Part shown: one piece after another, positions 1-64,000 of the stretch | How the letters are laid out: each line of letters starts with the position of its first letter | Position numbering within the stretch: the first letter of the stretch is position 1 | Source of the DNA: Gammaproteobacteria bacterium | GTDB taxonomy: Bacteria > Pseudomonadota > Gammaproteobacteria > Pseudomonadales > Pseudohongiellaceae | Assembly: GCA_002731775.1 (NCBI GenBank) | Contig: PCCP01000059.1 | Location: 14,049 to 78,048 of the forward strand | Reading direction: 5' to 3' | DNA length: 64,000 nt | Position numbers and translations under genes: made by a program | The notes under the pieces: model-generated | Databases searched by the model: none | What the model saw: the letters and a program-made list of their open reading frames with translations, nothing else | What the model was told of the DNA's origin: nothing

Positions 1-717
1 GCACAAGCACTCGCCGCCGTGGCCGATTACCAAATGGGGCCAGTGTTTAACCCACCTCTGCACAGAGACAATCCGCTGGCTAAGATCTCGGCGATGATAT
101 GTCCTTCCGGTTCGGTCAACATCACCCACCCAACCGTCGCCGATCCGGTTAGCGGTATCCTCTATGTGACCTCCCGTTCCGGTTGTAGCTCAAGATCATT
201 GGTCACCGGTGCCGAAGCGGATACCTACTATGAAGCACCAACCGGTGTGACCCTGTCCCAATATGCAGCAGGTAGAGGTGGTCCCACGCCCAGGCACCCC
301 CTGGGTATTCCATTGTGGAAGCCACCCTATAGCCGCATTACCGCGATCGATATGAACACCGGAGAACATCTGTGGATGATTCCTACTGGGGAGACCCCGG
401 CGCGAATCGCCAACCTGCCGGAATTGCAGGGAGTTGACATCGGCAACACTGGTACCGGCAACGCCGTGCCGATGGTGGCTACTGCCACCTTATTGATTTA
501 CTCAGACGTGACCGGCGATGGTACCCCACAACTATTTGCGATCGACAAGGCAACTGGCGCCGAAGTCGGACGGGTTGAAGTGCCGGCCGCCAGTCGTTAT
601 GGCATGAGCACATGGATACACGAAGGCCATCAGTACGTGATCCTGCAAACTGGAAGTAGCCTGACGGCGATGGCGCTACCGGGCGCAAATTCAGGGACCG
701 GGGCCGTCGCACACTAA
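1..717 (+). CDS. PQQ-dependent quinoprotein dehydrogenase, C-terminal part (5' end outside window)
   Basis: The frame is open to base 1 with no stop, so this is the 3' part of a longer gene. The GTG at 19 is probably internal. The visible 238 or so residues carry the repeat style of PQQ beta-propeller dehydrogenases: blades containing ILYVTSRSG, RITAIDMNTGEHLW and LFAIDKATGAEVGRVEV, and the stretch GVDIGNTGTGNAVP. Enzymes of this family sit in the periplasm and oxidise sugars or alcohols, passing electrons to the respiratory chain through quinone or cytochrome. The substrate cannot be judged from the C-terminus, and no haem CxxCH motif occurs in the visible part. The following gene starts 84 bases downstream on the same strand after a weak stem-loop. 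Family assignment is fairly secure; the substrate is open. Confidence 0.8.
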   Translation, partial: AQALAAVADYQMGPVFNPPLHRDNPLAKISAMICPSGSVNITHPTVADPVSGILYVTSRSGCSSRSLVTGAEADTYYEAPTGVTLSQYAAGRGGPTPRHPLGIPLWKPPYSRITAIDMNTGEHLWMIPTGETPARIANLPELQGVDIGNTGTGNAVPMVATATLLIYSDVTGDGTPQLFAIDKATGAEVGRVEVPAASRYGMSTWIHEGHQYVILQTGSSLTAMALPGANSGTGAVAH

Positions 718-729
718 CGAAGATTCGCA

Positions 730-748
730 GGGTCTGGGACTCAGGCCC
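730..748 (+). terminator. weak stem-loop after the quinoprotein gene
   Basis: GGGTCTG at 730-736 can pair with CAGGCCC at 742-748 (seven pairs, one of them G-T) around a five-base loop. Only a short GTTTAA follows, so it is at best a weak intrinsic terminator or attenuator between the quinoprotein gene and the lectin-like gene. Confidence 0.3.
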
Positions 749-801
749 GTTTAAGCTAGCTCAGAACAGTAATTAAACTGGAAAACTTCGAGGAGAAATC
801 G

Positions 802-1455
802 ATGAAAAAATCAACACTGCTCACCTCCGCTGCATTGCTCGCGGCTGTCGCGACACTAAGCTCTATCAATTCGCAAGAGAACGAAATGAGCTTTTTCATT
901 ACCAGTACAGGTTCCGGTGATGGCGCCAATCTGGGAGGACTGGCAGGTGCGGATGCACACTGTCAAGCCCTGGCCGAGGCGGCGGGTTCCAGGGGCAAAA
1001 CCTGGCACGCTTATCTGAGCGCTCATGCCAGCGGCAGTCAGCGAGCCGTCAATGCTCGCGAAAGGATTGGATTTGGCCCCTGGTACAACGCCAAGGGAAT
1101 TGAAGTGGCATCGACCCTGAACAATCTGCATAGCGAGGTCATGCAACTGGGCAAAGAAAATTCTCTCACCGAAAACGGCGATATGGTTAACGGGCGTGGT
1201 GACTCACCCAATCAGCATGACATACTCACCGGGTCCACACTGGATGGCCGTACTATCGATGATGGCAGCAACCATAGCTGTAATAACTGGACCAGCAACA
1301 GCGCGGGTACCGCACAGGTAGGTCACTTCGACCGAACCGGTGGTGGCGCCAACCCAAACTCCTGGAATAGCGCACACAGCTCCCGCAGTTGTAGCCAGGA
1401 AGACCTGATTGCGACCGGAGGCAACGGCTACTTCTACTGCTTCGCTATCGATTAA
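802..1455 (+). CDS. secreted lectin-like protein (DUF1554/endostatin-like fold suspected)
   Basis: 217 residues starting at an ATG with GAGGAG about 8 bases upstream. The N-terminus (MKKSTLLTSAALLAAVATLSS) is a clear Sec signal peptide, so the product is exported. The mature part has the pattern FFITSTGSGDGANLGG, then AGADAHCQALAEAAG, TWHAYLS, a GPWYNAKG stretch, NGRGDSPNQHDILTGS, a Cys-Asn-Asn-Trp-Thr segment and the ending GNGYFYCFAID. Proteins with this layout are often annotated only as lectin or hypothetical, and the AGADAHCQ part resembles DUF1554 proteins. Several Cys probably form disulfides in the periplasm. The ligand is unknown. A small hairpin (CCCGCA 1482-1487 with TGCGGG 1494-1499) lies downstream but lacks a T-tract. 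Confidence 0.7.
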   Translation: MKKSTLLTSAALLAAVATLSSINSQENEMSFFITSTGSGDGANLGGLAGADAHCQALAEAAGSRGKTWHAYLSAHASGSQRAVNARERIGFGPWYNAKGIEVASTLNNLHSEVMQLGKENSLTENGDMVNGRGDSPNQHDILTGSTLDGRTIDDGSNHSCNNWTSNSAGTAQVGHFDRTGGGANPNSWNSAHSSRSCSQEDLIATGGNGYFYCFAID

Positions 1456-1586
1456 TCGATGCGCGTTTGATTGGAAAAATGCCCGCAAATTACTGCGGGA
1501 CAAGCAGTTCAAAACAAGTAAGCCTGAACCGATGGTGCTGCTGACAAGGCAACGCCATTTGTTTTTTTTTGAGACAGGACCAGCAC

Positions 1587-2225
1587 ATGAAACTCTACGG
1601 CATGGAGCAGTCCCGTTCCTTCCGGGCACTATGGGCACTGGAAGAAAGCGGCTTGGACTATGAGTACGTAGCGATAAAACTCTTCGGCGATCCGGCAGAT
1701 TCTGACAGTGCCCAGAATGTGGATTATCTGGCCCTGAATGTGCAGGGGAAAGTGCCCACGCTGGTGCATCAAGACCTGGTGCTAACTGAGAGTATCGCCA
1801 TACTAAATTACATCGCCAGGAAGGCGCCGGACTCAGAACTGCTGCCACAAGTAGATACGGTTAGCTATGCCCACCATGATGAATTGGTTTGCTTCATCCT
1901 GGCCGAACTGGAGCAACCACTGTGGAGCAGTGGCAAACACCGCTTCGCCTTGCCGGCAGAACAGCGCGTCCCGCAAATGCTCGAGACTGCGAAATTTGAA
2001 TTCACCAAAGCCGTGAGCACCCTGGACAATTTGTTAAGAGACAATTTCTCGACGGCGAAAGACTTCACATTTGCTAACAAGTTCTCGATCACAGACCTGT
2101 TGCTCGCTCATACTTTCAACTGGGCCATACGCTTCCAGTTTGATGTGCCCGAAAAATACATCGAACTGCGCGACAGACATTATCAAAGACCTGCTGCGGT
2201 ACGCGCCATGGCGGTTATCGAATAG
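1587..2225 (+). CDS. glutathione S-transferase family protein
   Basis: 212 residues from the ATG at 1587, which is preceded by ACAGGA. A TTG at 1569 would add six residues but has no better ribosome site and lies in a T-run. The N-terminal thioredoxin-fold domain is typical: MKLYGMEQSRSFRALWALEE with a Ser near residue 9-11 as candidate glutathione-activating residue, the cis-Pro segment GKVPTLV, and ESIAILNYIA, the gamma-glutamyl binding SNAIL-like motif. An all-helical C-terminal domain with FSITDLLLAHTFNWA follows. It is a cytosolic enzyme that conjugates or reduces electrophiles with glutathione. Its stop overlaps the GTG start of the next gene by one base, which suggests translational coupling. 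The class and substrate are not determined. Confidence 0.88.
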   Translation: MKLYGMEQSRSFRALWALEESGLDYEYVAIKLFGDPADSDSAQNVDYLALNVQGKVPTLVHQDLVLTESIAILNYIARKAPDSELLPQVDTVSYAHHDELVCFILAELEQPLWSSGKHRFALPAEQRVPQMLETAKFEFTKAVSTLDNLLRDNFSTAKDFTFANKFSITDLLLAHTFNWAIRFQFDVPEKYIELRDRHYQRPAAVRAMAVIE

Positions 2226-3298
2226 TGTCCGGGCTAAAGTTTCGCCGACAGGCTCTGGCGCTGATACTGCTACCGGTTTTCGGATTTCCTTCTCAGGAGC
2301 TATCCCAGTCCCCGGATTCGGAGCGGCTCAGGCCTGACCAACTGCAGTACTACCTGATACAGGCCTTTCATGCAGATTCCGCCAAAAGCCGGCACCCCCT
2401 CAATCATATCGGTATTCAAGTGCAGCCCAGCGCCATTGGTTATCTGGTCACGGCGGTGCTGGAGGGCTACCCTGCCCATCTCGCTGGCATCAATCGTGGC
2501 GATGTAATCCAGTCGGTGAACGCCCTTCCCTATCACCCGGTTTATTCCTTTAATCAGGCAGCGAGCGAGCCCGATGATTTCACGAGGGCGAGTACAAGTT
2601 ATGAAATCGAATGGCTGAGAAATAACAATACCTTATCTGCAAGCCTGAAACCGGTGTATGAAAATCTTTATGACAGCTATCGTTCGGCCACACTCAACAG
2701 CATTCAGGAATTTTCCTCCGGCAATAAATTAGTTGGCTATGTCCGCCTTTGGGGATTCTCCAGATCCAGCAACGATCTCGTATCATTCCGGCAAATATTG
2801 GCGAAATTTGATGATTGCGACGGGCTCATCATCGATTTGCGTGATGCCTACGGCTTTCTGGCGCACCAGCATCTTGACCTGTTATTCCCCTCGCGGCGAC
2901 GTCTGTTCCAGCTTGGCGGAGTCAACAACGAACACGTCGATTTGCCCCATGTCGAATCGGCGCCTAACGGTGATTATTATCAGAAACCCATCGCGGTGTT
3001 GCTAAATTCTGCAACCGAAGGCGGTGCCGAATTGTTTGCCTATCAGCTTGCCAAGCTCGAGCGAGTCATCACCGTGGGAGAGGCGACCAAGGGCAGGATT
3101 GGAGATTATCACCAGGCTTCGGGAAAGGAATCTGCCGGGCTCGAATACCAGCCCGCTGTGGAGACTCTGATAGATGGTAGTGTGTTCGAATCTTCAGGCC
3201 TGCAGCCAAAACAAACGGTGCCCTATCCATTCTCCCAGGCCACCCGTGGCGACCCGCAATACGAAGCAGCTCTACTCACTCTCCTGGGCATTATATAG
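2225..3298 (+). CDS. PDZ and S41-type protease-like protein, catalytic residues apparently lost
   Basis: 357 residues with a GTG start overlapping the GST stop codon. A hydrophobic signal-like segment covers residues 9-22. A PDZ domain (about 60-140) has IGYLVTAVLEGYPAHLAG followed by INRGDVIQSVN. The C-terminal S41 (tail-specific protease) fold is recognised by GYVRLWGFS, LIIDLRDAYG, PIAVLLNSAT and VITVGEAT. In active S41 enzymes such as Prc/CtpA the nucleophile lies in a S-A-S-E motif and the lysine in T-F-G-K. Here the matching residues read G-G-A-E (266-269) and T-K-G-R (288-291), so both Ser and Lys appear replaced. It may be a non-catalytic peptide-binding or scaffold protein in the periplasm. 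The alignment was made by eye, and another Ser (262) is nearby. Confidence 0.7.
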   Translation: MSGLKFRRQALALILLPVFGFPSQELSQSPDSERLRPDQLQYYLIQAFHADSAKSRHPLNHIGIQVQPSAIGYLVTAVLEGYPAHLAGINRGDVIQSVNALPYHPVYSFNQAASEPDDFTRASTSYEIEWLRNNNTLSASLKPVYENLYDSYRSATLNSIQEFSSGNKLVGYVRLWGFSRSSNDLVSFRQILAKFDDCDGLIIDLRDAYGFLAHQHLDLLFPSRRRLFQLGGVNNEHVDLPHVESAPNGDYYQKPIAVLLNSATEGGAELFAYQLAKLERVITVGEATKGRIGDYHQASGKESAGLEYQPAVETLIDGSVFESSGLQPKQTVPYPFSQATRGDPQYEAALLTLLGII

Positions 3299-3303
3299 AA
3301 GAC

Positions 3304-4080
3304 TTAGGGCTCGCTTGTGGTTCCCTTCCGGCGCTTCGATTGCCGCCAGTTGAGTTGACTGTAATCGAACCCCTTCTCTATAGTCGGCTTCACCACCGCG
3401 AAGTACGGAGACAGATCGAAATCTCGCGGTGTAAATAGTGTGAAGTGGCGTTTTTTGAATTGCGGTTGTTCGCCGGCAATGCCATGAGCAGTTTCACTGG
3501 CTGTGCCTCCCCCGGGTAATATAGGATAATCGATGAACTGAAAGGATTCCGCAATCAGGGTGGAACAAATAGCCCTAGTGGGTTCGCCGCTACCGAGTCC
3601 GATCATGGCGCGGCGGTAGCGGTTGGGAACGGCAGGTTTCTGAATTAGATAACGAATAAGATCGAACACATTCTTTAGATCGTAACGATGGCCGAGTTTG
3701 GATTTTGCGAATGAGATCAGCCTCTCGGTGTCTTCGCTGCTCAAGTCTACCGGCCGACAGATGCGCAAATTGAAATTAGCATAGCGCTCCACGCTCACCA
3801 GTCGCACCCCGTGATTCAGGTCGGCTTCCAGTAAATTCGCCACTTCACTAGCCTCGGCCCCGCCTCCTACGTAGAGACATGCATGGGACCAGGAAGACTG
3901 GGTGAGGTACTTGATGGCCGTGCTGATGCGGGTATTCCCTTCCACCAACAGGATGTCGCCGGCTTGCAAAACCGCCGCCACATCGGCGGCCGACACCGCA
4001 TCGATGCGCTGATATCCCGGCAGGATCTTGGTCAGGTAGGCAGCCAGGCCCCGGCCTATGGCTCTATTGATAGCACTCAC
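3304..4080 (-). CDS. YiiX/YaeF-type permuted NlpC/P60 cysteine hydrolase (family C92)
   Basis: 258 residues from a GTG start, with AGAAG about 9 bases upstream. It shows the circularly permuted papain-like pattern of the C92 group: LQAGDILLVEG (39-48), SSWSHACLYVGGG with His66, LLEADLNHGVRLV with Glu85, and late in the chain RAICSTLIAESF with the candidate nucleophile Cys172. In this permuted arrangement His precedes Cys. Family members are thought to cleave amide or thioester bonds of lipids or peptidoglycan; the substrate here is unknown. There is no signal peptide. The gene converges with the S41-like gene, with five bases between the two stop codons. Catalytic residues look intact. Confidence 0.75.
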   Translation of the reverse strand: MSAINRAIGRGLAAYLTKILPGYQRIDAVSAADVAAVLQAGDILLVEGNTRISTAIKYLTQSSWSHACLYVGGGAEASEVANLLEADLNHGVRLVSVERYANFNLRICRPVDLSSEDTERLISFAKSKLGHRYDLKNVFDLIRYLIQKPAVPNRYRRAMIGLGSGEPTRAICSTLIAESFQFIDYPILPGGGTASETAHGIAGEQPQFKKRHFTLFTPRDFDLSPYFAVVKPTIEKGFDYSQLNWRQSKRRKGTTSEP

Positions 4081-4234
4081 ATCGATCTGCTTCTATTTCC
4101 TGCTGGCGATAGCCGCCACCTGGTTCATGGATTGATTCTTAATGGACCGAAAAAATCGGGTATACTGTCGGGCCATTTTTCACGATCCGCCCTGCAGCCG
4201 GATACAGTGTAATCGAATCAATAGGAGTAAGAAA

Positions 4235-5662
4235 ATGACCGCGCCCTACAATAAATTTTATATCAACGGTGAGTGGGTGCTGCCTGCGAGCAGATCCACC
4301 CTCGATGTCATTAATCCTGCCACCGAGGAAGCCTTCGCAACTATCAGCATGGGTACCGCCGAAGATGTAGACGCGGCAGCAAAGGCCGCCAGAGCCGCAT
4401 TTCCGGAATGGTCACAGTCGACGGTCGATGAGCGCAAGACGGTTATTGGTAGAATTCTCGCAGGCATGAAAGAGCGCGGCGAAGAACTGGCCATTGCGAT
4501 CTCAAACGAAATGGGCGCGCCCATGGGTCTGGCCAGGACTGCACAGCTGGGCAGCGGCATGGTCCATTTTGCCAATATTCTCAGCGTGCTGGAAAACTAC
4601 GAGTTCGAGGAAACCCGGGGTACTACCAGGATCGTAAAGGAGGCTGCCGGCGTCTGTGGCTTCATCACTCCCTGGAACTGGCCCCTAAACCAGATCGCCT
4701 GCAAGGTTGCACCTGCACTCGCTGCCGGTTGCACCATGGTCCTAAAACCAAGTGAAATCGCACCTGTCAGCGCCTATCTATTGGCGGAGATCATCGCCGA
4801 TTCCGGCCTGCCCGCCGGCGTTTTTAATTTCGTTAACGGCGACGGTCCCACGGTCGGGGCAGCGATCTCCGCCCATCCGGAGATCGACGTGGTGTCATTC
4901 ACCGGCTCTACCCGCGCCGGCCGCGCAGTCGCGAAGGCAGCAGCCGACGATATTAAGCGTGTGACCCAGGAACTGGGCGGCAAGTCAGCGAACATCATCC
5001 TGGACGATGCGCCGGATTTCGCCAAGGCAGTTAGTAGCGGCATCATCGGTTGTTTCGGTAACAGTGGCCAGTCCTGTAACGCCCCCACACGCATGTTGGT
5101 GCCAAAGGCACGCCTGGCCGAGGCCATGGAAATAGCAAAGGTGGCAGCGGCTAAAGCCAGTGTTGGAGATCCATCCGATGAGAATACCCGACTTGGTCCG
5201 GTGGTTAGCGAATTACAGTTCAATAAGATCACGGTACTTATCGAAAAAGGTATCGAGGAAGGGGCCGAGTTGCTCGTGGGCGGACCTGGCCGACCAGAAG
5301 GCTTCGACAAGGGGTATTTTATTAGACCAACCGTGTTTGGCAATGTAACCAACGATATGACCATAGCGCGGGAAGAAATTTTCGGCCCGGTACTCGCAAT
5401 TCTCGGCTATGAAGATGATGCCGACGCAGTTCGTATCGCCAACGATACCGAATATGGACTGTCCGGTTATGTATCCGGCGAGCCTGAACACGCGGAAAGA
5501 ATCGCACGCCAGCTGCGCACCGGCATGGTGCATATTAACGGTGCCGGTCCTGATTTCTCGGCTCCCTTTGGCGGATATAAAAAATCCGGCAACGGTCGCG
5601 AATGGGGTGTGGAGGGCTTCGAAGAATATCTTGAAACAAAATCCATGATGGGCGCAGCCTGA
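4235..5662 (+). CDS. NAD(P)-dependent aldehyde dehydrogenase
   Basis: 475 residues from the ATG at 4235, chosen because AGGAG lies at 4223-4227 and because homologues start near NKFYINGEWV. The longer open frame from 4142 encodes unlikely sequence. The ALDH signature elements are all visible: FITPWNWP (oxyanion Asn148), the Rossmann segment SFTGSTRAG, QELGGKSAN with general base Glu246, FGNSGQSCNAP with catalytic Cys281, and EEIFGPVLAI. It oxidises an aldehyde to a carboxylic acid in the cytosol. A VOC-family gene follows 31 bases downstream on the same strand and is probably co-transcribed. The substrate cannot be read from sequence. Confidence 0.92.
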   Translation: MTAPYNKFYINGEWVLPASRSTLDVINPATEEAFATISMGTAEDVDAAAKAARAAFPEWSQSTVDERKTVIGRILAGMKERGEELAIAISNEMGAPMGLARTAQLGSGMVHFANILSVLENYEFEETRGTTRIVKEAAGVCGFITPWNWPLNQIACKVAPALAAGCTMVLKPSEIAPVSAYLLAEIIADSGLPAGVFNFVNGDGPTVGAAISAHPEIDVVSFTGSTRAGRAVAKAAADDIKRVTQELGGKSANIILDDAPDFAKAVSSGIIGCFGNSGQSCNAPTRMLVPKARLAEAMEIAKVAAAKASVGDPSDENTRLGPVVSELQFNKITVLIEKGIEEGAELLVGGPGRPEGFDKGYFIRPTVFGNVTNDMTIAREEIFGPVLAILGYEDDADAVRIANDTEYGLSGYVSGEPEHAERIARQLRTGMVHINGAGPDFSAPFGGYKKSGNGREWGVEGFEEYLETKSMMGAA

Positions 5663-5693
5663 TTCATAGATTCGGGCAAAAAAGGGTAGAGTA

Positions 5694-6098
5694 ATGTCGA
5701 TTAAAATTAAAAAGCCGGCCATCGATATTGGAATCGTTGCCAGGGACATCGATGCCATGTTGAGCTTTTACGGCGAGGTGATTGGTCTCGAGTTTGAAGC
5801 AGCGATCCCCATGCCCGGTGGCGGCACCATGAATCGCTTCAAGGTCGGAGACAGCGTGATCAAGGTAATTGAACTCGATCCTGCCGCGCCTGCAGATGCG
5901 GTACCCGGTGGGATTAGAGCCGCAAGTGGCTATCGCTACTGGACTATTACCGTTGCTAATCTGCAAGCCTGTGTACAACAGGCTACTGCTGCCGGCGCCA
6001 AAATAGTGGTGCCGGTCAAAGTTGTTCGGCCCGGCATAACAATCGCCATCATTGCTGATCCAGACGGCAACTGGGTGGAGCTATTGCAGACGGATTAA
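5694..6098 (+). CDS. VOC superfamily (glyoxalase/bleomycin-resistance fold) protein
   Basis: 134 residues, ATG with AGGGTAGAG upstream. It has the paired beta-alpha-beta-beta-beta modules of the vicinal oxygen chelate fold: DIGIVARDIDAMLSFY, then GLEFEAAIPMPGGG and NRFKVGDSVIKVIEL, then YWTITVANLQACVQ and a closing DPDGNWVELLQ in which the last Glu is the usual metal ligand. Members include lactoylglutathione lyases, dioxygenases and epimerases; which of these this is cannot be decided. It is probably in one operon with the preceding aldehyde dehydrogenase. A decayed gene tail runs on in the same reading frame directly behind its stop codon. Confidence 0.85.
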   Translation: MSIKIKKPAIDIGIVARDIDAMLSFYGEVIGLEFEAAIPMPGGGTMNRFKVGDSVIKVIELDPAAPADAVPGGIRAASGYRYWTITVANLQACVQQATAAGAKIVVPVKVVRPGITIAIIADPDGNWVELLQTD

Positions 6099-6335
6099 AA
6101 GGCTGGCGATGCCAAGCCTGATTTCAAGCACGCGGGCATCACGGGCCGTGAAAGGGCCGAAACCGGTGAGAGCGGCAACAATGGCTGGACCGAGGTTACG
6201 ACGCAAGCCACGTTTTCGCAGCCGGGTGATTACGTGCTTCGACTGCGGGTCGATAATTTCACGGCACCGGACAGCCAGTTCGACAACCGGTGCTGCTGGT
6301 CGAACGCGTACGTGCCGCTGACGGTTAGGCCCTGA
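6099..6335 (+). pseudogene. C-terminal remnant of an unidentified secreted-type protein
   Basis: Directly after the VOC gene's TAA, and in the same frame, 78 codons run open to a TGA at 6333-6335 without any ATG. The translation is protein-like: it contains NNGWTEVTTQATFSQPGDY, then VLRLRVDNFTAPDSQFDNR, CCWSNAYVPLTV and a final RP. From memory, PGDYVLRV followed by a C-C-W-(T/S)-N-A-x-V-x-V-T-V ending closes Ig-like domains at the end of exported proteins in marine gammaproteobacteria. With no start and no upstream domain, this looks like the surviving 3' end of a deleted gene, whose deletion endpoint lies at the VOC stop. A stop-codon readthrough extension of the VOC protein is a less likely alternative. 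The 162 bases that follow hold nothing I recognise. Confidence 0.5.
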
Positions 6336-6497
6336 GTTCAACCACCACTTCGCAAGGGACGACGCCCTGTGCCAGTTATAATCGGGCCGGGGCGTGCGCC
6401 GTTTCGGGGGCTTCCTATTTTCCTCTGCGAGCGCACATATCTCTATCCGCCTGCCACTGGCAGTTCCTTTTGTTTGATGCTTGTTTCCAGATTTTAC

Positions 6498-6989
6498 TTA
6501 CTTCCAAATGCTGCGAGCAGTCAGGGTAATATCGAATACTTGGCCAGATGCCTGTCCAACATGAATGATGAAGGTTTCTGCATCCGGGTGGCTATAAGCG
6601 AGAGATGCCATGCCACCTTCTGTTACCGCCTTGAATTTCACGCTATTCTCACCAATCTCTTCCAGCTCCATTTCCTGTGCGCCTTCGGTGCGCGGAGCCA
6701 TGCCAGGGTCCCACTGCTGGATGTGCAATACCAGTGAGCCATCGACTTCTTCGATGGTGATCATCTCGAACATGCTGGTAGCATCGTTGCCAGTCATTCT
6801 GACCATGGCGGCGATGGAACTACCCTCTCCACCTATCCAGTTTTCTTCCAGTTGATTCGGGCCTAATGCCCCCACCCAATTACCCGTCATCCAACTAAGG
6901 TCTGCCACCGTAGCCGGCGGACCCGCATAGACAGAAGTGCTCAGCATCGGTAATAAGCTTAGCGCCAGAGTAGCCGTGAATTTTTTCAT
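6498..6989 (-). CDS. secreted DUF6265-type protein
   Basis: 163 residues from an ATG with GGAGCGA upstream. A signal peptide (MKKFTATLALSLLPMLSTSVYA) is followed by DLSWMTGNWVG, the characteristic opening of DUF6265 proteins. A predicted lipocalin-like beta barrel comes next with EENWIGGEGSS, MFEMITIEE, LVLHIQQWDPG and MASLAYSHPD. The family is widespread in marine bacteria and its function is unknown; a periplasmic binding protein for a small hydrophobic ligand would fit the fold. The alpha/beta hydrolase gene upstream on the same strand is 104 bases away, so co-transcription is possible. Confidence 0.75.
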   Translation of the reverse strand: MKKFTATLALSLLPMLSTSVYAGPPATVADLSWMTGNWVGALGPNQLEENWIGGEGSSIAAMVRMTGNDATSMFEMITIEEVDGSLVLHIQQWDPGMAPRTEGAQEMELEEIGENSVKFKAVTEGGMASLAYSHPDAETFIIHVGQASGQVFDITLTARSIWK

Positions 6990-7093
6990 TTTCGTTTATC
7001 GCTCCGTTTTATCATCATAGTGAAATATCAAGAATTTGGTTCAGAACATGGTACCTGCGGCGCTGATGTGGCGACCGCTTATCCGATCTTCGT

Positions 7094-7795
7094 TTAGTTT
7101 GCCCCTTGCGCTCGAATTTTTTCCAGCCATGGGCCCAGCGTGCTCCAGTCCATCCCGAACATGTGGGGAGCACCATCCAGTATGGCCGCATCCAGTTCCA
7201 CACCGGCTACGGTGAAGCTTGCTACAGTTTCCTCGAATCGGTCCGCCCAACCCAGTTGATCGGCGCCGCCAATGCGAAGATAGACCGGAAACCCGTGCAG
7301 GGCTGCATTCGCCCTGTTCTCACTTAACAGGGCCGGGACTGCAGCGACACCGAAATATCTCGACGGGTCTGAGCGTGCTATTTCCAATGCCGACATGCCG
7401 CCATTGGAAACTCCCGCGAGTAAAACCTTGCCCGTGGCGACATCGTTTCGCTGCTGCAATTTGTCGATCAGCTGAGCGATCATTTCATTGTTTTCGGAGC
7501 CGCGGAATGAGCGATTGTTGGGGGATATTGGCACCGCCACGATCCAGCCGCGTTGCGCGAAACCGGAACCGAGCCATTGCGAGGTGTCGCGGGAGATAGA
7601 TGCATTGCCAGCTCCGCCGCCCATCAATATTAGCAGGGGTTTCGGTGCGTCGGACGCTTCCGGTTCGACCATGAACACATTCAGCACCGCATCATTGGCA
7701 AGTACGATTCGTTCCTGCGCTTGCAGGCTCGCCGATGCGAAACCCACTGCTAACAAGCAAATTAGCCGTAACAGATGTTGAGTCAGTTTACACAT
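7094..7795 (-). CDS. exported alpha/beta hydrolase (esterase-like)
   Basis: 233 residues. The N-terminus (RLICLLAVGFASASLQAQ) is a signal peptide, so the enzyme should be periplasmic or secreted. The core carries PLLILMGGGAGNAS (oxyanion region), the nucleophile elbow GVSNGGMSALEIA, a plausible acid in RIGGADQLGWADR, and the catalytic His in GAPHMFGMDW. This is the layout of small esterases related to polyhydroxybutyrate depolymerase-like hydrolases. The substrate is unknown. The upstream SDR gene ends 26 bases away on the same strand, so the two probably share a transcript. Confidence 0.8.
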   Translation of the reverse strand: MCKLTQHLLRLICLLAVGFASASLQAQERIVLANDAVLNVFMVEPEASDAPKPLLILMGGGAGNASISRDTSQWLGSGFAQRGWIVAVPISPNNRSFRGSENNEMIAQLIDKLQQRNDVATGKVLLAGVSNGGMSALEIARSDPSRYFGVAAVPALLSENRANAALHGFPVYLRIGGADQLGWADRFEETVASFTVAGVELDAAILDGAPHMFGMDWSTLGPWLEKIRAQGAN

Positions 7796-7821
7796 TTTCT
7801 GGTGCCGGACTGGTGTGGCCT

Positions 7822-8616
7822 TTATTCCCTTTTCTTGTATATGCCTTCGAATTTTTCGTGTAGGCGGCGCATACCACCGAGCCAGCGATCATAGTCGTCA
7901 GTCTTGCGCCGCATATAAGTTAACACTTCCGGGTGTGGCAGCACCAGGAACCGCTCCTGATCCAGAGTTTCAATCACCGTATCAGCCAATTTTTCCGGCT
8001 CCAGCATGCCATCCAATCCAGCCACACCGCCATCGCCTCCGGCTGTCATCGCGGTGCGCACAGCCTGCGGACACAACACAGAGACCTTGATGCCCTTGTT
8101 ACCATAGCTAATGGAAAGCCATTCCGCAAAACCGACCGCCGCATGTTTCGTCACCGCGTACGGCGCGGAACCGACCTGGCTTAAAAGACCTGCGGCGGAC
8201 GAGGTGTTCAGCAGGTATCCCTCACCTCGCGCCAGCATACCCGGCAGTACCGCACGGGCTGCAAAAATGTGAGACATCACATTGATGTCCCAGATGCTTT
8301 GCCAAGCCTCGGTAGAGACGTTCTCACCGCCAGCCGTAAAAATGCCCGCATTGGAACAAAACAAATCGATGTGATCGAATTGATCCAGGCTCTTTGCTAC
8401 CAGCTCGTTTACTTCTTCTTCATTACCGACATCGGTCTTCACCCCTAATGCCTGGGTGCTTGCAGAGATGTCCGCAACGGTCTGGTCGATGCCTGCCTGG
8501 TTAATATCGGATACCACAACTGCGCTGGCGCCCTCCTGCGCAAAGCGCTCACAGAGAGACTTGCCAATGCCGCTAGCACCACCGGTTACTACAACAACCT
8601 TGCCCTTAATCTGCAT
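7822..8616 (-). CDS. short-chain dehydrogenase/reductase
   Basis: 264 residues. Classical SDR: the cofactor motif TGGASGIGKS near the N-terminus, NAG in FCSNAGIF, the active-site Ser in LLNTSSAAG, and the YxxxK catalytic pair in YAVTKHA. VSDINQ after beta-2 carries an Asp, which favours NAD(H). It would interconvert an alcohol and a ketone in the cytosol. It lies between a nitronate monooxygenase-like gene and an esterase on the minus strand with short gaps, so a common transcript is likely. The substrate is not determined. Confidence 0.88.
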   Translation of the reverse strand: MQIKGKVVVVTGGASGIGKSLCERFAQEGASAVVVSDINQAGIDQTVADISASTQALGVKTDVGNEEEVNELVAKSLDQFDHIDLFCSNAGIFTAGGENVSTEAWQSIWDINVMSHIFAARAVLPGMLARGEGYLLNTSSAAGLLSQVGSAPYAVTKHAAVGFAEWLSISYGNKGIKVSVLCPQAVRTAMTAGGDGGVAGLDGMLEPEKLADTVIETLDQERFLVLPHPEVLTYMRRKTDDYDRWLGGMRRLHEKFEGIYKKRE

Positions 8617-8657
8617 ATTTTTTTGTTCTCAATTAGTTAGTCAGAGCTTCCTTAGAA

Positions 8658-9665
<1,008 letters not shown>

Positions 9666-9939
9666 CTATCGTATGATTTAACTGATCTGTCTCGAAAATC
9701 GAAGGCTAGTTTACGTGGTATGGGACATGGGTGCAAAGCGGGGGGATTCGGGGGTTTTCCTGTGCTATATTTACCTGCGTTTGGTCTGATAGACGCTGAA
9801 TACGCTCCTCGCAGAGGCAATGAAATCAGCATTCTCGGAGTTTTGTTCAGGTTCAGTTCATCAACAGGCGCGTATAAGATGCCCCCAACTGCCGGAGAGC
9901 AGGATTCAGCATTCAAGCAAGAACCCCATGGAGAGAAAT

Positions 9940-12009
9940 ATGATACGCAAGCTACTGCTTAGCAGCATTGCCACCACCACCCTTATCACCATCCCTGCTG
10001 TAGCGCAGAACGACCAGCAGAGCATTGAAGAAATACAAATCACATCCAACAGCAGGCGGTCCCAGGGACTGGCCGATATCAACGCGGCCGTTTCCGTTTT
10101 AGGACAAGCAGAGCTGGATCTGATCGGCCTTACTCACTACCAGGAGGCGCTAAATCGCCTGCCTGGTTACAGCGGCCACCGCAATAATGGCCAGGAAAGC
10201 CTGAATGCGATTCGCTCTCCGATTCTCACCGGCGCCGGCGCCTGTGGTGCATTTCTGATTGCGGAAAACGGCATTCCGGTACGCTCCAGCGGCTTCTGTA
10301 ACGTCAACGAGATGTTCGATACCCACAGCGAGAACGCAGCACGAGTGGAGTTGATTCGTGGCCCCGCCAGCGCCTTCTACGGCTCCAATGCCGTACACGG
10401 CATGATTAATGTGATCCTGCCTGAGCCCGGTGATGCCGGCGAATTGACACTGGAAAGCGGGCCTCAAGGCTCCTATCGAATGAAGGGTCGTTACGGCCGC
10501 GACTACGGTAATTTTAAGCAAATGCTGCTGGTTAACAGCGTCAATGAAAACGGCTACCGTGATGACAGTGGTGTCGATCAACAGAAGGTATCCTGGCTGT
10601 ATAGTTATGACAGCGACAACGGCACCCAATTCGACGGTGGTTTCACCTTCATTAATCTGAATCAGGAAACGGCTGGATATGTGGTCGGCACCGATGCCTA
10701 CGAAGGTAGCCGCAGGGACACTAACCCCAATCCCGAAGCCTTTCGCGACAGTGCCAGCACTCGCGTGTGGACAACTATCTCACGCACCATTAACGACTGG
10801 GACGTGGTTTTCACGCCTTATCTGCGTGACGTTAACATGACCTTCATGCAGCATTTTTTACCTGGGAAGCCAATCGAGGACACCGAACATCGCAGCCTGG
10901 GCTTTCAGCTCGCCGCCTATAGAGAGTTGTCGAATGGCGCAAATTTCGCCATAGGTTTCGACCTGGAAGACACCGAAGGCAGCCAGAAACAGTTCCAGCC
11001 CAACCCAACCACGGGATCATTTTTCCTGCGCAATAGTATCCCCCAGGGACAGCACTACAACTATGAAGTGGACGCTACCCAGCTCGCCGCCTTCGTCAAC
11101 TATGAACAGCGCTTCGATAATGGCTGGGAAATCTCTCTCGGCCTGCGGGTCGAAAACATCGACTACAGTTACGACAACCAGATGATCGATGGTCGTACCG
11201 ATGAATTTGGTGTGTCTTGCCGCTTCGGTTGTCGCTATAGCCGACCCTCGGATCGTGATGACAGTTTTACCGATATCTCACCAAAGCTGGGCCTGAGCTA
11301 TGCCCTGAATGACGTGAGTACTTTACAGATCCGGGTTCAACGTGGCTTTCGGGCGCCACAGGCGACTGAATTATACCGACTCCAGAATGCCCAGACCGTC
11401 GCCGACCTGGATTCCGTGGAACTGGACAGCTATGAGGTGGCAGTCATCAGCGCCGGTGACGGTTGGAATCTCTCTGCCAGCATCTATTACATGGACAAGG
11501 ATAATGAGATCATTACCGACAGCTCACGTATCAACTTGAATGGCAATCATACCAAGCATCGGGGGATTGAGTTCGACCTTGGCTATGATATTGCAGACAC
11601 ACTTGCTGTTCGAGGCGTCTTCAATCTTGCCAGTCATACCTACGAGAATGATCAGTTTTCAGGCGGCATTAACATCAACGGCAGCGACGTCGACTCGGCG
11701 CCAAATACCTTTGCTAACGTCGGGCTGCAGTGGCGACCCAACCCGGCCTGGTTAACCGAACTGGAATTGGTTCACATGGGCGACTACTACACGAATCCCG
11801 AGAACACCGCTTCCTACGATGGCCACAATATCATCAATCTTCGAACGCGATACAAGTACAGCGATAGTTTGAGTTTCTCTCTCAATATTCTTAACTTAGG
11901 CGATAAAGAATATGCGGAACGAGCTGACTGGACGACCTTCACCGGCGATCGTTATTTCCCGGGTGAACCGGAACGCGCCTATTTCGCTGTTCACTGGAAA
12001 TATCGCTAG
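9940..12009 (+). CDS. TonB-dependent outer-membrane receptor
   Basis: 689 residues from the ATG at 9940, chosen because GGAGAG sits just upstream and a signal peptide (MIRKLLLSSIATTTLITIPA) begins there. The frame is open further upstream, but that part has no signal sequence. A plug domain (about 40-160) includes RVELIRGPASAFYGSNAVHG. It is followed by a 22-strand-type barrel with alternating aromatic residues, including RVQRGFRAPQATELYRLQN and a short final strand ending in YFAVHWKYR. Two close Cys pairs, one in the plug (ACGAF and GFCNV) and one in a loop (VSCRFGCRY), may form disulfides. It imports an unknown ligand using TonB energy. No TonB, ABC or regulator genes adjoin it, so the ligand cannot be inferred from context. 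Confidence 0.93.
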   Translation: MIRKLLLSSIATTTLITIPAVAQNDQQSIEEIQITSNSRRSQGLADINAAVSVLGQAELDLIGLTHYQEALNRLPGYSGHRNNGQESLNAIRSPILTGAGACGAFLIAENGIPVRSSGFCNVNEMFDTHSENAARVELIRGPASAFYGSNAVHGMINVILPEPGDAGELTLESGPQGSYRMKGRYGRDYGNFKQMLLVNSVNENGYRDDSGVDQQKVSWLYSYDSDNGTQFDGGFTFINLNQETAGYVVGTDAYEGSRRDTNPNPEAFRDSASTRVWTTISRTINDWDVVFTPYLRDVNMTFMQHFLPGKPIEDTEHRSLGFQLAAYRELSNGANFAIGFDLEDTEGSQKQFQPNPTTGSFFLRNSIPQGQHYNYEVDATQLAAFVNYEQRFDNGWEISLGLRVENIDYSYDNQMIDGRTDEFGVSCRFGCRYSRPSDRDDSFTDISPKLGLSYALNDVSTLQIRVQRGFRAPQATELYRLQNAQTVADLDSVELDSYEVAVISAGDGWNLSASIYYMDKDNEIITDSSRINLNGNHTKHRGIEFDLGYDIADTLAVRGVFNLASHTYENDQFSGGININGSDVDSAPNTFANVGLQWRPNPAWLTELELVHMGDYYTNPENTASYDGHNIINLRTRYKYSDSLSFSLNILNLGDKEYAERADWTTFTGDRYFPGEPERAYFAVHWKYR

Positions 12010-12093
12010 CCCGGATATTTCATCAGTACGCTCGATGCTTGGGGTCCGTGCTGGTGTGACAAACAGGCTCTAACGCTATATAGTTAAAAGGAG

Positions 12094-12125
12094 ATGCCGA
12101 CTCAAAGTCGGCATTTTTCATTTTA
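12094..12125 (+). terminator. intrinsic terminator of the TonB receptor gene
   Basis: ATGCCGACT at 12094-12102 pairs perfectly over nine bases with AGTCGGCAT at 12106-12114 around a three-base loop, and TTTTCATTTT follows. This is a good Rho-independent terminator about 85 bases behind the receptor gene. It separates that gene from the Nudix gene. Confidence 0.85.
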
Positions 12126-12146
12126 GCTACTCGATAAACTGGATTA

Positions 12147-12800
12147 ATGACAATCGACACCTCGAAATCAGAAACCACTCCCTATCATAGCCTCCTCGAC
12201 TATTTTTCCCGGCCTCGCGCCGATGCCCTTGAACCTATCGCGCACCCGGACAGTTCTATAAACAAGATGGTGGATAGCCGGCATAACGCCTTACGCAAGG
12301 CTGCGGTCCTAATTCCCATTACCCGTCTGGACTCTGATAATGATAGCCACATCGTGTTGACGGTACGCTCTGAAAATCTGAGAAGTCATGCAGGACAAAT
12401 CAGCCTGCCCGGTGGCACTCGCGATGCAGAAGATTCGGATGATATTGCAACCGCCCTCAGAGAGAGCGAAGAAGAAATAGGCTTACCCGCCTCGCAGGTT
12501 GAAGTCATTGGTAAACTGGGTGACATGGCACTGCCTTCAGGTTTTCATATTACTCCGATTGTGGGCTTGATTCAGCCGGGATTGACCTTCACGCCGGCTT
12601 TGGAAGAAGTAGCCGATATATTCCAGGCACCGCTGGATCTGGTGCTTGATCCCAATGCTTATAAGGCGTCATTCATGACTTTCAATGATATCGAACGCAA
12701 GATACTGGAACTACACCATGAAGATTACAGGATCTGGGGTGCTACTGCGGCTATTCTTTATCATCTCGCCATGCAAGTTGCGAAGGTTCGTAGAAGTTAA
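12147..12800 (+). CDS. CoA pyrophosphatase-type Nudix hydrolase (NudL/YeaB-like)
   Basis: 217 residues. The UPF0035 signature of CoA-type Nudix enzymes is present just before the Nudix box: VLTVRSENLRSHAGQISLPGG. The box continues as DAEDSDDIATALRESEEEIGL with the metal-binding R-E-x-x-E-E core. The Asp-rich spacing replaces the usual Glu, as in other members of this subgroup. Known relatives cleave CoA and oxidised CoA into 3',5'-ADP and phosphopantetheine, which affects CoA turnover. The gene starts 22 bases after the receptor's terminator and its stop faces that of the GGDEF gene, 12 bases away. Confidence 0.88.
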   Translation: MTIDTSKSETTPYHSLLDYFSRPRADALEPIAHPDSSINKMVDSRHNALRKAAVLIPITRLDSDNDSHIVLTVRSENLRSHAGQISLPGGTRDAEDSDDIATALRESEEEIGLPASQVEVIGKLGDMALPSGFHITPIVGLIQPGLTFTPALEEVADIFQAPLDLVLDPNAYKASFMTFNDIERKILELHHEDYRIWGATAAILYHLAMQVAKVRRS

Positions 12801-12811
12801 CAGACGCTGAA

Positions 12812-13465
12812 CTATATGCGAGAGAGGGCTCCGTCTTTCATTTTTTCCGGCTTCTCATGACAAACCTGGTTTCGACCTTCTTGTTTGGCGAGATAGAGAA
12901 AGCCATCGACTTTCTCTACAAATTCCTTCTCGCTAATCTGGTCACCGCGCGCGTACACGTCAACACCAAAGCTCGCCCCAATTTCCAGCTGCATAGAGAG
13001 GGTCTGTACCGGCGTATTTTCAATAATTACTCGAAGACGATTGGCAAATCTAATGCCTTGCTCGAGCGTTGTGTCGGGCAAGATAAGAGTGAATTCCTCT
13101 CCGCCATAGCGACAGGGAATATCCAGTCGACGAATGGCCTTGCGGATCAGATCGGAAATGTGACTCAGGACGATATTTCCGACTTCATGACCATGGACGT
13201 CATTGATGGCTTTAAAATGATCCAGGTCCAGCATAATTAGGCAGGTGGGCTGACCGGAACGGCGGGTACGTTCCATTTCCAGGCTCAGCGCAAGGGTAAA
13301 GTAGCGAAAGTTGAACAACTTCGTTAGCTCGTCCGTGCGCACCAATGCAGACAGGCGCCTGATTTCCTCTTGTAATCTCTTTACTTCGGGAAGATTCGTG
13401 CACTCATCATCCCCCGCCGGGCAGGGTCTAACGGACTTGTCGCGTGTTGAGTGAAAGTCGCTCAT
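12812..13465 (-). CDS. GGDEF diguanylate cyclase with product-inhibition site
   Basis: 217 residues. A short N-terminal part ends in a predicted coiled coil (PEVKRLQEEIRRLSALV) that leads straight into the catalytic domain: DELTKLFNFRYF, LIMLDLDHFKAIND (metal Asp), HGHEVGN, and the active-site loop RYGGEEF. The I-site RxxD is present as RRLD, five residues before GGEEF, so feedback inhibition by cyclic di-GMP is expected. There is no membrane segment or sensor domain, so the coiled coil may be the only input through dimerisation. It makes cyclic di-GMP from two GTP. It is the only obvious signalling gene in the window. The 199 bases upstream contain no gene. Confidence 0.92.
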   Translation of the reverse strand: MSDFHSTRDKSVRPCPAGDDECTNLPEVKRLQEEIRRLSALVRTDELTKLFNFRYFTLALSLEMERTRRSGQPTCLIMLDLDHFKAINDVHGHEVGNIVLSHISDLIRKAIRRLDIPCRYGGEEFTLILPDTTLEQGIRFANRLRVIIENTPVQTLSMQLEIGASFGVDVYARGDQISEKEFVEKVDGFLYLAKQEGRNQVCHEKPEKMKDGALSRI

Positions 13466-13664
13466 AAGCTGTCGGATCGTGTTTCGCTTCTACCTGGTGG
13501 TGCTAATTCGTCACCCAAATTAAAGCACACCAACTCGCTACTATCCGGAATTCTACTTATTTTTTAAAAACTGCGGCTGAATTCGGTCCCGACAGTAGCA
13601 CAATGCCAGCAAAAAATTCTGACATAGAGCACATTTTCACAATACACAATGTTAAATCAATTAG

Positions 13665-15362
13665 CTACGGCACAGCCCAGGCCGGGAACTCACCCAGCAC
13701 CCCGAACGTGAGGTGGCCCAATGTATAGACGAAAAACGTCACGAATAGCACCGAAAGCACGTCCAGCCATATACCCGCAACGATCATTTTCATTATCGGC
13801 ACCCTGCCTGACCCATAGATGATGGCATTGGGCGGCGTGGACACCGGTAACATGAATGCACAGGATGCCGCCAGTGTCGTTGGAATTAGCAGCAGCAGGG
13901 GGTGAATTTCGAGGGCCTGGGCCATGCTCGCCATGATTGGGACCGCCAGCGAGATTGTCGCCGTATTCGACATGACCTCGGTTAAACCGGTGATAAAACC
14001 CACGGTGCTCATCACGATAACCAGCGGGTTTGCATCCCCGAGCACCGCCTGCAACTGTGCTGCGATGTAGCTCGAGAGGCCGGAGGTCCCAAAGCCCTTG
14101 GCGAGGGCGAGGCCTCCGCCGAACAATAACAAAATACCCCAGGGCACTCTCTTGGCATCCTCCCAATTCATCAGGCGACCACCTATCTGCCTGCCTGCAG
14201 GGATAATAAACAAGGTCAATGCCATGGTGATTGATACGGTGCCATCATCAATCATATAACCCACCGGCGAAGAGCCGATCCAGACCAGGAATGAATCGAG
14301 ATAATGGCTCCAGCCGAAGATGTCTACCTCCGGACTAAACAGTCGTTCCTTGCGGGTCATCCACAGCAATGCCGCAGTTCCAAATACTGCCGCGACTCTT
14401 TTCTCTTCTGTCGACATGGGCCCCAGCTTATGAATTTCTCCGGCGATAAAATCGCGGCCGCTGAAGGGTGTTATAGAAGGCAGGGGAAACACAAAATGAG
14501 TCAAGACGAACCAGGCAGTGATCATATAGACCCCGCTCATGGGCAAGGCAAACAGCATCCAGGACGAAAAAGTAATATCTGGCGCCTCGGGAAAAAGTTG
14601 TGTCATCTGGGTTACGAGTACACCGTTGGGCGGTGTCCCTATCAATGTCGCAAATCCACCGATGGATGCAGAGTAGGCAATTCCTAACAATAAGGTTAGG
14701 GAAAAATTTTCTGCCCTCTCATCTACCACGCCCCCGGCCGCAACTATTTCCTTATTCAATTCTTCGTAGAGAAGTATCAATGACATACCCATGGGCAGCA
14801 TCATTAAGGCGGTGGCGGTGTTGGAGAGCCACATGGACAGAAAACCAGTGGCCAGCATAAATCCCAACACCAGGCGGTGCGGCTGACCGCCGATAATTTT
14901 CAGTATATTCAGAGCGATGCGTTTGTGCAGATTCCATTTCTCGACCGCGATGGCGATCATAAAACCACCCATGAACAGGAGAATGATCCAGTCCATGTAC
15001 TGCCCGGCGACATTGGGGAAAATGATGTCGAAATCAGAAGGGGTCAGGCCATCGCTGATACTTACGGTAGCGAAATCTATGCGATTTGCTGCGGGCAATT
15101 CCCGCCCGCGCATAATACCCAACAGCGGGAATGTGACTATGGGTATCAATGCCGTCGCGGCCAGCGGGATCGCCTCTGTAATCCACCAGATAGCCATGAA
15201 TACGACTACTGCGACCATTCTCGTCACCAGGGGATTGCCAGGCTCCAGATCGACGAAGAACAATATCAGCAAAAATACCGTGGGTCCAAGCCAGAGCCCA
15301 ATGCGGCTTCTTAAAGAATCTTCAATAATTTCATCAGGATTTACTTCGGCGCTGGCTGTCAT
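13665..15362 (-). CDS. DASS (SLC13) family sodium:dicarboxylate symporter
   Basis: 565 residues from the ATG at 15362, which has AGGGGCG upstream; a longer frame from 15404 adds an unlikely N-terminus. About a dozen hydrophobic helices are visible. Two repeats carry the family hallmarks: MWLSNTATALMMLP in the first half and EVMSNTATISLAVPI in the second, the paired S-N-T motifs that bind Na+ and the carboxylate. A segment ASCAFMLPVSTPPNAIIYGSG near the end is also typical. It imports dicarboxylates such as succinate, or sulfate/tricarboxylate in some relatives, driven by Na+. It stands alone with 200 bases free behind it. Confidence 0.93.
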   Translation of the reverse strand: MTASAEVNPDEIIEDSLRSRIGLWLGPTVFLLILFFVDLEPGNPLVTRMVAVVVFMAIWWITEAIPLAATALIPIVTFPLLGIMRGRELPAANRIDFATVSISDGLTPSDFDIIFPNVAGQYMDWIILLFMGGFMIAIAVEKWNLHKRIALNILKIIGGQPHRLVLGFMLATGFLSMWLSNTATALMMLPMGMSLILLYEELNKEIVAAGGVVDERAENFSLTLLLGIAYSASIGGFATLIGTPPNGVLVTQMTQLFPEAPDITFSSWMLFALPMSGVYMITAWFVLTHFVFPLPSITPFSGRDFIAGEIHKLGPMSTEEKRVAAVFGTAALLWMTRKERLFSPEVDIFGWSHYLDSFLVWIGSSPVGYMIDDGTVSITMALTLFIIPAGRQIGGRLMNWEDAKRVPWGILLLFGGGLALAKGFGTSGLSSYIAAQLQAVLGDANPLVIVMSTVGFITGLTEVMSNTATISLAVPIMASMAQALEIHPLLLLIPTTLAASCAFMLPVSTPPNAIIYGSGRVPIMKMIVAGIWLDVLSVLFVTFFVYTLGHLTFGVLGEFPAWAVP

Positions 15363-15427
15363 AATCGCCCCTATAATTTTTTTATAATATAGCTTTACCA
15401 CCATGTCAGGAGCGACATCGAAGTTCG

Positions 15428-16138
15428 TTAAAATATTTCCTCAAGAAAATTTGCCAGCGCCTGTTCGCTGCGTTTCCGTGCCACCTCGTTGTAGAGCGTA
15501 CCAAAATCCGGATTGTTGGCAGCTGGATTTGTGAACGCATGCCTGGTGCCACCGTAGGCGTGTAACTGCCAGTCTGCATTTGCGGTGCTCATTTCGGTCT
15601 CAAAAGCTAATACCTGTTCCGGCGGCACCATGGGATCATCATGACCATGCAGACACAGAATTCTGGCTTTGATCGCTTCATTCACTTCCTCCGCTGCTGC
15701 CAGGATGCCGTGGATACTCACCACTCCCAGTACATCTGCGCCGGAGCGGGCAAGTTCCAGTACACACATGCCACCGAAGCAGTAGCCCATCGCCGCTACC
15801 CGTGTCGCATCGACCTGGGGGATATTACGTCCGGCGACCAGAGCCGCTCGCACCCGCTGTCTCAGCAACAGCCGGTCTTCTGCCAGGGGATTCATCAGTG
15901 CCGAGTTGACTGCAATATCTCCGTCGGTGCCAAACACCCCTTTGCCATACATATCCAGCGCGAATCCAATATAACCCATGTCTGCGATTCGTTCTGCCGC
16001 GTCGCAGGCAAACTGGCGTCGACCACTCCAGTCGTGGGCAACCAGTACTAGCGGCTGCTGCGTGTTGGTCTGCTGATAGGCCAGATAGCCCTCTAATACG
16101 GTTTCACCATCATGATATTCAATGTGATCAGTTATCAT
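15428..16138 (-). CDS. dienelactone hydrolase family protein
   Basis: 236 residues. The alpha/beta hydrolase fold carries the Cys nucleophile typical of dienelactone hydrolases in AAMGYCFGGMCVLE (Cys120), the acid in LCLHGHDDPMVPPEQ, and the His in GGTRHAFTNPAA. Early elements VLVAHDWSG and GYIGFALDMYGKG also match the family. Classical members open dienelactones in chloroaromatic breakdown, but many homologues act on other esters, and no aromatic pathway surrounds this one. Cytosolic; no signal peptide. It lies about 65 bases upstream of the DASS transporter on the same strand. Confidence 0.88.
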   Translation of the reverse strand: MITDHIEYHDGETVLEGYLAYQQTNTQQPLVLVAHDWSGRRQFACDAAERIADMGYIGFALDMYGKGVFGTDGDIAVNSALMNPLAEDRLLLRQRVRAALVAGRNIPQVDATRVAAMGYCFGGMCVLELARSGADVLGVVSIHGILAAAEEVNEAIKARILCLHGHDDPMVPPEQVLAFETEMSTANADWQLHAYGGTRHAFTNPAANNPDFGTLYNEVARKRSEQALANFLEEIF

Positions 16139-16202
16139 TTAGTTTACCTGTGATTGATTGTGGCTCCGTAGCTGCTCGTGGCTCGAGTTAGTGAGAATCA
16201 CA

Positions 16203-16682
16203 CTACAACACTTCAAGCATGGCCTCGGCCGAGCTCGCCTTAATTTCACCCGGCGCCTCGATGGCTAGATGGGTTACGGTGCCATCTTCGACAATCATAC
16301 CGAAGCGCTTGGCCCTGCCTCCCATGCCGAAGCCACTGCCATCCAGCTCCATGCCGATAGCAGCGGTGAATTCCCCATTGCCATCGGCGAGCATGAGGAT
16401 CTCTTCGGCATTTTGAGCCTGACCCCAGGCGCCCATCACGAAGGCGTCATTCACCGACATACAGGCAATCGTATCCACGCCCTTGTCCTTGATGGCATCT
16501 GCACTGACAACGAAGCCAGGCAAGTGGGTCAGGGAACAACCCGGCGTGAAGGCGCCAGGTACGGCGAAGAGCACGACTTTCTTAGCTTCAAACACCTGCT
16601 CCGAGCTCATGTCTTTGGGGCCTTCTGCGGTCATCACCTTGAAGTTGACTGCGGGTATCTTGTCTCCCACCTGAATTGGCAT
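16203..16682 (-). CDS. peroxiredoxin, Prx5/AhpE-like
   Basis: 159 residues from an ATG with AGGAG upstream. The peroxidatic site reads VPGAFTPGCSLTHLPGF (Cys49), with the conserved Pro and Thr three and five residues before the Cys, and the later segment AKRFGMIVEDG is typical of Prx5. No second resolving Cys stands at the usual place, apart from the Cys in DTIACMSVNDAF that several Prx5 proteins share. It reduces hydrogen peroxide and organic hydroperoxides using glutathione/glutaredoxin or thioredoxin. It stands 64 bases upstream of the dienelactone hydrolase on the same strand. Confidence 0.93.
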   Translation of the reverse strand: MPIQVGDKIPAVNFKVMTAEGPKDMSSEQVFEAKKVVLFAVPGAFTPGCSLTHLPGFVVSADAIKDKGVDTIACMSVNDAFVMGAWGQAQNAEEILMLADGNGEFTAAIGMELDGSGFGMGGRAKRFGMIVEDGTVTHLAIEAPGEIKASSAEAMLEVL

Positions 16683-16858
16683 CGCTTATACTCCTGTCTA
16701 GATATAGTGTCTGGATCGCAAGATAGTAGCAAATTCGATGGCACATTCTAAGCACTGAGAGAGTATTAAATTGCCCATGTCATCGCCTGAAAATTGAGGT
16801 AGCATTCGGTGCATCAGCGGCCACCCCAAGCGCGCACAGAAAGGATATCCAAACGGCA

Positions 16859-17680
16859 ATGGACACGATTTTCTTTATCGCCTCGAAAATCATCTGGGCA
16901 GTGATCTCTCCAGACAGTCTAATCGTATTGCTCGGCATCTCTGCATGGCTCGCTCTGGTATTTGGCTGGCACAAGATCTCGCGGCGAATTTCAGCCCTGT
17001 GCGCATTCCTTTTACTTGTCATAGGGTTCCTGCCAATCGGCGAGTGGGCTATCTCACCCCTGGAAAATCGCTTCGTCGCCAATGCCGCCCTGCCGGCGCA
17101 GGTGGATGGCATTATCGTGCTGGGGGGCGCTATGGTGCCCTATCATTCCCAGGCATGGAACCAAGTACAACTGGGTGGGGGCGCCGATCGCATCACTAAC
17201 TTCCTCTATCTGGCCAATCTATACCCTTCGGCACAGCTCGTGTTTACCGGAGGCAGTGGTGCGGTCACCGAGCAGGAATACAAGGAGGCAGAGATCGCGC
17301 AGATTCTGTTTGACCAGTTAGGCTTGTCGCAGCGGGCGATAATTTATGAGAGTGAGTCCAGAAACACGTTCGAAAATGCTTTGAATACCAGACGATTGCT
17401 CTCGCCGGGTGCGGATGAAAAATGGTTGCTGATAACTTCCGCCTTTCATATGCCAAGATCGATCGGTGTTTTCTGTCAACAGGATTGGCCGATTCAACCG
17501 TACCCGGTGGATTACCATTCCAAGAAAGGGGATCTGATGAGGGTCGAGTTCAATTTCGTCGACAATCTCGGCAATCTGAACACCGCGATAAAGGAATGGG
17601 TGGGGCTGATCTCCTACCGGATCACCGGCAAGACCAGCCGCTTGCTGCCAGGGGACCAGAGCTATTGCGGCGCGGCGTAG
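16859..17680 (+). CDS. YdcF/ElyC/SanA-like DUF218 membrane protein
   Basis: 273 residues. Two N-terminal membrane helices (about 5-30 and 40-60) precede a periplasmic DUF218 domain: GIIVLGGAMVP, ITNFLYLANLYPSAQLVFTGGSG, IIYESESRNTFENALNTRRLL and LLITSAFHMPRSIGVFCQQ. Relatives such as ElyC take part in envelope and peptidoglycan precursor homeostasis. The D/E- and H-rich loops may bind a nucleotide or lipid phosphate. AAAGGA lies 12 bases before the ATG. The gene converges on the trypsin-like protease gene, with 13 bases between stop codons. Confidence 0.87.
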   Translation: MDTIFFIASKIIWAVISPDSLIVLLGISAWLALVFGWHKISRRISALCAFLLLVIGFLPIGEWAISPLENRFVANAALPAQVDGIIVLGGAMVPYHSQAWNQVQLGGGADRITNFLYLANLYPSAQLVFTGGSGAVTEQEYKEAEIAQILFDQLGLSQRAIIYESESRNTFENALNTRRLLSPGADEKWLLITSAFHMPRSIGVFCQQDWPIQPYPVDYHSKKGDLMRVEFNFVDNLGNLNTAIKEWVGLISYRITGKTSRLLPGDQSYCGAA

Positions 17681-17693
17681 CCAGCTTGGGTAT

Positions 17694-18506
17694 TTAGCTA
17701 TCGAATGGAACCTTGCTGCCAATCACTGTTTCGATCCAGCTTATATGCTCTGAGAGCCGTTCATACACGGCAACCGATCCATATTTGCCCTGAGTTTCTT
17801 CAGAAAATCGCTTGCCTTCGATCTCTCCTATCAGGACACCGGCAAGGCGAAGCCCGGTGTCGGTATGAATAAAGGCTGGCCCGCCGCTATCTCCCAGACT
17901 CGGCACTCCTTCCAGCGCTAGCGCGTCGGCAGATCTGTCACGGGGATCATTGAATACAATCTGCAACCGCCGCTCTGCGATACTTATGCGATTCTGTGCC
18001 AGCCTGAACACGCCATTGTCGTACTGTCGGCCCCTGGTGCCAAGACCAAAAAAACCCCAGCCCATGATACTCACCACCCGATTCAGCTCTGTAGATTCAA
18101 TCTGCAGGGGAATTGGGCCAGGCCGCTCTGCCTCTTCGCTAAAACGCAACAGGACCAGATCGACATCGGATGCGGACGCCTCGTCATATAGAGGATGTAC
18201 TACCAGCAGGTCAATAAACCGGGTTTTATTAGCAACTCGCACCGCAAACTTAAGCCCATTTGCGATGGTATCGCCCAGCGTAGTTTCCCTGGCGCAGTGC
18301 GCGGCCGTAATCGCCCAGCGCCGATGGATAACGGTTGCGACGCAGACTCTCCGATTGCCTTGTTGTTCGAGGGAAAAGACCGCCGGGTAATCGCTGGACC
18401 TGACTTCATAACGCGCTGGCCCCACGTCGTGACGAATAATGATGCCGTGACTACTCAGCACAGACAAACCAGCAAAGATTAGCAGCAGCTTTCTTAACGC
18501 ATTCAT
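17694..18506 (-). CDS. trypsin-like (S1) serine protease, exported
   Basis: 270 residues from the ATG at 18506, where a signal peptide (LRKLLLIFAGLSVLSSHG) begins; the open frame upstream belongs to another gene. The full catalytic triad of chymotrypsin-fold proteases is visible: WAITAAHC with His70, SASDVDLVLLRF with Asp116, and PSLGDSGGPAFI with Ser207. Asp-190-type residues of trypsin specificity are not obvious, so cleavage preference is unclear. Bacterial S1 proteases of this compact kind are secreted and not clearly assigned to a pathway. The start lies one base after the stop of the small membrane-protein gene, so the two are translationally coupled. Confidence 0.88.
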   Translation of the reverse strand: MNALRKLLLIFAGLSVLSSHGIIIRHDVGPARYEVRSSDYPAVFSLEQQGNRRVCVATVIHRRWAITAAHCARETTLGDTIANGLKFAVRVANKTRFIDLLVVHPLYDEASASDVDLVLLRFSEEAERPGPIPLQIESTELNRVVSIMGWGFFGLGTRGRQYDNGVFRLAQNRISIAERRLQIVFNDPRDRSADALALEGVPSLGDSGGPAFIHTDTGLRLAGVLIGEIEGKRFSEETQGKYGSVAVYERLSEHISWIETVIGSKVPFDS

Positions 18507-18507
18507 T

Positions 18508-18750
18508 TTACTTATGCCTGCCGCGCCTGAGAGGTCGTAGATTTGGGGTGTAGGATTGTTTCCGGGCGATGCCAAACAAAGTATAGAGCCTATGGATAAC
18601 AACCAGCACTGCCAACACCATGAATACCATGATGCTTATCATAAGCCATTGCTCATGAGTCCAGCTCGATGCGTCGATTAAGTCTGCAAGCATATTGATG
18701 GAAAAGCTCTGGGGAGCCAAATTTTCATGGGGCTGGTTCAAAAACCGCAT
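18508..18750 (-). CDS. small single-pass membrane protein
   Basis: 80 residues if the first ATG is used, 61 if translation begins at the ATG at 18693; neither has a strong ribosome site. One long transmembrane helix (WLMISIMVFMVLAVLVVIH) is followed by a basic tail with FGIARKQSYTP and LRPLRRGRHK, so the C-terminus should stay in the cytoplasm. I do not recognise a named family. It follows the LON-domain gene by 31 bases and abuts the trypsin-like protease gene, so it probably belongs to the transcript mpl - LON - this gene - protease. A partner or anchor role for the protease is conceivable but unsupported. Confidence 0.6.
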   Translation of the reverse strand: MRFLNQPHENLAPQSFSINMLADLIDASSWTHEQWLMISIMVFMVLAVLVVIHRLYTLFGIARKQSYTPNLRPLRRGRHK

Positions 18751-18781
18751 TATGCGCCTAATAACGCGGCAATCTCCAGTA

Positions 18782-19396
18782 CTAACGCCTATTTGCCAGG
18801 CTTGAAACCAACTGCTCTATACTCTCAATACGCTCCCAGGGATCGTCCAGTTCTAGCAGTGCCTGTTTTTTTTCTTCCTCTACAGGGATCAACTCACTCA
18901 ATCGCCATCCCAGATCCCACAGATTATTGTAGTCAATATTCAGTCTCTTCTGTTCCACCAGGGGATGATCTTCCAGTTGTTGTAGCAAGTCGGCGAGTCC
19001 GCCGAACTGCTCATCCACAGGAATGAGTTGGGTACCAACGCTGTCTGTGACGCTAAATCCCACAAGAGCCTTCAACACACCGCTATCGTCCTGCCAGCAC
19101 TTTTCGACTCTGAATTTCGCCGTCCCCTCTACGGTGATGCCCAGCAGACCATTTTCCAATTGGTCCCAATCGGCGATGGATGCATAGGTGCCAGTGCCAT
19201 GAATTGTTTGCTTGTTGCCTGCTTGCAGGGTTTCTTCGCCCTGTTTCAGCAGGCAGATACCGAACCCGGTTTTGGTCTTCATGCAGTGACTGATGAGGTC
19301 AATATACCTGCGCTCAAATATCTGCAGGTCTACTCGACCACCTGGAAACATCACCACGTGTAGGGGAAAAAGATGAATTTCTTGCAGCTCGGCCAT
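18782..19396 (-). CDS. LON substrate-binding (N-terminal) domain protein
   Basis: 204 residues from the ATG at 19396; the frame reaches back to 19471, but homologues begin near LFPLHVVMFPGG. The text LQIFERRYIDLI, GFGICLLKQGEE and GTYASIADWDQLENGLLGI matches the stand-alone LON domain proteins of about 200 residues that lack the ATPase and protease parts of Lon. Their role is not established; they may bind unfolded segments. It lies 128 bases behind mpl in the same direction, and the small membrane protein gene follows. Confidence 0.85.
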   Translation of the reverse strand: MAELQEIHLFPLHVVMFPGGRVDLQIFERRYIDLISHCMKTKTGFGICLLKQGEETLQAGNKQTIHGTGTYASIADWDQLENGLLGITVEGTAKFRVEKCWQDDSGVLKALVGFSVTDSVGTQLIPVDEQFGGLADLLQQLEDHPLVEQKRLNIDYNNLWDLGWRLSELIPVEEEKKQALLELDDPWERIESIEQLVSSLANRR

Positions 19397-19524
19397 GGAC
19401 AGGAATTCTAATCCGGATGCTATTCGATTGTCAGCAGGCAGAAGTTCCAGGGCACCTCTGCATAATATCATATGATCGCTGGATTCTTCAGCTTAAGGGG
19501 CAAGCCAAAGACCATAAGGCATGT

Positions 19525-20976
19525 TCAGAGCCGATGTGATCCAGCCGGGCCAGGATCGAATGCCTCTAACAGTTTTTCGTGAATACGTCCGAAGCCGCCG
19601 TTGCTCATGACTACTATGCGATCGCCAGCCCGGCAATTTTCTTCGAGAAAGGAAACGATCTCATCGACTTCACGAAAGACATACGCTGGCACCTTACTGG
19701 CGGCAACCAGCGCCTCAAAATCGAGTTTTGACTGCTCCGGCTGCTGCCACACGACCATGTCAGCGGCCTGACAGGATGCTGCCAGCTGATCCTGATGCAC
19801 CCCGAACTTCATGGTGTTCGACTTCGGCTCGATTACCGCGATCAATCGGGATTGCTCCGTAACCACAGCCAATTTGGCTACCAAACCTGCGAGGGTGGCG
19901 GCAATTGCCGTGGGGTGATGGGCAAAATCATCGTAGACCTCGATACCTCCAACTTCTCCGCGTAACTCCAGCCTGCGTTTCACACCCTTAAATTGATTCA
20001 ATGCCTCCTGAGCCGAGCTAACATCTACGCCAACATGATGGGCAGCGGCAACGGCCGCCATCCCATTGCGCACGTTATGCAGGCCGGTCATTTCCCAATC
20101 TACGACTGCGCGATTCATCACTTCACCGCTAGAACCTTGACCGTACTTGACCAATTCAAACTCGCTGCCGGCCTGGTCGTGCAGGGTCGCGTTCCAGAAG
20201 ACGCCACCTTTCGCTGCCAGTTTCTTACAGATTTCTTCCGGCACATCGATACCGAATTGCTGCCGCCTGGTCCAACATCCCATGCGTAGGACCGTTTCAA
20301 TCGACGCCCCCTCATGAGGATAGATAATGAGGCCATTGCCGGGAATCGTGCGCACCAGATGATGAAACTGTTTCTCGATCGCTGCCAGATTATCGAAGAT
20401 ATCAGCATGATCAAATTCGAGATTATTGAGAACAGCCGTGCGTGGGGCGTAGTGTATAAACTTTGAGCGTTTGTCGAAGAATGCGCTGTCGTACTCGTCC
20501 GCCTCAACCACAAAAAATGCCGAAGCGCCGAGGCTGGCAGAGCTCGGTAAATCCTTAGAAACTCCACCAATGAGATATCCCGGATGCAAGCCGGCAGACT
20601 CGAGTATCCAGGCCAACATCGCACTGGTGGTGGTCTTGCCATGGGTTCCGGCGACCCCCAATACCCATTTATCGTGTAAGACATATTGCGCCAGCCACTG
20701 GGGGCCGGAAGTGTAATTCAGGCCTTCGCTGAGGACGTACTCGACGGCAGGATTTCCACGGGAAAGCGCATTGCCTATAATCACCAGGTCGGGATGGGGA
20801 TGCAGATGCTCAGATCTGTAGCCTTCCAGCAGCTCGATTCCCTGCTCCACTAATTGTGTGCTCATGGGCGGGTACACATTGGCGTCGCTGCCGCTGACGC
20901 GGTAACCTAGCTGTTTGGCCAGGATCGCCATAGAGCCCATAAAACTGCCACAAATACCTAGTATATGAACGTGCAC
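19525..20976 (-). CDS. mpl: UDP-N-acetylmuramate:L-alanyl-gamma-D-glutamyl-meso-diaminopimelate ligase
   Basis: 483 residues, start and length as in the family. The N-terminus MHVHILGICGSFMGSMA is diagnostic of Mpl as opposed to MurC. GVAGTHGKTTTSAML is the ATP-binding P-loop, VEADEYDSAFFDKRSKF the Mur-ligase metal/ATP region, and YDDFAHHPTAIAATL the C-terminal substrate region. Mpl reuses the tripeptide Ala-Glu-Dap released by peptidoglycan turnover by attaching it to UDP-MurNAc in the cytosol, which bypasses MurC, MurD and MurE. It is probably the first gene of the minus-strand transcript running to the trypsin-like protease. Confidence 0.95.
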   Translation of the reverse strand: MHVHILGICGSFMGSMAILAKQLGYRVSGSDANVYPPMSTQLVEQGIELLEGYRSEHLHPHPDLVIIGNALSRGNPAVEYVLSEGLNYTSGPQWLAQYVLHDKWVLGVAGTHGKTTTSAMLAWILESAGLHPGYLIGGVSKDLPSSASLGASAFFVVEADEYDSAFFDKRSKFIHYAPRTAVLNNLEFDHADIFDNLAAIEKQFHHLVRTIPGNGLIIYPHEGASIETVLRMGCWTRRQQFGIDVPEEICKKLAAKGGVFWNATLHDQAGSEFELVKYGQGSSGEVMNRAVVDWEMTGLHNVRNGMAAVAAAHHVGVDVSSAQEALNQFKGVKRRLELRGEVGGIEVYDDFAHHPTAIAATLAGLVAKLAVVTEQSRLIAVIEPKSNTMKFGVHQDQLAASCQAADMVVWQQPEQSKLDFEALVAASKVPAYVFREVDEIVSFLEENCRAGDRIVVMSNGGFGRIHEKLLEAFDPGPAGSHRL

Positions 20977-21073
20977 CCAGGCTTCCTCCGCTTCGCCACG
21001 ATTACGCCAACTGGCGTGTTTATAGCATAATATTTCGGTAGCATTGGTGGTTTCCTAAATAAGCGTGCAGAAA

Positions 21074-21607
21074 ATGCCAAACCGTCCACAGAAATTCTGG
21101 GATTTTTCGATCGAGCTGTACGTCCGAGCTGGGGTAGCGGAAGCCTGCCTGGAATTGCAAGATTCCCATGGTATCGACGTCAACCTCCTGCTTTATTGTT
21201 TCTGGTACGGAACCTACTTCGGCAACTTCGATAAATTGCTGTTTGATGATTTGGTGGACTTCTCATGCGCGTGGGAACAAGGCGTCGTACAGCCACTGCG
21301 TAGCGTCAGGCGATGGATGAAAAACCCCAGTCAACTGGTTTCAGAAAACCAGGCGTCGCAATTTCAATCCCTCAGGCAACGCATAAAGTCAGAGGAATTA
21401 AGCGCAGAAAAAATACAACAGGAAATGCTCGAAGTGATTACTTTGCAGGCGAACCCAGGAAGTATCGATACAGGTTCGACTGCTATACAGGCGAATCTTC
21501 TGCAACTTCTGAATATTTATGCACTAACGGCAAATGGGGACATTCAGGCTGAACTGAATGTGATTAGCCTGGCCTGCTCGCTGCTGCCCGTATCTCCCTC
21601 AGATTGA
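21074..21607 (+). CDS. TIGR02444 family protein
   Basis: 177 residues from the ATG at 21074, or 180 from a GTG at 21065. The opening FWDFSIELYVRAGVAEACL, then LQDSHGIDVNLLLYCFWYG and WEQGVVQPLRSVRRWMK, is the recognisable pattern of the all-helical TIGR02444 (DUF2390) family found in gammaproteobacteria. The function is unknown. It diverges from mpl across about 100 bases, an arrangement that puts both promoters in one short region. The C-terminal half is poorly conserved in the family and cannot be judged here. Confidence 0.85.
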   Translation: MPNRPQKFWDFSIELYVRAGVAEACLELQDSHGIDVNLLLYCFWYGTYFGNFDKLLFDDLVDFSCAWEQGVVQPLRSVRRWMKNPSQLVSENQASQFQSLRQRIKSEELSAEKIQQEMLEVITLQANPGSIDTGSTAIQANLLQLLNIYALTANGDIQAELNVISLACSLLPVSPSD

Positions 21608-21743
21608 GGAGATTTCGAGAGATATATGGCGGAAATTACGAAGGCGAAGGCGCCAGCCAACCAGAGAAAACCCACGATCATGGCGTCCTCTGTTTCACCG
21701 GTGAATGACAACAGTTTCCCCGCCCCGGCTCGGTGATCCTGGC

Positions 21744-23141
21744 TTATTGGGTCGCCGCCAAATCCATCACCAAATCCCAGTTGAAACGAACGAAGCGATG
21801 CAACTCGCTGATCAAAATGCGCTCCTGATCACTGTGGGCGCCATAGCCCAACGCGGCGTCTTCTCGATCGATGGCAGGGCCGATGCCATAACATTGAATA
21901 CCCTTGTTGCGAAGATAAGCCATGTCAGTGGCGCCTGTACTCATAGTCGGCAACGTAACCACACCATAGTGCGCCATGATATTCGCTTCGATAGCAGCGA
22001 AGGCAACCGTGTTAAGGCTCGACTGTCCACGGGGGCGGGAGTTGCGTTGTCCCAGGCTGACCTCGACGGCAGGGTCGTTCACTACCCGTCGTATTTCGTC
22101 GAGAAATTCCGCAATACTCTCATCGGGTAATGCACGGAAATCAACGCTAGCCCTGGATTCAGAGGGAATCACATTAATTCGATAACCTGCGTCAAATATA
22201 TTGGGAGAAAGTGACGATCGCAACATGGAAGCATGACGAGGTTCGTTGCTTAAAAAATATTCATCGGATTCACTGGCACGACCAGGATCGAGTACGTTCA
22301 GATAACGCTGCGCCGCATCTGCTGGGGAGATGGAAGCCAGGCGTTCAAAATAGGCTGCCGTGGTTTCATTCAGACGAATTGGCGTGCGCCAGTCGGCGAT
22401 TGCCGCCACCGCCTTGGCCAGACGAGTGACAGAATTCGTCTGTAGCGGCACCGAACCGTGGCCGGCGATTCCGGTCGCGAGTAATTCTACCCGGTAGGGG
22501 ATTTTTTCTACTGTCTGTATGCCAGCATATTGTACTTCGCGATTTACCCGGGCGACGGAACCGCCTTCGGCGAGACAAAATTCGGCGTCGATCTTGTCGA
22601 AGTGGTTGTTCACCATGAACTCGATGCCAAATTCGGTGGCGCCCTCTTCGCCGGACTCGGCCAGGAAAATCACATCTCGATCCAGAGAGATATTGTTACG
22701 TTTCAGCTCCAGCATTATCATCAGCGCGGATGCGAGGTTGTCTTTATCGTCCACCGCACCACGACCGTAAACATAGCCACCATCGACGGTGGCGCTGAAG
22801 GGTGGGAATTGCCATTTCTCCGGATCCACATTGACGACATCGGTGTGGGCCATTATTAACAAGGGTTGTTTACTGCCGTTACCTTCGATCCGCGCCAGCA
22901 CATTTGGGCGTTCTGAGTCTGTTGCCAGCATCTCGACGTCGATGCCTTCTGCCTGCAACACATTATAAAGATATTCAGCTGCGGGCAGCTCGCGCCCCGG
23001 GGGATCGGATGTGTCAAATTGCAAGAGAGCTCGAAAGTGCTTTAGAGTCTCTTCCTCGAGCGCAGACCAGTCCGGGCCTGCGACCTGGGCAAGCACATTG
23101 GAGCTAAAGCAAACGGCTAAAAAACACAGGGTAATACGCAT
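21744..23141 (-). CDS. exported M20-family metallopeptidase
   Basis: 465 residues from an ATG with GGAGAG upstream. A signal peptide (RITLCFLAVCFSSNVLAQ) precedes the M20 catalytic domain: LLIMAHTDVVNVDPEKW (metal His and catalytic Asp), YGRGAVDDKDNLAS (bridging Asp), and FLAESGEEGATEFG (catalytic Glu-Glu pair). The lid or dimerisation domain follows with GIAGHGSVPLQTNSV. MSTGATDMAYLR and a late GYGAHSDQERI supply the remaining metal ligands. It is a periplasmic zinc exopeptidase or aminoacylase releasing amino acids from small peptides or N-acyl amino acids. It stands alone between TIGR02444 and rhlE. Confidence 0.9.
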   Translation of the reverse strand: MRITLCFLAVCFSSNVLAQVAGPDWSALEEETLKHFRALLQFDTSDPPGRELPAAEYLYNVLQAEGIDVEMLATDSERPNVLARIEGNGSKQPLLIMAHTDVVNVDPEKWQFPPFSATVDGGYVYGRGAVDDKDNLASALMIMLELKRNNISLDRDVIFLAESGEEGATEFGIEFMVNNHFDKIDAEFCLAEGGSVARVNREVQYAGIQTVEKIPYRVELLATGIAGHGSVPLQTNSVTRLAKAVAAIADWRTPIRLNETTAAYFERLASISPADAAQRYLNVLDPGRASESDEYFLSNEPRHASMLRSSLSPNIFDAGYRINVIPSESRASVDFRALPDESIAEFLDEIRRVVNDPAVEVSLGQRNSRPRGQSSLNTVAFAAIEANIMAHYGVVTLPTMSTGATDMAYLRNKGIQCYGIGPAIDREDAALGYGAHSDQERILISELHRFVRFNWDLVMDLAATQ

Positions 23142-23240
23142 GACAATCTCTCCACGCTCGACTCAATTAGACACCAGGGGAACCGAGCATAACAGGGATT
23201 TGAGTACTTGCCAGTAATAACGTACTGTGGGTTCCGCCCC

Positions 23241-24554
23241 TCAAGCAGAGGGGGCAGCGGTTGACCGATAGGGTTTATTCCTGTTCCCCGATGAGAATTT
23301 CTTAACTGCACTGAGCCGTGGCTTGCTACGGCGATTATTGGGGCGTCGCGACGCCTTGTTCCTGTTCTCGGGAACGTGTCGCTCGCGGCCACCTGATCCA
23401 GACTCGGGTCGCTGCTCGCTGGCAGCCGAGAGATCAAATTCGGTGATATCTCCCACCGGGATCGAGCGCTTGATCAGCCTTTCGATATCCCGCAACTGCC
23501 TGCGCTCATCGGACCCCACCAGTGAGATAGCCTGGCCCGATGCCCCGGCCCGGCCGGTGCGGCCAATGCGATGTATATAGTCTTCGGCAACATGGGGCAA
23601 ATCGAAATTCACTACCATGGCCAATTGCTCTATATCGATGCCACGGGCGGCGATATCTGTTGCCACCAAGACCTGCACCCGACCACGTTTGAACTCATCG
23701 AGAGCCCGGGTTCTTTGCGCCTGGGACTTGTTGCCATGGATCGCTGCGGCGTGAATATTATCCCTGTTCAGCCGCTTCGCAAGATTATTTGCGCCGTGCT
23801 TGGTGCGGCTGAAAACCAGGGTCTGGCCCGAATTTTTTTTGCACAGCTGGCTTAATAATTCCGCCTTCTGGTTTTTCCCGAGCTGGTAGACTTTCTGCGA
23901 TATTGCATCTACTGTTGAATTACGAGGCGCCACGTCTATTTCTACAGGATTGTGGCAAATGGTTTTTGCAAGCTTGCGGATGTCATTTGAAAATGTTGCC
24001 GAAAACATCAGGTTCTGCCTGCGCCTCGGCAACAGGGCCATAATTTTCCTGATGTCGCGAATAAAGCCCATATCCAGCATGCGATCGGCTTCATCCAGAA
24101 TCAGGATTTCGACGTCGTCAAATTTAACCGATTTCTGCTGATACAGGTCTAATAACCGCCCCGGTGTTGCCACCAGTATGTCGAGTCCGCGCCGGAGGAA
24201 GCGCTTCTGTGGGTTAATATTTACACCACCGAATACAACATTGGAACGCAGATTCTCGTTGCTACCATAGGTGTCGATACTGGCCTGAACCTGGGCCGCC
24301 AATTCACGGGTGGGGGTAAGCACCAAGGCTCTAATACTTAAATCTTTAGTGTTGCGTTGGCCGCTCAACAACTGCAGTAGAGGTAAGGTGAAGCCGGCTG
24401 TCTTGCCGGTGCCAGTCTGCGCGGCCGCCATTATATCCTTGCCGCTGAGAATGACAGGAATTGCCTTTTCCTGAATGAGTGTAGGTTTTGTATAGCCTGT
24501 TTTTTGCACGGCGTGCAACAGGGAGTCGGTTAAACCGAGCGTGTTAAAAGTCAT
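23241..24554 (-). CDS. rhlE: DEAD-box RNA helicase, RhlE type
   Basis: 437 residues, with all core motifs: Q motif region [24 protein letters not shown] (I), PTRELAAQ (Ia), TPGRLLD (Ib), [12 protein letters not shown] (II), FSATF (III), [11 protein letters not shown] (IV), [12 protein letters not shown] (V) and [10 protein letters not shown] (VI). The C-terminal tail of about 60 residues is rich in Arg, Lys, Ser and Asn, as in RhlE proteins, and binds RNA without specificity. It unwinds RNA in ribosome assembly and RNA turnover, often at low temperature. More than 500 bases lie free upstream, so a long leader with post-transcriptional control is likely. The symbol is by similarity and could also be given as a related DEAD-box name. 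Confidence 0.9.
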
Positions 24555-25068
24555 AGTTTTCTCTTTCTTAATGCAATCGCATTGATAATGTTTCAGGGAA
24601 ACGTCCTGGTTTCAATTCACAAACTTGCTCCTGCGCAAGGTCCTGTCTCTTGATTACGGGTTTACGAGACAGCTCGCGCGCGCAATAGCATTCACTGCTG
24701 TCGCAAGCTCGGGCATGGTTGTCGTTATGTGGTTCCCGGGGGTTTAGACCCGATCGCACGACTGTGCAATTCAAAAGTAGCTAATGACTGTCTCTGTATT
24801 CAGCAGCGACTAGCTCAAGCGTGGAGGGAAAACGTTGGAGACTGCAAAACCTTGCAGAAAGGTGTCCCTGATTACTAATTTATGCACCGTCAGTTAATCT
24901 CGGCTGCTGATATCAAGCAGGTCCTGAGCTGACGAGGCGGCACTTTATCACAAATTATTGAAAAGTATCGATTTATTTTAATTTCAAGCTGCACGTCGCA
25001 AAAGGCCAGTTTGTGGGTCCCGGCGTAGGCGAGCTGCACCTCCATGCCGGTCTCACAACTTCTTCGAG
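24555..25068 (-). promoter_or_regulatory. long non-coding stretch upstream of rhlE, probable leader
   Basis: About 514 bases without a convincing gene. Its rhlE-proximal part (24555-24780) contains a 68-codon open frame of improbable composition and several potential hairpins. The distal part (24940-24990) is very AT-rich and could hold the promoter. Cold-responsive helicase and cold-shock genes commonly carry leaders of 150 bases or more, and this stretch would fit. A short hairpin, CTGCAA with TTGCAG, lies at 24842-24857. I see no riboswitch class that I can name. Confidence 0.35.
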
Positions 25069-25239
25069 TCAGTACGGGAAGAAGCCAACATCGACTAGGA
25101 AGCTATCGCCGGTATGGTAGCGCCTGGCGTCGCTCACCAGGTGGCGGCGATGCCCTCAGCGAAGCCAGGGCCTATGCCACTATTGCCACCAGTAATGAGC
25201 GCTACCTTCCCCCCTCAGGTCGAATAGTTCGCGAGTCAT
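25069..25239 (-). pseudogene. short-chain dehydrogenase pseudogene with large internal deletion
   Basis: Thirteen bases after the ubiX stop, and behind AGGGTGA, an ATG at 25239 begins MTRELFDLRG. One extra G in a run of six then shifts the frame, after which the SDR cofactor motif reads clearly as KVALITGGNSGIGPGFAEGI. A TGA follows. Next the text jumps to a C-terminal SDR ending, SDARRYHTGDSFLVDVGFFPY, closed by a stop at 25069. A normal SDR has about 250 residues, so about 200 are missing between the two ends. The order and strand show that the intact gene once formed an operon with ubiX. Confidence 0.75.
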
Positions 25240-25250
25240 CGTCACCCTAA

Positions 25251-25826
25251 CTAAGCCTTGCCATTGCGCGTTCCCTGCCAGCGCTGCACTAGGGAGGAAT
25301 CGATATCGAATAAATCCAGTACCCTGCCGACGTGATGATTCACCAGGTCGTCTATAGTTTGGGGCTTGATGTAGTAGGCCGGCATGGGTGGGGCAATGAT
25401 GGCCCCAATCTGACTCGCCTTATACAGCAGCTCACAATGCCCGGTATGCAACGGAGTTTCTCGCGGCAATAAAACCAGGCGCCGGCGTTCTTTCAGGCTA
25501 ACGTCGGCGGCTCTAACGATAAGCGAGTCAGCATAGGAGTTGGCGATCGCAGACAGGGTTTTGATGGAACAGGGTGCGACGATCATGCCACCGGTCTGGA
25601 ACGAGCCACTGGCGATAGTGGCGGCAATATCCTTGTTGGAATGCACATGATCGGCCAGGGCCTTGACCGCATTAGCGGCGAAGTCGGTCTCGATGCCGAT
25701 ATTCATCTTCGCAGCGTCCGACATCACCAGGTGGGTCTCAATATCCGGGTCTTGCTTCAGCACTTCCAACAGACGAATGCCGTAGATAACACCACTGGCA
25801 CCGGACATACCGATAATCAACCGCAT
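25251..25826 (-). CDS. ubiX: flavin prenyltransferase UbiX
   Basis: 191 residues from the ATG at 25826, which has AGGGG upstream; the open frame reaches 25922 but only codes an unlikely extension. The pattern MRLIIGMSGASGVIYGIRLL, MIVAPCSIKTLSAIA and the late RRLVLLPRETPLH, with PPMPAYYIKP near the end, identifies UbiX. The enzyme attaches dimethylallyl phosphate to reduced FMN to make the prenylated flavin cofactor of the decarboxylase UbiD in ubiquinone synthesis. The gene diverges from a phosphofructokinase gene. A damaged SDR gene follows it. Confidence 0.95.
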   Translation of the reverse strand: MRLIIGMSGASGVIYGIRLLEVLKQDPDIETHLVMSDAAKMNIGIETDFAANAVKALADHVHSNKDIAATIASGSFQTGGMIVAPCSIKTLSAIANSYADSLIVRAADVSLKERRRLVLLPRETPLHTGHCELLYKASQIGAIIAPPMPAYYIKPQTIDDLVNHHVGRVLDLFDIDSSLVQRWQGTRNGKA

Positions 25827-25873
25827 CGCACATTTCCCCTCAAGTACACTTGCCGCCCCGGCCAACAGAAGAA

Positions 25874-25904
25874 GGCCTGCAAAAAAGGGCCTGCAAAAAA
25901 GGGC
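25874..25904. repeat. perfect 14-base tandem duplication in the ubiX/phosphofructokinase divergent region
   Basis: GGCCTGCAAAAAAG occurs twice without a gap (25874-25887 and 25888-25901), followed by a further GGC. It lies about 50 bases upstream of the ubiX start and 110 bases upstream of the phosphofructokinase start, so changes in copy number could alter promoter spacing. It is probably a slippage product. Confidence 0.8.
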
Positions 25905-26015
25905 AAGTGATTGTTGCATCAATATCCGCTAACTGGCAAGCGATTGCGGCGCTTAGCCGCAGCTAGTAACATGACGTTTCTCTCAATTTGCAGCACTGCC
26001 CAACGAAGTCAATCT

Positions 26016-27278
26016 ATGATTAAAGCCAATCTTTTCTATGCCCAATCCGGTGGAGTAACCTCGGTTATTAATGCCAGTGCCTGCGGTGTCATCGAAACCG
26101 CCAGACAACACAGAGATAAGATTGGCAAAGTCTACGCCGGCAGGAATGGCATCGTTGGCGCCCTTAAGGAAGAACTCATAGACACTTCCAGGGAATCGGC
26201 AAAGACGATTGCCGCGCTACGCTCAACCCCCGCTGGCGCATTTGGTTCCTGTCGTTACAAGCTTAAGTCTTACGCCGAAAACAAGCGCGAATACGAGCGT
26301 TTGATGGATGTGTTTCAGGCACATAATATTCGCTACTTTCTTTACAACGGCGGCGGTGATTCCCAGGACACTGCCAACAAGATTTCGCAACTCAGTCTGG
26401 AAAAGGGCTTCCCAATCACCTGCATTGGCATTCCAAAAACCGTAGACAACGATCTACCAATTACCGATAACTGTCCTGGCTTTGGTTCCGTCGCCAAGTA
26501 TGTGGCTGTCTCCATTCGTGAAGCAGGACTAGATGTCGCCTCTATGTGTGAGAGCTCGACCAAGGTGTTCGTCATGGAGGTAATGGGTCGTCATGCGGGC
26601 TGGATAGCCGGTGCCGCAGGACTCGCCAGCGAAGAGGAAGGCGATGCGCCACACATCATCCTCTTCCCCGAGATCCCGTTCAACAAACAGAAATTTCTGA
26701 GGAAAGTAAAATCCTGTGTCAGGAAATATGGATATTGCGCCATCGTAGTATCCGAAGGCGCGCAACATGCCAACGGTACCTTCCTGGCCGATGCCGGTGG
26801 CGCCGATGCTTTCGGACATGTACAACTGGGCGGCGTAGCACCCTTCGTGGCCCAGTTGATCAAGGCTGAACTGGGATACAAGTACCACTGGGCTGTAGCT
26901 GACTATCTGCAAAGGTCGGCACGCCACATCGCTTCGGCCACCGATGTTGAACAAGCCTACGCCGTTGGCAGGGCAGCCGTAGAATTCGCGTTGGAGGGCA
27001 AGAATGCCGTTATGCCAATTATCATCAGGGGCAAGGGAAAGAAATACACCTGGCGTATCGGTGAAGCCAGACTGGTAGATGTGGCCAACGTGGAAAAAAC
27101 CATGCCACGAAATTATATCCGCAGCGATGGCTTTCATATTACCGCCGCGGCACGAGCCTACTTCTCGCCGCTGATTCAGGGTGAAGATTATCCCGTGTTC
27201 AAAAACGGTATTCCGCAGTATGCACGTCTAAAGAAACGGCTCGTCGGGAAAAAACTAAAAAAGTGGAAGGCGAATTAA
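26016..27278 (+). CDS. 6-phosphofructokinase, probably pyrophosphate-dependent
   Basis: 420 residues from the ATG at 26016, where homologues begin (MIKANLFYAQSGGVTSVINA). PFK-fold motifs: YNGGGDSQDTANK, GIPKTVDNDLPITDNCPGFG, and VMEVMGRHAGWIAG. In ATP-dependent enzymes the phosphate loop reads G-G-D-G-S and the catalytic segment P-G-T-I-D-N-D. Here Asp115 takes the position of the second Gly and Lys141 that of the Gly before Thr; these two changes are the accepted markers of pyrophosphate use. Such enzymes act reversibly in glycolysis and gluconeogenesis and can also act on sedoheptulose 7-phosphate. The 3' end overlaps the convergent alcohol dehydrogenase gene by four bases. Confidence 0.88.
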   Translation: MIKANLFYAQSGGVTSVINASACGVIETARQHRDKIGKVYAGRNGIVGALKEELIDTSRESAKTIAALRSTPAGAFGSCRYKLKSYAENKREYERLMDVFQAHNIRYFLYNGGGDSQDTANKISQLSLEKGFPITCIGIPKTVDNDLPITDNCPGFGSVAKYVAVSIREAGLDVASMCESSTKVFVMEVMGRHAGWIAGAAGLASEEEGDAPHIILFPEIPFNKQKFLRKVKSCVRKYGYCAIVVSEGAQHANGTFLADAGGADAFGHVQLGGVAPFVAQLIKAELGYKYHWAVADYLQRSARHIASATDVEQAYAVGRAAVEFALEGKNAVMPIIIRGKGKKYTWRIGEARLVDVANVEKTMPRNYIRSDGFHITAAARAYFSPLIQGEDYPVFKNGIPQYARLKKRLVGKKLKKWKAN

Positions 27279-28447
27279 AGAGCTTCTGATTCGACGCTGG
27301 CCCGGAAAATTTCAGTGTATCGCTCAGCAGAGAATGAAATCGGATTAGCTGCCGCGGCCGCGTCTTTAAAAGCCATGGCTCCCACTTCCTGCGCGCGATC
27401 CTGGTTGATCCCAATCTCACTTAAATTCTGTGGTATCCCCAATTGCTCGCGCAAGGACAGAATCCATGCAAAAAAACTGTCGAATCCCGGGCTCTGTAAT
27501 TCAAGGTAACTGGCGAGGCGTGTCAGTGGCGGTTCAATTGCACTGCGATTTGCGTTCAGCACATAGGGCATCAGAATTGCGTTGAGCAGGCCATGATGGC
27601 TGTTATAGAGCGCTCCCAGGGGATGAGCCAGCGCGTGCATCCCGCCCAGGCCGCGTTGAAACGCCGTGGCTCCCATGGTCGATGCCACCATCATCTGGGC
27701 TCGCGCTTCCAGATCGTTGCCATCGGCATAGGCCCGTAGCAAATTATTTTTTATCAGACGTATCGCCTCCAGGGCGATGCCCTCGGCCATGGGATGGTAG
27801 TAAGTCGCACAAAAGGCCTCCAGGGCATGAGAAAGGGCATCCATACCCGTCGCCGCGGTTAATTTTGGCGGTAAGCCCAGGGTCAGTTCGGCATCCAGGA
27901 TAACCACCGCTGGCATCATCCCGGGATGAAATATGATGCGCTTCAGCCGCGCTTCGGTATCAACAATCACCGACGCACGCCCTACTTCGGAGCCCGTACC
28001 CGATGTCGTAGGTACCGCTATGACTGGCACCATGGCTTCAACCTTCACCCGGGTGAAGTTGTCACCAACATCTTCGAAATCCCATAGGGGCCGGTCCTGT
28101 CCTACCATCAGCGCAATGGCTTTGCCCGCATCCAAAGCCGAACCGCCGCCGAAGGCGATGACACCATCATGCTCACCCTGGCTAAAGGCGACGACGCCAG
28201 CGGCGATATGCTGACCCGTGGGATTACTGGCAATTTCTGAATACAGACCACAGGCCAGGCCGTTTTCAGCGCACAGCTCGATCGCGCTTGTCACCATTGG
28301 CATTGCTGCCAAGCCGGGGTCGGTTACCAGCAGGGGTGCTTGCAGGCCCAGTTGCTGACATATCGCCGGCAACTCGTTGATGCGACCAGGTCCCTGGCAA
28401 ATGCTGGTCGGATAGTTCCAATTGGCGGTCAATTGAGTAAAAACCAT
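27275..28447 (-). CDS. iron-containing (group III) alcohol dehydrogenase
   Basis: 390 residues from an ATG with GAGAG upstream. The fold is read from GPGRINELPAI, the NAD(P) loop VIAFGGGSALDAGKA, AVPTTSGTGSEVGRASV, and the metal-binding helix DALSHALEAFCATYYHPMAEG, followed by GGMHALAHPLGALYNSHHGLLN with the other His ligands. It reversibly oxidises primary alcohols or amino-alcohol derivatives with NAD+ and uses Fe2+. It is the last gene of a four-gene minus-strand series. It starts nine bases after the aldehyde dehydrogenase stop, so it is clearly co-transcribed with it. Confidence 0.93.
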   Translation of the reverse strand: MVFTQLTANWNYPTSICQGPGRINELPAICQQLGLQAPLLVTDPGLAAMPMVTSAIELCAENGLACGLYSEIASNPTGQHIAAGVVAFSQGEHDGVIAFGGGSALDAGKAIALMVGQDRPLWDFEDVGDNFTRVKVEAMVPVIAVPTTSGTGSEVGRASVIVDTEARLKRIIFHPGMMPAVVILDAELTLGLPPKLTAATGMDALSHALEAFCATYYHPMAEGIALEAIRLIKNNLLRAYADGNDLEARAQMMVASTMGATAFQRGLGGMHALAHPLGALYNSHHGLLNAILMPYVLNANRSAIEPPLTRLASYLELQSPGFDSFFAWILSLREQLGIPQNLSEIGINQDRAQEVGAMAFKDAAAAANPISFSAERYTEIFRASVESEAL

Positions 28448-28456
28448 GTTGAGCTC

Positions 28457-29851
28457 TCAAGACGGCAGTTTGAGGTGAAAGGATTTAGGCCTGGTCAGGC
28501 GCTCGTATCCCAATGCCGACAGAGTGCAGCCACGGCCGGAATTTTTGACACCGGTCCAGGCCATGGCGGGGTCAAGATAGTCACAGCGATTGAGAAAAAA
28601 TGTCCCGGTTTCGAGTCGTTCTCCGATGGCAATTGCGGCGTCGATGTCGCGGCTGAAAACACAGGCTGTCAGACCGAATTCAGAATCATTCATCAGTGAA
28701 ACCGCCTCATCATCATTTTCTACGCTCATGATGCCAAGCACGGGGCCAAAACTTTCTTCGGTCATTATCCGCATACTGTGATTGACATTGGTCAGCAGCT
28801 GCGGCGCAAGATAGGGTGTCCCAACTCGATCCATGGGGAAATTGGCAGAATCGATATGGGCGCTGGCGCCAGCTTCGATGGCATCGTGTATTTGCCCCCG
28901 CACGAACTCGGCTGCGCCGGTTCTCACCATCGGGCCGAGTGTGGTATCCGGCGAGTCTGAACGGCCCAGTGTATATTGATTGACCAGGGCTACCGCCCGA
29001 CTGACAAAGTCGTCAAATATCTCGCTGGCCACATAGAGCCGTTCGATGCCGCAGCATGATTGTCCTGAATTGAAGAAGGCGCCGTCGATACAGGTCTCTA
29101 CCGCATATTCGATATCGGCGTCGGCGCGCACGTAGGCCGGATCCTTGCCTCCAAGTTCCAGTCCCACCGTAATAAACCGGCCACTACTCGCCTGCTCGAC
29201 GACCCTGCCACCGGCAACCGAACCGGTAAAAGCAACGGTGTTTATGTCGGGCTGGGCGATGATCATCTCGGTGTCCTGGTGGCTCAGGTGCAAGTATTGA
29301 AATACGCCCGCAGGCAGACCTGCGACCTGAAAAGCCCGAGCCAATTGCTCGGCACACAGTGGCGTTTGCGCCGAATGTTTCAGCAGCACGGTATTACCTG
29401 CCATCAGTGCGGGGATTATAGAATTTATGGCGGTGAGGTAGGGATAGTTCCAGGGAGCGATGACGAAAGCCACTCCTAAGGGCTCTCGTTGTATGTAACG
29501 GACAAAACCATCCGTAGCCGGTAGCTTAATTGTCGCCAGAGATTTCTCGGCAATATCAATCATATAGCGGGCCCGATCCACCATGCCCGCCACTTCGCCT
29601 TTCGCGTACCGAATCGGGCGACCCATCATCCAGCACAATTGCTCTGCTATTTCATCGCCGTTATCGAGGAAGACCTCCAACATCGCCAGGCAAATCTCTC
29701 CCCTGCGAGCTATGGATTCTTCCCGCCATTGCCGCTTTGCCCCCGCCGCCGCATCGAGCGCCTGTTTGATTTGGTCCTGACTGGCCAGTGGACGTTCGAC
29801 ATATACCGAATCATCGATGGGAGAGCGTGTAATTTGCATAATGCTTGCCAT
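28457..29851 (-). CDS. aldehyde dehydrogenase of the permease-glutamylation operon
   Basis: 464 residues from the ATG at 29851; a GTG at 29875 and an ATG at 29839 are alternatives, and none has a convincing ribosome site. ALDH motifs: VIAPWNYPYLTAINS (oxyanion Asn135), AFTGSVAGGRVV, GLELGGKDPAY with base Glu232, FFNSGQSCCGIERL with catalytic Cys266, and EESFGPVLGI. It oxidises an aldehyde to an acid in the cytosol. Its place between a glutamine-synthetase-like ligase (42 bases upstream) and an alcohol dehydrogenase suggests that it oxidises the gamma-glutamylated aldehyde produced in the operon's pathway. Confidence 0.92.
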   Translation of the reverse strand: MASIMQITRSPIDDSVYVERPLASQDQIKQALDAAAGAKRQWREESIARRGEICLAMLEVFLDNGDEIAEQLCWMMGRPIRYAKGEVAGMVDRARYMIDIAEKSLATIKLPATDGFVRYIQREPLGVAFVIAPWNYPYLTAINSIIPALMAGNTVLLKHSAQTPLCAEQLARAFQVAGLPAGVFQYLHLSHQDTEMIIAQPDINTVAFTGSVAGGRVVEQASSGRFITVGLELGGKDPAYVRADADIEYAVETCIDGAFFNSGQSCCGIERLYVASEIFDDFVSRAVALVNQYTLGRSDSPDTTLGPMVRTGAAEFVRGQIHDAIEAGASAHIDSANFPMDRVGTPYLAPQLLTNVNHSMRIMTEESFGPVLGIMSVENDDEAVSLMNDSEFGLTACVFSRDIDAAIAIGERLETGTFFLNRCDYLDPAMAWTGVKNSGRGCTLSALGYERLTRPKSFHLKLPS

Positions 29852-29893
29852 ATCAGACTGTTGCTTCCTGGTCACTGTTTTGTTGCTGAGTCT

Positions 29894-31264
29894 CTAAATA
29901 ATTTCGAAGTAACGGGACAGTTCCCAATCCGTCACGTGTTTACGGAACTCCCGCTCTTCCCATTCACGGGTCGCCGCATAATGCTCAACAAACTCCTGGC
30001 CAAAGAGTTCATTTGCGGCCTGGGACTGGCGCAATCTACCCGCGGCTTCAAACAAGCTGGCCGCTAAGGATAATTCTACGGGATGCTCCTGCTCATAAGC
30101 GTTACCGGTAACCTGCGGCGTTGGTTCGAGCTCGTGTTCGATACCATACAGGCCAGACGCCAGTGCAGCAGCCAGTGCTAAGTGAGGGTTGGCGTCGGCC
30201 GCACCGAGACGGTATTCGATGCGCTGTGATTTCTCCGACCCGGGGATAACCCGCAACGCTGTGGTTCGATTTTCGACGCCCCAGGTCGCGTCGAGCGGCG
30301 CCCAGAGCCCCGGCACCATGCGCGTGTAGCTATTCACGGTGGGCGCGGTCATGGCCAAAAACTCTGGCATCAGCCGTTGCTGCCCAGCCAGAAACTGGCG
30401 CTGGATAACACTCATTGTGTGTTCGCCGCCGGCATCGAAGAAAGCCGATTTCCCATCCCTGGACTGCAGAGAAATGTGAATATGCCCGCTCTGACCCGGC
30501 TGATCCCCGGACCACTTCGCCATGAACGTGGCCATCATCTCATTGCGCTGCGCCCAGACCTTGGTAAAGGTCTTGAACAGGGCAGCCTTGTCTGCGGCAG
30601 CGCTGGCGTTGTCATAGACCAGAGCCGCTTCGATGACACCCGGCCCCGTTTCCGTGTGCAGTCCTTCCAGGGGCATGTCCATCTGTTCACAGAGTTTTAA
30701 CAAATCGTGGTACTTGTCAGCGTGAACTGAGTTGCGGATTATGGAATAACCGAATGCGCCGGGCGTCATCGGTGTCAGGTTTCGGTAGTTTTTAGCTCGC
30801 ACCGAGTCTGGAGTTTCATTGAACATGAAAAATTCATATTCAAATGCCGCGCTGACATTAAAGCCCAGGTCGTTTGCCCTGGCAATAATGCGTTGCAGGA
30901 GTCTGCGAGGACACAGCTTTGCTGCGTCACCATCGAATTCGGCGATAAATAGCAGCATCTCGCCCTCGAAAGGCAGGTGCCGACAACTGCTGGCAACGAT
31001 GCAGACGGGAGCATCGGGATAACCAGTATGCCAACCCGTATAAGACACGTTGTCATAGAGTTGATCTTTCGAATCCCAACCCAGGACGACGTCACAGAAT
31101 GCAAAGCCATTATCCAGGCACGAGAACAACTTTTCCTTGCTCAGATACTTGCCACGCATGACCCCGTCGATATCGAAGAGGCCGACCTTGATATGGCTAA
31201 GACCTCGCTGTTCGACGATTTTCTTTGCGTCTGCTACGGTCTTGACTGATCGTGGATCCAGCAT
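29894..31264 (-). CDS. glutamine-synthetase-like gamma-glutamyl-amide ligase
   Basis: 456 residues from an ATG with AAGGAA upstream. The N-terminal beta-grasp part has KVGLFDIDGVMRGKYLSKE. The catalytic domain has the metal site FEYEFF (141-146), GLHTETGPGVIEAAL, MAKWSGDQPGQSGHIHISL, GVENRTTALRVIP and EYRLGAADANPHLALAAAL. This matches the branch of the glutamine synthetase fold that makes gamma-glutamyl amides of amines (PuuA, IpuC, GlnA3/GlnA4 types) rather than glutamine for nitrogen assimilation. Its neighbours are an ethanolamine-type permease, an aldehyde dehydrogenase and an alcohol dehydrogenase. Gamma-glutamyl-ethanolamide or a related amino-alcohol amide is therefore the likely product. 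This function is inferred, not proven. Confidence 0.88.
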   Translation of the reverse strand: MLDPRSVKTVADAKKIVEQRGLSHIKVGLFDIDGVMRGKYLSKEKLFSCLDNGFAFCDVVLGWDSKDQLYDNVSYTGWHTGYPDAPVCIVASSCRHLPFEGEMLLFIAEFDGDAAKLCPRRLLQRIIARANDLGFNVSAAFEYEFFMFNETPDSVRAKNYRNLTPMTPGAFGYSIIRNSVHADKYHDLLKLCEQMDMPLEGLHTETGPGVIEAALVYDNASAAADKAALFKTFTKVWAQRNEMMATFMAKWSGDQPGQSGHIHISLQSRDGKSAFFDAGGEHTMSVIQRQFLAGQQRLMPEFLAMTAPTVNSYTRMVPGLWAPLDATWGVENRTTALRVIPGSEKSQRIEYRLGAADANPHLALAAALASGLYGIEHELEPTPQVTGNAYEQEHPVELSLAASLFEAAGRLRQSQAANELFGQEFVEHYAATREWEEREFRKHVTDWELSRYFEII

Positions 31265-31343
31265 GATGGTTCCTTTTCTCTATGCTCCTGTAGCAACAGG
31301 GTAGCACCGCCCTCTAGCAGGCTGCTAGGGCCTGGCCAGAAGG

Positions 31344-32786
31344 TTAGTCTGTATCTAGTTCGGACTCTGCTCTGGATATGGCAGCAAATTCTTCATCCGG
31401 GGATTTGGCCACCAGATGATGCCGACTGTAAATCACAAAATAAGCCACCAGAATCACATAAAAAACGCCGGCCCAGAGTGCGGCCTCGAGACTGACGACA
31501 AAGGTACTGGCAAAAGCGATCAGGGATAGTAGTAGCGCGATGCCCGTGGTGATAGTGCCCCCGGGGGTGCGAAATGGGCGCTCCAGATCCGGCTCCTTAA
31601 TCCGCAAAATAATATGTGACAACATCATCAATGCATAGGATATCGTCGCCCCAAAAACCGCCATGGTAATCATCAAATCGCCTTGACCCGTAGTCGATAA
31701 TACGAAGCCGAGAATGCCAGGAATAATGAGTGCCATCGGTGGCACTTTGCGGGCATTGGTCACCGACAAAAAGCGTGGCAAATAGCCCGCTCGAGACAGG
31801 GCGAATACTTGTCGGGAGTAGGCAAATATAATGGAAAAGAAGCTGGCGATTAATCCAAACAGGCCAACGATGTTTACAAAATCCGCGATGAAAGAATTCT
31901 CACCATAGGCAACTTGTAATGCGCCGACCAGCGGCGCGCCATGATCTTTCATCGCCTCTGCCCCCGCCACACCCGGCGCCAGCACCAGGACAACGGCGGC
32001 GAATACCAGCAAAATCAGCATAGCGGTAATGATACCCCTGGGCATGTCCCTGGCTGGATTTTCTGTTTCTTCCGCTGCCAGGGGCACTCCTTCGATAGCC
32101 AGGAAGAACCAGATACCAAATGGAATCGCACTCCAGATACCCACATAACCTTCGGGCAGAAAGGTGCTGGCACCGGCGGCCTGATCGTTGACAGCGATAT
32201 CAAATAAATTGCGAAAATCGAAATGCGGGATCAGACCAATGGCGAAGACGATCAGGGCAACAACGGCAATGCCGGTTATCACCAACATAATCTTTAGCGC
32301 TTCGCCGGCGCCGCGCAGGTGAATACCAACGAAGACAATATAAAATGCGGCGTAAACGGCAGGGCCGTCGAGACCGAATATCTCGTTCACATAACTGCCG
32401 ATGAATACCGCGATAGCGGCGGGAGCAATCGAATATTCCAGCAAGATGGCGGTGCCGGTGAGGAAGCCTCCCCAAGGCCCCATGGCGCGTCGGGCGAAAC
32501 TATAACCTCCACCGGCGGTGGGGAGAGAAGACGAAAGCTCCGCCAGGCCGAAAATCATGAAGCTGTACATGATTGCCATCAGCAGTGTGGCGATCATCAT
32601 GCCACCCCAGCCACCCAGTTCCAGACCGAAATTCCAACCGGCAAAATCTCCCGAAATGACGTAGGAAACGCCCAGACTTGCCAACAATACCCAACCCGCA
32701 GCACCTTTTCTTAATTGGCGTTTGTCGAGGTAATCGGCAGAAACCTCATCATATTCGACTGTTGCAGCGTGCTTCTTTGCAGACAT
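31344..32786 (-). CDS. APC-superfamily permease, ethanolamine-permease type
   Basis: 480 residues with about 12 membrane helices. The N-terminal text YLDKRQLRKGAAGWVLL, SLGVSYVISGDFAGWNFGL and GLAELSSSLPTAGGGYSFA resembles the bacterial ethanolamine permease (Eat) group closely. It should be a proton-coupled importer in the inner membrane. It is the first gene of the minus-strand series permease - ligase - ALDH - ADH (80-base gap to the ligase), so its substrate is probably the compound that the operon breaks down. Ethanolamine is the best guess; other amino alcohols or small amino acids are possible. Confidence 0.88.
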   Translation of the reverse strand: MSAKKHAATVEYDEVSADYLDKRQLRKGAAGWVLLASLGVSYVISGDFAGWNFGLELGGWGGMMIATLLMAIMYSFMIFGLAELSSSLPTAGGGYSFARRAMGPWGGFLTGTAILLEYSIAPAAIAVFIGSYVNEIFGLDGPAVYAAFYIVFVGIHLRGAGEALKIMLVITGIAVVALIVFAIGLIPHFDFRNLFDIAVNDQAAGASTFLPEGYVGIWSAIPFGIWFFLAIEGVPLAAEETENPARDMPRGIITAMLILLVFAAVVLVLAPGVAGAEAMKDHGAPLVGALQVAYGENSFIADFVNIVGLFGLIASFFSIIFAYSRQVFALSRAGYLPRFLSVTNARKVPPMALIIPGILGFVLSTTGQGDLMITMAVFGATISYALMMLSHIILRIKEPDLERPFRTPGGTITTGIALLLSLIAFASTFVVSLEAALWAGVFYVILVAYFVIYSRHHLVAKSPDEEFAAISRAESELDTD

Positions 32787-32835
32787 ACTCTGTGCCTTAT
32801 TTGTTGTTTTCTAGAACACGCAAAAAGAATCAGAG

Positions 32836-33474
32836 CTAGGGAGCCAGGCGGTCGATATTCCAGCCACCGCTAGCTTCGGGGACATACCTGTAGCGGTCGT
32901 GCAGGCGATCAGCACCTCCCTGCCAAAATTCAAATTCTGTGGCTTCGACACGATAGCCGCCCCAAAAATCCGGAAACGGCACTTCGCCAGTTCGAAATTT
33001 TTGTTTCAGCGATTCAAATTGGTTCATCAGCACCGTTCTCGATGAAAGCACCCTGCTCTGTGCCGATGCTATCGCCGCGAGCTGACTGGACTTGGGTCGA
33101 CTAATGAAATATTTCAGTGAATCGGCTGTGGAAATTTTCCTCGCCTCGCCACCAATCTTTACCTGTCTGTCAATTGCATGCCAGGGAAAATGCAAACTGA
33201 TTTTCGGATTGATGGCGAGTTCCTCCGCCTTGCGAGAACCATAGTTGGTATAGAAAACAAATCCATCCTTGTCGAAATGCTTCAACAACACGATGCGTTG
33301 GCTGGGCTGTCCGTCCGCGGACACAGTGGCAACAGTCATGGCGGTGGGATCACCGATCTCAAGTTCGATCGCTTGCTGCATCCATTGACTGAACTGATTA
33401 AATGGATTGTCGGCGAGGTCTTCACGGTTCAGACCACCGTGAAGATATTCACGCCGCAAGGACTCCAATTCCAT
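32836..33474 (-). CDS. pdxH: pyridoxine/pyridoxamine 5'-phosphate oxidase
   Basis: 212 residues, the normal length. Hallmarks: [11 protein letters not shown] at the N-terminus, [39 protein letters not shown] (FMN binding), [29 protein letters not shown], and the diagnostic ending [16 protein letters not shown]. The enzyme oxidises PNP or PMP to pyridoxal 5'-phosphate with oxygen and FMN in the cytosol. Together with pdxJ at 39.6-40.3 kb it shows that the organism makes vitamin B6 by the DXP-dependent route. Confidence 0.96.
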
Positions 33475-33595
33475 TTTACGAATTTCCTACTTTAATTGAA
33501 GAATCCATATTAAGTGATGAAAAACTATCGGGCACGGGTGGAAACAGGAGGCTTGCTGGGCACTTTTTAAAGAACTTTCAGCCTTGCCCGTTTAT

Positions 33596-34222
33596 CTAAC
33601 GCACGAAATCACCGTAATCCCAGACCTGTTCTCTGCGGGTGCCGGTTGAGTAAAAGTAAGTGCCAGGGCCATGCTTGTTGTTGGCAAAAAAACTGCCCAC
33701 ATATTTCTGCCCACCCGGCCAGCGGTAAGTACCCCGACCATGATAGAAATCATCGAGGAATTCGCCGGAATAGTTCTCGGTGTTTTCTCTTAACCAGAAT
33801 TCCGAATGCTCATTTTCACGCCATTGTGGCAGGTTAAAAAAATAGGAGCCCGAGCCATTTCTTTTGTCATCCTTCCACTGGCCGATGTACAGATTTCCTT
33901 TACCATTCCAGTAACTGCCGCGACCACTGCGAATGCCCAGCACCCAATTGCCGACATAGATGGAATTTTGTGTAAACGAGATAGGCACCTGCAGTCGACC
34001 CTGGCCGTCGAATTCACCATTTCGAAAACTGCCACGGTATTCGCCCTTGCCGTGGGGAGTGGTGAGTTCCAGGGTGCCGCGGCCATTGTCGCAATCGCCA
34101 TAAACGCACTGCCTCGCGCTGACTTCATCCAGAGTCTGGGAGAATGAGGCCGGGCCGAAGCCAATTGCCAGCAGGCATATTAATGCCGGCAGTCGAAATA
34201 CCCTGTTTCGGAAAATGTTCAT
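33596..34222 (-). CDS. exported MORN-repeat protein
   Basis: 208 residues from the ATG at 34222 (a GTG at 34231 is the alternative). A signal peptide (FRLPALICLLAIGFGPASFSQ) is followed by a short Cys pair (ARQCVYGDCDNGRG) and five MORN-like units: YRGSFRNGEFDGQGRL, YVGNWVLGIRSGRGSY, YIGQWKDDKRNGSGSY, YSGEFLDDFYHGRGTY and YVGSFFANNKHGPGTY. MORN repeats form an extended beta sheet and often bind lipids or other proteins; the function of periplasmic MORN proteins is not known. It stands alone, with about 120 bases on either side free of genes. Confidence 0.85.
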   Translation of the reverse strand: MNIFRNRVFRLPALICLLAIGFGPASFSQTLDEVSARQCVYGDCDNGRGTLELTTPHGKGEYRGSFRNGEFDGQGRLQVPISFTQNSIYVGNWVLGIRSGRGSYWNGKGNLYIGQWKDDKRNGSGSYFFNLPQWRENEHSEFWLRENTENYSGEFLDDFYHGRGTYRWPGGQKYVGSFFANNKHGPGTYFYSTGTRREQVWDYGDFVR

Positions 34223-34344
34223 GCCCACCACTGTATCATCATATAGCCTGCTGGCGAACAGCCCGCGATTATACTCCTATCGTTATCGAGGTCTCCAGCC
34301 GCTTGGCGTAGACTCAGGGCAGGAAACCTCTGATCAAGAAATCG

Positions 34345-35202
34345 ATGTCTATGACAAAACATGTACAGCGGTGGCTGGTGGACAACGATTTCGGCCAGGT
34401 CACCAGGAAAGAGAGAGTGGCTGGTGGGTCGATCAACATCAGCTCCAGGCTCTATCTGAGCGACGGCCGTCGTGTCTTCCTGAAACAACACGATTCGGCG
34501 CCTGCGCAAATGTTTATTGCGGAAGCGGCGGGACTGAACGCCCTGCATCAAGCGAAGTCACTTCGAGTTCCGAAAGTCCTCCATGTAGCAGAAAGTTTCC
34601 TGTTGCTGGAAGACCTGGGATCGGGTCAGCCGGATAAGACTTTTTGGCAAGATCTAGGATCTGGCCTGGCTGAACTGCATCGCAACAGGCAGTCGCAATT
34701 CGGCTTTTCCACGGACAATTACTGCGGTTCGACGCCGCAAGTCAATACACCCACAGACGATGGTTTTGAATTTTTTGCCAATTTCCGCATTCGCAAGCTG
34801 GCCCTAACAGCCTGGGAGCGAAAGCTGTTGGACAGCGCTAGCTTAAACGCCCTGGAATACATTGCCGAAAACCTGAGCCAGTGGATTCCTCCGCAGCCCG
34901 CCGTGCTCATTCATGGCGATCTATGGTCTGGCAATATCCACTGTGATGAGCACGGTAAGCCTGCGCTGATCGATCCCGCCGCCTACTGGGGTTGGGCAGA
35001 AGCTGATCTAGCTATGACACGATTATTTGGAGGCTTCGGTGAATCCTTCTATGCCAGTTATGCCGAGCATTCAGGTATGGCATCGAACTGGCAGGAACGC
35101 GTACCACTTTACAACCTCTATCACCTGCTGAATCATCTGCTTCTGTTCGGCAGCAGTTATGCAGGACAAATTGAAGCTACCTGCCGTAGATATGCGCCGT
35201 GA
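34345..35202 (+). CDS. fructosamine-kinase-like protein (FN3K/YniA family)
   Basis: 285 residues, the usual length. Kinase-like fold: VAGGSINISSRLYLSDGRRVFLK (nucleotide loop and Lys), FIAEAAGLNALHQ, a hinge LLLEDLGSG, LGSGLAELHRN, the catalytic loop VLIHGDLWSGNIH, and the metal site LIDPAAYWGWAEADLAMT. Family members phosphorylate protein-bound ketosamines (ribulosamines or fructosamines), which starts their removal from glycated proteins. It converges with the ybbP gene, with three bases between the two stop codons. Confidence 0.92.
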   Translation: MSMTKHVQRWLVDNDFGQVTRKERVAGGSINISSRLYLSDGRRVFLKQHDSAPAQMFIAEAAGLNALHQAKSLRVPKVLHVAESFLLLEDLGSGQPDKTFWQDLGSGLAELHRNRQSQFGFSTDNYCGSTPQVNTPTDDGFEFFANFRIRKLALTAWERKLLDSASLNALEYIAENLSQWIPPQPAVLIHGDLWSGNIHCDEHGKPALIDPAAYWGWAEADLAMTRLFGGFGESFYASYAEHSGMASNWQERVPLYNLYHLLNHLLLFGSSYAGQIEATCRRYAP

Positions 35203-35205
35203 TGA

Positions 35206-37863
35206 CTATACCCGGCGCAGCACGTTGAGTGGACTAATACTCACCACCTTGCGGGTTGAGTTCACACCGAGTCCGGCTATCACCAGCATGCCGACCAGGG
35301 GCCCTGACAACCACACCCAATAGTGAAAATGGAAATCTTGCTCGAATACCTGCTCCTGCAGATAGTAAAGACTCGCCTCCGCGCCCAGGGTTGCGATCAC
35401 ACCTGCCACCATGCCGATGCTGGCGAACTCGATCAGCAAGCTGGTGAGGATCAGCTTCTTGCCAGCCCCCAGCGTTCTTAAAATCGCGTTCTCATGAAAG
35501 CGTTCATCGAGGGTGGCGTTAACGCAAGCCAGGAGCACCAGGCCACCGGATACCAGTACCAGCACCGAAATCAACTCGATTGCCGAGGTCACCTGGGCAA
35601 TGATATTTTGGATCTGTTCGATCAGGGCATCGATCTCAATCACCACGATGGTGGGAAACAGTCGCACCAGGTCATTCAATAGAATTTTCTGTGCCCTTTC
35701 CATCAATACCGTCGACAGGAATGTGGCCCCAAGATGGTCGATGGTACCCGGCGAAAAAATGATGAAGAAGTTGGGTTGCATGTTGTCCCAGCGCACGCTG
35801 CGAAAGCTGCTGACCTCAGCGCTCACGAGTTGTTGGTTGACTTCAAACTCCAGGCGGTCACCTAACTCGAGGTCGAGCCAGCCCGCATACTCTTCTTCGA
35901 TCGAGACATAACCCGCTTCGCTGTTCTCTCCCCACCAGGTGCCTGCGGTAATGCGATTTCCAGAGGGCACCTCGTCTGTCCAGGTTACCTGCCGGCGGCT
36001 GAGGCGGCCTCTTACACGAGTCTCATCGCTACCCTCGGCCTGTGACCCGCTTTGCGTTGCGGCAGCGTCAATCTGGTCCTGTCCTGACCGCGCCGATTCG
36101 GTCAGCGTATTGGCTTCTCCATCTGCGTCCAGATCTCCCTGTGGATTCGGCAGATCGCCATTAATCGTAGTGACCCGGGCACTGATCAAGGGGTAGAAGG
36201 CGTTGCCTGCCACACCGTTGGCCTCGAAAAACTGCTGGATACCCTCAATCTGGGGCTGGCTAATGTTCATCATGAAGTGGTTTGGCGTGTTTTCCGGTAG
36301 CTGGTCCTGCCAGTCATCGATAAGATCGGTGCGCAGCAGGGTTAAGATTAACAACGACATGATGGTTATAGAAAACACCATCACCTGCAGCACGCTTTGC
36401 TTGCGGCGTCTTCGGGTCGCCGTCATCGCCAACTTCCAGGCACTACCAGCCTTCATGCCGACCGAGCCACTGGTACGCAACAGCAGATAGGAAATAATCG
36501 AGAGAAACACGGCGATGGCAGCAACCGAACTCACCAGCACCGAGGTCAAAATGAAATCCTGGCTATACCAGAGAACCAGGGATACCGTGCCAATCAGGCC
36601 AAAAATATAGGGCACATTGGTGCCGAATTTTTGCTGGCTGATATCCTTACGCAACACCCGCAGTGGAGGCGTCTCTCGCAGCGCCAGTAATGGTGGCAGG
36701 GCAAACGAAAGCAAACAGATCAAGGCGGTCAGGGAACCAATCACATAGGGCTGAAAACCTGCCGGTGGCAGCGTCACCAGAATTACGGTCTGTAGCATCT
36801 GTAATATGCCTTGATGCACTAACCAGCCAAGCACGCAACCGACGACGATTGCAATAACAGCAAGCATCGACTGAATCGACAGGTAGATCGTCATGATCTG
36901 TGAGGAAGTACAACCGAAGGTCTTCAATATGGCGACGTAATCATAATGTCGTTCACTATAACGTTTGGCAGTCAGAGCGATGGCGACCCCGGCCAGCAGT
37001 ACAGAAAACAGCGAACCCAGCAGCAAAAAACTTTCTGCCTTGTTGAGCGCATCGCTAATCTCTTCACTCTCATCCCTGACATCCCGCAGCCGATACTGGC
37101 CCTCGTATTCATTCCTCACCCACTGTTCAAACGAATCCAGTTGCGCCAGATCATCGTTAGCGAACAGATAGCGATAGCTCACCCGGCTGCCGAGTTGCAC
37201 CACATTTGTTGCCGCCACATCCTCCAGGTTCATCATCAGACGAGGGCCGGCGTTGTCCACCATGCCTCCCGCCTGTCGGTCAGGCTCGGCGATAATGATC
37301 TTAGCGACGCTGAACTCGGCTTCGCCCACATATATCGAGTCGCCTACGTCCAGCCCAAGCGCTGGCAAAGCCCTGGACTCCAGCCAGACTTCTCCGGCGG
37401 GTGGCCCACTTAGAATCGGCACACCACGGGTAAATGGCGCATCGGTGATAATGATCTCACCTCGCAGCGGATAGCTGCCATCGACCGCCTTTGCCGCCAC
37501 CAGCATGTTGCCGGTATCGGAGAATGCCATCGATGTAAACGACAAGGTTTGGGCCGTACGCAGGCCACGGGATTCGGCCTCCTGCAGGATTAGCTCCGGT
37601 GGCAGATTTCTACTGCCCAATACACGATCCGCCGCCAGCATATTTGCCGACTCCAGCAACAGCGCCTTTTCCAGTCGGTCGGTAAACAGTGCAATACCCG
37701 TTACCGACGTCACCGCCATTACCAGCGCAAAAAATAGCAGGCGCAGCTCTCCCCCCCGCCAATCTCGCCAGAGCAGGCGCAGGGCCATGCCAAACAGAGA
37801 TTTAAACGCTTTGTGACCGTTCAATTCAGCAACATCGGTATCAGGCACTGACACGGTCCTCAT
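35206..37863 (-). CDS. YbbP-like FtsX-family ABC permease
   Basis: About 885 residues from the ATG at 37863. The length and the duplicated FtsX layout match YbbP: an N-terminal helix (LRLLFFALVMAVTSVTGIALF), a large periplasmic domain (about 60-270), three helices with FGCTSSQIM, a middle helix block, a second periplasmic domain (about 510-740), then three final helices with TLGAGKKLILTSLLIEF. The reading frame starts 23 bases inside the 3' end of the ATPase gene, so the two are coupled. In E. coli YbbA-YbbP sits next to tesA and is thought to extract hydrophobic compounds from the membrane or to act as a mechanotransmitter. The substrate is unknown. Confidence 0.9.
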   Translation of the reverse strand: MRTVSVPDTDVAELNGHKAFKSLFGMALRLLWRDWRGGELRLLFFALVMAVTSVTGIALFTDRLEKALLLESANMLAADRVLGSRNLPPELILQEAESRGLRTAQTLSFTSMAFSDTGNMLVAAKAVDGSYPLRGEIIITDAPFTRGVPILSGPPAGEVWLESRALPALGLDVGDSIYVGEAEFSVAKIIIAEPDRQAGGMVDNAGPRLMMNLEDVAATNVVQLGSRVSYRYLFANDDLAQLDSFEQWVRNEYEGQYRLRDVRDESEEISDALNKAESFLLLGSLFSVLLAGVAIALTAKRYSERHYDYVAILKTFGCTSSQIMTIYLSIQSMLAVIAIVVGCVLGWLVHQGILQMLQTVILVTLPPAGFQPYVIGSLTALICLLSFALPPLLALRETPPLRVLRKDISQQKFGTNVPYIFGLIGTVSLVLWYSQDFILTSVLVSSVAAIAVFLSIISYLLLRTSGSVGMKAGSAWKLAMTATRRRRKQSVLQVMVFSITIMSLLILTLLRTDLIDDWQDQLPENTPNHFMMNISQPQIEGIQQFFEANGVAGNAFYPLISARVTTINGDLPNPQGDLDADGEANTLTESARSGQDQIDAAATQSGSQAEGSDETRVRGRLSRRQVTWTDEVPSGNRITAGTWWGENSEAGYVSIEEEYAGWLDLELGDRLEFEVNQQLVSAEVSSFRSVRWDNMQPNFFIIFSPGTIDHLGATFLSTVLMERAQKILLNDLVRLFPTIVVIEIDALIEQIQNIIAQVTSAIELISVLVLVSGGLVLLACVNATLDERFHENAILRTLGAGKKLILTSLLIEFASIGMVAGVIATLGAEASLYYLQEQVFEQDFHFHYWVWLSGPLVGMLVIAGLGVNSTRKVVSISPLNVLRRV

Positions 37864-38530
37864 TTTTTTCGTCGCTGACAATCTCACCGGCTACGAGTTT
37901 AATTATACGGCCGCATTTTTTCGCCAGGGGTTCATCATGAGTCACCAACACCAGCGTGGTGGCGAATTCTTTGTTCAGATCAAACAGTAAATCGATTACC
38001 TTATCGCCAGTGGCCGTATCCAGATTACCGGTTGGCTCGTCGGCGAATAGAATCTGGGCCCGGGTGGCAAAAGCACGGGCGATGGCGACACGTTGCTGCT
38101 CGCCGCCTGAAAGTTGATTTGGATAATGATGCCAGCGCTCCGCTAGCCCAACCCGCTCCAATAACTGCCTGGCTTTGGCATTGGCCTCGGGGTCGCCTTT
38201 CAATTCGATAGGCAACATGACATTTTCCAGCGCCGTGAGACTGGGCAGCAGTTGAAATGACTGGAATACGAAACCAACCAGCTGACCCCGCAGAATTGCC
38301 CGCTCCTCTTCGTCCATCGCCGTCAGGCTGTGGCCATCAAGCTCGACATCGCCAGATGTGGCACCGTCGAGCCCGGCCATCAATCCCAACAGCGTCGATT
38401 TACCGGAGCCGGATGCTCCTACAATGGCCACGGTTTCAGCCTTATTAACCGCCAGGCTGACGTCATTTAGAATAGTCAGAACACCCTCGCTGGTGTCGAC
38501 GCTTTTTAGCAAATTGTTAACTCGAATCAT
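37841..38530 (-). CDS. ybbA: ABC transporter ATPase YbbA-like
   Basis: 229 residues. All ATPase motifs are intact: Walker A GASGSGKST (about 38-46), Q-loop FVFQSFQLLPSLTALENV, signature QLSGGEQQRVAIARA, Walker B ILFADEPTGNLD, and the switch His in LVLVTHDE. It belongs to the MacB/LolD-type group that powers FtsX-like permeases without moving substrates through the membrane. It overlaps the permease gene by 23 bases and diverges from tesA, as in other gammaproteobacteria. Confidence 0.93.
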   Translation of the reverse strand: MIRVNNLLKSVDTSEGVLTILNDVSLAVNKAETVAIVGASGSGKSTLLGLMAGLDGATSGDVELDGHSLTAMDEEERAILRGQLVGFVFQSFQLLPSLTALENVMLPIELKGDPEANAKARQLLERVGLAERWHHYPNQLSGGEQQRVAIARAFATRAQILFADEPTGNLDTATGDKVIDLLFDLNKEFATTLVLVTHDEPLAKKCGRIIKLVAGEIVSDEKNEDRVSA

Positions 38531-38722
38531 GTCCCGCTCATCTCACCCTATGTTAGTCCCAGGAAACTGCGCGCATTATAGTCCAAATTCAGGATTAACA
38601 AGACGTGCTAGTGTTGCCTACAGTTTAACCGATGACCAACGCATTACTGATGCCCTTGTCCATTTCGTGTATCGGCAACCGTGGCAGATTGCATATCCCC
38701 TCGGTCTCCATTAACGTAGGTC

Positions 38723-38750
38723 TTGATTAGACCAAGGTTTAACATATTCT
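38723..38750 (+). promoter_or_regulatory. possible sigma-70 promoter of tesA
   Basis: TTGATT (38723-38728) and TATTCT (38745-38750) are separated by 16 bases and lie 25 bases before the chosen tesA ATG. Both hexamers are near consensus. The leader would be short, about 18 bases. Confidence 0.4.
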
Positions 38751-38774
38751 ATGCCGGGAGTTGTAGCCGATGCG

Positions 38775-39422
38775 ATGAAACACCTGATAATTCGATCATT
38801 TGTTGGTTTTCTGGCCTGCTGGATATGCCTGCTGGCGCCAGCGACGGCAGCGGATTACACCTTGATGGTCTTCGGCGACAGCCTGAGCGCGTCTTATGGC
38901 ATCGATGAAGATGCCGGCTGGGTGAATCTCCTCGCTATTCAAATTGAGGATACACAGTTGCCCTTTGTGGTGGTAAATGGCAGCGTCAGCGGCGAAACCA
39001 CGACTGGTGGTCTGAGCCGCTTGCCATCTTTGCTGGATAACTACGCCCCCGAACTGGTTATCCTGGAATTGGGTGGCAATGATGGGCTCAGGGGACTGCC
39101 ACTGGCCCAGATGCGGCAAAATCTGTCGGCAATGGTCGATTTGATCGAGCAAGCCGGAGCAGATGTCCTGCTGGCGGGGATCCAGATACCTCCGAACTAC
39201 GGTCCCCGTTATACCATTCCGTTCTTCGAGATCTACGCCGAGTTGGCGCAGGAAAAAAACCTGGCGTTGGTGCCCTTCCTGATAGATGGTATTCCCCAGC
39301 AACCGGAACTGATCCAGAGTGACGGCATTCACCCGGTAGCCGAAGCGCAATCAATGATACTGAACAATGTATGGCCCTGGCTTGAGCCGATGCTGCAGAA
39401 AATCGCAGACTCAGGTAGTTAA
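38775..39422 (+). CDS. tesA: multifunctional acyl-CoA thioesterase I / arylesterase (GDSL family)
   Basis: 215 residues from the ATG at 38775, where a signal peptide (IRSFVGFLACWICLLAPATA) begins. The SGNH blocks are complete: MVFGDSLSASYGI (Ser), NGSVSGETTTGGL (Gly), LELGGNDGLRGLP (Asn) and QSDGIHPVAEAQ (Asp, His). The enzyme is periplasmic and hydrolyses acyl-CoA and aryl or phospholipid esters and some peptides in vitro; its physiological role is unclear. The conserved divergent pairing with ybbA supports the assignment. Confidence 0.94.
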   Translation: MKHLIIRSFVGFLACWICLLAPATAADYTLMVFGDSLSASYGIDEDAGWVNLLAIQIEDTQLPFVVVNGSVSGETTTGGLSRLPSLLDNYAPELVILELGGNDGLRGLPLAQMRQNLSAMVDLIEQAGADVLLAGIQIPPNYGPRYTIPFFEIYAELAQEKNLALVPFLIDGIPQQPELIQSDGIHPVAEAQSMILNNVWPWLEPMLQKIADSGS

Positions 39423-39432
39423 GCTAGAGATA

Positions 39433-39585
39433 CTAGCTGAGTGACAACTGGATATTGTCGACACTATCCAACTCGAAGCCCTGCTGCAGATACCAGCGAC
39501 GCAATGCGCGGCCGTGGCGGCTAATCCGCAGGGCCACAGGGAAATCATGAGCCGAGGGTGGGATAATCGGGATCAGTTTCGCATC
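39433..39585 (-). pseudogene. C-terminal gene remnant downstream of pdxJ
   Basis: Fifty codons are open on the minus strand, starting where pdxJ stops but in another frame, and no ATG, GTG or TTG lies between the last in-frame stop (inside pdxJ) and the end. The translation looks like real protein: DAKLIPIIPPSAHDFPVALR, then ISRHGRALRRWYLQQGFELD and SVDNIQLSLS. The segment with R-R-W-Y-L-x-Q-G-F recalls the end of GNAT acetyltransferases or related helical domains, but I cannot name a family. It may be the tail of a gene whose start was lost by deletion or a frameshift at the TGATG overlapping the pdxJ stop. Confidence 0.4.
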
Positions 39586-40312
39586 AGGCCCCGGTAATGG
39601 CGAGATATTGGGTGATGACCCCGCTAAGACCCTGCTGCAACGACTCGACCACCAGTGCGTGACCTATGGAGACTTCAGCGATGTGGGGAATTTTCAGAAA
39701 TTCAGGCAGGTTCTCCAGATTCAGATCATGGCCGGCATTGATACCCAGCCCCAGTTCATGGGCCTTCGCCGCTGCCGCCGCGTACTGAGCAATAATCTTG
39801 TCTTGGGCGGCCGTACCGAAACTTCTGGCATAGTCTTCGGTATACAATTCAATCCGATCCGCATCGACTCCGGGCACCAACTCCACCGCCGTGATCGAGG
39901 CATCGAGGAACAGACTGCTGCGTATGCCCGCCTTGCGCAGCCGAGCGAGCACATCGGTCAGTTGAGACGCGTTGGCGCTAACATCCCAGCCATGATCGGA
40001 GGTCAGTTGATCAGGCTGGTCCGGCACCAATGTGCATTGCGCAGGGCTGACTGCCATCACCAGGTCGAGAAAATCTTCCGATGGATACCCTTCTATATTG
40101 AATTCAACATCGCTTCGAGATCGCAGGTACTGGCTGATATCATAAACATCCTGTCGCGTGACATGGCGCTCATCTGGTCGAGGATGCACCGTGATACCCT
40201 TCACGCCCAGAGCCAGCAATTGCTCGACGAATTTCAACAGCTTGGGATAGTCTCGCCCACGCGAGTTTCTCAGCAAGGCAATTTTGTTTACATTAACACT
40301 CAGCACCGTCAT
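39584..40312 (-). CDS. pdxJ: pyridoxine 5'-phosphate synthase
   Basis: 242 residues, the normal length. Diagnostic parts: LSVNVNKIALLRNSRG at the start, GITVHPRPDERHV with catalytic His and Arg, FNIEGYPSEDFLDLV (catalytic Glu), CTLVPDQPDQLTSDHGWD, IELYTEDYA, LGINAGHDLNLENLP, and VSIGHALVVESLQQGL. The enzyme condenses 1-deoxyxylulose 5-phosphate with 3-amino-2-oxopropyl phosphate to form PNP, the substrate of PdxH. The acpS gene that often follows pdxJ is absent; instead there is a short gene remnant. A YbfF-like esterase gene ends three bases upstream in the same direction. Confidence 0.96.
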   Translation of the reverse strand: MTVLSVNVNKIALLRNSRGRDYPKLLKFVEQLLALGVKGITVHPRPDERHVTRQDVYDISQYLRSRSDVEFNIEGYPSEDFLDLVMAVSPAQCTLVPDQPDQLTSDHGWDVSANASQLTDVLARLRKAGIRSSLFLDASITAVELVPGVDADRIELYTEDYARSFGTAAQDKIIAQYAAAAAKAHELGLGINAGHDLNLENLPEFLKIPHIAEVSIGHALVVESLQQGLSGVITQYLAITGA

Positions 40313-40315
40313 GGT

Positions 40316-41101
40316 TTAGTTTTCGTCTTGCAATAGAAAGTCAGTAGCTATCTTCTGAAAAGCCTGGGGGCGCTCCGCATGCAACCAGTGTCCGGCCTGC
40401 ATTATTGTCTTTACCGACGCCCTTGGAAATAGATCCAATATCTCTTCCTCGTTCTGCGCTTGTATATAGTTAGATAAGGCCCCTTTTACAAACAGAGTCG
40501 GTTTGGTGAAAGCCTCGCCCAGCAGAGGTTTCTCTCGCAGCCTGTCATAATTATCCCTTATGGAAGCAAGATTCAGCCGCCAGCGATAGCCGCCATCTTC
40601 ATTCCTGATCAAATTTGTGAGCACAAACTTCCGCGTGGCCTCATCTTCAATAGTCGCCACCAATCGCTGTTCCGCTTCCTTTCTACTGCTCAGGGCCTCC
40701 ACCTCCATCGCTTCCATCCCCGCCAGCACATCCATCTGACCGTCGGCAGCCGGCGGATAGGCTACTGGTGCAATATCCACCACCATCAATCTAGTGAGCG
40801 ATTCGGGATGGCTTAGCGCCAGCTGCATCGCCACCTTGCCACCCATGGAGTGGCCAATGAAGGCGCACTCTTCGATGCCTGCCGAACGCATAAATTCGCG
40901 AACATCATCGGCCATTACCCGATAATTGAGGGCATTGGCGTGGGGCGAGTCGCCATGATTACGCAGGTCAAGCCCGTAAACGGCGAATGTTTTTGCGAGC
41001 TGCTTGCTGTGCCAACCCCAATTTGACAGGCTACCAAATAGTCCGTGCAGAATAATCAGGGCTTTCCCTTGCGTGGAGTACTGGCGGCAATTTAACTGCA
41101 T
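40316..41101 (-). CDS. YbfF-like alpha/beta-fold esterase
   Basis: 261 residues from the ATG at 41101, where homologues start (MQLNCRQYSTQGKALIILHG); the frame extends to 41143. Motifs: LIILHGLFGSLSNWGWHSKQL (oxyanion region), DLRNHGDSPHANALNY, nucleophile elbow AFIGHSMGGKVAMQLA, and the catalytic His in IMQAGHWLHAERPQAF. These match the acyl-CoA/lipid esterase group of E. coli YbfF. Cytosolic. It is translated just upstream of pdxJ with a three-base gap, so the two probably share a transcript. It diverges from cobB across about 90 bases. Confidence 0.88.
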   Translation of the reverse strand: MQLNCRQYSTQGKALIILHGLFGSLSNWGWHSKQLAKTFAVYGLDLRNHGDSPHANALNYRVMADDVREFMRSAGIEECAFIGHSMGGKVAMQLALSHPESLTRLMVVDIAPVAYPPAADGQMDVLAGMEAMEVEALSSRKEAEQRLVATIEDEATRKFVLTNLIRNEDGGYRWRLNLASIRDNYDRLREKPLLGEAFTKPTLFVKGALSNYIQAQNEEEILDLFPRASVKTIMQAGHWLHAERPQAFQKIATDFLLQDEN

Positions 41102-41191
41102 GACAATAATCGCGTAGGGCACCTCTAGGTCTGGATGGTGCATTATACCGCCTACGCTGGTATCTACTAGACGTCATGCTATGCTTTGCCC

Positions 41192-41917
41192 ATGCGCTCT
41201 CCCTACCGTTCTATCGTGGTTCTCACCGGTGCGGGTATTTCCGCGGAATCCGGGATCAAGACATTCCGAGCGGCCGATGGTTTATGGGAAAATCACCCGG
41301 TAGAAGAAGTTGCCACTCCCGAAGGCTTTGAACGCAACCCTCCATTAGTCTATGAATTCTATAATCAGCGCAGACGGCAGATACTTTCGAAGGAGATAAA
41401 GCCCAACCCGGCGCACACGGCCCTGGCCAAATTCGAACATGAATTTGATGGGACTTTTCTGCTAATTACGCAGAACATAGACAATTTACACGACCGCGCC
41501 GGCAGTGAAAATCTCCTGCACATGCACGGTGAGATCCTGAAGATGCGCTGCCGGAACTCACAACTTGTCTTCGATATTCGTGAAGATCTCGTGTTCGACA
41601 CCACGTGCAGCTGTTGCCGCTCGGCTGGAAACCTACGCCCCCATATCGTCTGGTTCGGTGAGAAGCCCCTGCACATGAACCAGATCAATCAGGCCCTTCA
41701 GCAATGCGATCTTTTCGTGGCCATAGGCACCAGCGGCAACGTATATCCGGCGTCGGGCTTTTATCAAACCGCGAAAATCCGCAGCGCCGACACCGTGGAG
41801 CTCAACCTGGAACCGACAGGTTCCACTTTCGACGAGCACAAATATGGCCAGGCATCGGTGGTGGTGCCTACATATTTTGAGGGATTATTGGCTACAGTGC
41901 ATGCCCCCCAGGGTTAG
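41192..41917 (+). CDS. cobB: NAD-dependent protein deacylase, class III sirtuin (CobB type)
   Basis: 241 residues from the ATG at 41192; a TTG two codons earlier is less likely. Motifs: [14 protein letters not shown] (NAD), [21 protein letters not shown], catalytic His112 in LLHMHGEIL, a Cys-rich zinc or structural loop with [18 protein letters not shown], and [15 protein letters not shown]. Tyr57-x-x-Arg60 (in FYNQRRR) is the class III signature for succinyl- and malonyl-lysine removal. The enzyme removes acyl groups from protein lysines, including acetyl-CoA synthetase in other bacteria. Only one Cys is seen in the first zinc half-site, as in E. coli CobB. Confidence 0.93.
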
Positions 41918-41947
41918 ATGCGAGCAGGCTCGGCGGACAGCCACTCC

Positions 41948-44014
41948 CTAAAACAGATATTGCATCCCCACACCATCTCCATATTCCGAATCGCTGTTTA
42001 GGGTAAACGCCCAGCGCTTGCTCATGTTGTATTTTAGACGGTAGCGATACTCGTTATCCGTGTTCCAGCGCCAGTCAAACCCCAGCCGACGTGTGAATTG
42101 TAGCTCCGACTCCAGTTCTACCCGAAATTCCCCTTCATCATCCACGCGCCACTCGCTATCGATTAATAGCGGCAAGGTGTAATTAAATCCGGCGATGGCA
42201 TAACTAGTGCTGGCTTGTTCCTCATGTTTTCGCCTCTCGACGCCGGCAAAGGTCGAAAAGAAGCTACTGAAATAGTAGGTGTAGGTTGCTTCAATTTCAT
42301 AGCTATCATCGAAGTTTGAGTCCGCCTCCAGTTGGAAGCCGTGGCGCTCATCGGAGAGTGAATAATCCAGATCGAGAAAATTACTCTGGACATCCAGCTT
42401 GCTATGGTTGAACCATCGCAGGTAAGGTTGAATCACCCTGGCCGTATCTGCGTCGTACGTTGACGTCTCCTCATAGCTGATCACTCGGGTCATACCCGTT
42501 TTCATATGATATTGATTGTGACAATGAAATAACCAGTCCTTCTCTTCGTTGGCGTCAAACTCAATCACTACCGTGCCCATGGGCGGCACGTTGACCGTGT
42601 GTTTCAAAGGGCTGCGATCGCCGTGCTGATTCACGACGCGGAAGAAGTGGCCATGCAGGTGCAGTGGATGATGCATCATCGTACTGTTGTACAGAATGAT
42701 GCGTACGTTTTCACCCTTGCGAATTAGTATCTGGTCATCCTCACGCAGGGTTGCGCCATTGAAACTCCAGACGTAGCGTTCCATATTGCCGGACAGCGTC
42801 AGGTCAATCTGCCGCCAGTCTCGCTGGATCGGTAGTACGGTGGAAGCGGTAGCAACCAGGTGCTGATAGTCTGTCATATGGGCTATCACCTCGACCATGG
42901 CAGCTTCCATGCCCTTGTCATCACTCTTAGGCATGGCTTCGGCAGCGCCTTGATGTTCCGGTGTCGTCATCATATCGATGCCCATCGCCATATCACGGGC
43001 TTCCATCAGAAACAGATTCGGCGCCGGCACGTCGGGGGCATATACCCTGTCCCCCGCGCCGACGAAGGTACTGGAAAATCCGCTGCCATCGAAGGACGTG
43101 GCACGTAGCTCAAATGACGCTTCGGCGGATACCCTCACCAATACATCATAGGTTTCCGCGGTAGACATACGCAGGCGCTTGACCCGGATGGGTTCAACAT
43201 CCTGACCATCGGCAGCAATTATTGTCATCGGCCCCCCCGCATATTCGACGTCGAAGTAGCTAGAAGTAGAGCCATTGATCAAGCGCAACAGAATTTGCTC
43301 GGCGTTGATATCGTTAACTATCAGCTTGTTCTCCGACTTCCCATTTGCCAGGAAGCGATCATAGGCGATATCTGCCAGATCCATTGGGCCCATGCGGGTA
43401 AAAGATTGGGAAAACCTATTACGTATTGCCCGACCGCCATTCGCCAGCACCTTGTCCCAGGACTGCACCGAATTTTTCTTGTAGGCGTAATGGTCTTTAT
43501 CCTTCTTCAAATTGCTTAGTACGGAGCCGGGATCCTCATCGGTCCAGTCGGAGAAAAGAACAATTTCATCCTGTATGGAATTCGGTGGCTGATCTTTCTC
43601 TCTCAATATGATTGCCCCGTAAATGCCTCTCTGGACCTGCAAGTCGGAATGGGAGTGATACCAGTAGGTGCCGGTCTGGATAATGGGAAATTCAAAGGTA
43701 AAGCTCTGCCCGGGCGCGATAGGCTGCGTATTGAGAAAGGGAACTCCATCCTGGTCATCGGGCAAGAGCACACCATGCCAATGCACCGACGCAGAAACAT
43801 CCAGTCGATTGTGAAATGTAGCGCGTAACACATCTCCGACCCTGGCTTCTATGGTGGGCGCCGGAATCTGATCGCCGATAGCCAGCGCTTCCACGGTCGT
43901 GCCGGTGAAATTTACCAGCTTGGTATCGATATCAAACTCATATAGGAGCATTTCCCCATAAACGAGAAAGGAATGGGAAAACATTAAAAATGTAAATAGA
44001 ACTCTGGCTAACAC
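41948..44014 (-). CDS. multicopper oxidase fused to an outer-membrane beta-barrel domain
   Basis: 688 residues from a GTG with GAGGAG upstream; the first 20 residues form a signal-like segment. Residues 25-515 are a three-cupredoxin multicopper oxidase of CopA type with all copper ligands: HWHG (78-81), WYHSHSD (119-124), HHPLHLHGH (448-456) and FHCHNQYHMKTGM (496-508, with type 1 Cys498 and Met508). A Met-rich insert (337-349) is typical of copper oxidases. Residues about 540-688 differ: alternating hydrophobic/polar strands such as YEIEATYTYYF, FRVELESELQF, YRYRLKYNMSK and WAFTLNSDSEYG, ending in GMQYLF. A final Phe is the outer-membrane barrel insertion signal, and the repeats resemble CopB. 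It is thus a CopA-CopB-like fusion, probably for copper oxidation or tolerance. Confidence 0.85.
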   Translation of the reverse strand: MLARVLFTFLMFSHSFLVYGEMLLYEFDIDTKLVNFTGTTVEALAIGDQIPAPTIEARVGDVLRATFHNRLDVSASVHWHGVLLPDDQDGVPFLNTQPIAPGQSFTFEFPIIQTGTYWYHSHSDLQVQRGIYGAIILREKDQPPNSIQDEIVLFSDWTDEDPGSVLSNLKKDKDHYAYKKNSVQSWDKVLANGGRAIRNRFSQSFTRMGPMDLADIAYDRFLANGKSENKLIVNDINAEQILLRLINGSTSSYFDVEYAGGPMTIIAADGQDVEPIRVKRLRMSTAETYDVLVRVSAEASFELRATSFDGSGFSSTFVGAGDRVYAPDVPAPNLFLMEARDMAMGIDMMTTPEHQGAAEAMPKSDDKGMEAAMVEVIAHMTDYQHLVATASTVLPIQRDWRQIDLTLSGNMERYVWSFNGATLREDDQILIRKGENVRIILYNSTMMHHPLHLHGHFFRVVNQHGDRSPLKHTVNVPPMGTVVIEFDANEEKDWLFHCHNQYHMKTGMTRVISYEETSTYDADTARVIQPYLRWFNHSKLDVQSNFLDLDYSLSDERHGFQLEADSNFDDSYEIEATYTYYFSSFFSTFAGVERRKHEEQASTSYAIAGFNYTLPLLIDSEWRVDDEGEFRVELESELQFTRRLGFDWRWNTDNEYRYRLKYNMSKRWAFTLNSDSEYGDGVGMQYLF

Positions 44015-44064
44015 GACTCAACTCCTCAAACAGGTTTTCGAGGGTTTGGTAAAACAGGAGTGAG

Positions 44065-44448
44065 TTATGCTGAGGGTGGCTGTAGTAGCAGGTCCAGGGA
44101 AACAGACTGATACAGGTTTACACGTAGTGCTGACTTGTTATCGGATACCGACAAATTCTCGGCGCTGCCGGTCATGGAAAAACCAATTGAGCTGGCACAA
44201 CAAATATCATCGCAGAAGCAATCTTCACCGTCATGAGCTTGCACGGGGTGGTCGCCTGCATTTTCTGCCTGGGCAGCTTGATGCAGGAGCTCTAACGAGG
44301 CGGCCCCGGCATGAGCGGAAATCGAACCGTGACTGCTCGCCACTTCCCCGTGGTCGTGGTCATCATGGCTGGCTGCGTCCCCTGCCAGGCTGCTATTTGC
44401 AAGCACCAGCAAGATGAAAAAACCAATAAGCGTCTTATTTTTGTGCAA
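44065..44448 (-). CDS. small exported His/Cys-rich protein upstream of the copper oxidase
   Basis: 127 residues from a TTG (no ATG or GTG is available in frame after the previous stop; the ribosome site is weak). The signal peptide TLIGFFILLVLANSSLAG is followed by a metal-binding-like stretch SHDDHDHGEVASSHGSISAH, a helix, then a Cys cluster in HDGEDCFCDDICCASSIG. The His/Asp and Cys content suggests binding of Cu or another soft metal in the periplasm. It precedes the multicopper oxidase by 50 bases on the same strand, so it is probably a metallochaperone or sensor-like accessory of that protein. I know of no characterised homologue. Small Cys/His exported proteins with copper loci are known but diverse. 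Confidence 0.7.
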   Translation of the reverse strand: MHKNKTLIGFFILLVLANSSLAGDAASHDDHDHGEVASSHGSISAHAGAASLELLHQAAQAENAGDHPVQAHDGEDCFCDDICCASSIGFSMTGSAENLSVSDNKSALRVNLYQSVSLDLLLQPPSA

Positions 44449-44652
44449 TCGATATTACTTTTGAGACTCGAAGATAAACTCTATGAGAGGGAATTTAACG
44501 TTAGAGCGGCGGGAAATATAGTCTTTTTCCCCATTTATAACAAATCGAGCACTGGTTCAGGCGGAGGCAAGCCCTGATCTACTCCAGCGTTCAGGCAGGA
44601 TTTTCTACGCCCCATTAGGGGCTGAAACCAGACTATTCAATCGCCGCGGCGA

Positions 44653-46980
44653 TTAGATTCTAAAACGCAAGGCCTGGGGAAGCAGACAGTTTTCTTCATT
44701 GCAACATTGCAATTTCAGGACCAGTTCCGCGGTAGCAGACAGCGAATCGGCGGACGATTCTGTGCGTGCCAATTCCATTTTTATGGTGAAACCCTCTTCG
44801 TAGATTGGAGTGTTGCCTGCATCAACATTCAACAGGGCCGCGTTCGCTGGAGGATAATCACAACGGATAACACGCCAATGGGTTTCAGTCTCGGCAAGAT
44901 CTAACTCGATGGCCGCGATCTCACCCCCGGAAGCCCCGGCTGCAGCGATGTGCCAGCCCGATTCGAGGGTCACCACGATTTCAAGGAGGTTCACATTGTC
45001 GGCTGACGACTCAATCTTGGAAATTGCGATTTTCGCCCTGCCACCGTCGATAGTCTGAATTTCCCCGGCACTACCGTTCTGATACAGAGAAATTGCCCTG
45101 AGCATGCCGGGATGACTCATTGGATTGTCGTTGATATGGGCTATGAGGGTCGCGATACACTTGTCTATTTTGCCTTCATAACCGTGCCCCTGGCTCCTCG
45201 CGAGAAGCACGCTGCGCTGCTCTAACATCAACAGACACTGCACGGCGGTGGCGACCGCGGACAGGGTAGCGCCATCGCTGGCATTACGGGATCGAGTTAG
45301 TAGCGGTGCGTCGTGTTGTTCGGGGCTGAGATAGAACCCGCTGTTTTCCTCGTCCCAAAATTCTATCAGGGCCATATCCATGAGTTGTGCCGCCTGCCTC
45401 AGATATTCCCTGTCGTCTGTCACATCGAACAGGGTGATCAGCGCCTGGCAATAATTCGCGTAGTCTTCCAGTTGTCCGGCGATGGACACGGCGTTGTTCA
45501 AATAGATCCGGTGGAGCCGGCCGGCGGCGGCCACATTCCGTTGCCACACCAGAGTGGCAGCCCGCTGCGCCGCCTGCAGCCAGTCTGGCCGCTGTAGCAC
45601 CGGCGCCGCCGTCGCCAGCGTAGTGATCATCGCTCCGGTCCAGGCAACGATGAGCTTGTCATCCCTAAGTGGGTGGACGCGCCGCTCCCGAGCCAGATAA
45701 AGCTTCTCTAGAATCCTATCCAGATGGCTGTCGAAATTATCCTCGCTGCCGCCATCGACTCCACCGTCCTTCTCGAGTTCCAGATGGGACTTCGGCAGGT
45801 TCAGGATATTCGAGCCTTCGAAGTTCCCTGCCTCGGTTACCCCATACAGTTCCACAACAAGTCTCGCCTCGGCGGCGGACAACGCCTGCTTCAGTTCTTC
45901 TATAGTCCAGGTAAAGAATGTGCCCTCCTCTCCTTCGCTGTCGGCGTCGGTGGCGGAATAGAATCCCCCCTCAGGCAACTGCATATCTCGCAGCACATAG
46001 TCGAGGGTCTGCTCGCAGACTCGCCTGAAGAACTTATTGCCGCTGAGTTGATAAGCCTGGAGATAAACCAGTCCCAGCTGCGACTGGTTATAAAGCATTT
46101 TCTCAAAGTGCGGCACCAACCATTGCGCATCCACGCTGTAGCGATGGAAACCCCCAGCCACCTGATCATAGATGCCGCCACGCGCCATGCCGGTAAGTGC
46201 ACGCTCAACAAAACCAAAAACACTGAGGTCGCGGGATCTCCTGACATGATCGAGCATGAGCAGCAGCAGCGGCTCCTGGGGAAATTTTGGCGCACCGGCC
46301 AGGCCGCCATAGGTCGAATCTTCTCTCTCTAAGAGGCCTTTCAGCATATTGTCCAGCAAGTCCGGGCCTAAGGACCCCGCCTCTTTTCTGTCACTCAAGA
46401 TGCGATCTATCGCCTCACTTATCTGGGTCGCCCTGGCCCTCAGTTCGTCGGGTTGCTGCTTCCAGGCGTCGGTAATTTTTTGCAACAGGGCGATAAAAGA
46501 AGCTGCCGGGAAATAGGTGGCACCGAAGAATGGTTTACCATCCGCCAGCAGAAAATTCGACATCGGCCAACCCCCATGCCCTGACATGAGCTGCACTGCG
46601 GTCATATAAATCTCGTCGATATCGGGATACTGTTCCCGATCCATTTTTATGCTGATGAAATCCCTGTTCAGCACCTCGGCGACTTCGACGTTGTCGAAGC
46701 TCTCAACCTCCATCACATGACACCAGTGGCAGGGGGAGTAGCCAATGGATAGGAACACGGGCTTGTCCTCGACTGCGGCGGCCTCGAAGGCGTCGTTGCC
46801 CCAGGCGTACCAATTCACGGGATTGTGAGCGTGTTGCAGGAGATAGGGTGAGTCTTCCAGAATCAGCCGATTGATAAACAAGCCCTTGCCCTGCGCATCC
46901 AGGTGTTCGGTGCGTTTGTCATAGCTGCCCGCCTTTTCGGCTTCAACCTTACGTAACTTGGTCTCGAGAGCATTGGTCAT
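44653..46980 (-). CDS. YyaL/DUF255 thioredoxin-fold protein with DsbD-alpha-like C-terminus
   Basis: 775 residues. The N-terminal DUF255 domain carries [40 protein letters not shown] with redox pair Cys84/Cys87, and [20 protein letters not shown] six-hairpin (alpha/alpha)6 barrel follows, with [20 protein letters not shown] and [12 protein letters not shown], then [12 protein letters not shown]. The last 130 residues or so (about 640-775) form a beta-rich unit ending in [14 protein letters not shown], which resembles the DsbD N-terminal domain or thiol:disulfide interchange modules. No signal peptide is visible. The function of YyaL relatives is unknown. The gene ends 205 bases before the copper genes on the same strand. 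Confidence 0.85.
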
Positions 46981-47435
46981 AGTTTAATTACTTAAATTAC
47001 AAGACTGTGGGCTTGCAAAACCCATATTGGGGAGCGAGATGCTGTCACCACAAGAACCGTTTGGCAAATATTACTACACCTCGTTGAAATCAAACCCGGT
47101 GGTCATGGTCTTCTATGGTGAGCCGCTTGTCTTAAGCAGTAGGTGGACTCAATTTGCCCTATACCGCCCCCGTCCCCCCGGGGGCGTGTTTTTTGTCCAT
47201 GGCCAGACTGGGAGCCTTGAAGTAGATTAGGGCCCCTCAATTCAGACCGACCCGCATTAGCCTCTGCTCGCGATTGATGATAGATTCAGTGCCTCTCGAG
47301 CTCTGGTTCCAGACTACCGAAGCAAGCTATGAAACCGAACCGATAAGCACGTGACTTTGAAATTTATAAAAGCCTTGTGAGTCCGGCGCAACAGTGAGCC
47401 CAATTGCTAACGACTCGATCGATGCCGCTCCCCAT
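46981..47435. other. 455-base stretch without a clear gene, holding a strong terminator
   Basis: Between the YyaL-type gene and the next SDR no convincing protein gene is seen. A 67-codon plus-strand frame (47027-47230) has some protein-like text, such as VVMVFYGEPLVLSSRW, but runs through a terminator hairpin and has no clear ribosome site. The stretch 46990-47164 leads directly into an intrinsic terminator on the plus strand (47165-47194), although no recognised gene is transcribed toward it. A small RNA of up to about 200 bases is possible. 47195-47435 holds nothing I can name. Confidence 0.3.
47165..47194 (+). terminator. strong intrinsic terminator with no known upstream gene
   Basis: CGCCCCCG (47165-47172) pairs perfectly with CGGGGGCG (47179-47186) around a six-base loop TCCCCC, followed by TGTTTTTT. 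The GC-rich stem and T-run give a textbook Rho-independent terminator on the plus strand. It lies just after a region without an annotated gene. Confidence 0.8.
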
Positions 47436-48176
47436 ATGACAAGCCCAAACCCAGTTTGCCTGATCGTCGGCGCCGGTGATTACATCGGTGCCGCTATCGC
47501 CCGCCGGTTTGCGGCAGGGGGATACAGCGTCTGCCTGGGTCGCCGTAACGGCGACAAGACTGCAGACCTGGTCAAGGAGATCGAAGATGCTGGGGGCATG
47601 GCCTACGGCTATACCCTCGATGCCAGGGAAGAAACCCAAATTCAGCAACGCTTTGCAGCCATCGAAGCAGACATCGGACCCCTCGAAATCGTCATCTCCA
47701 ATGCCGGCGGCAATGTGAACTTCCCGATCCGGGAAACCACGGAGAGAGTCTTCTACAAGGTTTGGAAGATGGCGTGCCTCACGGGGTTCCTGACTGGCAG
47801 GGAGGCCGCCCGGTACATGGTGCCCCGCCATCAGGGCTCAATATTTTTCACCGGAGCCACCGCCAGTCTGCGTGGCGGCAGCGGCTATGCGGCCTTTGCC
47901 AGCGCCAAGTTCGGGCTGCGCGCACTGGCCCAGAGCATGGCGCGGGAACTGGGTCCCCAGGGCATCCACGTGGCGCACCTGATCATCGATGCCGGCGTGG
48001 ATACAGAATTCGTGCGTGAGCGTTTTAAGGACCGCGGTATCGATCCGAATGACCTCCCCCGGGATACCCTGATGAATCCGGAGTCAATTGCCGAGGCATA
48101 CTGGATGCTGCACTTGCAATCGAAGGATGCCTGGACCCATGAATTGGATTTACGCCCTTTTGCTGAAAAATTTTAG
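47436..48176 (+). CDS. atypical SDR-family protein lacking the YxxxK tyrosine
   Basis: 246 residues from the ATG at 47436 (a GTG at 47394 would add 14). The Rossmann fold is clear: VCLIVGAGDYIGAAIARRF, LGRRNGDK (basic residues after beta-2 favour NADP), VISNAGGNVNF and SIFFTGATASLRGG. In the catalytic motif YAAFASAKFGLRALAQSMA, the Tyr that should stand four residues before Lys is a Phe (F-A-S-A-K). The protein may therefore lack classical SDR chemistry or use another residue, such as the Tyr four residues further on the N-terminal side. It is followed after 14 bases by an HCCA-isomerase-like gene with which it probably forms an operon. Confidence 0.85.
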   Translation: MTSPNPVCLIVGAGDYIGAAIARRFAAGGYSVCLGRRNGDKTADLVKEIEDAGGMAYGYTLDAREETQIQQRFAAIEADIGPLEIVISNAGGNVNFPIRETTERVFYKVWKMACLTGFLTGREAARYMVPRHQGSIFFTGATASLRGGSGYAAFASAKFGLRALAQSMARELGPQGIHVAHLIIDAGVDTEFVRERFKDRGIDPNDLPRDTLMNPESIAEAYWMLHLQSKDAWTHELDLRPFAEKF

Positions 48177-48190
48177 ATAAGGATCAATAG

Positions 48191-48799
48191 ATGTCGATAA
48201 CAGTGGAATTTCATTTCGATTTCGGTAGCCCCAACAGCTACTACGCCCACCGTATAATACCGGCCATCGAGACCCGCACGCACATCAAGTTTGACTACGT
48301 TCCAATTTTGCTTGGTGGAGTTTTCAAGGCAACTAACAACAGATCACCGATGGAGGCCCTGGCCGGAATCAGGAATAAATCAGAATACAACGCCTTGGAA
48401 ACCCGACGCTTCATTAAAAAACACAGTATTGAGGACTTCAGATTCAACCCTCACTTCCCCATTAACACGCTGGCGATCATGCGTGGCGCCATCTACGCCA
48501 TGAACAACGACATTGGCGACGACTACATCGAAGCCATATATCGGTGTATGTGGGAGAAGGAATTGAATATGGCGGACCCGGCCGTGATTCAGCAGGCGCT
48601 TGTAGATGCGGGTCTCCCCGCGGAAGCAATCATTGCCGGCAGCGCCGATATGGAGGTCAAACAACAGCTAATTCACAACACTGCAGCATCGGTTGAGCGT
48701 GGCGCTTTTGGCTCGCCAACCTTCTTCGTCGGCGAGGAAATATTTTTCGGCAAGGACAAACTAGGGGACGTCGAAGACGAGATTCTTGCGAGTTCCTGA
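48191..48799 (+). CDS. 2-hydroxychromene-2-carboxylate isomerase-like DsbA-fold protein
   Basis: 202 residues, ATG with AAGGAT upstream. It is a kappa-class GST/DsbA-like fold: VEFHFDFGSPNSYYAHRIIP with the Ser that activates glutathione (Ser of FGSPNSY), YVPILLGGVFKATNN, FPINTLAIMRGAIYA, and the closing GAFGSPTFFVGEEIFFGKDKL. HCCA isomerases need glutathione and act in naphthalene breakdown, but most homologues have unknown substrates, and no naphthalene pathway is present. It is tied to the preceding atypical SDR by a 14-base gap. Its stop meets the convergent gene's stop with one base between. Confidence 0.9.
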   Translation: MSITVEFHFDFGSPNSYYAHRIIPAIETRTHIKFDYVPILLGGVFKATNNRSPMEALAGIRNKSEYNALETRRFIKKHSIEDFRFNPHFPINTLAIMRGAIYAMNNDIGDDYIEAIYRCMWEKELNMADPAVIQQALVDAGLPAEAIIAGSADMEVKQQLIHNTAASVERGAFGSPTFFVGEEIFFGKDKLGDVEDEILASS

Positions 48800-48800
48800 A

Positions 48801-49415
48801 TCAATCGGCGCGATCGTAGACCCGGGTCAGTATGATTGCTGCGCCAAAAGAATTTGGCTGAATCTGCATTTTCACGACTAGCTGATTGCCGCCAGCCTGC
48901 AAGGTGTAGGTTTCCAGCGTAAATCCATCGTCCCGGGGCCTGGCTTCAACCAGCAGCGAATTATTATCGAAGTTGCCGAAGGAAAAATCCTGACTTCCGC
49001 TGTTGTAGAAATCGTTGGCAGCGGAAGAGCGGCGACGACCGTCGGTATGAAAAACCCGGACGTAGTTATCGGCATATTCGAAACGAAACTCGGGCTCATC
49101 GTAGGCTATACGCAACACATCATCATAAGAGATGCGATCGTAGAGTTCCTGTTCTGCAGGCCCACCACGATAAAAATCTTCCTCGCGTTTCCTGAACCAG
49201 CGCCTCTTGATCTTACCCCCTGCTTCCTTGATCGCCGCCTCTACCCTGTCGTCGGTGTTGTCACTCAATTCTTCGTTAATCACCCAATTGCCAACGATGA
49301 GGCTGCCAATCGCGGGCGCAGAATTTTCCTGGGCGGCGGCAAAGGAAAAAATCGAAACCCCCATCAGCAGCACGCAGATTCTTAACAAAAAACCTTTGAT
49401 CGATTGCTGATTCAT
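48801..49415 (-). CDS. exported protein of unknown function
   Basis: 204 residues from the ATG at 49415, where a signal peptide (GFLLRICVLLMGVSIFSFAAA) starts. After it come IGSLIVGNWVINEELSDNTD, a basic stretch GKIKRRWFRKRE, RISYDDVLRIAYDEPEFRFEYADN, a segment SSAANDFYNSGSQDFSFGNF, and a beta-rich end LVVKMQIQPNSFGAAIILTRVYDRAD. The opening GNWVINEELSDN is shared by several small periplasmic beta-barrel (lipocalin-like) proteins. I do not recognise a named family. The haloalkane dehalogenase gene upstream on the same strand ends 44 bases away, so co-transcription is possible. Confidence 0.7.
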   Translation of the reverse strand: MNQQSIKGFLLRICVLLMGVSIFSFAAAQENSAPAIGSLIVGNWVINEELSDNTDDRVEAAIKEAGGKIKRRWFRKREEDFYRGGPAEQELYDRISYDDVLRIAYDEPEFRFEYADNYVRVFHTDGRRRSSAANDFYNSGSQDFSFGNFDNNSLLVEARPRDDGFTLETYTLQAGGNQLVVKMQIQPNSFGAAIILTRVYDRAD

Positions 49416-49459
49416 TGTAGTTTGCAAGCTCCCTGGGTGTAATCTGATGCCAAGTTTTC

Positions 49460-50338
49460 CTAAGCGAACTGTTTGCGCCACTGTGCTATTGCCTGACCGA
49501 TCTCATGGGGCGAGTCTTCCTGCAAAAAATGATTGCCGGCCACGGTTACTTCTTTCTGATTTGGCCATGATCGACAAAATTCTCGCTGCTGGCCTATCAG
49601 AATTGCCCCGGGATCGGCGTTGATAAATAACTTAGGTAGTTCTGACTGCACCAGCCAGTCAGCATAGCTACGAACCACATCAACTACTTCCTGTGGTTCT
49701 CCTTCAATCGGTATCTGCCGAGGCCAGGTCAGGGTTGGTCTGCGGTCTTCACCGGGATTTTTGAACGGTCGCCGATAGACTTCCATTTCTTCACTGCTCA
49801 GTTCCCGCAAGATAGAACCAGGCAGCACGCTCTCTACAAACACATTTTTCTCGAGGATCATTTCTTCGCCGGCGGGTGAACGCAGGCCCTGGAAAATCCC
49901 CCGCGCTGCCTCAGGCCATTGATCCCAGGTCACGGGTTTGACTATGGCCTCCATATAGGCGATACCGATCACGGCGTCGCGATGACGGTTGGCCCAATCG
50001 AAGCCAAGCGCCGAGCCCCAGTCATGAATGACAAAAGTAGCCCTGTCATTTACGCCCAGCGCCTCGAGGGCACCGTCAAAATATTCTCTATGCTCTAACA
50101 GCGTATAACGATCGGGGCCCGAGTCCGCCAGCTTGTCGGAGTCACCCATGCCGATCAGGTCGATGGCTATGCAACGACCCTGATCCTGCAGATGGGGCAT
50201 GACGTTGCGCCAGAGATAAGACGAAGTTGGATTCCCATGCTGAAAGACAATAGGATCGCCCTCACCCATCTCCACATAACTCATGGTCTTGCCTTTCACT
50301 GTAAGCGTTTGCTTCGGAAGCTCCTTGGCACTGATCAT
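49460..50338 (-). CDS. dhaA: haloalkane dehalogenase (HLD-II type)
   Basis: 292 residues from an ATG with AGGAAA upstream. The catalytic pentad of the HLD-II subfamily (LinB/DhaA) is complete: Asn36 in [14 protein letters not shown], the nucleophile and halide-binding pair Asp106-Trp107 in [13 protein letters not shown], Glu130 in AYMEAIV, and His270 in [13 protein letters not shown]. The enzyme hydrolyses carbon-halogen bonds in the cytosol by an alkyl-enzyme ester, giving alcohol and halide. Such enzymes are common in marine bacteria that never meet pollutants, and natural substrates are not known. It diverges from the acyl-CoA ligase gene across 289 bases. The symbol is by closest type. 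Confidence 0.93.
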
Positions 50339-50627
50339 TTTGTTTCCTGTCTGTTCGTGATTCTCAGAGTTCTAGAGAATAAACCCCGCTGTCTGGCATT
50401 TCAATTGGAGTCGATGATACTGGCAACTAATTTTGGGATTGAGCCGTTCTTAACCAGGATTAATTAGGCAGTAAACTTTCAAACCAGATTCCCACGCCTA
50501 CTACTACAAGGGCATTCAACCGAAATGGAATTCTGGTCGTGCCAATTGAACAAGGCCCCTGTTTTCAGCTATCCTCCCTGTCCTTGAATGTACAACAGTA
50601 CAAAAGCAGTTGCGGGAGGAAGTCGGA

Positions 50628-52262
50628 ATGACAATGCAAAATACGCCTCTACTCATGTCTCGAATCCTGGGCAGAGGTGCCAGGCTGGACCCGGAAATCG
50701 AGGTCGTCACCATGCAGGCGGATGGTACGCACCGGCAGACGTTGAAACAGACCTGGGACCGGGCTAATCAGGTGGCGCATGCGCTTAATGCCCATGGCAT
50801 TGGGATTGGGGACAGAATTGGCAGCTTCATGTGGAGTAACTATCGTCACCTGGAGCTGTATCAGGGCGTGCCCTCCATGGGAGCGGTATTGCATACGATA
50901 AATCTCCGTCTATCGGCCACCGATCTCGAATATATCATCAATCATGCGGCAGACCGCGTGCTTTTTGCGGACGAGGATTTGTTGCCGCTGCTGGAGCCGC
51001 TTTGGGGCAAGATTCCCTGCGTAGAATTGCTGGTGGTATGTCGCCATGGTGAGGGCGGGGAAAGCTCCTTCGAAAACCAGATCGATTATGAGGATTTTAT
51101 TGCCGGTCAGGCCACCGAGTACGAGTGGCCGGAGATCGATGAAACTTCCCCCATGGGCCTGTGTTACACCTCCGGTACCACTGGTAAACCCAAGGGAGTG
51201 ATGTATACAAACAGATCTACTTACTTGCACACACTGACTGAGTGTCTGACCGATTCGATTGGGCTTTCTTCCCTGGACGCGCTACTAGGCATCGTACCGA
51301 TGTTCCACGCCATGGGCTGGGGCCTGCCGTTTTGCGCGTCCATGCTTGGGTGCAAACAGGTAATGCCCCATCGATTTATGACACCCGACGCTTTTCTGAA
51401 GCTAATGCATGAGGAAGAAGTCACCATATCTGCGGGTGTGCCCACTATCTGGCAGGGCGTCAGGGCGGCGCTGGAGGCAGAACCTGACAGGTATGACCTG
51501 AGTAAATTAAGTCGGTTGACCTGTGGCGGATCTTCGCCTCCGGTGTCCATGATGCAGTGGTACTGGGAGACCCATAGGATCGAAATGCTTCAGGGTTGGG
51601 GTATGACCGAGACCAATCCGCTGGGAACCCTGTCCAGAAAAATGGCGAAGCGCTCCCATATAAATATTTCGGAAGAACAGCAGTTTGAGAATATCGCCAA
51701 GGCGGGTTTGGCTATGCCTGGGCTGGAGATCGAAATTTTCGATGAACAGTGGAAGCGCTTACCCCACGATGGCGAGGCCGTCGGTGAACTCTGTATTCGC
51801 GGCCCCTGGATTGCCTCCGAATACTACAACGACCCACAACCAGACAAGTTTCATGATGGCTGGCTGGTGACCGGTGACGTTGCCAAGATCGATGCAGAAG
51901 AATACCTGATCATCTCGGATCGTTCCAAGGATCTGATCAAGTCTGGTGGGGAGTGGATCTCCTCTGTCGATCTGGAGAACCACATAGTGGGCATGGCAGA
52001 GGTGGCCCAGGCGGCTGTTGTCGCCCAACCACATCCGAAATGGGATGAGCGCCCAGTGGTCCTGGTGACGATGGTGGAAGGAGAGTCGCTAGACCGGGAT
52101 GCGGTACTGGCGCACTGCAGCGAGATTTTTGCGAAATGGCAATTACCCGATGATGTCATCGAAACCGAATCCATTCCGCAGACCTCCACCGGCAAAATCG
52201 ATAAGAAAGCGATTCGGGCAAACCTTGATGACCAGGGGTATAAACTGCCGGATCTTCGATAG
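50628..52262 (+). CDS. long-chain fatty-acid/acyl-CoA ligase (AMP-binding enzyme)
   Basis: 544 residues from the ATG at 50628, which has GGGAGGA upstream; a TTG at 50610 is unlikely. ANL-superfamily motifs: P-loop GLCYTSGTTGKPKGV, VPMFHAMGWGLP, LTCGGSSPPVSMMQWYWE, GWGMTETNPLG, WLVTGDVAKIDAEEYLIISDRSKD, and the catalytic Lys region IPQTSTGKIDKKAIR. It activates a carboxylic acid to its CoA thioester with ATP. The downstream minus-strand genes code for acyl-CoA dehydrogenase, thiolase, SDR and a methylacyl-CoA racemase, so it probably feeds that beta-oxidation set. The acyl chain is unknown. Confidence 0.93.
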   Translation: MTMQNTPLLMSRILGRGARLDPEIEVVTMQADGTHRQTLKQTWDRANQVAHALNAHGIGIGDRIGSFMWSNYRHLELYQGVPSMGAVLHTINLRLSATDLEYIINHAADRVLFADEDLLPLLEPLWGKIPCVELLVVCRHGEGGESSFENQIDYEDFIAGQATEYEWPEIDETSPMGLCYTSGTTGKPKGVMYTNRSTYLHTLTECLTDSIGLSSLDALLGIVPMFHAMGWGLPFCASMLGCKQVMPHRFMTPDAFLKLMHEEEVTISAGVPTIWQGVRAALEAEPDRYDLSKLSRLTCGGSSPPVSMMQWYWETHRIEMLQGWGMTETNPLGTLSRKMAKRSHINISEEQQFENIAKAGLAMPGLEIEIFDEQWKRLPHDGEAVGELCIRGPWIASEYYNDPQPDKFHDGWLVTGDVAKIDAEEYLIISDRSKDLIKSGGEWISSVDLENHIVGMAEVAQAAVVAQPHPKWDERPVVLVTMVEGESLDRDAVLAHCSEIFAKWQLPDDVIETESIPQTSTGKIDKKAIRANLDDQGYKLPDLR

Positions 52263-52587
52263 CTCCTAATTTGGCCAGAAGATCGGCCGTTGTGAGCGAT
52301 TGCAGCGGAAATTTCAGGTTTTCGGAATAGAAATCAACAATTTTACGATCGAATAAGTACATACTCGCAATTACGGGCGATAGGCTTGGGGGCGAGGATG
52401 CTTTTAGTGGCTGGTATTGTCGTCCAGAGTCCATCTAATTGAGAGCTTAAGCAATTCCGTCGAACTGTATGGCTTCTGCATAGACAAAGAAGCCGAGGCA
52501 TCCCGCCAGCTTCCGATGCGTGATCAACCCAACTGCCGTGCAAGGAATTTTCACCTAAGATCGAGGATAGAAATGTAGGTGAACCGG
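52263..52587. other. 325-base intergenic stretch with one inverted repeat
   Basis: This lies between the convergent stops of the acyl-CoA ligase and acyl-CoA dehydrogenase genes. No protein gene is supported; the small frames there have no ribosome sites. GGCTTCT (52471-52477) and AGAAGCC (52488-52494) form a seven-base stem with a ten-base loop, without a T-tract. It might still aid termination on either strand. Confidence 0.4.
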
Positions 52588-53748
52588 CTAAATTGCCCGG
52601 GCAATTAACAGCTTCATGATTTCATTGCTGCCGCCATAGATCTTCTGAATTCGACTGTCCGCATACATCTTGGCAATAGGATATTCCATCATATAACCAT
52701 AGCCGCCGAAGAACTGCAGACATTCGTCCACTATTTCGCACTGCTTCTGGGTAGTCCACCACTTCGCCATGGCGGCAGTGGTCTCATCGAGTTTGCCCGC
52801 GGCAAGTTTCATCGCACAGTCATCGACGAAGGTCCTGGCCAACTTCGCTTCGGTGTATCTCTCGGCCAGGCGGAACTGGGTGTTTTGGAAATCCAGAATG
52901 CGTTTGCCGAAGGCCTTGCGTTCCTTCACGTACTCAGAAGTGATTCGCAAGGCAGCCTCAATGGCGGCACAGGCACCCGCTGCGATAATCAATCGCTCCT
53001 GCGGAAGTTGTTCCATCAGCTGAACGAAGCCCTTGCCTTCCACGTTGCCCAAGAGATTCTCACTGGGCACAAACACATCATCAAAAAATATTTCCGATGT
53101 GTCTTGCGCTTTCATGCCGAGTTTCTCCAGGTTTCTGCCGCGGCTAAAACCCCCTTCGCCTTCGACGGATTCTGTCTCTACCATGATCAGCGAGATGCCC
53201 TTTGCCGATTCGGAGGGATCAGTTTTTACTACCACACAAATTAAGTTAGCGGTCTGACCGTTGGTCAGAAAGGTTTTTTGACCGTTAAGGACATAATTCT
53301 CGCCTTTTTTGATGGCCGTCATAGCTACGGCTTGCAAATCGGATCCGGTGCCGGGCTCAGTCATGGCAATCGCTGAAACAATTTCTCCCGACGCCATCTT
53401 TGGCAACCATTGCTGTTTCTGTTCTTCGCTACCATAGGAGTTTATATAGTGAGCCACGATGCCGGAATGTACGCCGTTGCCAAAGCCGGAGATGTGGGCG
53501 TAGCACAGCTCTTCCACCAACACCATCTCGTGTTTGAAGTTACCGCCGCCACCGCCATACTGCGGCGGGATAGATACACATAACAACCCGGCTGCGCCCG
53601 CTTTATTCCAGGCATCCCGATCGACGCAACCCTGCTTCTCCCATTTGGCCATATGGGGCACAAATTCCCGGGCGAGAAATTTGCGTACCGCATCTCTCAT
53701 GATGTGTAATTCTTCATCCATCCATGGACTGGTATGATTTTCAAACAT
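52588..53748 (-). CDS. acyl-CoA dehydrogenase, long-chain/isovaleryl-like
   Basis: 386 residues, normal length. FAD enzyme motifs: SAIAMTEPGTGSDL, VLNGQKTFLTNGQTAN, KLGMKAQDTSEIFFDDVFVP, YVKERKAFGKRILDFQNTQF and QFFGGYGYMMEYPIAKMYAD. In medium- and short-chain enzymes the catalytic Glu lies in IYEGTSEIQ near the end; here the text is IYGGSNEIMK. This is the arrangement of LCAD and isovaleryl-CoA dehydrogenases, which place the Glu earlier (helix with AIEAALRIT). It oxidises a saturated acyl-CoA to the 2-enoyl-CoA in the cytosol and passes electrons to ETF. The thiolase gene lies 114 bases upstream on the same strand. Confidence 0.93.
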   Translation of the reverse strand: MFENHTSPWMDEELHIMRDAVRKFLAREFVPHMAKWEKQGCVDRDAWNKAGAAGLLCVSIPPQYGGGGGNFKHEMVLVEELCYAHISGFGNGVHSGIVAHYINSYGSEEQKQQWLPKMASGEIVSAIAMTEPGTGSDLQAVAMTAIKKGENYVLNGQKTFLTNGQTANLICVVVKTDPSESAKGISLIMVETESVEGEGGFSRGRNLEKLGMKAQDTSEIFFDDVFVPSENLLGNVEGKGFVQLMEQLPQERLIIAAGACAAIEAALRITSEYVKERKAFGKRILDFQNTQFRLAERYTEAKLARTFVDDCAMKLAAGKLDETTAAMAKWWTTQKQCEIVDECLQFFGGYGYMMEYPIAKMYADSRIQKIYGGSNEIMKLLIARAI

Positions 53749-53862
53749 CGGTGTTTTCGCTTTTTTGTTGACTAATCTGGATTGTCCCTATCGGTTTTTT
53801 CAGCACCACAATGATGGTAACCAGCCTTCGGAGATTGGTTTCCCCAGCTATATCAGTGTTAA

Positions 53863-55050
53863 TTAATTCGTGGTTGAATCCATGCGTTCGATAATCATGG
53901 CGTTTGCTGTACCACCGCCTTCGCAGATGGCGACCAGACCGTAGCGAGCCTGGCGCCGCTCCAATTCGTGCACCAGGGTAGTCATCAGTTTCGCCCCGGT
54001 TCCACCCAGCGGATGGCCCAGTGCCTGAGCACCACCATTGACATTTAACTTATTCATATCCGCTCCCAGGGCTTTGGCCCATGCCAGTGGCACCGAGCCA
54101 AACGCCTCATTGACCTCATACAGGTCTATGTCATCTATGCTCAGACCCGCTTTTTCGAGCACCTTGCGGGTGGCGGGAATTGGGCCTTCGAGCATGATAA
54201 CCGGGTCGGAACCCACCACGGCAAGCGCCTTAATCCTGGCACGCACTGGCAGATTATACCTGGCGATAGCATCTGCATTAGCGATCATCACCGCGGCGGC
54301 CCCATCACTGATCTGGCTGGCGGTGCCTGCAGTAATAACACCCCCTTCGCGCAATGTATTGAGTGACTGCATGCCCTCAAGCGAAGCTTCGGCTCTTATG
54401 CCTTCGTCTCTGTCGTGGATGTCTGCGCTGCCGTCTTCCAGTTTGATATTGAGCGGGACAATTTCTGCTGTAAAGTAGCCTTGATCGGTGGCCTCTGCGG
54501 CCCGTTGATGGCTCATCAGGCCAAACTCATCCAGCTCTTCTCGGGTGATGCCGTATTTTTCGGCCAATAATTCCGCGCCATCGAACTGACTGAACTGAAC
54601 ACCCGGGTACTGCATTTCCAGGCGTTCCCCCTTGGGTGTGCCGCGACCATGCTCCAGGCCATCACGGATGTTGGAGCCGATTTCGACAGTGCTCATGGCT
54701 TCGACGCCACCGCTGATGATGACATCCTGGGTGCCGGACATTACCGCCTGGGCACCAAACTGAATTGCCTGCAGCGACGAGCCGCACTGGCGATCGACGG
54801 TGGTACCCGGCACATCGGGATCGAGCTTGGAAGACAATGCAACCATGCAGCCCAGGTTCCCAGCCTGTGAACCAATCTGACTGACCACGCCAAAGATCAC
54901 ATCGTCGACACCGCCGGTAGGCACTCCGGTTCGGTCCACCAGTTCATCCACCACGATCGCACCCATATCGACCGGGTGAATCTGGCAGAGCCGTCCCTTT
55001 CTCCTGCCGGTGGCAGTTCGAACTGCTCCTACAATGTATGCATCAGTCAT
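53863..55050 (-). CDS. acetyl-CoA acyltransferase (thiolase)
   Basis: 395 residues from the ATG at 55050, which has AGGAGG upstream. Active-site features: TTVDRQCGSSLQAIQ with the nucleophilic Cys, NVNGGAQALGHPLGGTGAKL with the His, and LVAICEGGGTANAMI with the second Cys. It cleaves 3-ketoacyl-CoA to acetyl-CoA (or propionyl-CoA) and the shortened acyl-CoA, or makes acetoacetyl-CoA in the reverse direction. It starts 40 bases downstream of the HSD10-like SDR gene on the same strand, which points to one degradation operon. Chain-length preference is unknown. Confidence 0.95.
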   Translation of the reverse strand: MTDAYIVGAVRTATGRRKGRLCQIHPVDMGAIVVDELVDRTGVPTGGVDDVIFGVVSQIGSQAGNLGCMVALSSKLDPDVPGTTVDRQCGSSLQAIQFGAQAVMSGTQDVIISGGVEAMSTVEIGSNIRDGLEHGRGTPKGERLEMQYPGVQFSQFDGAELLAEKYGITREELDEFGLMSHQRAAEATDQGYFTAEIVPLNIKLEDGSADIHDRDEGIRAEASLEGMQSLNTLREGGVITAGTASQISDGAAAVMIANADAIARYNLPVRARIKALAVVGSDPVIMLEGPIPATRKVLEKAGLSIDDIDLYEVNEAFGSVPLAWAKALGADMNKLNVNGGAQALGHPLGGTGAKLMTTLVHELERRQARYGLVAICEGGGTANAMIIERMDSTTN

Positions 55051-55090
55051 CTGTTTTTCCTCCTTTGCCAATTCCTCAAAAGACTATTTT

Positions 55091-55858
55091 CTAAAGCGCC
55101 GGCATGCGGATGCCCGCATCCAGACGTATGGTTTCCCCGTTCAAATAACCGCATCGGACAATGTGTTCGACTTCCTCCGCAAACTCTACCGGATCTCCCA
55201 GGCGCTTGGGAAACTGGGTAATGGCAATCAGGGGATCGCGTATTTCAGCGGGGGCAGATGCGAGCATGGGTGTCTCGAACACCCCAGGCGCTATTGTCAT
55301 CACCCGCACGCCTCGTTTCGCCAGATCCCGGGCGATTGGCAGGGTCATCGCCACGATGCCTCCCTTGGATGCCGCATATCCCGCTTGTCCGGTCTGCCCA
55401 TCGAAGGCAGCAACGGATGCGACGTTGACGATAACGCCTCTCTCGCCATCGGTGGTTGTGGCCTCATTGACTTGCATCACTTCCGCGCAGAGACGTAGCA
55501 CGTTAAAGGTCCCAATCAGGTTAACGCGGATGATGTGCTCAAATTTTTCCAATGGCATCGGCCCATTTTTGCCCACTGTTCTAGCGGCGCCGCCGATGCC
55601 AGCCGAATTCACATTGATATGAATGCTGCCAAATTTGTTTTTCGCAGCAGCGATGGCAGCGGCCACAGCAACCTCATCGGCCACATCTCCGGCATGCCAG
55701 GCGGCTTGCTCTCCCAGGCCAGCGGCGGCGGCTTCCAGCGCCTCGGCATTCAAGTCATAGAGCATGACCGTAGCGCCTGCGGCGACGAATTTTTGTGCCG
55801 TTGCCAGGCCAAGTCCGGATGCCCCTCCGGTAATGAATGCTGTCTTATTCTTGATCTC
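55091..55858 (-). CDS. 3-hydroxyacyl-CoA dehydrogenase type SDR (HSD10-like)
   Basis: 255 residues from the ATG at 55858, where the cofactor motif soon follows ([18 protein letters not shown]). Asp in [10 protein letters not shown] favours NAD. Other motifs: [54 protein letters not shown] with Tyr-xxx-Lys, and [12 protein letters not shown]. This pattern is that of type II 3-hydroxyacyl-CoA dehydrogenases (HSD17B10-like), which oxidise 3-hydroxyacyl-CoA of branched chains and steroids. It is transcribed ahead of thiolase and acyl-CoA dehydrogenase and diverges from the racemase gene across about 210 bases. The enoyl-CoA hydratase step has no gene here. Confidence 0.92.
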
Positions 55859-56071
55859 CATGGATCCGCCTTTATCTACTCGACTCAGGCGCAACAGCAT
55901 AAATCATCCCCCAAAAAAGTGAAACTGCTAATCGGCCAGGATCACCAGGTTAACTGTGCTTGGTCTGCACTACACTGTGCGCTCTTCAGGGCCAGGGTCT
56001 TTATTGTCATCAAGCTATCCCCTATCATTCATGGTCAAATCATGAGCCGGAAGGCAGAGGCAATAGACACG

Positions 56072-57199
56072 ATGGGACCACTTAAAGGTATTCGAGTCAT
56101 CGAAATGGCGGGCATCGGACCCGGACCATTCTGCGCAATGATGTTGTCAGACATGGGTGCCGAAGTCGTGCGTATCGATAGACTCAGTCATAAGGGCGCA
56201 GGCAGCCGTGCCAATATATTGAACCGGGGCCGGCGTTCCCTCGCTCTCGATCTAAAAACCCCGCAGGGCGTGGAAACCACGCTGGCACTTATCGACGAGG
56301 CAGATGTCCTCATCGAAGGTTTTCGACCCGGCGTTATGGAGCGCCTGGGGCTGGGACCGGAACCCTGTCTAGAGCGTAATCCGAAACTGGTTTACGGACG
56401 CATGACCGGTTGGGGACAGAGTGGACCCCTGGCACAGGCAGCCGGTCACGATATCAATTACATTTCAATAGCAGGTGCTCTCGGTGCCATGGGTTACGCC
56501 GATCGCCCCCCTGCTCCGCCCTTGAATCTGGTTGGCGATTTCGGCGGCGGTGCCATGTATCTGTTAAGCGGCGTGCTGGCTGCGCTGATAGAGAGAAGCA
56601 ACTCCGGCCAGGGGCAGGTCATCGACGCGGCGATGACCGATGGCACCGCAAGCCTGCTCAGTCCCTTTTTCGGTTTGATGGCTATGAATCTATGGACCAC
56701 GGACAGATCCAGTAACAAACTCGACGGTGGAGCTCACTACTACGGCAGCTACGAGTGTAGAGATGGCAAGCACATTTCAATAGGATCTATCGAGCCGCAG
56801 TTTTATGCGCTGTTGCTGGAAAAGTGCGAAATTACTGATGAATCTTTCTTGGCACAGCAGGATCAATCTGGCTGGCCGGACCTGAGAAACAAGCTGGAGA
56901 CCCTGTTCAAGACCAAGACTCGCGACGACTGGTGCGCCATCATGGAGGGCACGGATGTTTGCTTCGCCCCGGTGCTCAATCTGAAAGAGGCGAGCCATCA
57001 CCCGCACAACGAAGCCAGAGCCACCTATGTTGATTTCGAAGGCGTCACCCAACCGGCGCCCGCACCCCGTTTCAGTCGCACCCAGGGAGAAATACAATCG
57101 TCTGCGGCATTGGCAGGGGAACACTCGGAACAGGTATTAAGGGATTGGGGCCTCGACGAAACCCGGATTGACGAATTGAAAGTGGCAGCAGCGATCTAA
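56072..57199 (+). CDS. alpha-methylacyl-CoA racemase (CaiB/BaiF family)
   Basis: 375 residues from the ATG at 56072, chosen because relatives begin [20 protein letters not shown]; an ATG at 56042 and a frame open to 55535 are alternatives. Typical text: [63 protein letters not shown] with the catalytic His, and [13 protein letters not shown] with the catalytic Asp of AMACR. This group inverts the 2-methyl centre of branched acyl-CoA esters so that the (2S) form can enter beta-oxidation. It faces the thiolase/SDR operon divergently, supporting a branched-chain or sterol side-chain pathway. Confidence 0.93.
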
Positions 57200-57463
57200 A
57201 GGGCTGTTAAAAAACCGTCTGCCAGGGAGCCTCTATATTGAAGCTGGCAGGTGATGCGCAGCTTGCAGGTGGATTGAAAAGGTGCGAGTCACCGTCGCCA
57301 CCAAGCCGGGAGGCATCTATCCCTAAATTGTGTCAATCTGTAGCATTGCTTTGGCAGATCGCAAACTTAATGGTAAATTTACCCCCGTTCGCGAGTTTAC
57401 TGGCGACTAATCGTCTATCGACCGTAGGCATTCAATAAAATTAGCAAGGTTACGGAGTGAGGG

Positions 57464-57727
57464 ATGCAAAAAGCAGTCGCTGTAATTTACTTGAGCATAC
57501 TACTGATTGGTTGTGAAAATACGTATGAGGACGATGGCATTCCCAGGATTCGGAATCAACGGGACGTGGATGCATACAACGCCACCGTGAGCTCCGAGGG
57601 TGAGAAACTGACTTGCCTGAGGGAAGTTGTAATCGGCACTAACTTTCGCGAATACGTCTGCATGACAGTCGCCCAGCGTGAGAGAAGGCGGCGGGAATCC
57701 CAGGCTGCGATAGAAATTTTGCGTTAG
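57464..57727 (+). CDS. small lipoprotein of unknown function
   Basis: 87 residues from an ATG with GGAGTGAGGG upstream. The N-terminus VAVIYLSILLIGC is a lipoprotein signal with lipobox Cys17. The mature part has a conserved-looking pair EKLTCLREVVIGTNFREYVC followed by MTVAQRERRRRESQ; the two Cys could form a disulfide. I know of no function, but similar short lipoproteins recur in gammaproteobacteria. It is a separate unit with 264 bases before and 200 bases after it. Confidence 0.75.
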   Translation: MQKAVAVIYLSILLIGCENTYEDDGIPRIRNQRDVDAYNATVSSEGEKLTCLREVVIGTNFREYVCMTVAQRERRRRESQAAIEILR

Positions 57728-57929
57728 GCAACAGGCGAACTTACTTAGTGGCTGATCGCTTTCACTAACCAGGGAGCCTCTGATTATCGATAAACTTGAT
57801 AATCGACAAAAAGACACAATATTGGCTTGTACAGGCACATTCAGCAGCAGTTCATGCAACTGGCATTAAGTTATAGGCTGTTGGGTGTAACAGCTAGTAT
57901 CGAATTCAGACTAACGGGCAGCTCTCATT

Positions 57930-58280
57930 ATGATAATGGTTCAAAGCACATTCCACCTGCGGGTCGAGTCAAAATCAAAAGCGATTGTCTTGATGAAAAA
58001 TATGGTGCGTCTATGCCGCCAGGAACACGGCTGTATCAGCTATGAGTATTTCGAAGGCATAAGCGATTCCAACCAGATCATTCTGCTGCAGGAATGGGAG
58101 AATGCCGATTGTTTGCAGGGGCATTACCAGACTGACCACATGGATGATTTCATGAGCAAGTTGGTTGCCTATCTCGAGCGCCCGATCCTCACTCGAAGTT
58201 ACTTTTCGCAGGAGGAGGAAGGTGCGCTTGCTTCTCCTATTAGCAACGATAAACCGAAGCCTGAGCAAACCGTCCATTAA
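57930..58280 (+). CDS. ABM-domain protein (quinol/antibiotic biosynthesis monooxygenase fold)
   Basis: 116 residues. The dimeric ferredoxin-like beta-alpha-beta fold is read from VQSTFHLRVESKSKAIVLMK, CRQEHGCISYEYFEGISDSN, IILLQEWENADCLQGHYQTD and HMDDFMSKLVAYLERPILTR. Such proteins include quinol monooxygenases (YgiN), haem-degrading enzymes and small polyketide oxygenases. No metal or haem ligand is obvious. The start is the first ATG of a close ATG pair; no strong ribosome site is seen. It is separate from its neighbours. Confidence 0.85.
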   Translation: MIMVQSTFHLRVESKSKAIVLMKNMVRLCRQEHGCISYEYFEGISDSNQIILLQEWENADCLQGHYQTDHMDDFMSKLVAYLERPILTRSYFSQEEEGALASPISNDKPKPEQTVH

Positions 58281-58432
58281 GCGACAATCCTTCATCTAGC
58301 TGCAGCCCTTCACTGAGCAGCAGCGCTTTTCCCACCGCAGTCCTCTACTAGGCACCTCTGACTAATGCAGTAATGCCTCAGCGGTGCCCTAGCATGCTAA
58401 AATCCGCCAGCTGAGCAGTTTGGAATCGGGTC

Positions 58433-59776
58433 ATGTTCTACATCCTCCAGGGTGATCAACAAGTATTATTGTCTCCCAGCGACAATCAACGCCTGTTACG
58501 TTGGCGCACTTCCACATTCTGGGTCATGCTTATCGGCTATGTCGGCTACTATCTCTGCCGCGGAAATCTGGCGGCAGCCTTTCCCCTGCTTGAGCAGGAA
58601 TTCGGTTTTTCCAACACCCAGTTAGGACTTATCGCGTCTCTGTCCGAGATGGCTTACGCTGCTGGAAAATTTATCAACGGACCCCTCGCCGATAGAATTG
58701 GAGGTCGCAAAATATTTCTTGTGGGGATGGCCGGGGCGATATTCTGGAATATTATTTTCGCGCTCTCCGCCAGTCTTTCTGTCTTTATCGTCGTCTGGTG
58801 TTTTTGTCGCTACTTCCTGTCGATGGGTTGGGGTGGCCTGACGAAAACCATCGGCAACTGGTATCCGGGTGAACGCAACGGCACCGTCATGGGCCTGATC
58901 AGTGTAAACTTCCAGTTTGGCGGGGTCGCAGCCACGCTGTTTGCAGGCTTCCTGGTCGCGCAGGGTGTGCCCTGGCAAGGCATCTTTATCTACCCGGCGA
59001 TGGTCCTTACCGTGATTCTGATCTGGTCCTATTTAGCTTCCCGTTCCAGACCCGCTTCTGTGATACCTGGCGCCCAGGTAAGCATCTCCGAAACCGCAAA
59101 GAAAGCGCTTGCCGACTACGGCGATGAGGAAAAACCCGCTGTTTTTACGATCCTGAAGACACTGCTTGGTCTGCCAATCTATCGGCAACTCGTGCTTTTC
59201 AGCTTTCTGACAACTTTGCTGCGTTCAGTATTTCTGTTTTGGACGCCCAAATTCCTTTTCGACATTGGACTCGGCGCCAGTACCGCGATCTTGCAGTCGG
59301 CCATATTCCCTCTGTTTGGCGTATTGGGTACGGTATTTATCGGTTGGTATACGGATCACCATGCGAAAAATGGAGACCGGGCGCGAATGATGTGGATCAT
59401 GTTGGCAGTATTGATCGGCTGCCTTTGGGCCATCTCGGTGTTGAGTGCCGCCGAGTTCCCAAATTTCAACCTGATCCTGTTCTTTCTTGGTGCCTGCGGA
59501 TTTTTTCTGCTGGGCCCCTACTCCATGAGCAGTGGCTGTCTGACACTGGATATAGCCGGCGCCAAGGGGGCCGGATCCTGTACCGGAATTCTGGATGGTA
59601 TGGGTTACATCGGCGGCGCCATAGCCGCCTTCGCAGCAGGCATCATGTCCGACTATCTAGGTTGGTCCCAGGTGTTCCTGGTACTGAGTGTCTTTGCCGC
59701 GGTTTCCTGTTTCAGCGCCTGGATCATGAGCCGGGGATTTCAAAAAATGGCAGCACAGAAGGCAAATAGGAATTAA
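58433..59776 (+). CDS. organophosphate:phosphate antiporter family (GlpT/UhpT-like) MFS transporter
   Basis: 447 residues with 12 membrane helices. OPA hallmarks: FWVMLIGYVGYYLCRGNLAA, SNTQLGLIASLSEMAYAAGKF, GPLADRIGGRKIF, and the central FLSMGWGGLTKTIGNWYPG that matches the GlpT/UhpT signature, with an Arg in helix 1 (YLCRGN) for phosphate binding. It should exchange a phosphorylated sugar or glycerol 3-phosphate for inorganic phosphate in the inner membrane. No kinase, two-component sensor or glp gene lies nearby, so the substrate is open. The ribosome site is weak. Confidence 0.92.
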   Translation: MFYILQGDQQVLLSPSDNQRLLRWRTSTFWVMLIGYVGYYLCRGNLAAAFPLLEQEFGFSNTQLGLIASLSEMAYAAGKFINGPLADRIGGRKIFLVGMAGAIFWNIIFALSASLSVFIVVWCFCRYFLSMGWGGLTKTIGNWYPGERNGTVMGLISVNFQFGGVAATLFAGFLVAQGVPWQGIFIYPAMVLTVILIWSYLASRSRPASVIPGAQVSISETAKKALADYGDEEKPAVFTILKTLLGLPIYRQLVLFSFLTTLLRSVFLFWTPKFLFDIGLGASTAILQSAIFPLFGVLGTVFIGWYTDHHAKNGDRARMMWIMLAVLIGCLWAISVLSAAEFPNFNLILFFLGACGFFLLGPYSMSSGCLTLDIAGAKGAGSCTGILDGMGYIGGAIAAFAAGIMSDYLGWSQVFLVLSVFAAVSCFSAWIMSRGFQKMAAQKANRN

Positions 59777-59808
59777 CTGCCCAAATACAAACCGGGCAAT
59801 CTTCCAGC

Positions 59809-61239
59809 TTATTTCCGCGTTAGCTTATCCGTTGTTAATTGACGATCGCATAAATCTGCTTTGTCGAAGCTGCCTGCATCGAGGCGCTTAAAATAGTCTC
59901 TGGCCACAGCCCTCACTTTCGGCGCCAGTATCAGGGTTGAGATCATGGTGGGAATGGCCATGATGGCGTAAACGCCATCAAACAGACTGATGACGGCGTC
60001 CATGGAGACCACCGCCCCCGCTGCGATCAACGCCATATAAGCCCACAGATAATATTTTTGTGCGGCTACTCCAAACAGGAAACCCATGCATTTACTGCCA
60101 TAGTACGAGTAGGTCAATACCGTCGTAGTGCTGAGCACGATAACCATTATTAACACCAGATAAGAACCAAAGCCGGGGAACACCTGCTCGTAGGCCTGGG
60201 ATGTCATGGTGACGCCGATAGCGTCCCCCTGCCACACATCGGTCACCAGGAGGGCCAGCGCCGTGCAGGTGCAGATAATGAGCGTATCGATGACTGGCCC
60301 GACCATCGCCACCAGACCTTCACGGGCCGGTTCGTTAGTCTTGGCGGCACCGTGTGCGAGAGACTCGGTGCCGAGACCGGCCTCGTTGGAAAAGACACCA
60401 CGTTGTACACCGATCAGAATGACCGCGCCGAGCACGCCACCAGAAACCGCTTCTCCAGAGAAAGCATCGGTAAAAATGAGGGCAAACATGGCAGGAATTT
60501 CGGTGATGTTATTCAGCAGCAGTACAGCGGTTATAACGAAGTAGAACACCACCATTGCTGGCACCAGCTTGCCGGCCACCGCCGACACCCGTTTTATCTT
60601 GCCCACCGCAATCGAAAATAATGCAACTGCAAGTATTACGCCCATGGCGAGATCGAAACCAAAATGATCTTCTGCGCTGGCAATTCCCGATGGGATCGCA
60701 ATGACGTCCCGCAATATTTGTACCAATTGGTTTATTTGAAACACTGGCAGAGTTCCAAACATGCCGGCTATAGCGAACAACCATGCCAATGGTAGCCAGT
60801 TTTTCCCCAGACCCTCACGGATCACGTACATGGGTCCACCCTGTAGCTGTCCGCTGTCATCAACACCCCGGTACATGATCGCCAATGAAGCAGTATAAAA
60901 CTTGGTAGAAATTCCCACGATGGCGGTGACCCACATCCAGAATACCGCGCCAGGACCGCCTACGGTAATAGCCACCGCCACGCCCGTAATATTGCCGAGC
61001 CCGATAGTACCGGCCAACGCAGTTGCGAGGGCGCGATAGTGGGTAATATCACCTGCGACGCCACTGGATTGCTCAGTGTATCTGCCACGCAGCAATGCCA
61101 TGCTATGGCCTATATAACGGAAGTGCTGCATCCTCGAATGGAACATGAAATATAAACCTCCACCCACCAACAGAACCACCATTGGCGGTCCCCACATAAA
61201 GTCGGCAAATGCAGCCAATGTAGTCTCAAGCTGGATCAT
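59809..61239 (-). CDS. AGCS-family sodium:alanine/glycine symporter
   Basis: 476 residues with about ten membrane helices. AGCS hallmarks: ATALAGTIGLGNITGVAVAI, the GGPGAVFWMWVTAIVG region, YRGVDDSGQLQGGPMYVIREG, and IGVQRGVFSNEAGLGTESL, the family signature. It takes up alanine or glycine with Na+ across the inner membrane. It converges with the OPA transporter gene, with 32 bases between stops. A small inverted pair (TGCCC and GGGCA, 59778-59798) lies there without a T-run. Together with the DPP-IV-like peptidase upstream it fits a peptide-feeding lifestyle. Confidence 0.94.
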   Translation of the reverse strand: MIQLETTLAAFADFMWGPPMVVLLVGGGLYFMFHSRMQHFRYIGHSMALLRGRYTEQSSGVAGDITHYRALATALAGTIGLGNITGVAVAITVGGPGAVFWMWVTAIVGISTKFYTASLAIMYRGVDDSGQLQGGPMYVIREGLGKNWLPLAWLFAIAGMFGTLPVFQINQLVQILRDVIAIPSGIASAEDHFGFDLAMGVILAVALFSIAVGKIKRVSAVAGKLVPAMVVFYFVITAVLLLNNITEIPAMFALIFTDAFSGEAVSGGVLGAVILIGVQRGVFSNEAGLGTESLAHGAAKTNEPAREGLVAMVGPVIDTLIICTCTALALLVTDVWQGDAIGVTMTSQAYEQVFPGFGSYLVLIMVIVLSTTTVLTYSYYGSKCMGFLFGVAAQKYYLWAYMALIAAGAVVSMDAVISLFDGVYAIMAIPTMISTLILAPKVRAVARDYFKRLDAGSFDKADLCDRQLTTDKLTRK

Positions 61240-61477
61240 GATGGACTCATAAAGTTGGCAACTCTGAAGTGCGCCGGAATAGATAAGTTAGTAAGCGCCA
61301 ACAGCAAACCCGTACATCTTGAAATTCGGGTGGTTCTGCTCATAACTTATTCCTCGCGCCTGATTGAGGCTTTTAAATAGCGCGTGGTTACGCCGCGAGC
61401 TAGCTTAGTGCAGCCATCCATGCCCTTGCAAGCCAGCACCTCATCTTTTCCCGGCTGCAGAAGTCCGATTTAGCGCA

Positions 61478-63856
61478 TTATCTTACGTTGTCGTTAAATC
61501 TGAACGCCGAGGGAGGTTCCACTCCCTTGAGATGTTCGACGAAATAATCCCAGCGTCGTTTCATAAAGTAGCGTCGATTGCCAAAGCCATGACTGGCGCT
61601 TGGTAATACCAGCAGATCGAAGTCCTTGTCTGCTTCGATCAGCGCCGCCACTACTAATAGTGTATTTGACGGATGCACATTAGTATCCATCATGCCGTGA
61701 GCGAGGAGTAATTTGCCCTGCAACTTATCCGCAAGCAACTGGTTGGCCTGACTGTCATAGTTGCTGGCGACGGCCTCAGAACTACCATCGCTATCCAGTG
61801 GATTGGTCTCGGGATAGGTTTCCAGTAGCCCGTGCCACTTTTCACCCCAGTCATCCTCGTAATTACGATTATCATGATTGCCGGCACCGGACACCGCCAC
61901 CTTGTAAAATTCCGGGTAACGCAGAATGCCTGCCGTGGAAGCAAAACCACCGCCGGAGTGGCCCCAAATACCAACGCGACCCAGATCCATCCACGGATTC
62001 TCCGCAGCCAACTGCCGAATGACCGCGACTTGGTCAGGCAGTCCGTTGTCACCCATATCACCATAGTAGGCATCATGAAATGCCTTGGAGCGACCCGGCG
62101 TTCCCATCGCATCGACTTCTACGACAATAAAACCCAGCTCAGCCAGGGCCTGCTTGTCGGCACGGGACGCCCGAAAAGAGCGGGTGCCCACGCTGCCGGT
62201 TTGTGGCCCGGGATAGAGGTAATTCAAAATCGGATAGGATTGACTGGCGTCGAAGTTAGACGGTTTATATAGCAAACCGTGCAGGTCGGACAATTGATCT
62301 CTCGCCTTCGCGGTGAATGGGATGGGAGCCACCCACCCCGAAGCTAACAGGCCACTGAGGTCCGTTTGTTCGAGAGATAGTGTGATTTCTCCAGCCCTGT
62401 TGCGAACCACTGCACGGGGCGCAAGCGTTGGTGCGGAATAAATATCGGTAAAATACTCCCCCGATTCAGACCAGCTAATCTCGTGATTGGCCGACTCAGG
62501 CGTCAGCAGTTGCAATCCGGTGCCGTCTAAATTGATACGGTAAAGATATCGGTAGTAAGGATCACCCGCCTCACGATTTGATGCCAGAAAATAGATCTGT
62601 TCATTTTCCAGATCCAGTTGCTGCACCTGCAGCACGCTCCAGTTTCCTGCGGTCAGTTGCCGTTTAAGCCGTCCGGTACGCAGATCCCGCAGGTAGAGAT
62701 GCCCCCAGTTGTCCTGCTCTGAAAACCAGAGGAACTCCATTCGTTCGGAAAACACATGCCAATTGACTCTATTGAGTCCGGATTCGTAATAGGTAGCTAC
62801 CTCTTCGCGGAAAACATCTCTGACTTCGCCAGTATAGGTGTCGGCCACCCGCAATCGGGCTACCTTGTGATCCCGCGACGAGGAGACAAAGGCCAGGCTC
62901 GCGCTGTCTTCACTCCATTCCACATCGAGGAACAAGCCACCACGCCCGGCGACATGATCGCTGATGGTAGACCTATGGGGGTCAGGTGGTATATTTAAGC
63001 GTACGATGTTCGAGTCTGAATCCGATTTGCCCCCCAGGTGAATCACCAATCGTTCGATCATGAAGATATGCTCATCGCCGGGTAACGGATACTTCCACGC
63101 GTCCAGTTCCAGGTGTCCGACCTCGGTGCTGTAAAGATACATTTCGCCGACGTTGCGGCCATCGTGACGAAAGGTAGCGATCTTACTGGAATCGGGAGAC
63201 CACAGCAGCACCGGCCCATCGTCTCTGATCCAGCCCGCGTTATTGGTGGCATAACCGTAGTTTTCTTCACCGTCGAAAGTAAGCTGGACCAACTCGTTGC
63301 TTACGGTATCCCGCAGCCAAAGATTGTGAGAATCGACGTAGGCTGCCTTGCTGCCATCGGGGGACAAATACTCATCACCGGAGAAATTATCGAGACGGAC
63401 AACTTCTCCACTAGACAGGTTTAGTAAAAATTGATCATCATCGAAATTGAATCTCAATTCTTCGCCAGTCGCACCGAGTTTCAGAGCAGACAATGACAAA
63501 TCATCGACATCGATTTCTTCATCGCCCAAATCTGCCAACACAGCCGCCACCGCTTTGGTATCGAATAACACGGACTTCTCGCCGCTGACAACATCGACGA
63601 TCATATACTCGGAGCCTTGCAAGGTGGAACGGCGATATATCAGCCGATCATCATCCTGCCAGTATTGCGCGAGAATATTGTTCCGCATTAACTTGGAGGT
63701 ATTAACAGCGAGAAATTGCTCGGCTCTTTCATAGTCTGCCAGGGTCACCGCTGCACTAGTGGATACTTCGACAGCGACAGGTTCCGGCGCACAGGCGGCG
63801 ATTGTTAACCCAGCGGTCAAGAGTGAAACGGCGGTCCTGAAACGGAGAGAGGGCAT
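61478..63856 (-). CDS. DPP-IV-like S9 peptidase, lipoprotein
   Basis: 792 residues from an ATG with GGAGC upstream. The signal ends in the lipobox LTIAAC (Cys22), so it is lipid-anchored, facing the periplasm or the outside. The N-terminal half is an eight-bladed beta-propeller (ESEYFT/DPP-IV N domain) with repeats like YLSPDGSKAAYVDSHNLWLR. The C-terminal peptidase domain has the Ser nucleophile in GIWGHSGGGFASTA, the Asp in HGMMDTNVHPSN and the His in LPSASHGFGNRRYF. It releases X-Pro or X-Ala dipeptides from oligopeptides. It is the only gene in its unit; 238 bases free of genes follow. Confidence 0.94.
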   Translation of the reverse strand: MPSLRFRTAVSLLTAGLTIAACAPEPVAVEVSTSAAVTLADYERAEQFLAVNTSKLMRNNILAQYWQDDDRLIYRRSTLQGSEYMIVDVVSGEKSVLFDTKAVAAVLADLGDEEIDVDDLSLSALKLGATGEELRFNFDDDQFLLNLSSGEVVRLDNFSGDEYLSPDGSKAAYVDSHNLWLRDTVSNELVQLTFDGEENYGYATNNAGWIRDDGPVLLWSPDSSKIATFRHDGRNVGEMYLYSTEVGHLELDAWKYPLPGDEHIFMIERLVIHLGGKSDSDSNIVRLNIPPDPHRSTISDHVAGRGGLFLDVEWSEDSASLAFVSSSRDHKVARLRVADTYTGEVRDVFREEVATYYESGLNRVNWHVFSERMEFLWFSEQDNWGHLYLRDLRTGRLKRQLTAGNWSVLQVQQLDLENEQIYFLASNREAGDPYYRYLYRINLDGTGLQLLTPESANHEISWSESGEYFTDIYSAPTLAPRAVVRNRAGEITLSLEQTDLSGLLASGWVAPIPFTAKARDQLSDLHGLLYKPSNFDASQSYPILNYLYPGPQTGSVGTRSFRASRADKQALAELGFIVVEVDAMGTPGRSKAFHDAYYGDMGDNGLPDQVAVIRQLAAENPWMDLGRVGIWGHSGGGFASTAGILRYPEFYKVAVSGAGNHDNRNYEDDWGEKWHGLLETYPETNPLDSDGSSEAVASNYDSQANQLLADKLQGKLLLAHGMMDTNVHPSNTLLVVAALIEADKDFDLLVLPSASHGFGNRRYFMKRRWDYFVEHLKGVEPPSAFRFNDNVR

Positions 63857-63902
63857 GTGTGCTCCGGCAAAAATTGATATCTAAAAGCAGAATCCTCGTC
63901 GA

Positions 63903-64000
63903 TCAATCCGCTAGCAGGGCGTCAAGAATCAGATTACTCGAGCCGACAATACGCTGATCTCTTGGACGCAGGTCAGGAACAAAGGCTGCTCCCGTCAAGT
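63903..64000 (-). CDS. 3' end of an unidentified gene (N-terminal part outside the window)
   Basis: On the minus strand a frame is open from base 64000 to a TGA at 63903-63905. Its last 31 or so residues read LTGAAFVPDLRPRDQRIV and then GSSNLILDALLAD. The composition is protein-like, and the reading ends 46 bases before the S9 peptidase start on the same strand, which suggests that the peptidase gene follows it in a transcript. I cannot assign a family from so short a tail. Confidence 0.5.
   Translation of the reverse strand, partial: LTGAAFVPDLRPRDQRIVGSSNLILDALLAD

Follow-up and report, generated by a model that had tools for sequence, protein, structure and literature searches.

The window analysed here is a stretch of 64,000 nucleotides from contig PCCP01000059.1 of a gammaproteobacterial genome (Pseudohongiellaceae, GCA_002731775.1). 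The source organism is a marine bacterium. Between positions 41948 and 44448 a small leader frame is followed by a gap of 50 nt and then by a frame that joins a multicopper oxidase to a predicted barrel, both on the minus strand (Table 1). The frame, the coordinates and the motifs of the original prediction are as described, but the span covers two genes and not one.

Table 1. Positions of the genes, domains and signals of the leader-fusion locus, counted from the first letter of the window.
Feature	Position	Strand	Details and basis
Oxidase-barrel fusion gene	41948..44014	-	688 residues, GTG start; frame, Pfam, alignment
Export signal, hydrophobic N-terminus, Sec-like, without twin-arginine motif	43952..44014 (residues 1-21)	-	Inspection and pattern only
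CopA-type multicopper oxidase domain, copper ligands present	42470..43951 (residues ~22-515)	-	Profiles, alignment
Low-confidence insert with several Met	42896..43024 (residues 331-373)	-	Alignment, full-length model
12-stranded PcoB-like barrel domain (predicted)	41954..42412 (residues 535-687), terminal Phe 688	-	AlphaFold2, Pfam, Foldseek, VIA-align
Leader gene, Sec-like signal, His-rich, CutF/CopL-like	44065..44448	-	127 residues; TTG start likely, uncertain
Leader motif CFCDDICC, includes CxxxC	44197..44220	-	Inspection, leader alignment
Leader C-terminus LDLLLQPPSA and stop	44065..44097	-	Relatives' consensus LDLLLPPPT
Predicted RNA stem, 5' arm, straddling the leader stop codon	44056..44071	-	Fold, duplex and matched-pair tests
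Predicted RNA stem, 3' arm: AGGAG ribosome-binding site and GTG start of the fusion gene	44010..44026	-	Fold, duplex and matched-pair tests
Promoter-like match, 9/12, upstream of the leader	44515..44543	-	Consensus match only

The oxidase and the barrel

Three Pfam domains (Cu-oxidase_3, Cu-oxidase and Cu-oxidase_2) cover residues 32-515 of the fusion protein, and the copper ligands are present in the window, which bears out the predicted CopA-like oxidase with complete ligands. The full-length alignment holds 19 proteins: the window's own and those of the 20 whole-protein loci described below, except the partial L020 and L021. Every protein in this alignment keeps the ligand histidines of HWHG, WYHSH, HHPLHLHGH and HCH, the ligand Cys and the axial Met, apart from His503, which is missing in L013. 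The CopA/PcoA model TIGR01480 gives the window's protein 388.6 bits, below the family cut-off of 478.95. The insert at residues 331-373 is longer and rich in Met and His in many of the aligned relatives. The same genome also has a separate CueO-like oxidase (L002), whose start looks twin-arginine by eye.

Residues ~540-688 had been claimed to form an outer-membrane barrel with a terminal Phe. Structure prediction of this region, set beforehand as the test on which the claim could fail, returned a barrel. For the C-terminal region of 20 members AlphaFold2 predicts 12 strands at a mean pLDDT of 88.3. The full-length model has a moderate mean pLDDT (72.3) and also shows 12 strands in this region. 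All 19 aligned proteins terminate in Phe or Tyr. Foldseek against the PDB puts Escherichia coli PcoB (7pge) first with an E of 7.0e-7, the runner-up having 1.1e-4. VIA-align gives PcoB a Z of 16.1 (3.1 Å over 153 residues) and OmpLA 15.3. By the program's own rule these two are tied, being within one Z unit, and hence the fold alone does not name the family. We have good confidence in the modelled 12-stranded barrel, which among solved structures is matched best by PcoB.

The sequence kinship of the fused barrel to CopB is present, if weak. In the whole protein, PF05275 (CopB) matches residues 565-653 with an E of 5.8e-5 and 23.2 bits, against a gathering cut-off of 27. A comparison of the C-terminal region alone with the CopB profile, proposed as a check, did yield a match (E 4.7e-6), but at 26.8 bits it still fell below the cut-off. 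PF05275 matches 8 of 20 fused tails in Pfam (best E 2.8e-6). Two unfused barrels, that of L105 and that of L093 (where it lies beside a Sec-like CopA), match both the fused-barrel profile and the CopB profile. An hhalign comparison of the fused-barrel and CopB alignments is weak (E 0.0018, probability 14.7), too weak to stand alone, and the barrel profile matched no credible chain among the PDB sequences. From the end of the oxidase to strand 1 there are ~20 residues, without a His-rich stretch in the window.

The barrel could also be a mere anchor instead of a copper channel, the whole chain being a membrane-tethered oxidase. The distance of its sequence from CopB speaks for this, as do its length (~150 residues versus 208 positions in PF05275) and the almost equal fit of OmpLA. 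Against it, both Foldseek and Pfam rank PcoB/CopB first, and PcoB conducts Cu2+ in liposomes (PMC9210255; here and below, papers are cited by PMC number from the parts of their text available to us). We regard the anchor as possible though not probable and prefer a barrel that would lie in the outer membrane and act as a copper channel.

Distribution, phylogeny and export

The same fusion was sought in other genomes, as the original prediction had suggested. There are 19 close members with this architecture, the window included, and distant members in other Gammaproteobacteria, an alphaproteobacterial bin, Bacteroidota and one fusobacterium. The whole-protein search gave 20 loci in named genome contigs. 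Their labels read gammaproteobacterial, pseudomonadal or simply proteobacterial, except that SAR86 and an alphaproteobacterial label each occur once. In genome samples the barrel profile matched 7 of 369 genomes of the class, 7 of 390 of the order and 4 of 398 of the phylum; each count includes the window's genome, and the phylum count repeats one genome of the order sample. The matching open frames have 664-820 codons, oxidase included; the exceptions are a single frame of 1691 codons and two barrels that stand alone in genome G135. The CopB family profile has matches in 80 of 194 genomes of the order, 79 of them above the cut-off. The sole match below it is the window's fused barrel, which is also the only match in the window's genome. 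On plasmids the barrel alone matched 21 records, 14 along 80% or more of the barrel length, all lying under multicopper oxidase annotations in Bacteroidota and Ilyobacter polytropus (Fusobacteriota).

It is scarcely credible that two genes were joined in error during assembly or annotation. All 20 whole-protein loci do come from metagenome bins, which would suit such an artefact, but the same architecture recurs without internal stops in independent assemblies, and an intact, stop-free fusion is found in the single-contig genome G522 and in complete plasmid records.

Leader and fusion occur together in 16 loci, a set selected for having the leader. We take the window's neighbour genes to encode a Sir2-type deacylase, an alpha/beta hydrolase, a PdxJ-like protein and a DUF255 protein. 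Since relatives of these neighbours recur within ~6 kb in 11 or 12 of the 16 loci, the leader-fusion locus looks like an inherited chromosomal unit and not like a resistance island.

The fused oxidases lie apart from the sampled separate CopA proteins. In a tree of 63 rows a 100/100 branch splits 31 fused from 30 unfused oxidase domains, with two CueO-like rows aside. A second tree adds Sec-like unfused CopA and more CueO-like outgroups; its rows are 27 fused (near copies and the long-branched L090 excluded), 16 of the 52 Tat-like unfused, all 8 other unfused and 5 CueO-like. Here the 24 unfused rows cluster (81/100), whereas the fused rows appear either as a clade or as a grade. The AU test does not reject one clade for all fused proteins (p 0.427), and the tree would fit either direction, fusion or splitting.

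For insertion by BAM, a barrel has to pass the inner membrane in the unfolded state. Sec export is thus a prediction of the fusion. None of 33 fused frames shows a strict Tat pattern, against 49 of 60 unfused CopA-type frames (Fisher p 4.8e-16); a looser one is seen in 1 of 33 (L017) and in 52 of 60 (p 2.6e-16), both p-values being only indicative because the rows are related. Any RR in the stretch read is found in 5 of the 33 fused and 54 of the 60 unfused frames. The patterns were identical for both sets; several of the distant fused frames have an uncertain start. The unfused set (64 loci minus the fused L092, the truncated L133 and L136 and the frameless L135) was extended to lower scorers; a first sample, Tat in 30 of 30, was biased to the best matches of a model in which the Tat signal itself is included. 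Eight of the 60 unfused CopA frames are without even the looser pattern. Hence the missing Tat signal is a consistent feature of the fused proteins and not a proof. Its near-absence, read from N-terminal patterns, fits Sec export, which is not special to the fusion.

The leader and its predicted RNA stem

The 127-residue upstream frame has the motifs first described for it and is present in 17 of the 19 close loci; a search upstream of these loci found none at L011 and L022. Across 16 aligned leaders the hydrophobic start, His residues, the Cys motif and the C-terminal end are conserved. CxxxC is kept in 15 of them (C79-C83 in the window), the second half of the Cys motif being lost in L019, and all 16 carry PP within the last 15 residues. 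The end reads exactly LDLLLPPPT in five leaders and LDLLLQPPSA in the window and L004, with close variants elsewhere.

Family profiles recognise the leaders faintly. CopL_fam resembles 12 of the 16 (best E 6.9e-5; the window's copy 21.2 bits, cut-off 40) and DUF2946 resembles 4 (best E 8.2e-4; the window's copy 16.2 bits, cut-off 23.7). The window's leader passes the filters for CutF-like proteins taken from PMC9973294: fewer than 150 residues, PP in the last 15, a downstream gene on the same strand and a signal, the last judged by inspection. Among ten distant fused loci, four (L083, L085, L086 and L089) are closely preceded by a small frame that carries CxxC or CxxxC and, towards its end, Pro pairs, while the small upstream frame of a fifth (L082) shows scattered Cys and one Pro pair; the leader-fusion distances in these ten are approximate.

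In the window, the predicted fold pairs bases around the leader stop with AGGAG and the GTG start. The fold of the whole region is unexceptional (z -0.84), and Rfam gave no match over 43900-44700. Compared with dinucleotide shuffles, the duplex energies of 16 loci sum to a Stouffer z of -4.28. Six of the 16 are individually at p < 0.05, including the window (0.037) and its near copy; L006, L008 and L012 run the opposite way. Start-region pairing in context is weaker in sum (z 2.13, 16 loci). The best duplexes pair at least three ribosome-binding-site bases in all 16 loci, different bases by locus, and at least two start-codon bases in 12 of 16. The duplex search favours such pairing, and the evidence is the matched-arm test. 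The RNA tests exclude the two loci where no leader was found and the near copies L003 and L004, L004 being retained in the shuffle test.

In the matched-arm test, arms from the same locus average -14.4 kcal/mol and mismatched arms -12.2 (15 loci, p 0.0006, the best of three segments). When two near relatives are removed p is 0.0001. The longer of the other two segments gives p 0.031. Moving the 5' segment gives p 0.001-0.002 wherever the stop is covered, p 0.13-0.92 from -120 to -30, at 0 and at +10, and p 0.004-0.005 at +20 and +30, where it overlaps the other arm. When the 3' segment is moved instead, p is 0.0012 on the ribosome-binding site, 0.029 in one position that overlaps it and at least 0.17 otherwise. 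The stop-codon arm and the ribosome-binding-site arm co-vary; all RNA p-values are indicative, given the relatedness of the loci and the choice of the first segments by eye, after the sequences had been read. The Leu/Pro codons themselves were also considered as the arm opposite the ribosome-binding site and were dropped, since the leader coding end alone is without signal (p 0.30).

Copper delivery, the role first suggested for the small protein, is less likely than a regulatory one given these results. As a periplasmic carrier or sponge it would feed the oxidase, the fusion would be as described and the gene order that of a plain operon. The His-rich body and the CxCxxxCC motif agree with a carrier, and CutF itself was initially thought to be a chaperone (PMC8456105). 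But a Leu-rich stretch with PP stands in the last residues before the stop in every aligned leader, the RNA at the stop codon co-varies with the downstream ribosome-binding site, and in the available text of PMC9973294 CutF is needed in cis and undetectable in cells. We consider a carrier unlikely. As the Leu/Pro-rich end is conserved at the stop codon and the stop region pairs with the ribosome-binding site, we prefer to see the His/Cys-rich peptide as a leader of the CutF/CopL kind.

Such a leader could still act through ordinary translational coupling. The stem would then tie oxidase output to leader translation, copper sensing and stalling would play no part, and the leader protein itself would be minor. 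The predicted stem arm overlaps the window's leader stop, so any terminating ribosome would open the stem, and the fusion gene starts with GTG in 17 of 19 loci (starts chosen by us). Coupling alone, however, needs no leader motifs, and these are kept although 14 of the 15 aligned relatives share no more than 24-41% identity with the window's leader. We find this explanation doubtful and retain a leader that would respond to copper.

Proposed mechanism and relation to known systems

On balance, we favour a two-gene copper-defence unit in which a copper-sensing leader controls the translation of a Sec-exported oxidase-barrel chain. The chain would pass through Sec unfolded, and its C-terminal 12-stranded barrel would be inserted in the outer membrane. 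The barrel may hold the CopA-type Cu(I) oxidase at its periplasmic mouth, such that Cu(II) would be produced beside the pore. We infer a copper flux through the barrel and likewise its direction. Both termini of PcoB, itself a 12-stranded barrel, lie in the periplasm (PMC9210255), a topology that suits an oxidase placed ahead of the barrel. The stability of PcoA depends on PcoB, and docking of the two has been proposed (PMC12509749). The fusion would be a covalent version of this partnership.

The leader probably switches on production of the fusion protein. This small exported protein would sense copper during its own synthesis: copper on its CxxxC may hold the ribosome at the Leu/Pro-rich end, and the held ribosome would melt the RNA stem that hides the ribosome-binding site and start codon of the oxidase gene. 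We infer the copper-gated translation, the copper sensing and the stalling with the CutF system in mind. In Rhodobacter capsulatus, CutF is reported to respond to copper by opening a stem that covers the ribosome-binding site of the CutO oxidase, whose translation then rises (PMC9973294). The related leader CruR acts in the opposite sense (PMC9426467).

A broader scenario, to which we give little credence, reads the one-chain oxidase-barrel as an old, self-contained machine that oxidises and passes copper and predates PcoA/PcoB. The pair would have arisen by splitting; the oxidase would then have moved from Sec to Tat, and a floppy docking tail on the barrel would have replaced the covalent link. 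A switch based on a nascent, copper-sensing leader would control the machine in the lineage of the window.

How PcoA and PcoB cooperate, and whether PcoB moves copper inward or outward, is disputed in the literature as available to us. A natural fusion fixes the two at one to one, with the active site of the oxidase beside the pore, and a single purified chain could reveal whether oxidation and passage are coupled. The fusion also suggests that the oxidase folds after Sec export and that it is loaded with copper outside the cytoplasm. For the sensing of copper by an exported protein during its synthesis, the leader provides a second model that is compact and comes from a different bacterial class.

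The original prediction held that CopA and CopB are separate in known systems. Fusions are, however, already in print: fused PcoA-PcoB of five Legionella species was mentioned in passing in 2012 (PMC3548706), and an oxidase of Bizionia argentinensis that carries a PcoB-like porin region was mentioned in 2024 (PMC11213822). New here are the spread of the fusion, its fold, its export route and its leader. Our literature search found no paper on the fold of the fusion, its three-phylum spread, its missing Tat signals or its pairing with a CutF-like leader; the supplement of PMC9973294 may list a leader-plus-fusion pair.

The Legionella proteins likewise unite oxidase and PcoB in one chain, and in the Bizionia chain a PcoB-like porin region comes after the oxidase. 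The available parts of both accounts hold no analysis of fold, export route or leader, and the likeness drawn here is one of description and not of sequence. With PcoA/CopA (TIGR01480) the fusion shares the oxidase domains and copper ligands; it differs in its score below the cut-off, in being without the Tat pattern and in its C-terminal barrel. With PcoB/CopB (PF05275; 7pge) it shares, by prediction, the 12-stranded barrel. The fused barrel is shorter and scores below the cut-off, and its linker of ~20 residues stands in place of the long, His-rich, disordered N-terminal region of PcoB. PcoB itself features the acidic pore pairs D97-E207 and E130-E223 and Cu2+ conduction.

The closest parallel to the gene pair is CutF-CutO (PMC9973294, PMC8456105), with its kin CopL and CruR. 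Both pairs have a small exported leader with CxxxC and a proline-rich C-terminus, a short gap and a stem, here a predicted one, that covers the ribosome-binding site of the multicopper oxidase gene. In contrast to CutF-CutO, the downstream oxidase of the window is Sec-like and fused to a barrel, the leader falls under the DUF2946 and CopL cut-offs, and its end resembles LDLLLPPPT where that of CutF, in the text available, is PEPEGPPPRL.

The strand 5-6 loop and the start of the fusion gene

By strand order, the loop between strands 5 and 6 of the predicted barrel should be exposed on the cell exterior. An HHH motif occupies this loop in 9 of the 20 aligned C-terminal regions; the window's protein carries KHEEQAS.

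At the other end of the gene, GTG is the start codon in 17 of the 19 close members, with starts as assigned in this analysis. Judged by eye, the bases immediately 5′ of the start are strongly alike among these members.

Features of the fusion gene in the window
Feature	Position	Basis
Strand 5-6 loop of the barrel	residues about 596-602	predicted strands, aligned C-terminal regions
Start of the fusion gene, with GTG codon	44010-44026 (-)	starts as assigned in this analysis

Distant and unusual fused loci

A small Cys-containing frame also precedes the distant fused genes at loci L083, L085, L086, L089 and L082, with Pro pairs close to the frame's end. The end motifs of these frames differ from those of the close members (HPPNSPNA and SPPPRT, for example).

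At locus L091 (G316:C141), the fused frame sits within an open frame of 1691 codons, and the extra length lies upstream. Another fused gene (L079) is held by plasmid pILYOP02 of the fusobacterium Ilyobacter polytropus. This plasmid was typed as conjugative, and the neighbourhood of its fused gene includes a two-component system, sensors annotated for heavy metals and one further multicopper oxidase.

Stand-alone barrels and a split locus

Genome G135 holds two stand-alone kin of the fused barrel, of 220 codons (L104, G135:C4) and 126 codons (L105, G135:C21). The shorter matches both the fused-barrel profile and the CopB profile (PF05275). No oxidase frame was found in the stretches read around either barrel.

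At L093 (G394:C46), an unfused, Sec-like CopA adjoins CopB. The CopB matches both barrel profiles, and in the tree the CopA branches basally within the unfused group. We regard this locus as a candidate link between the fused and the split forms.
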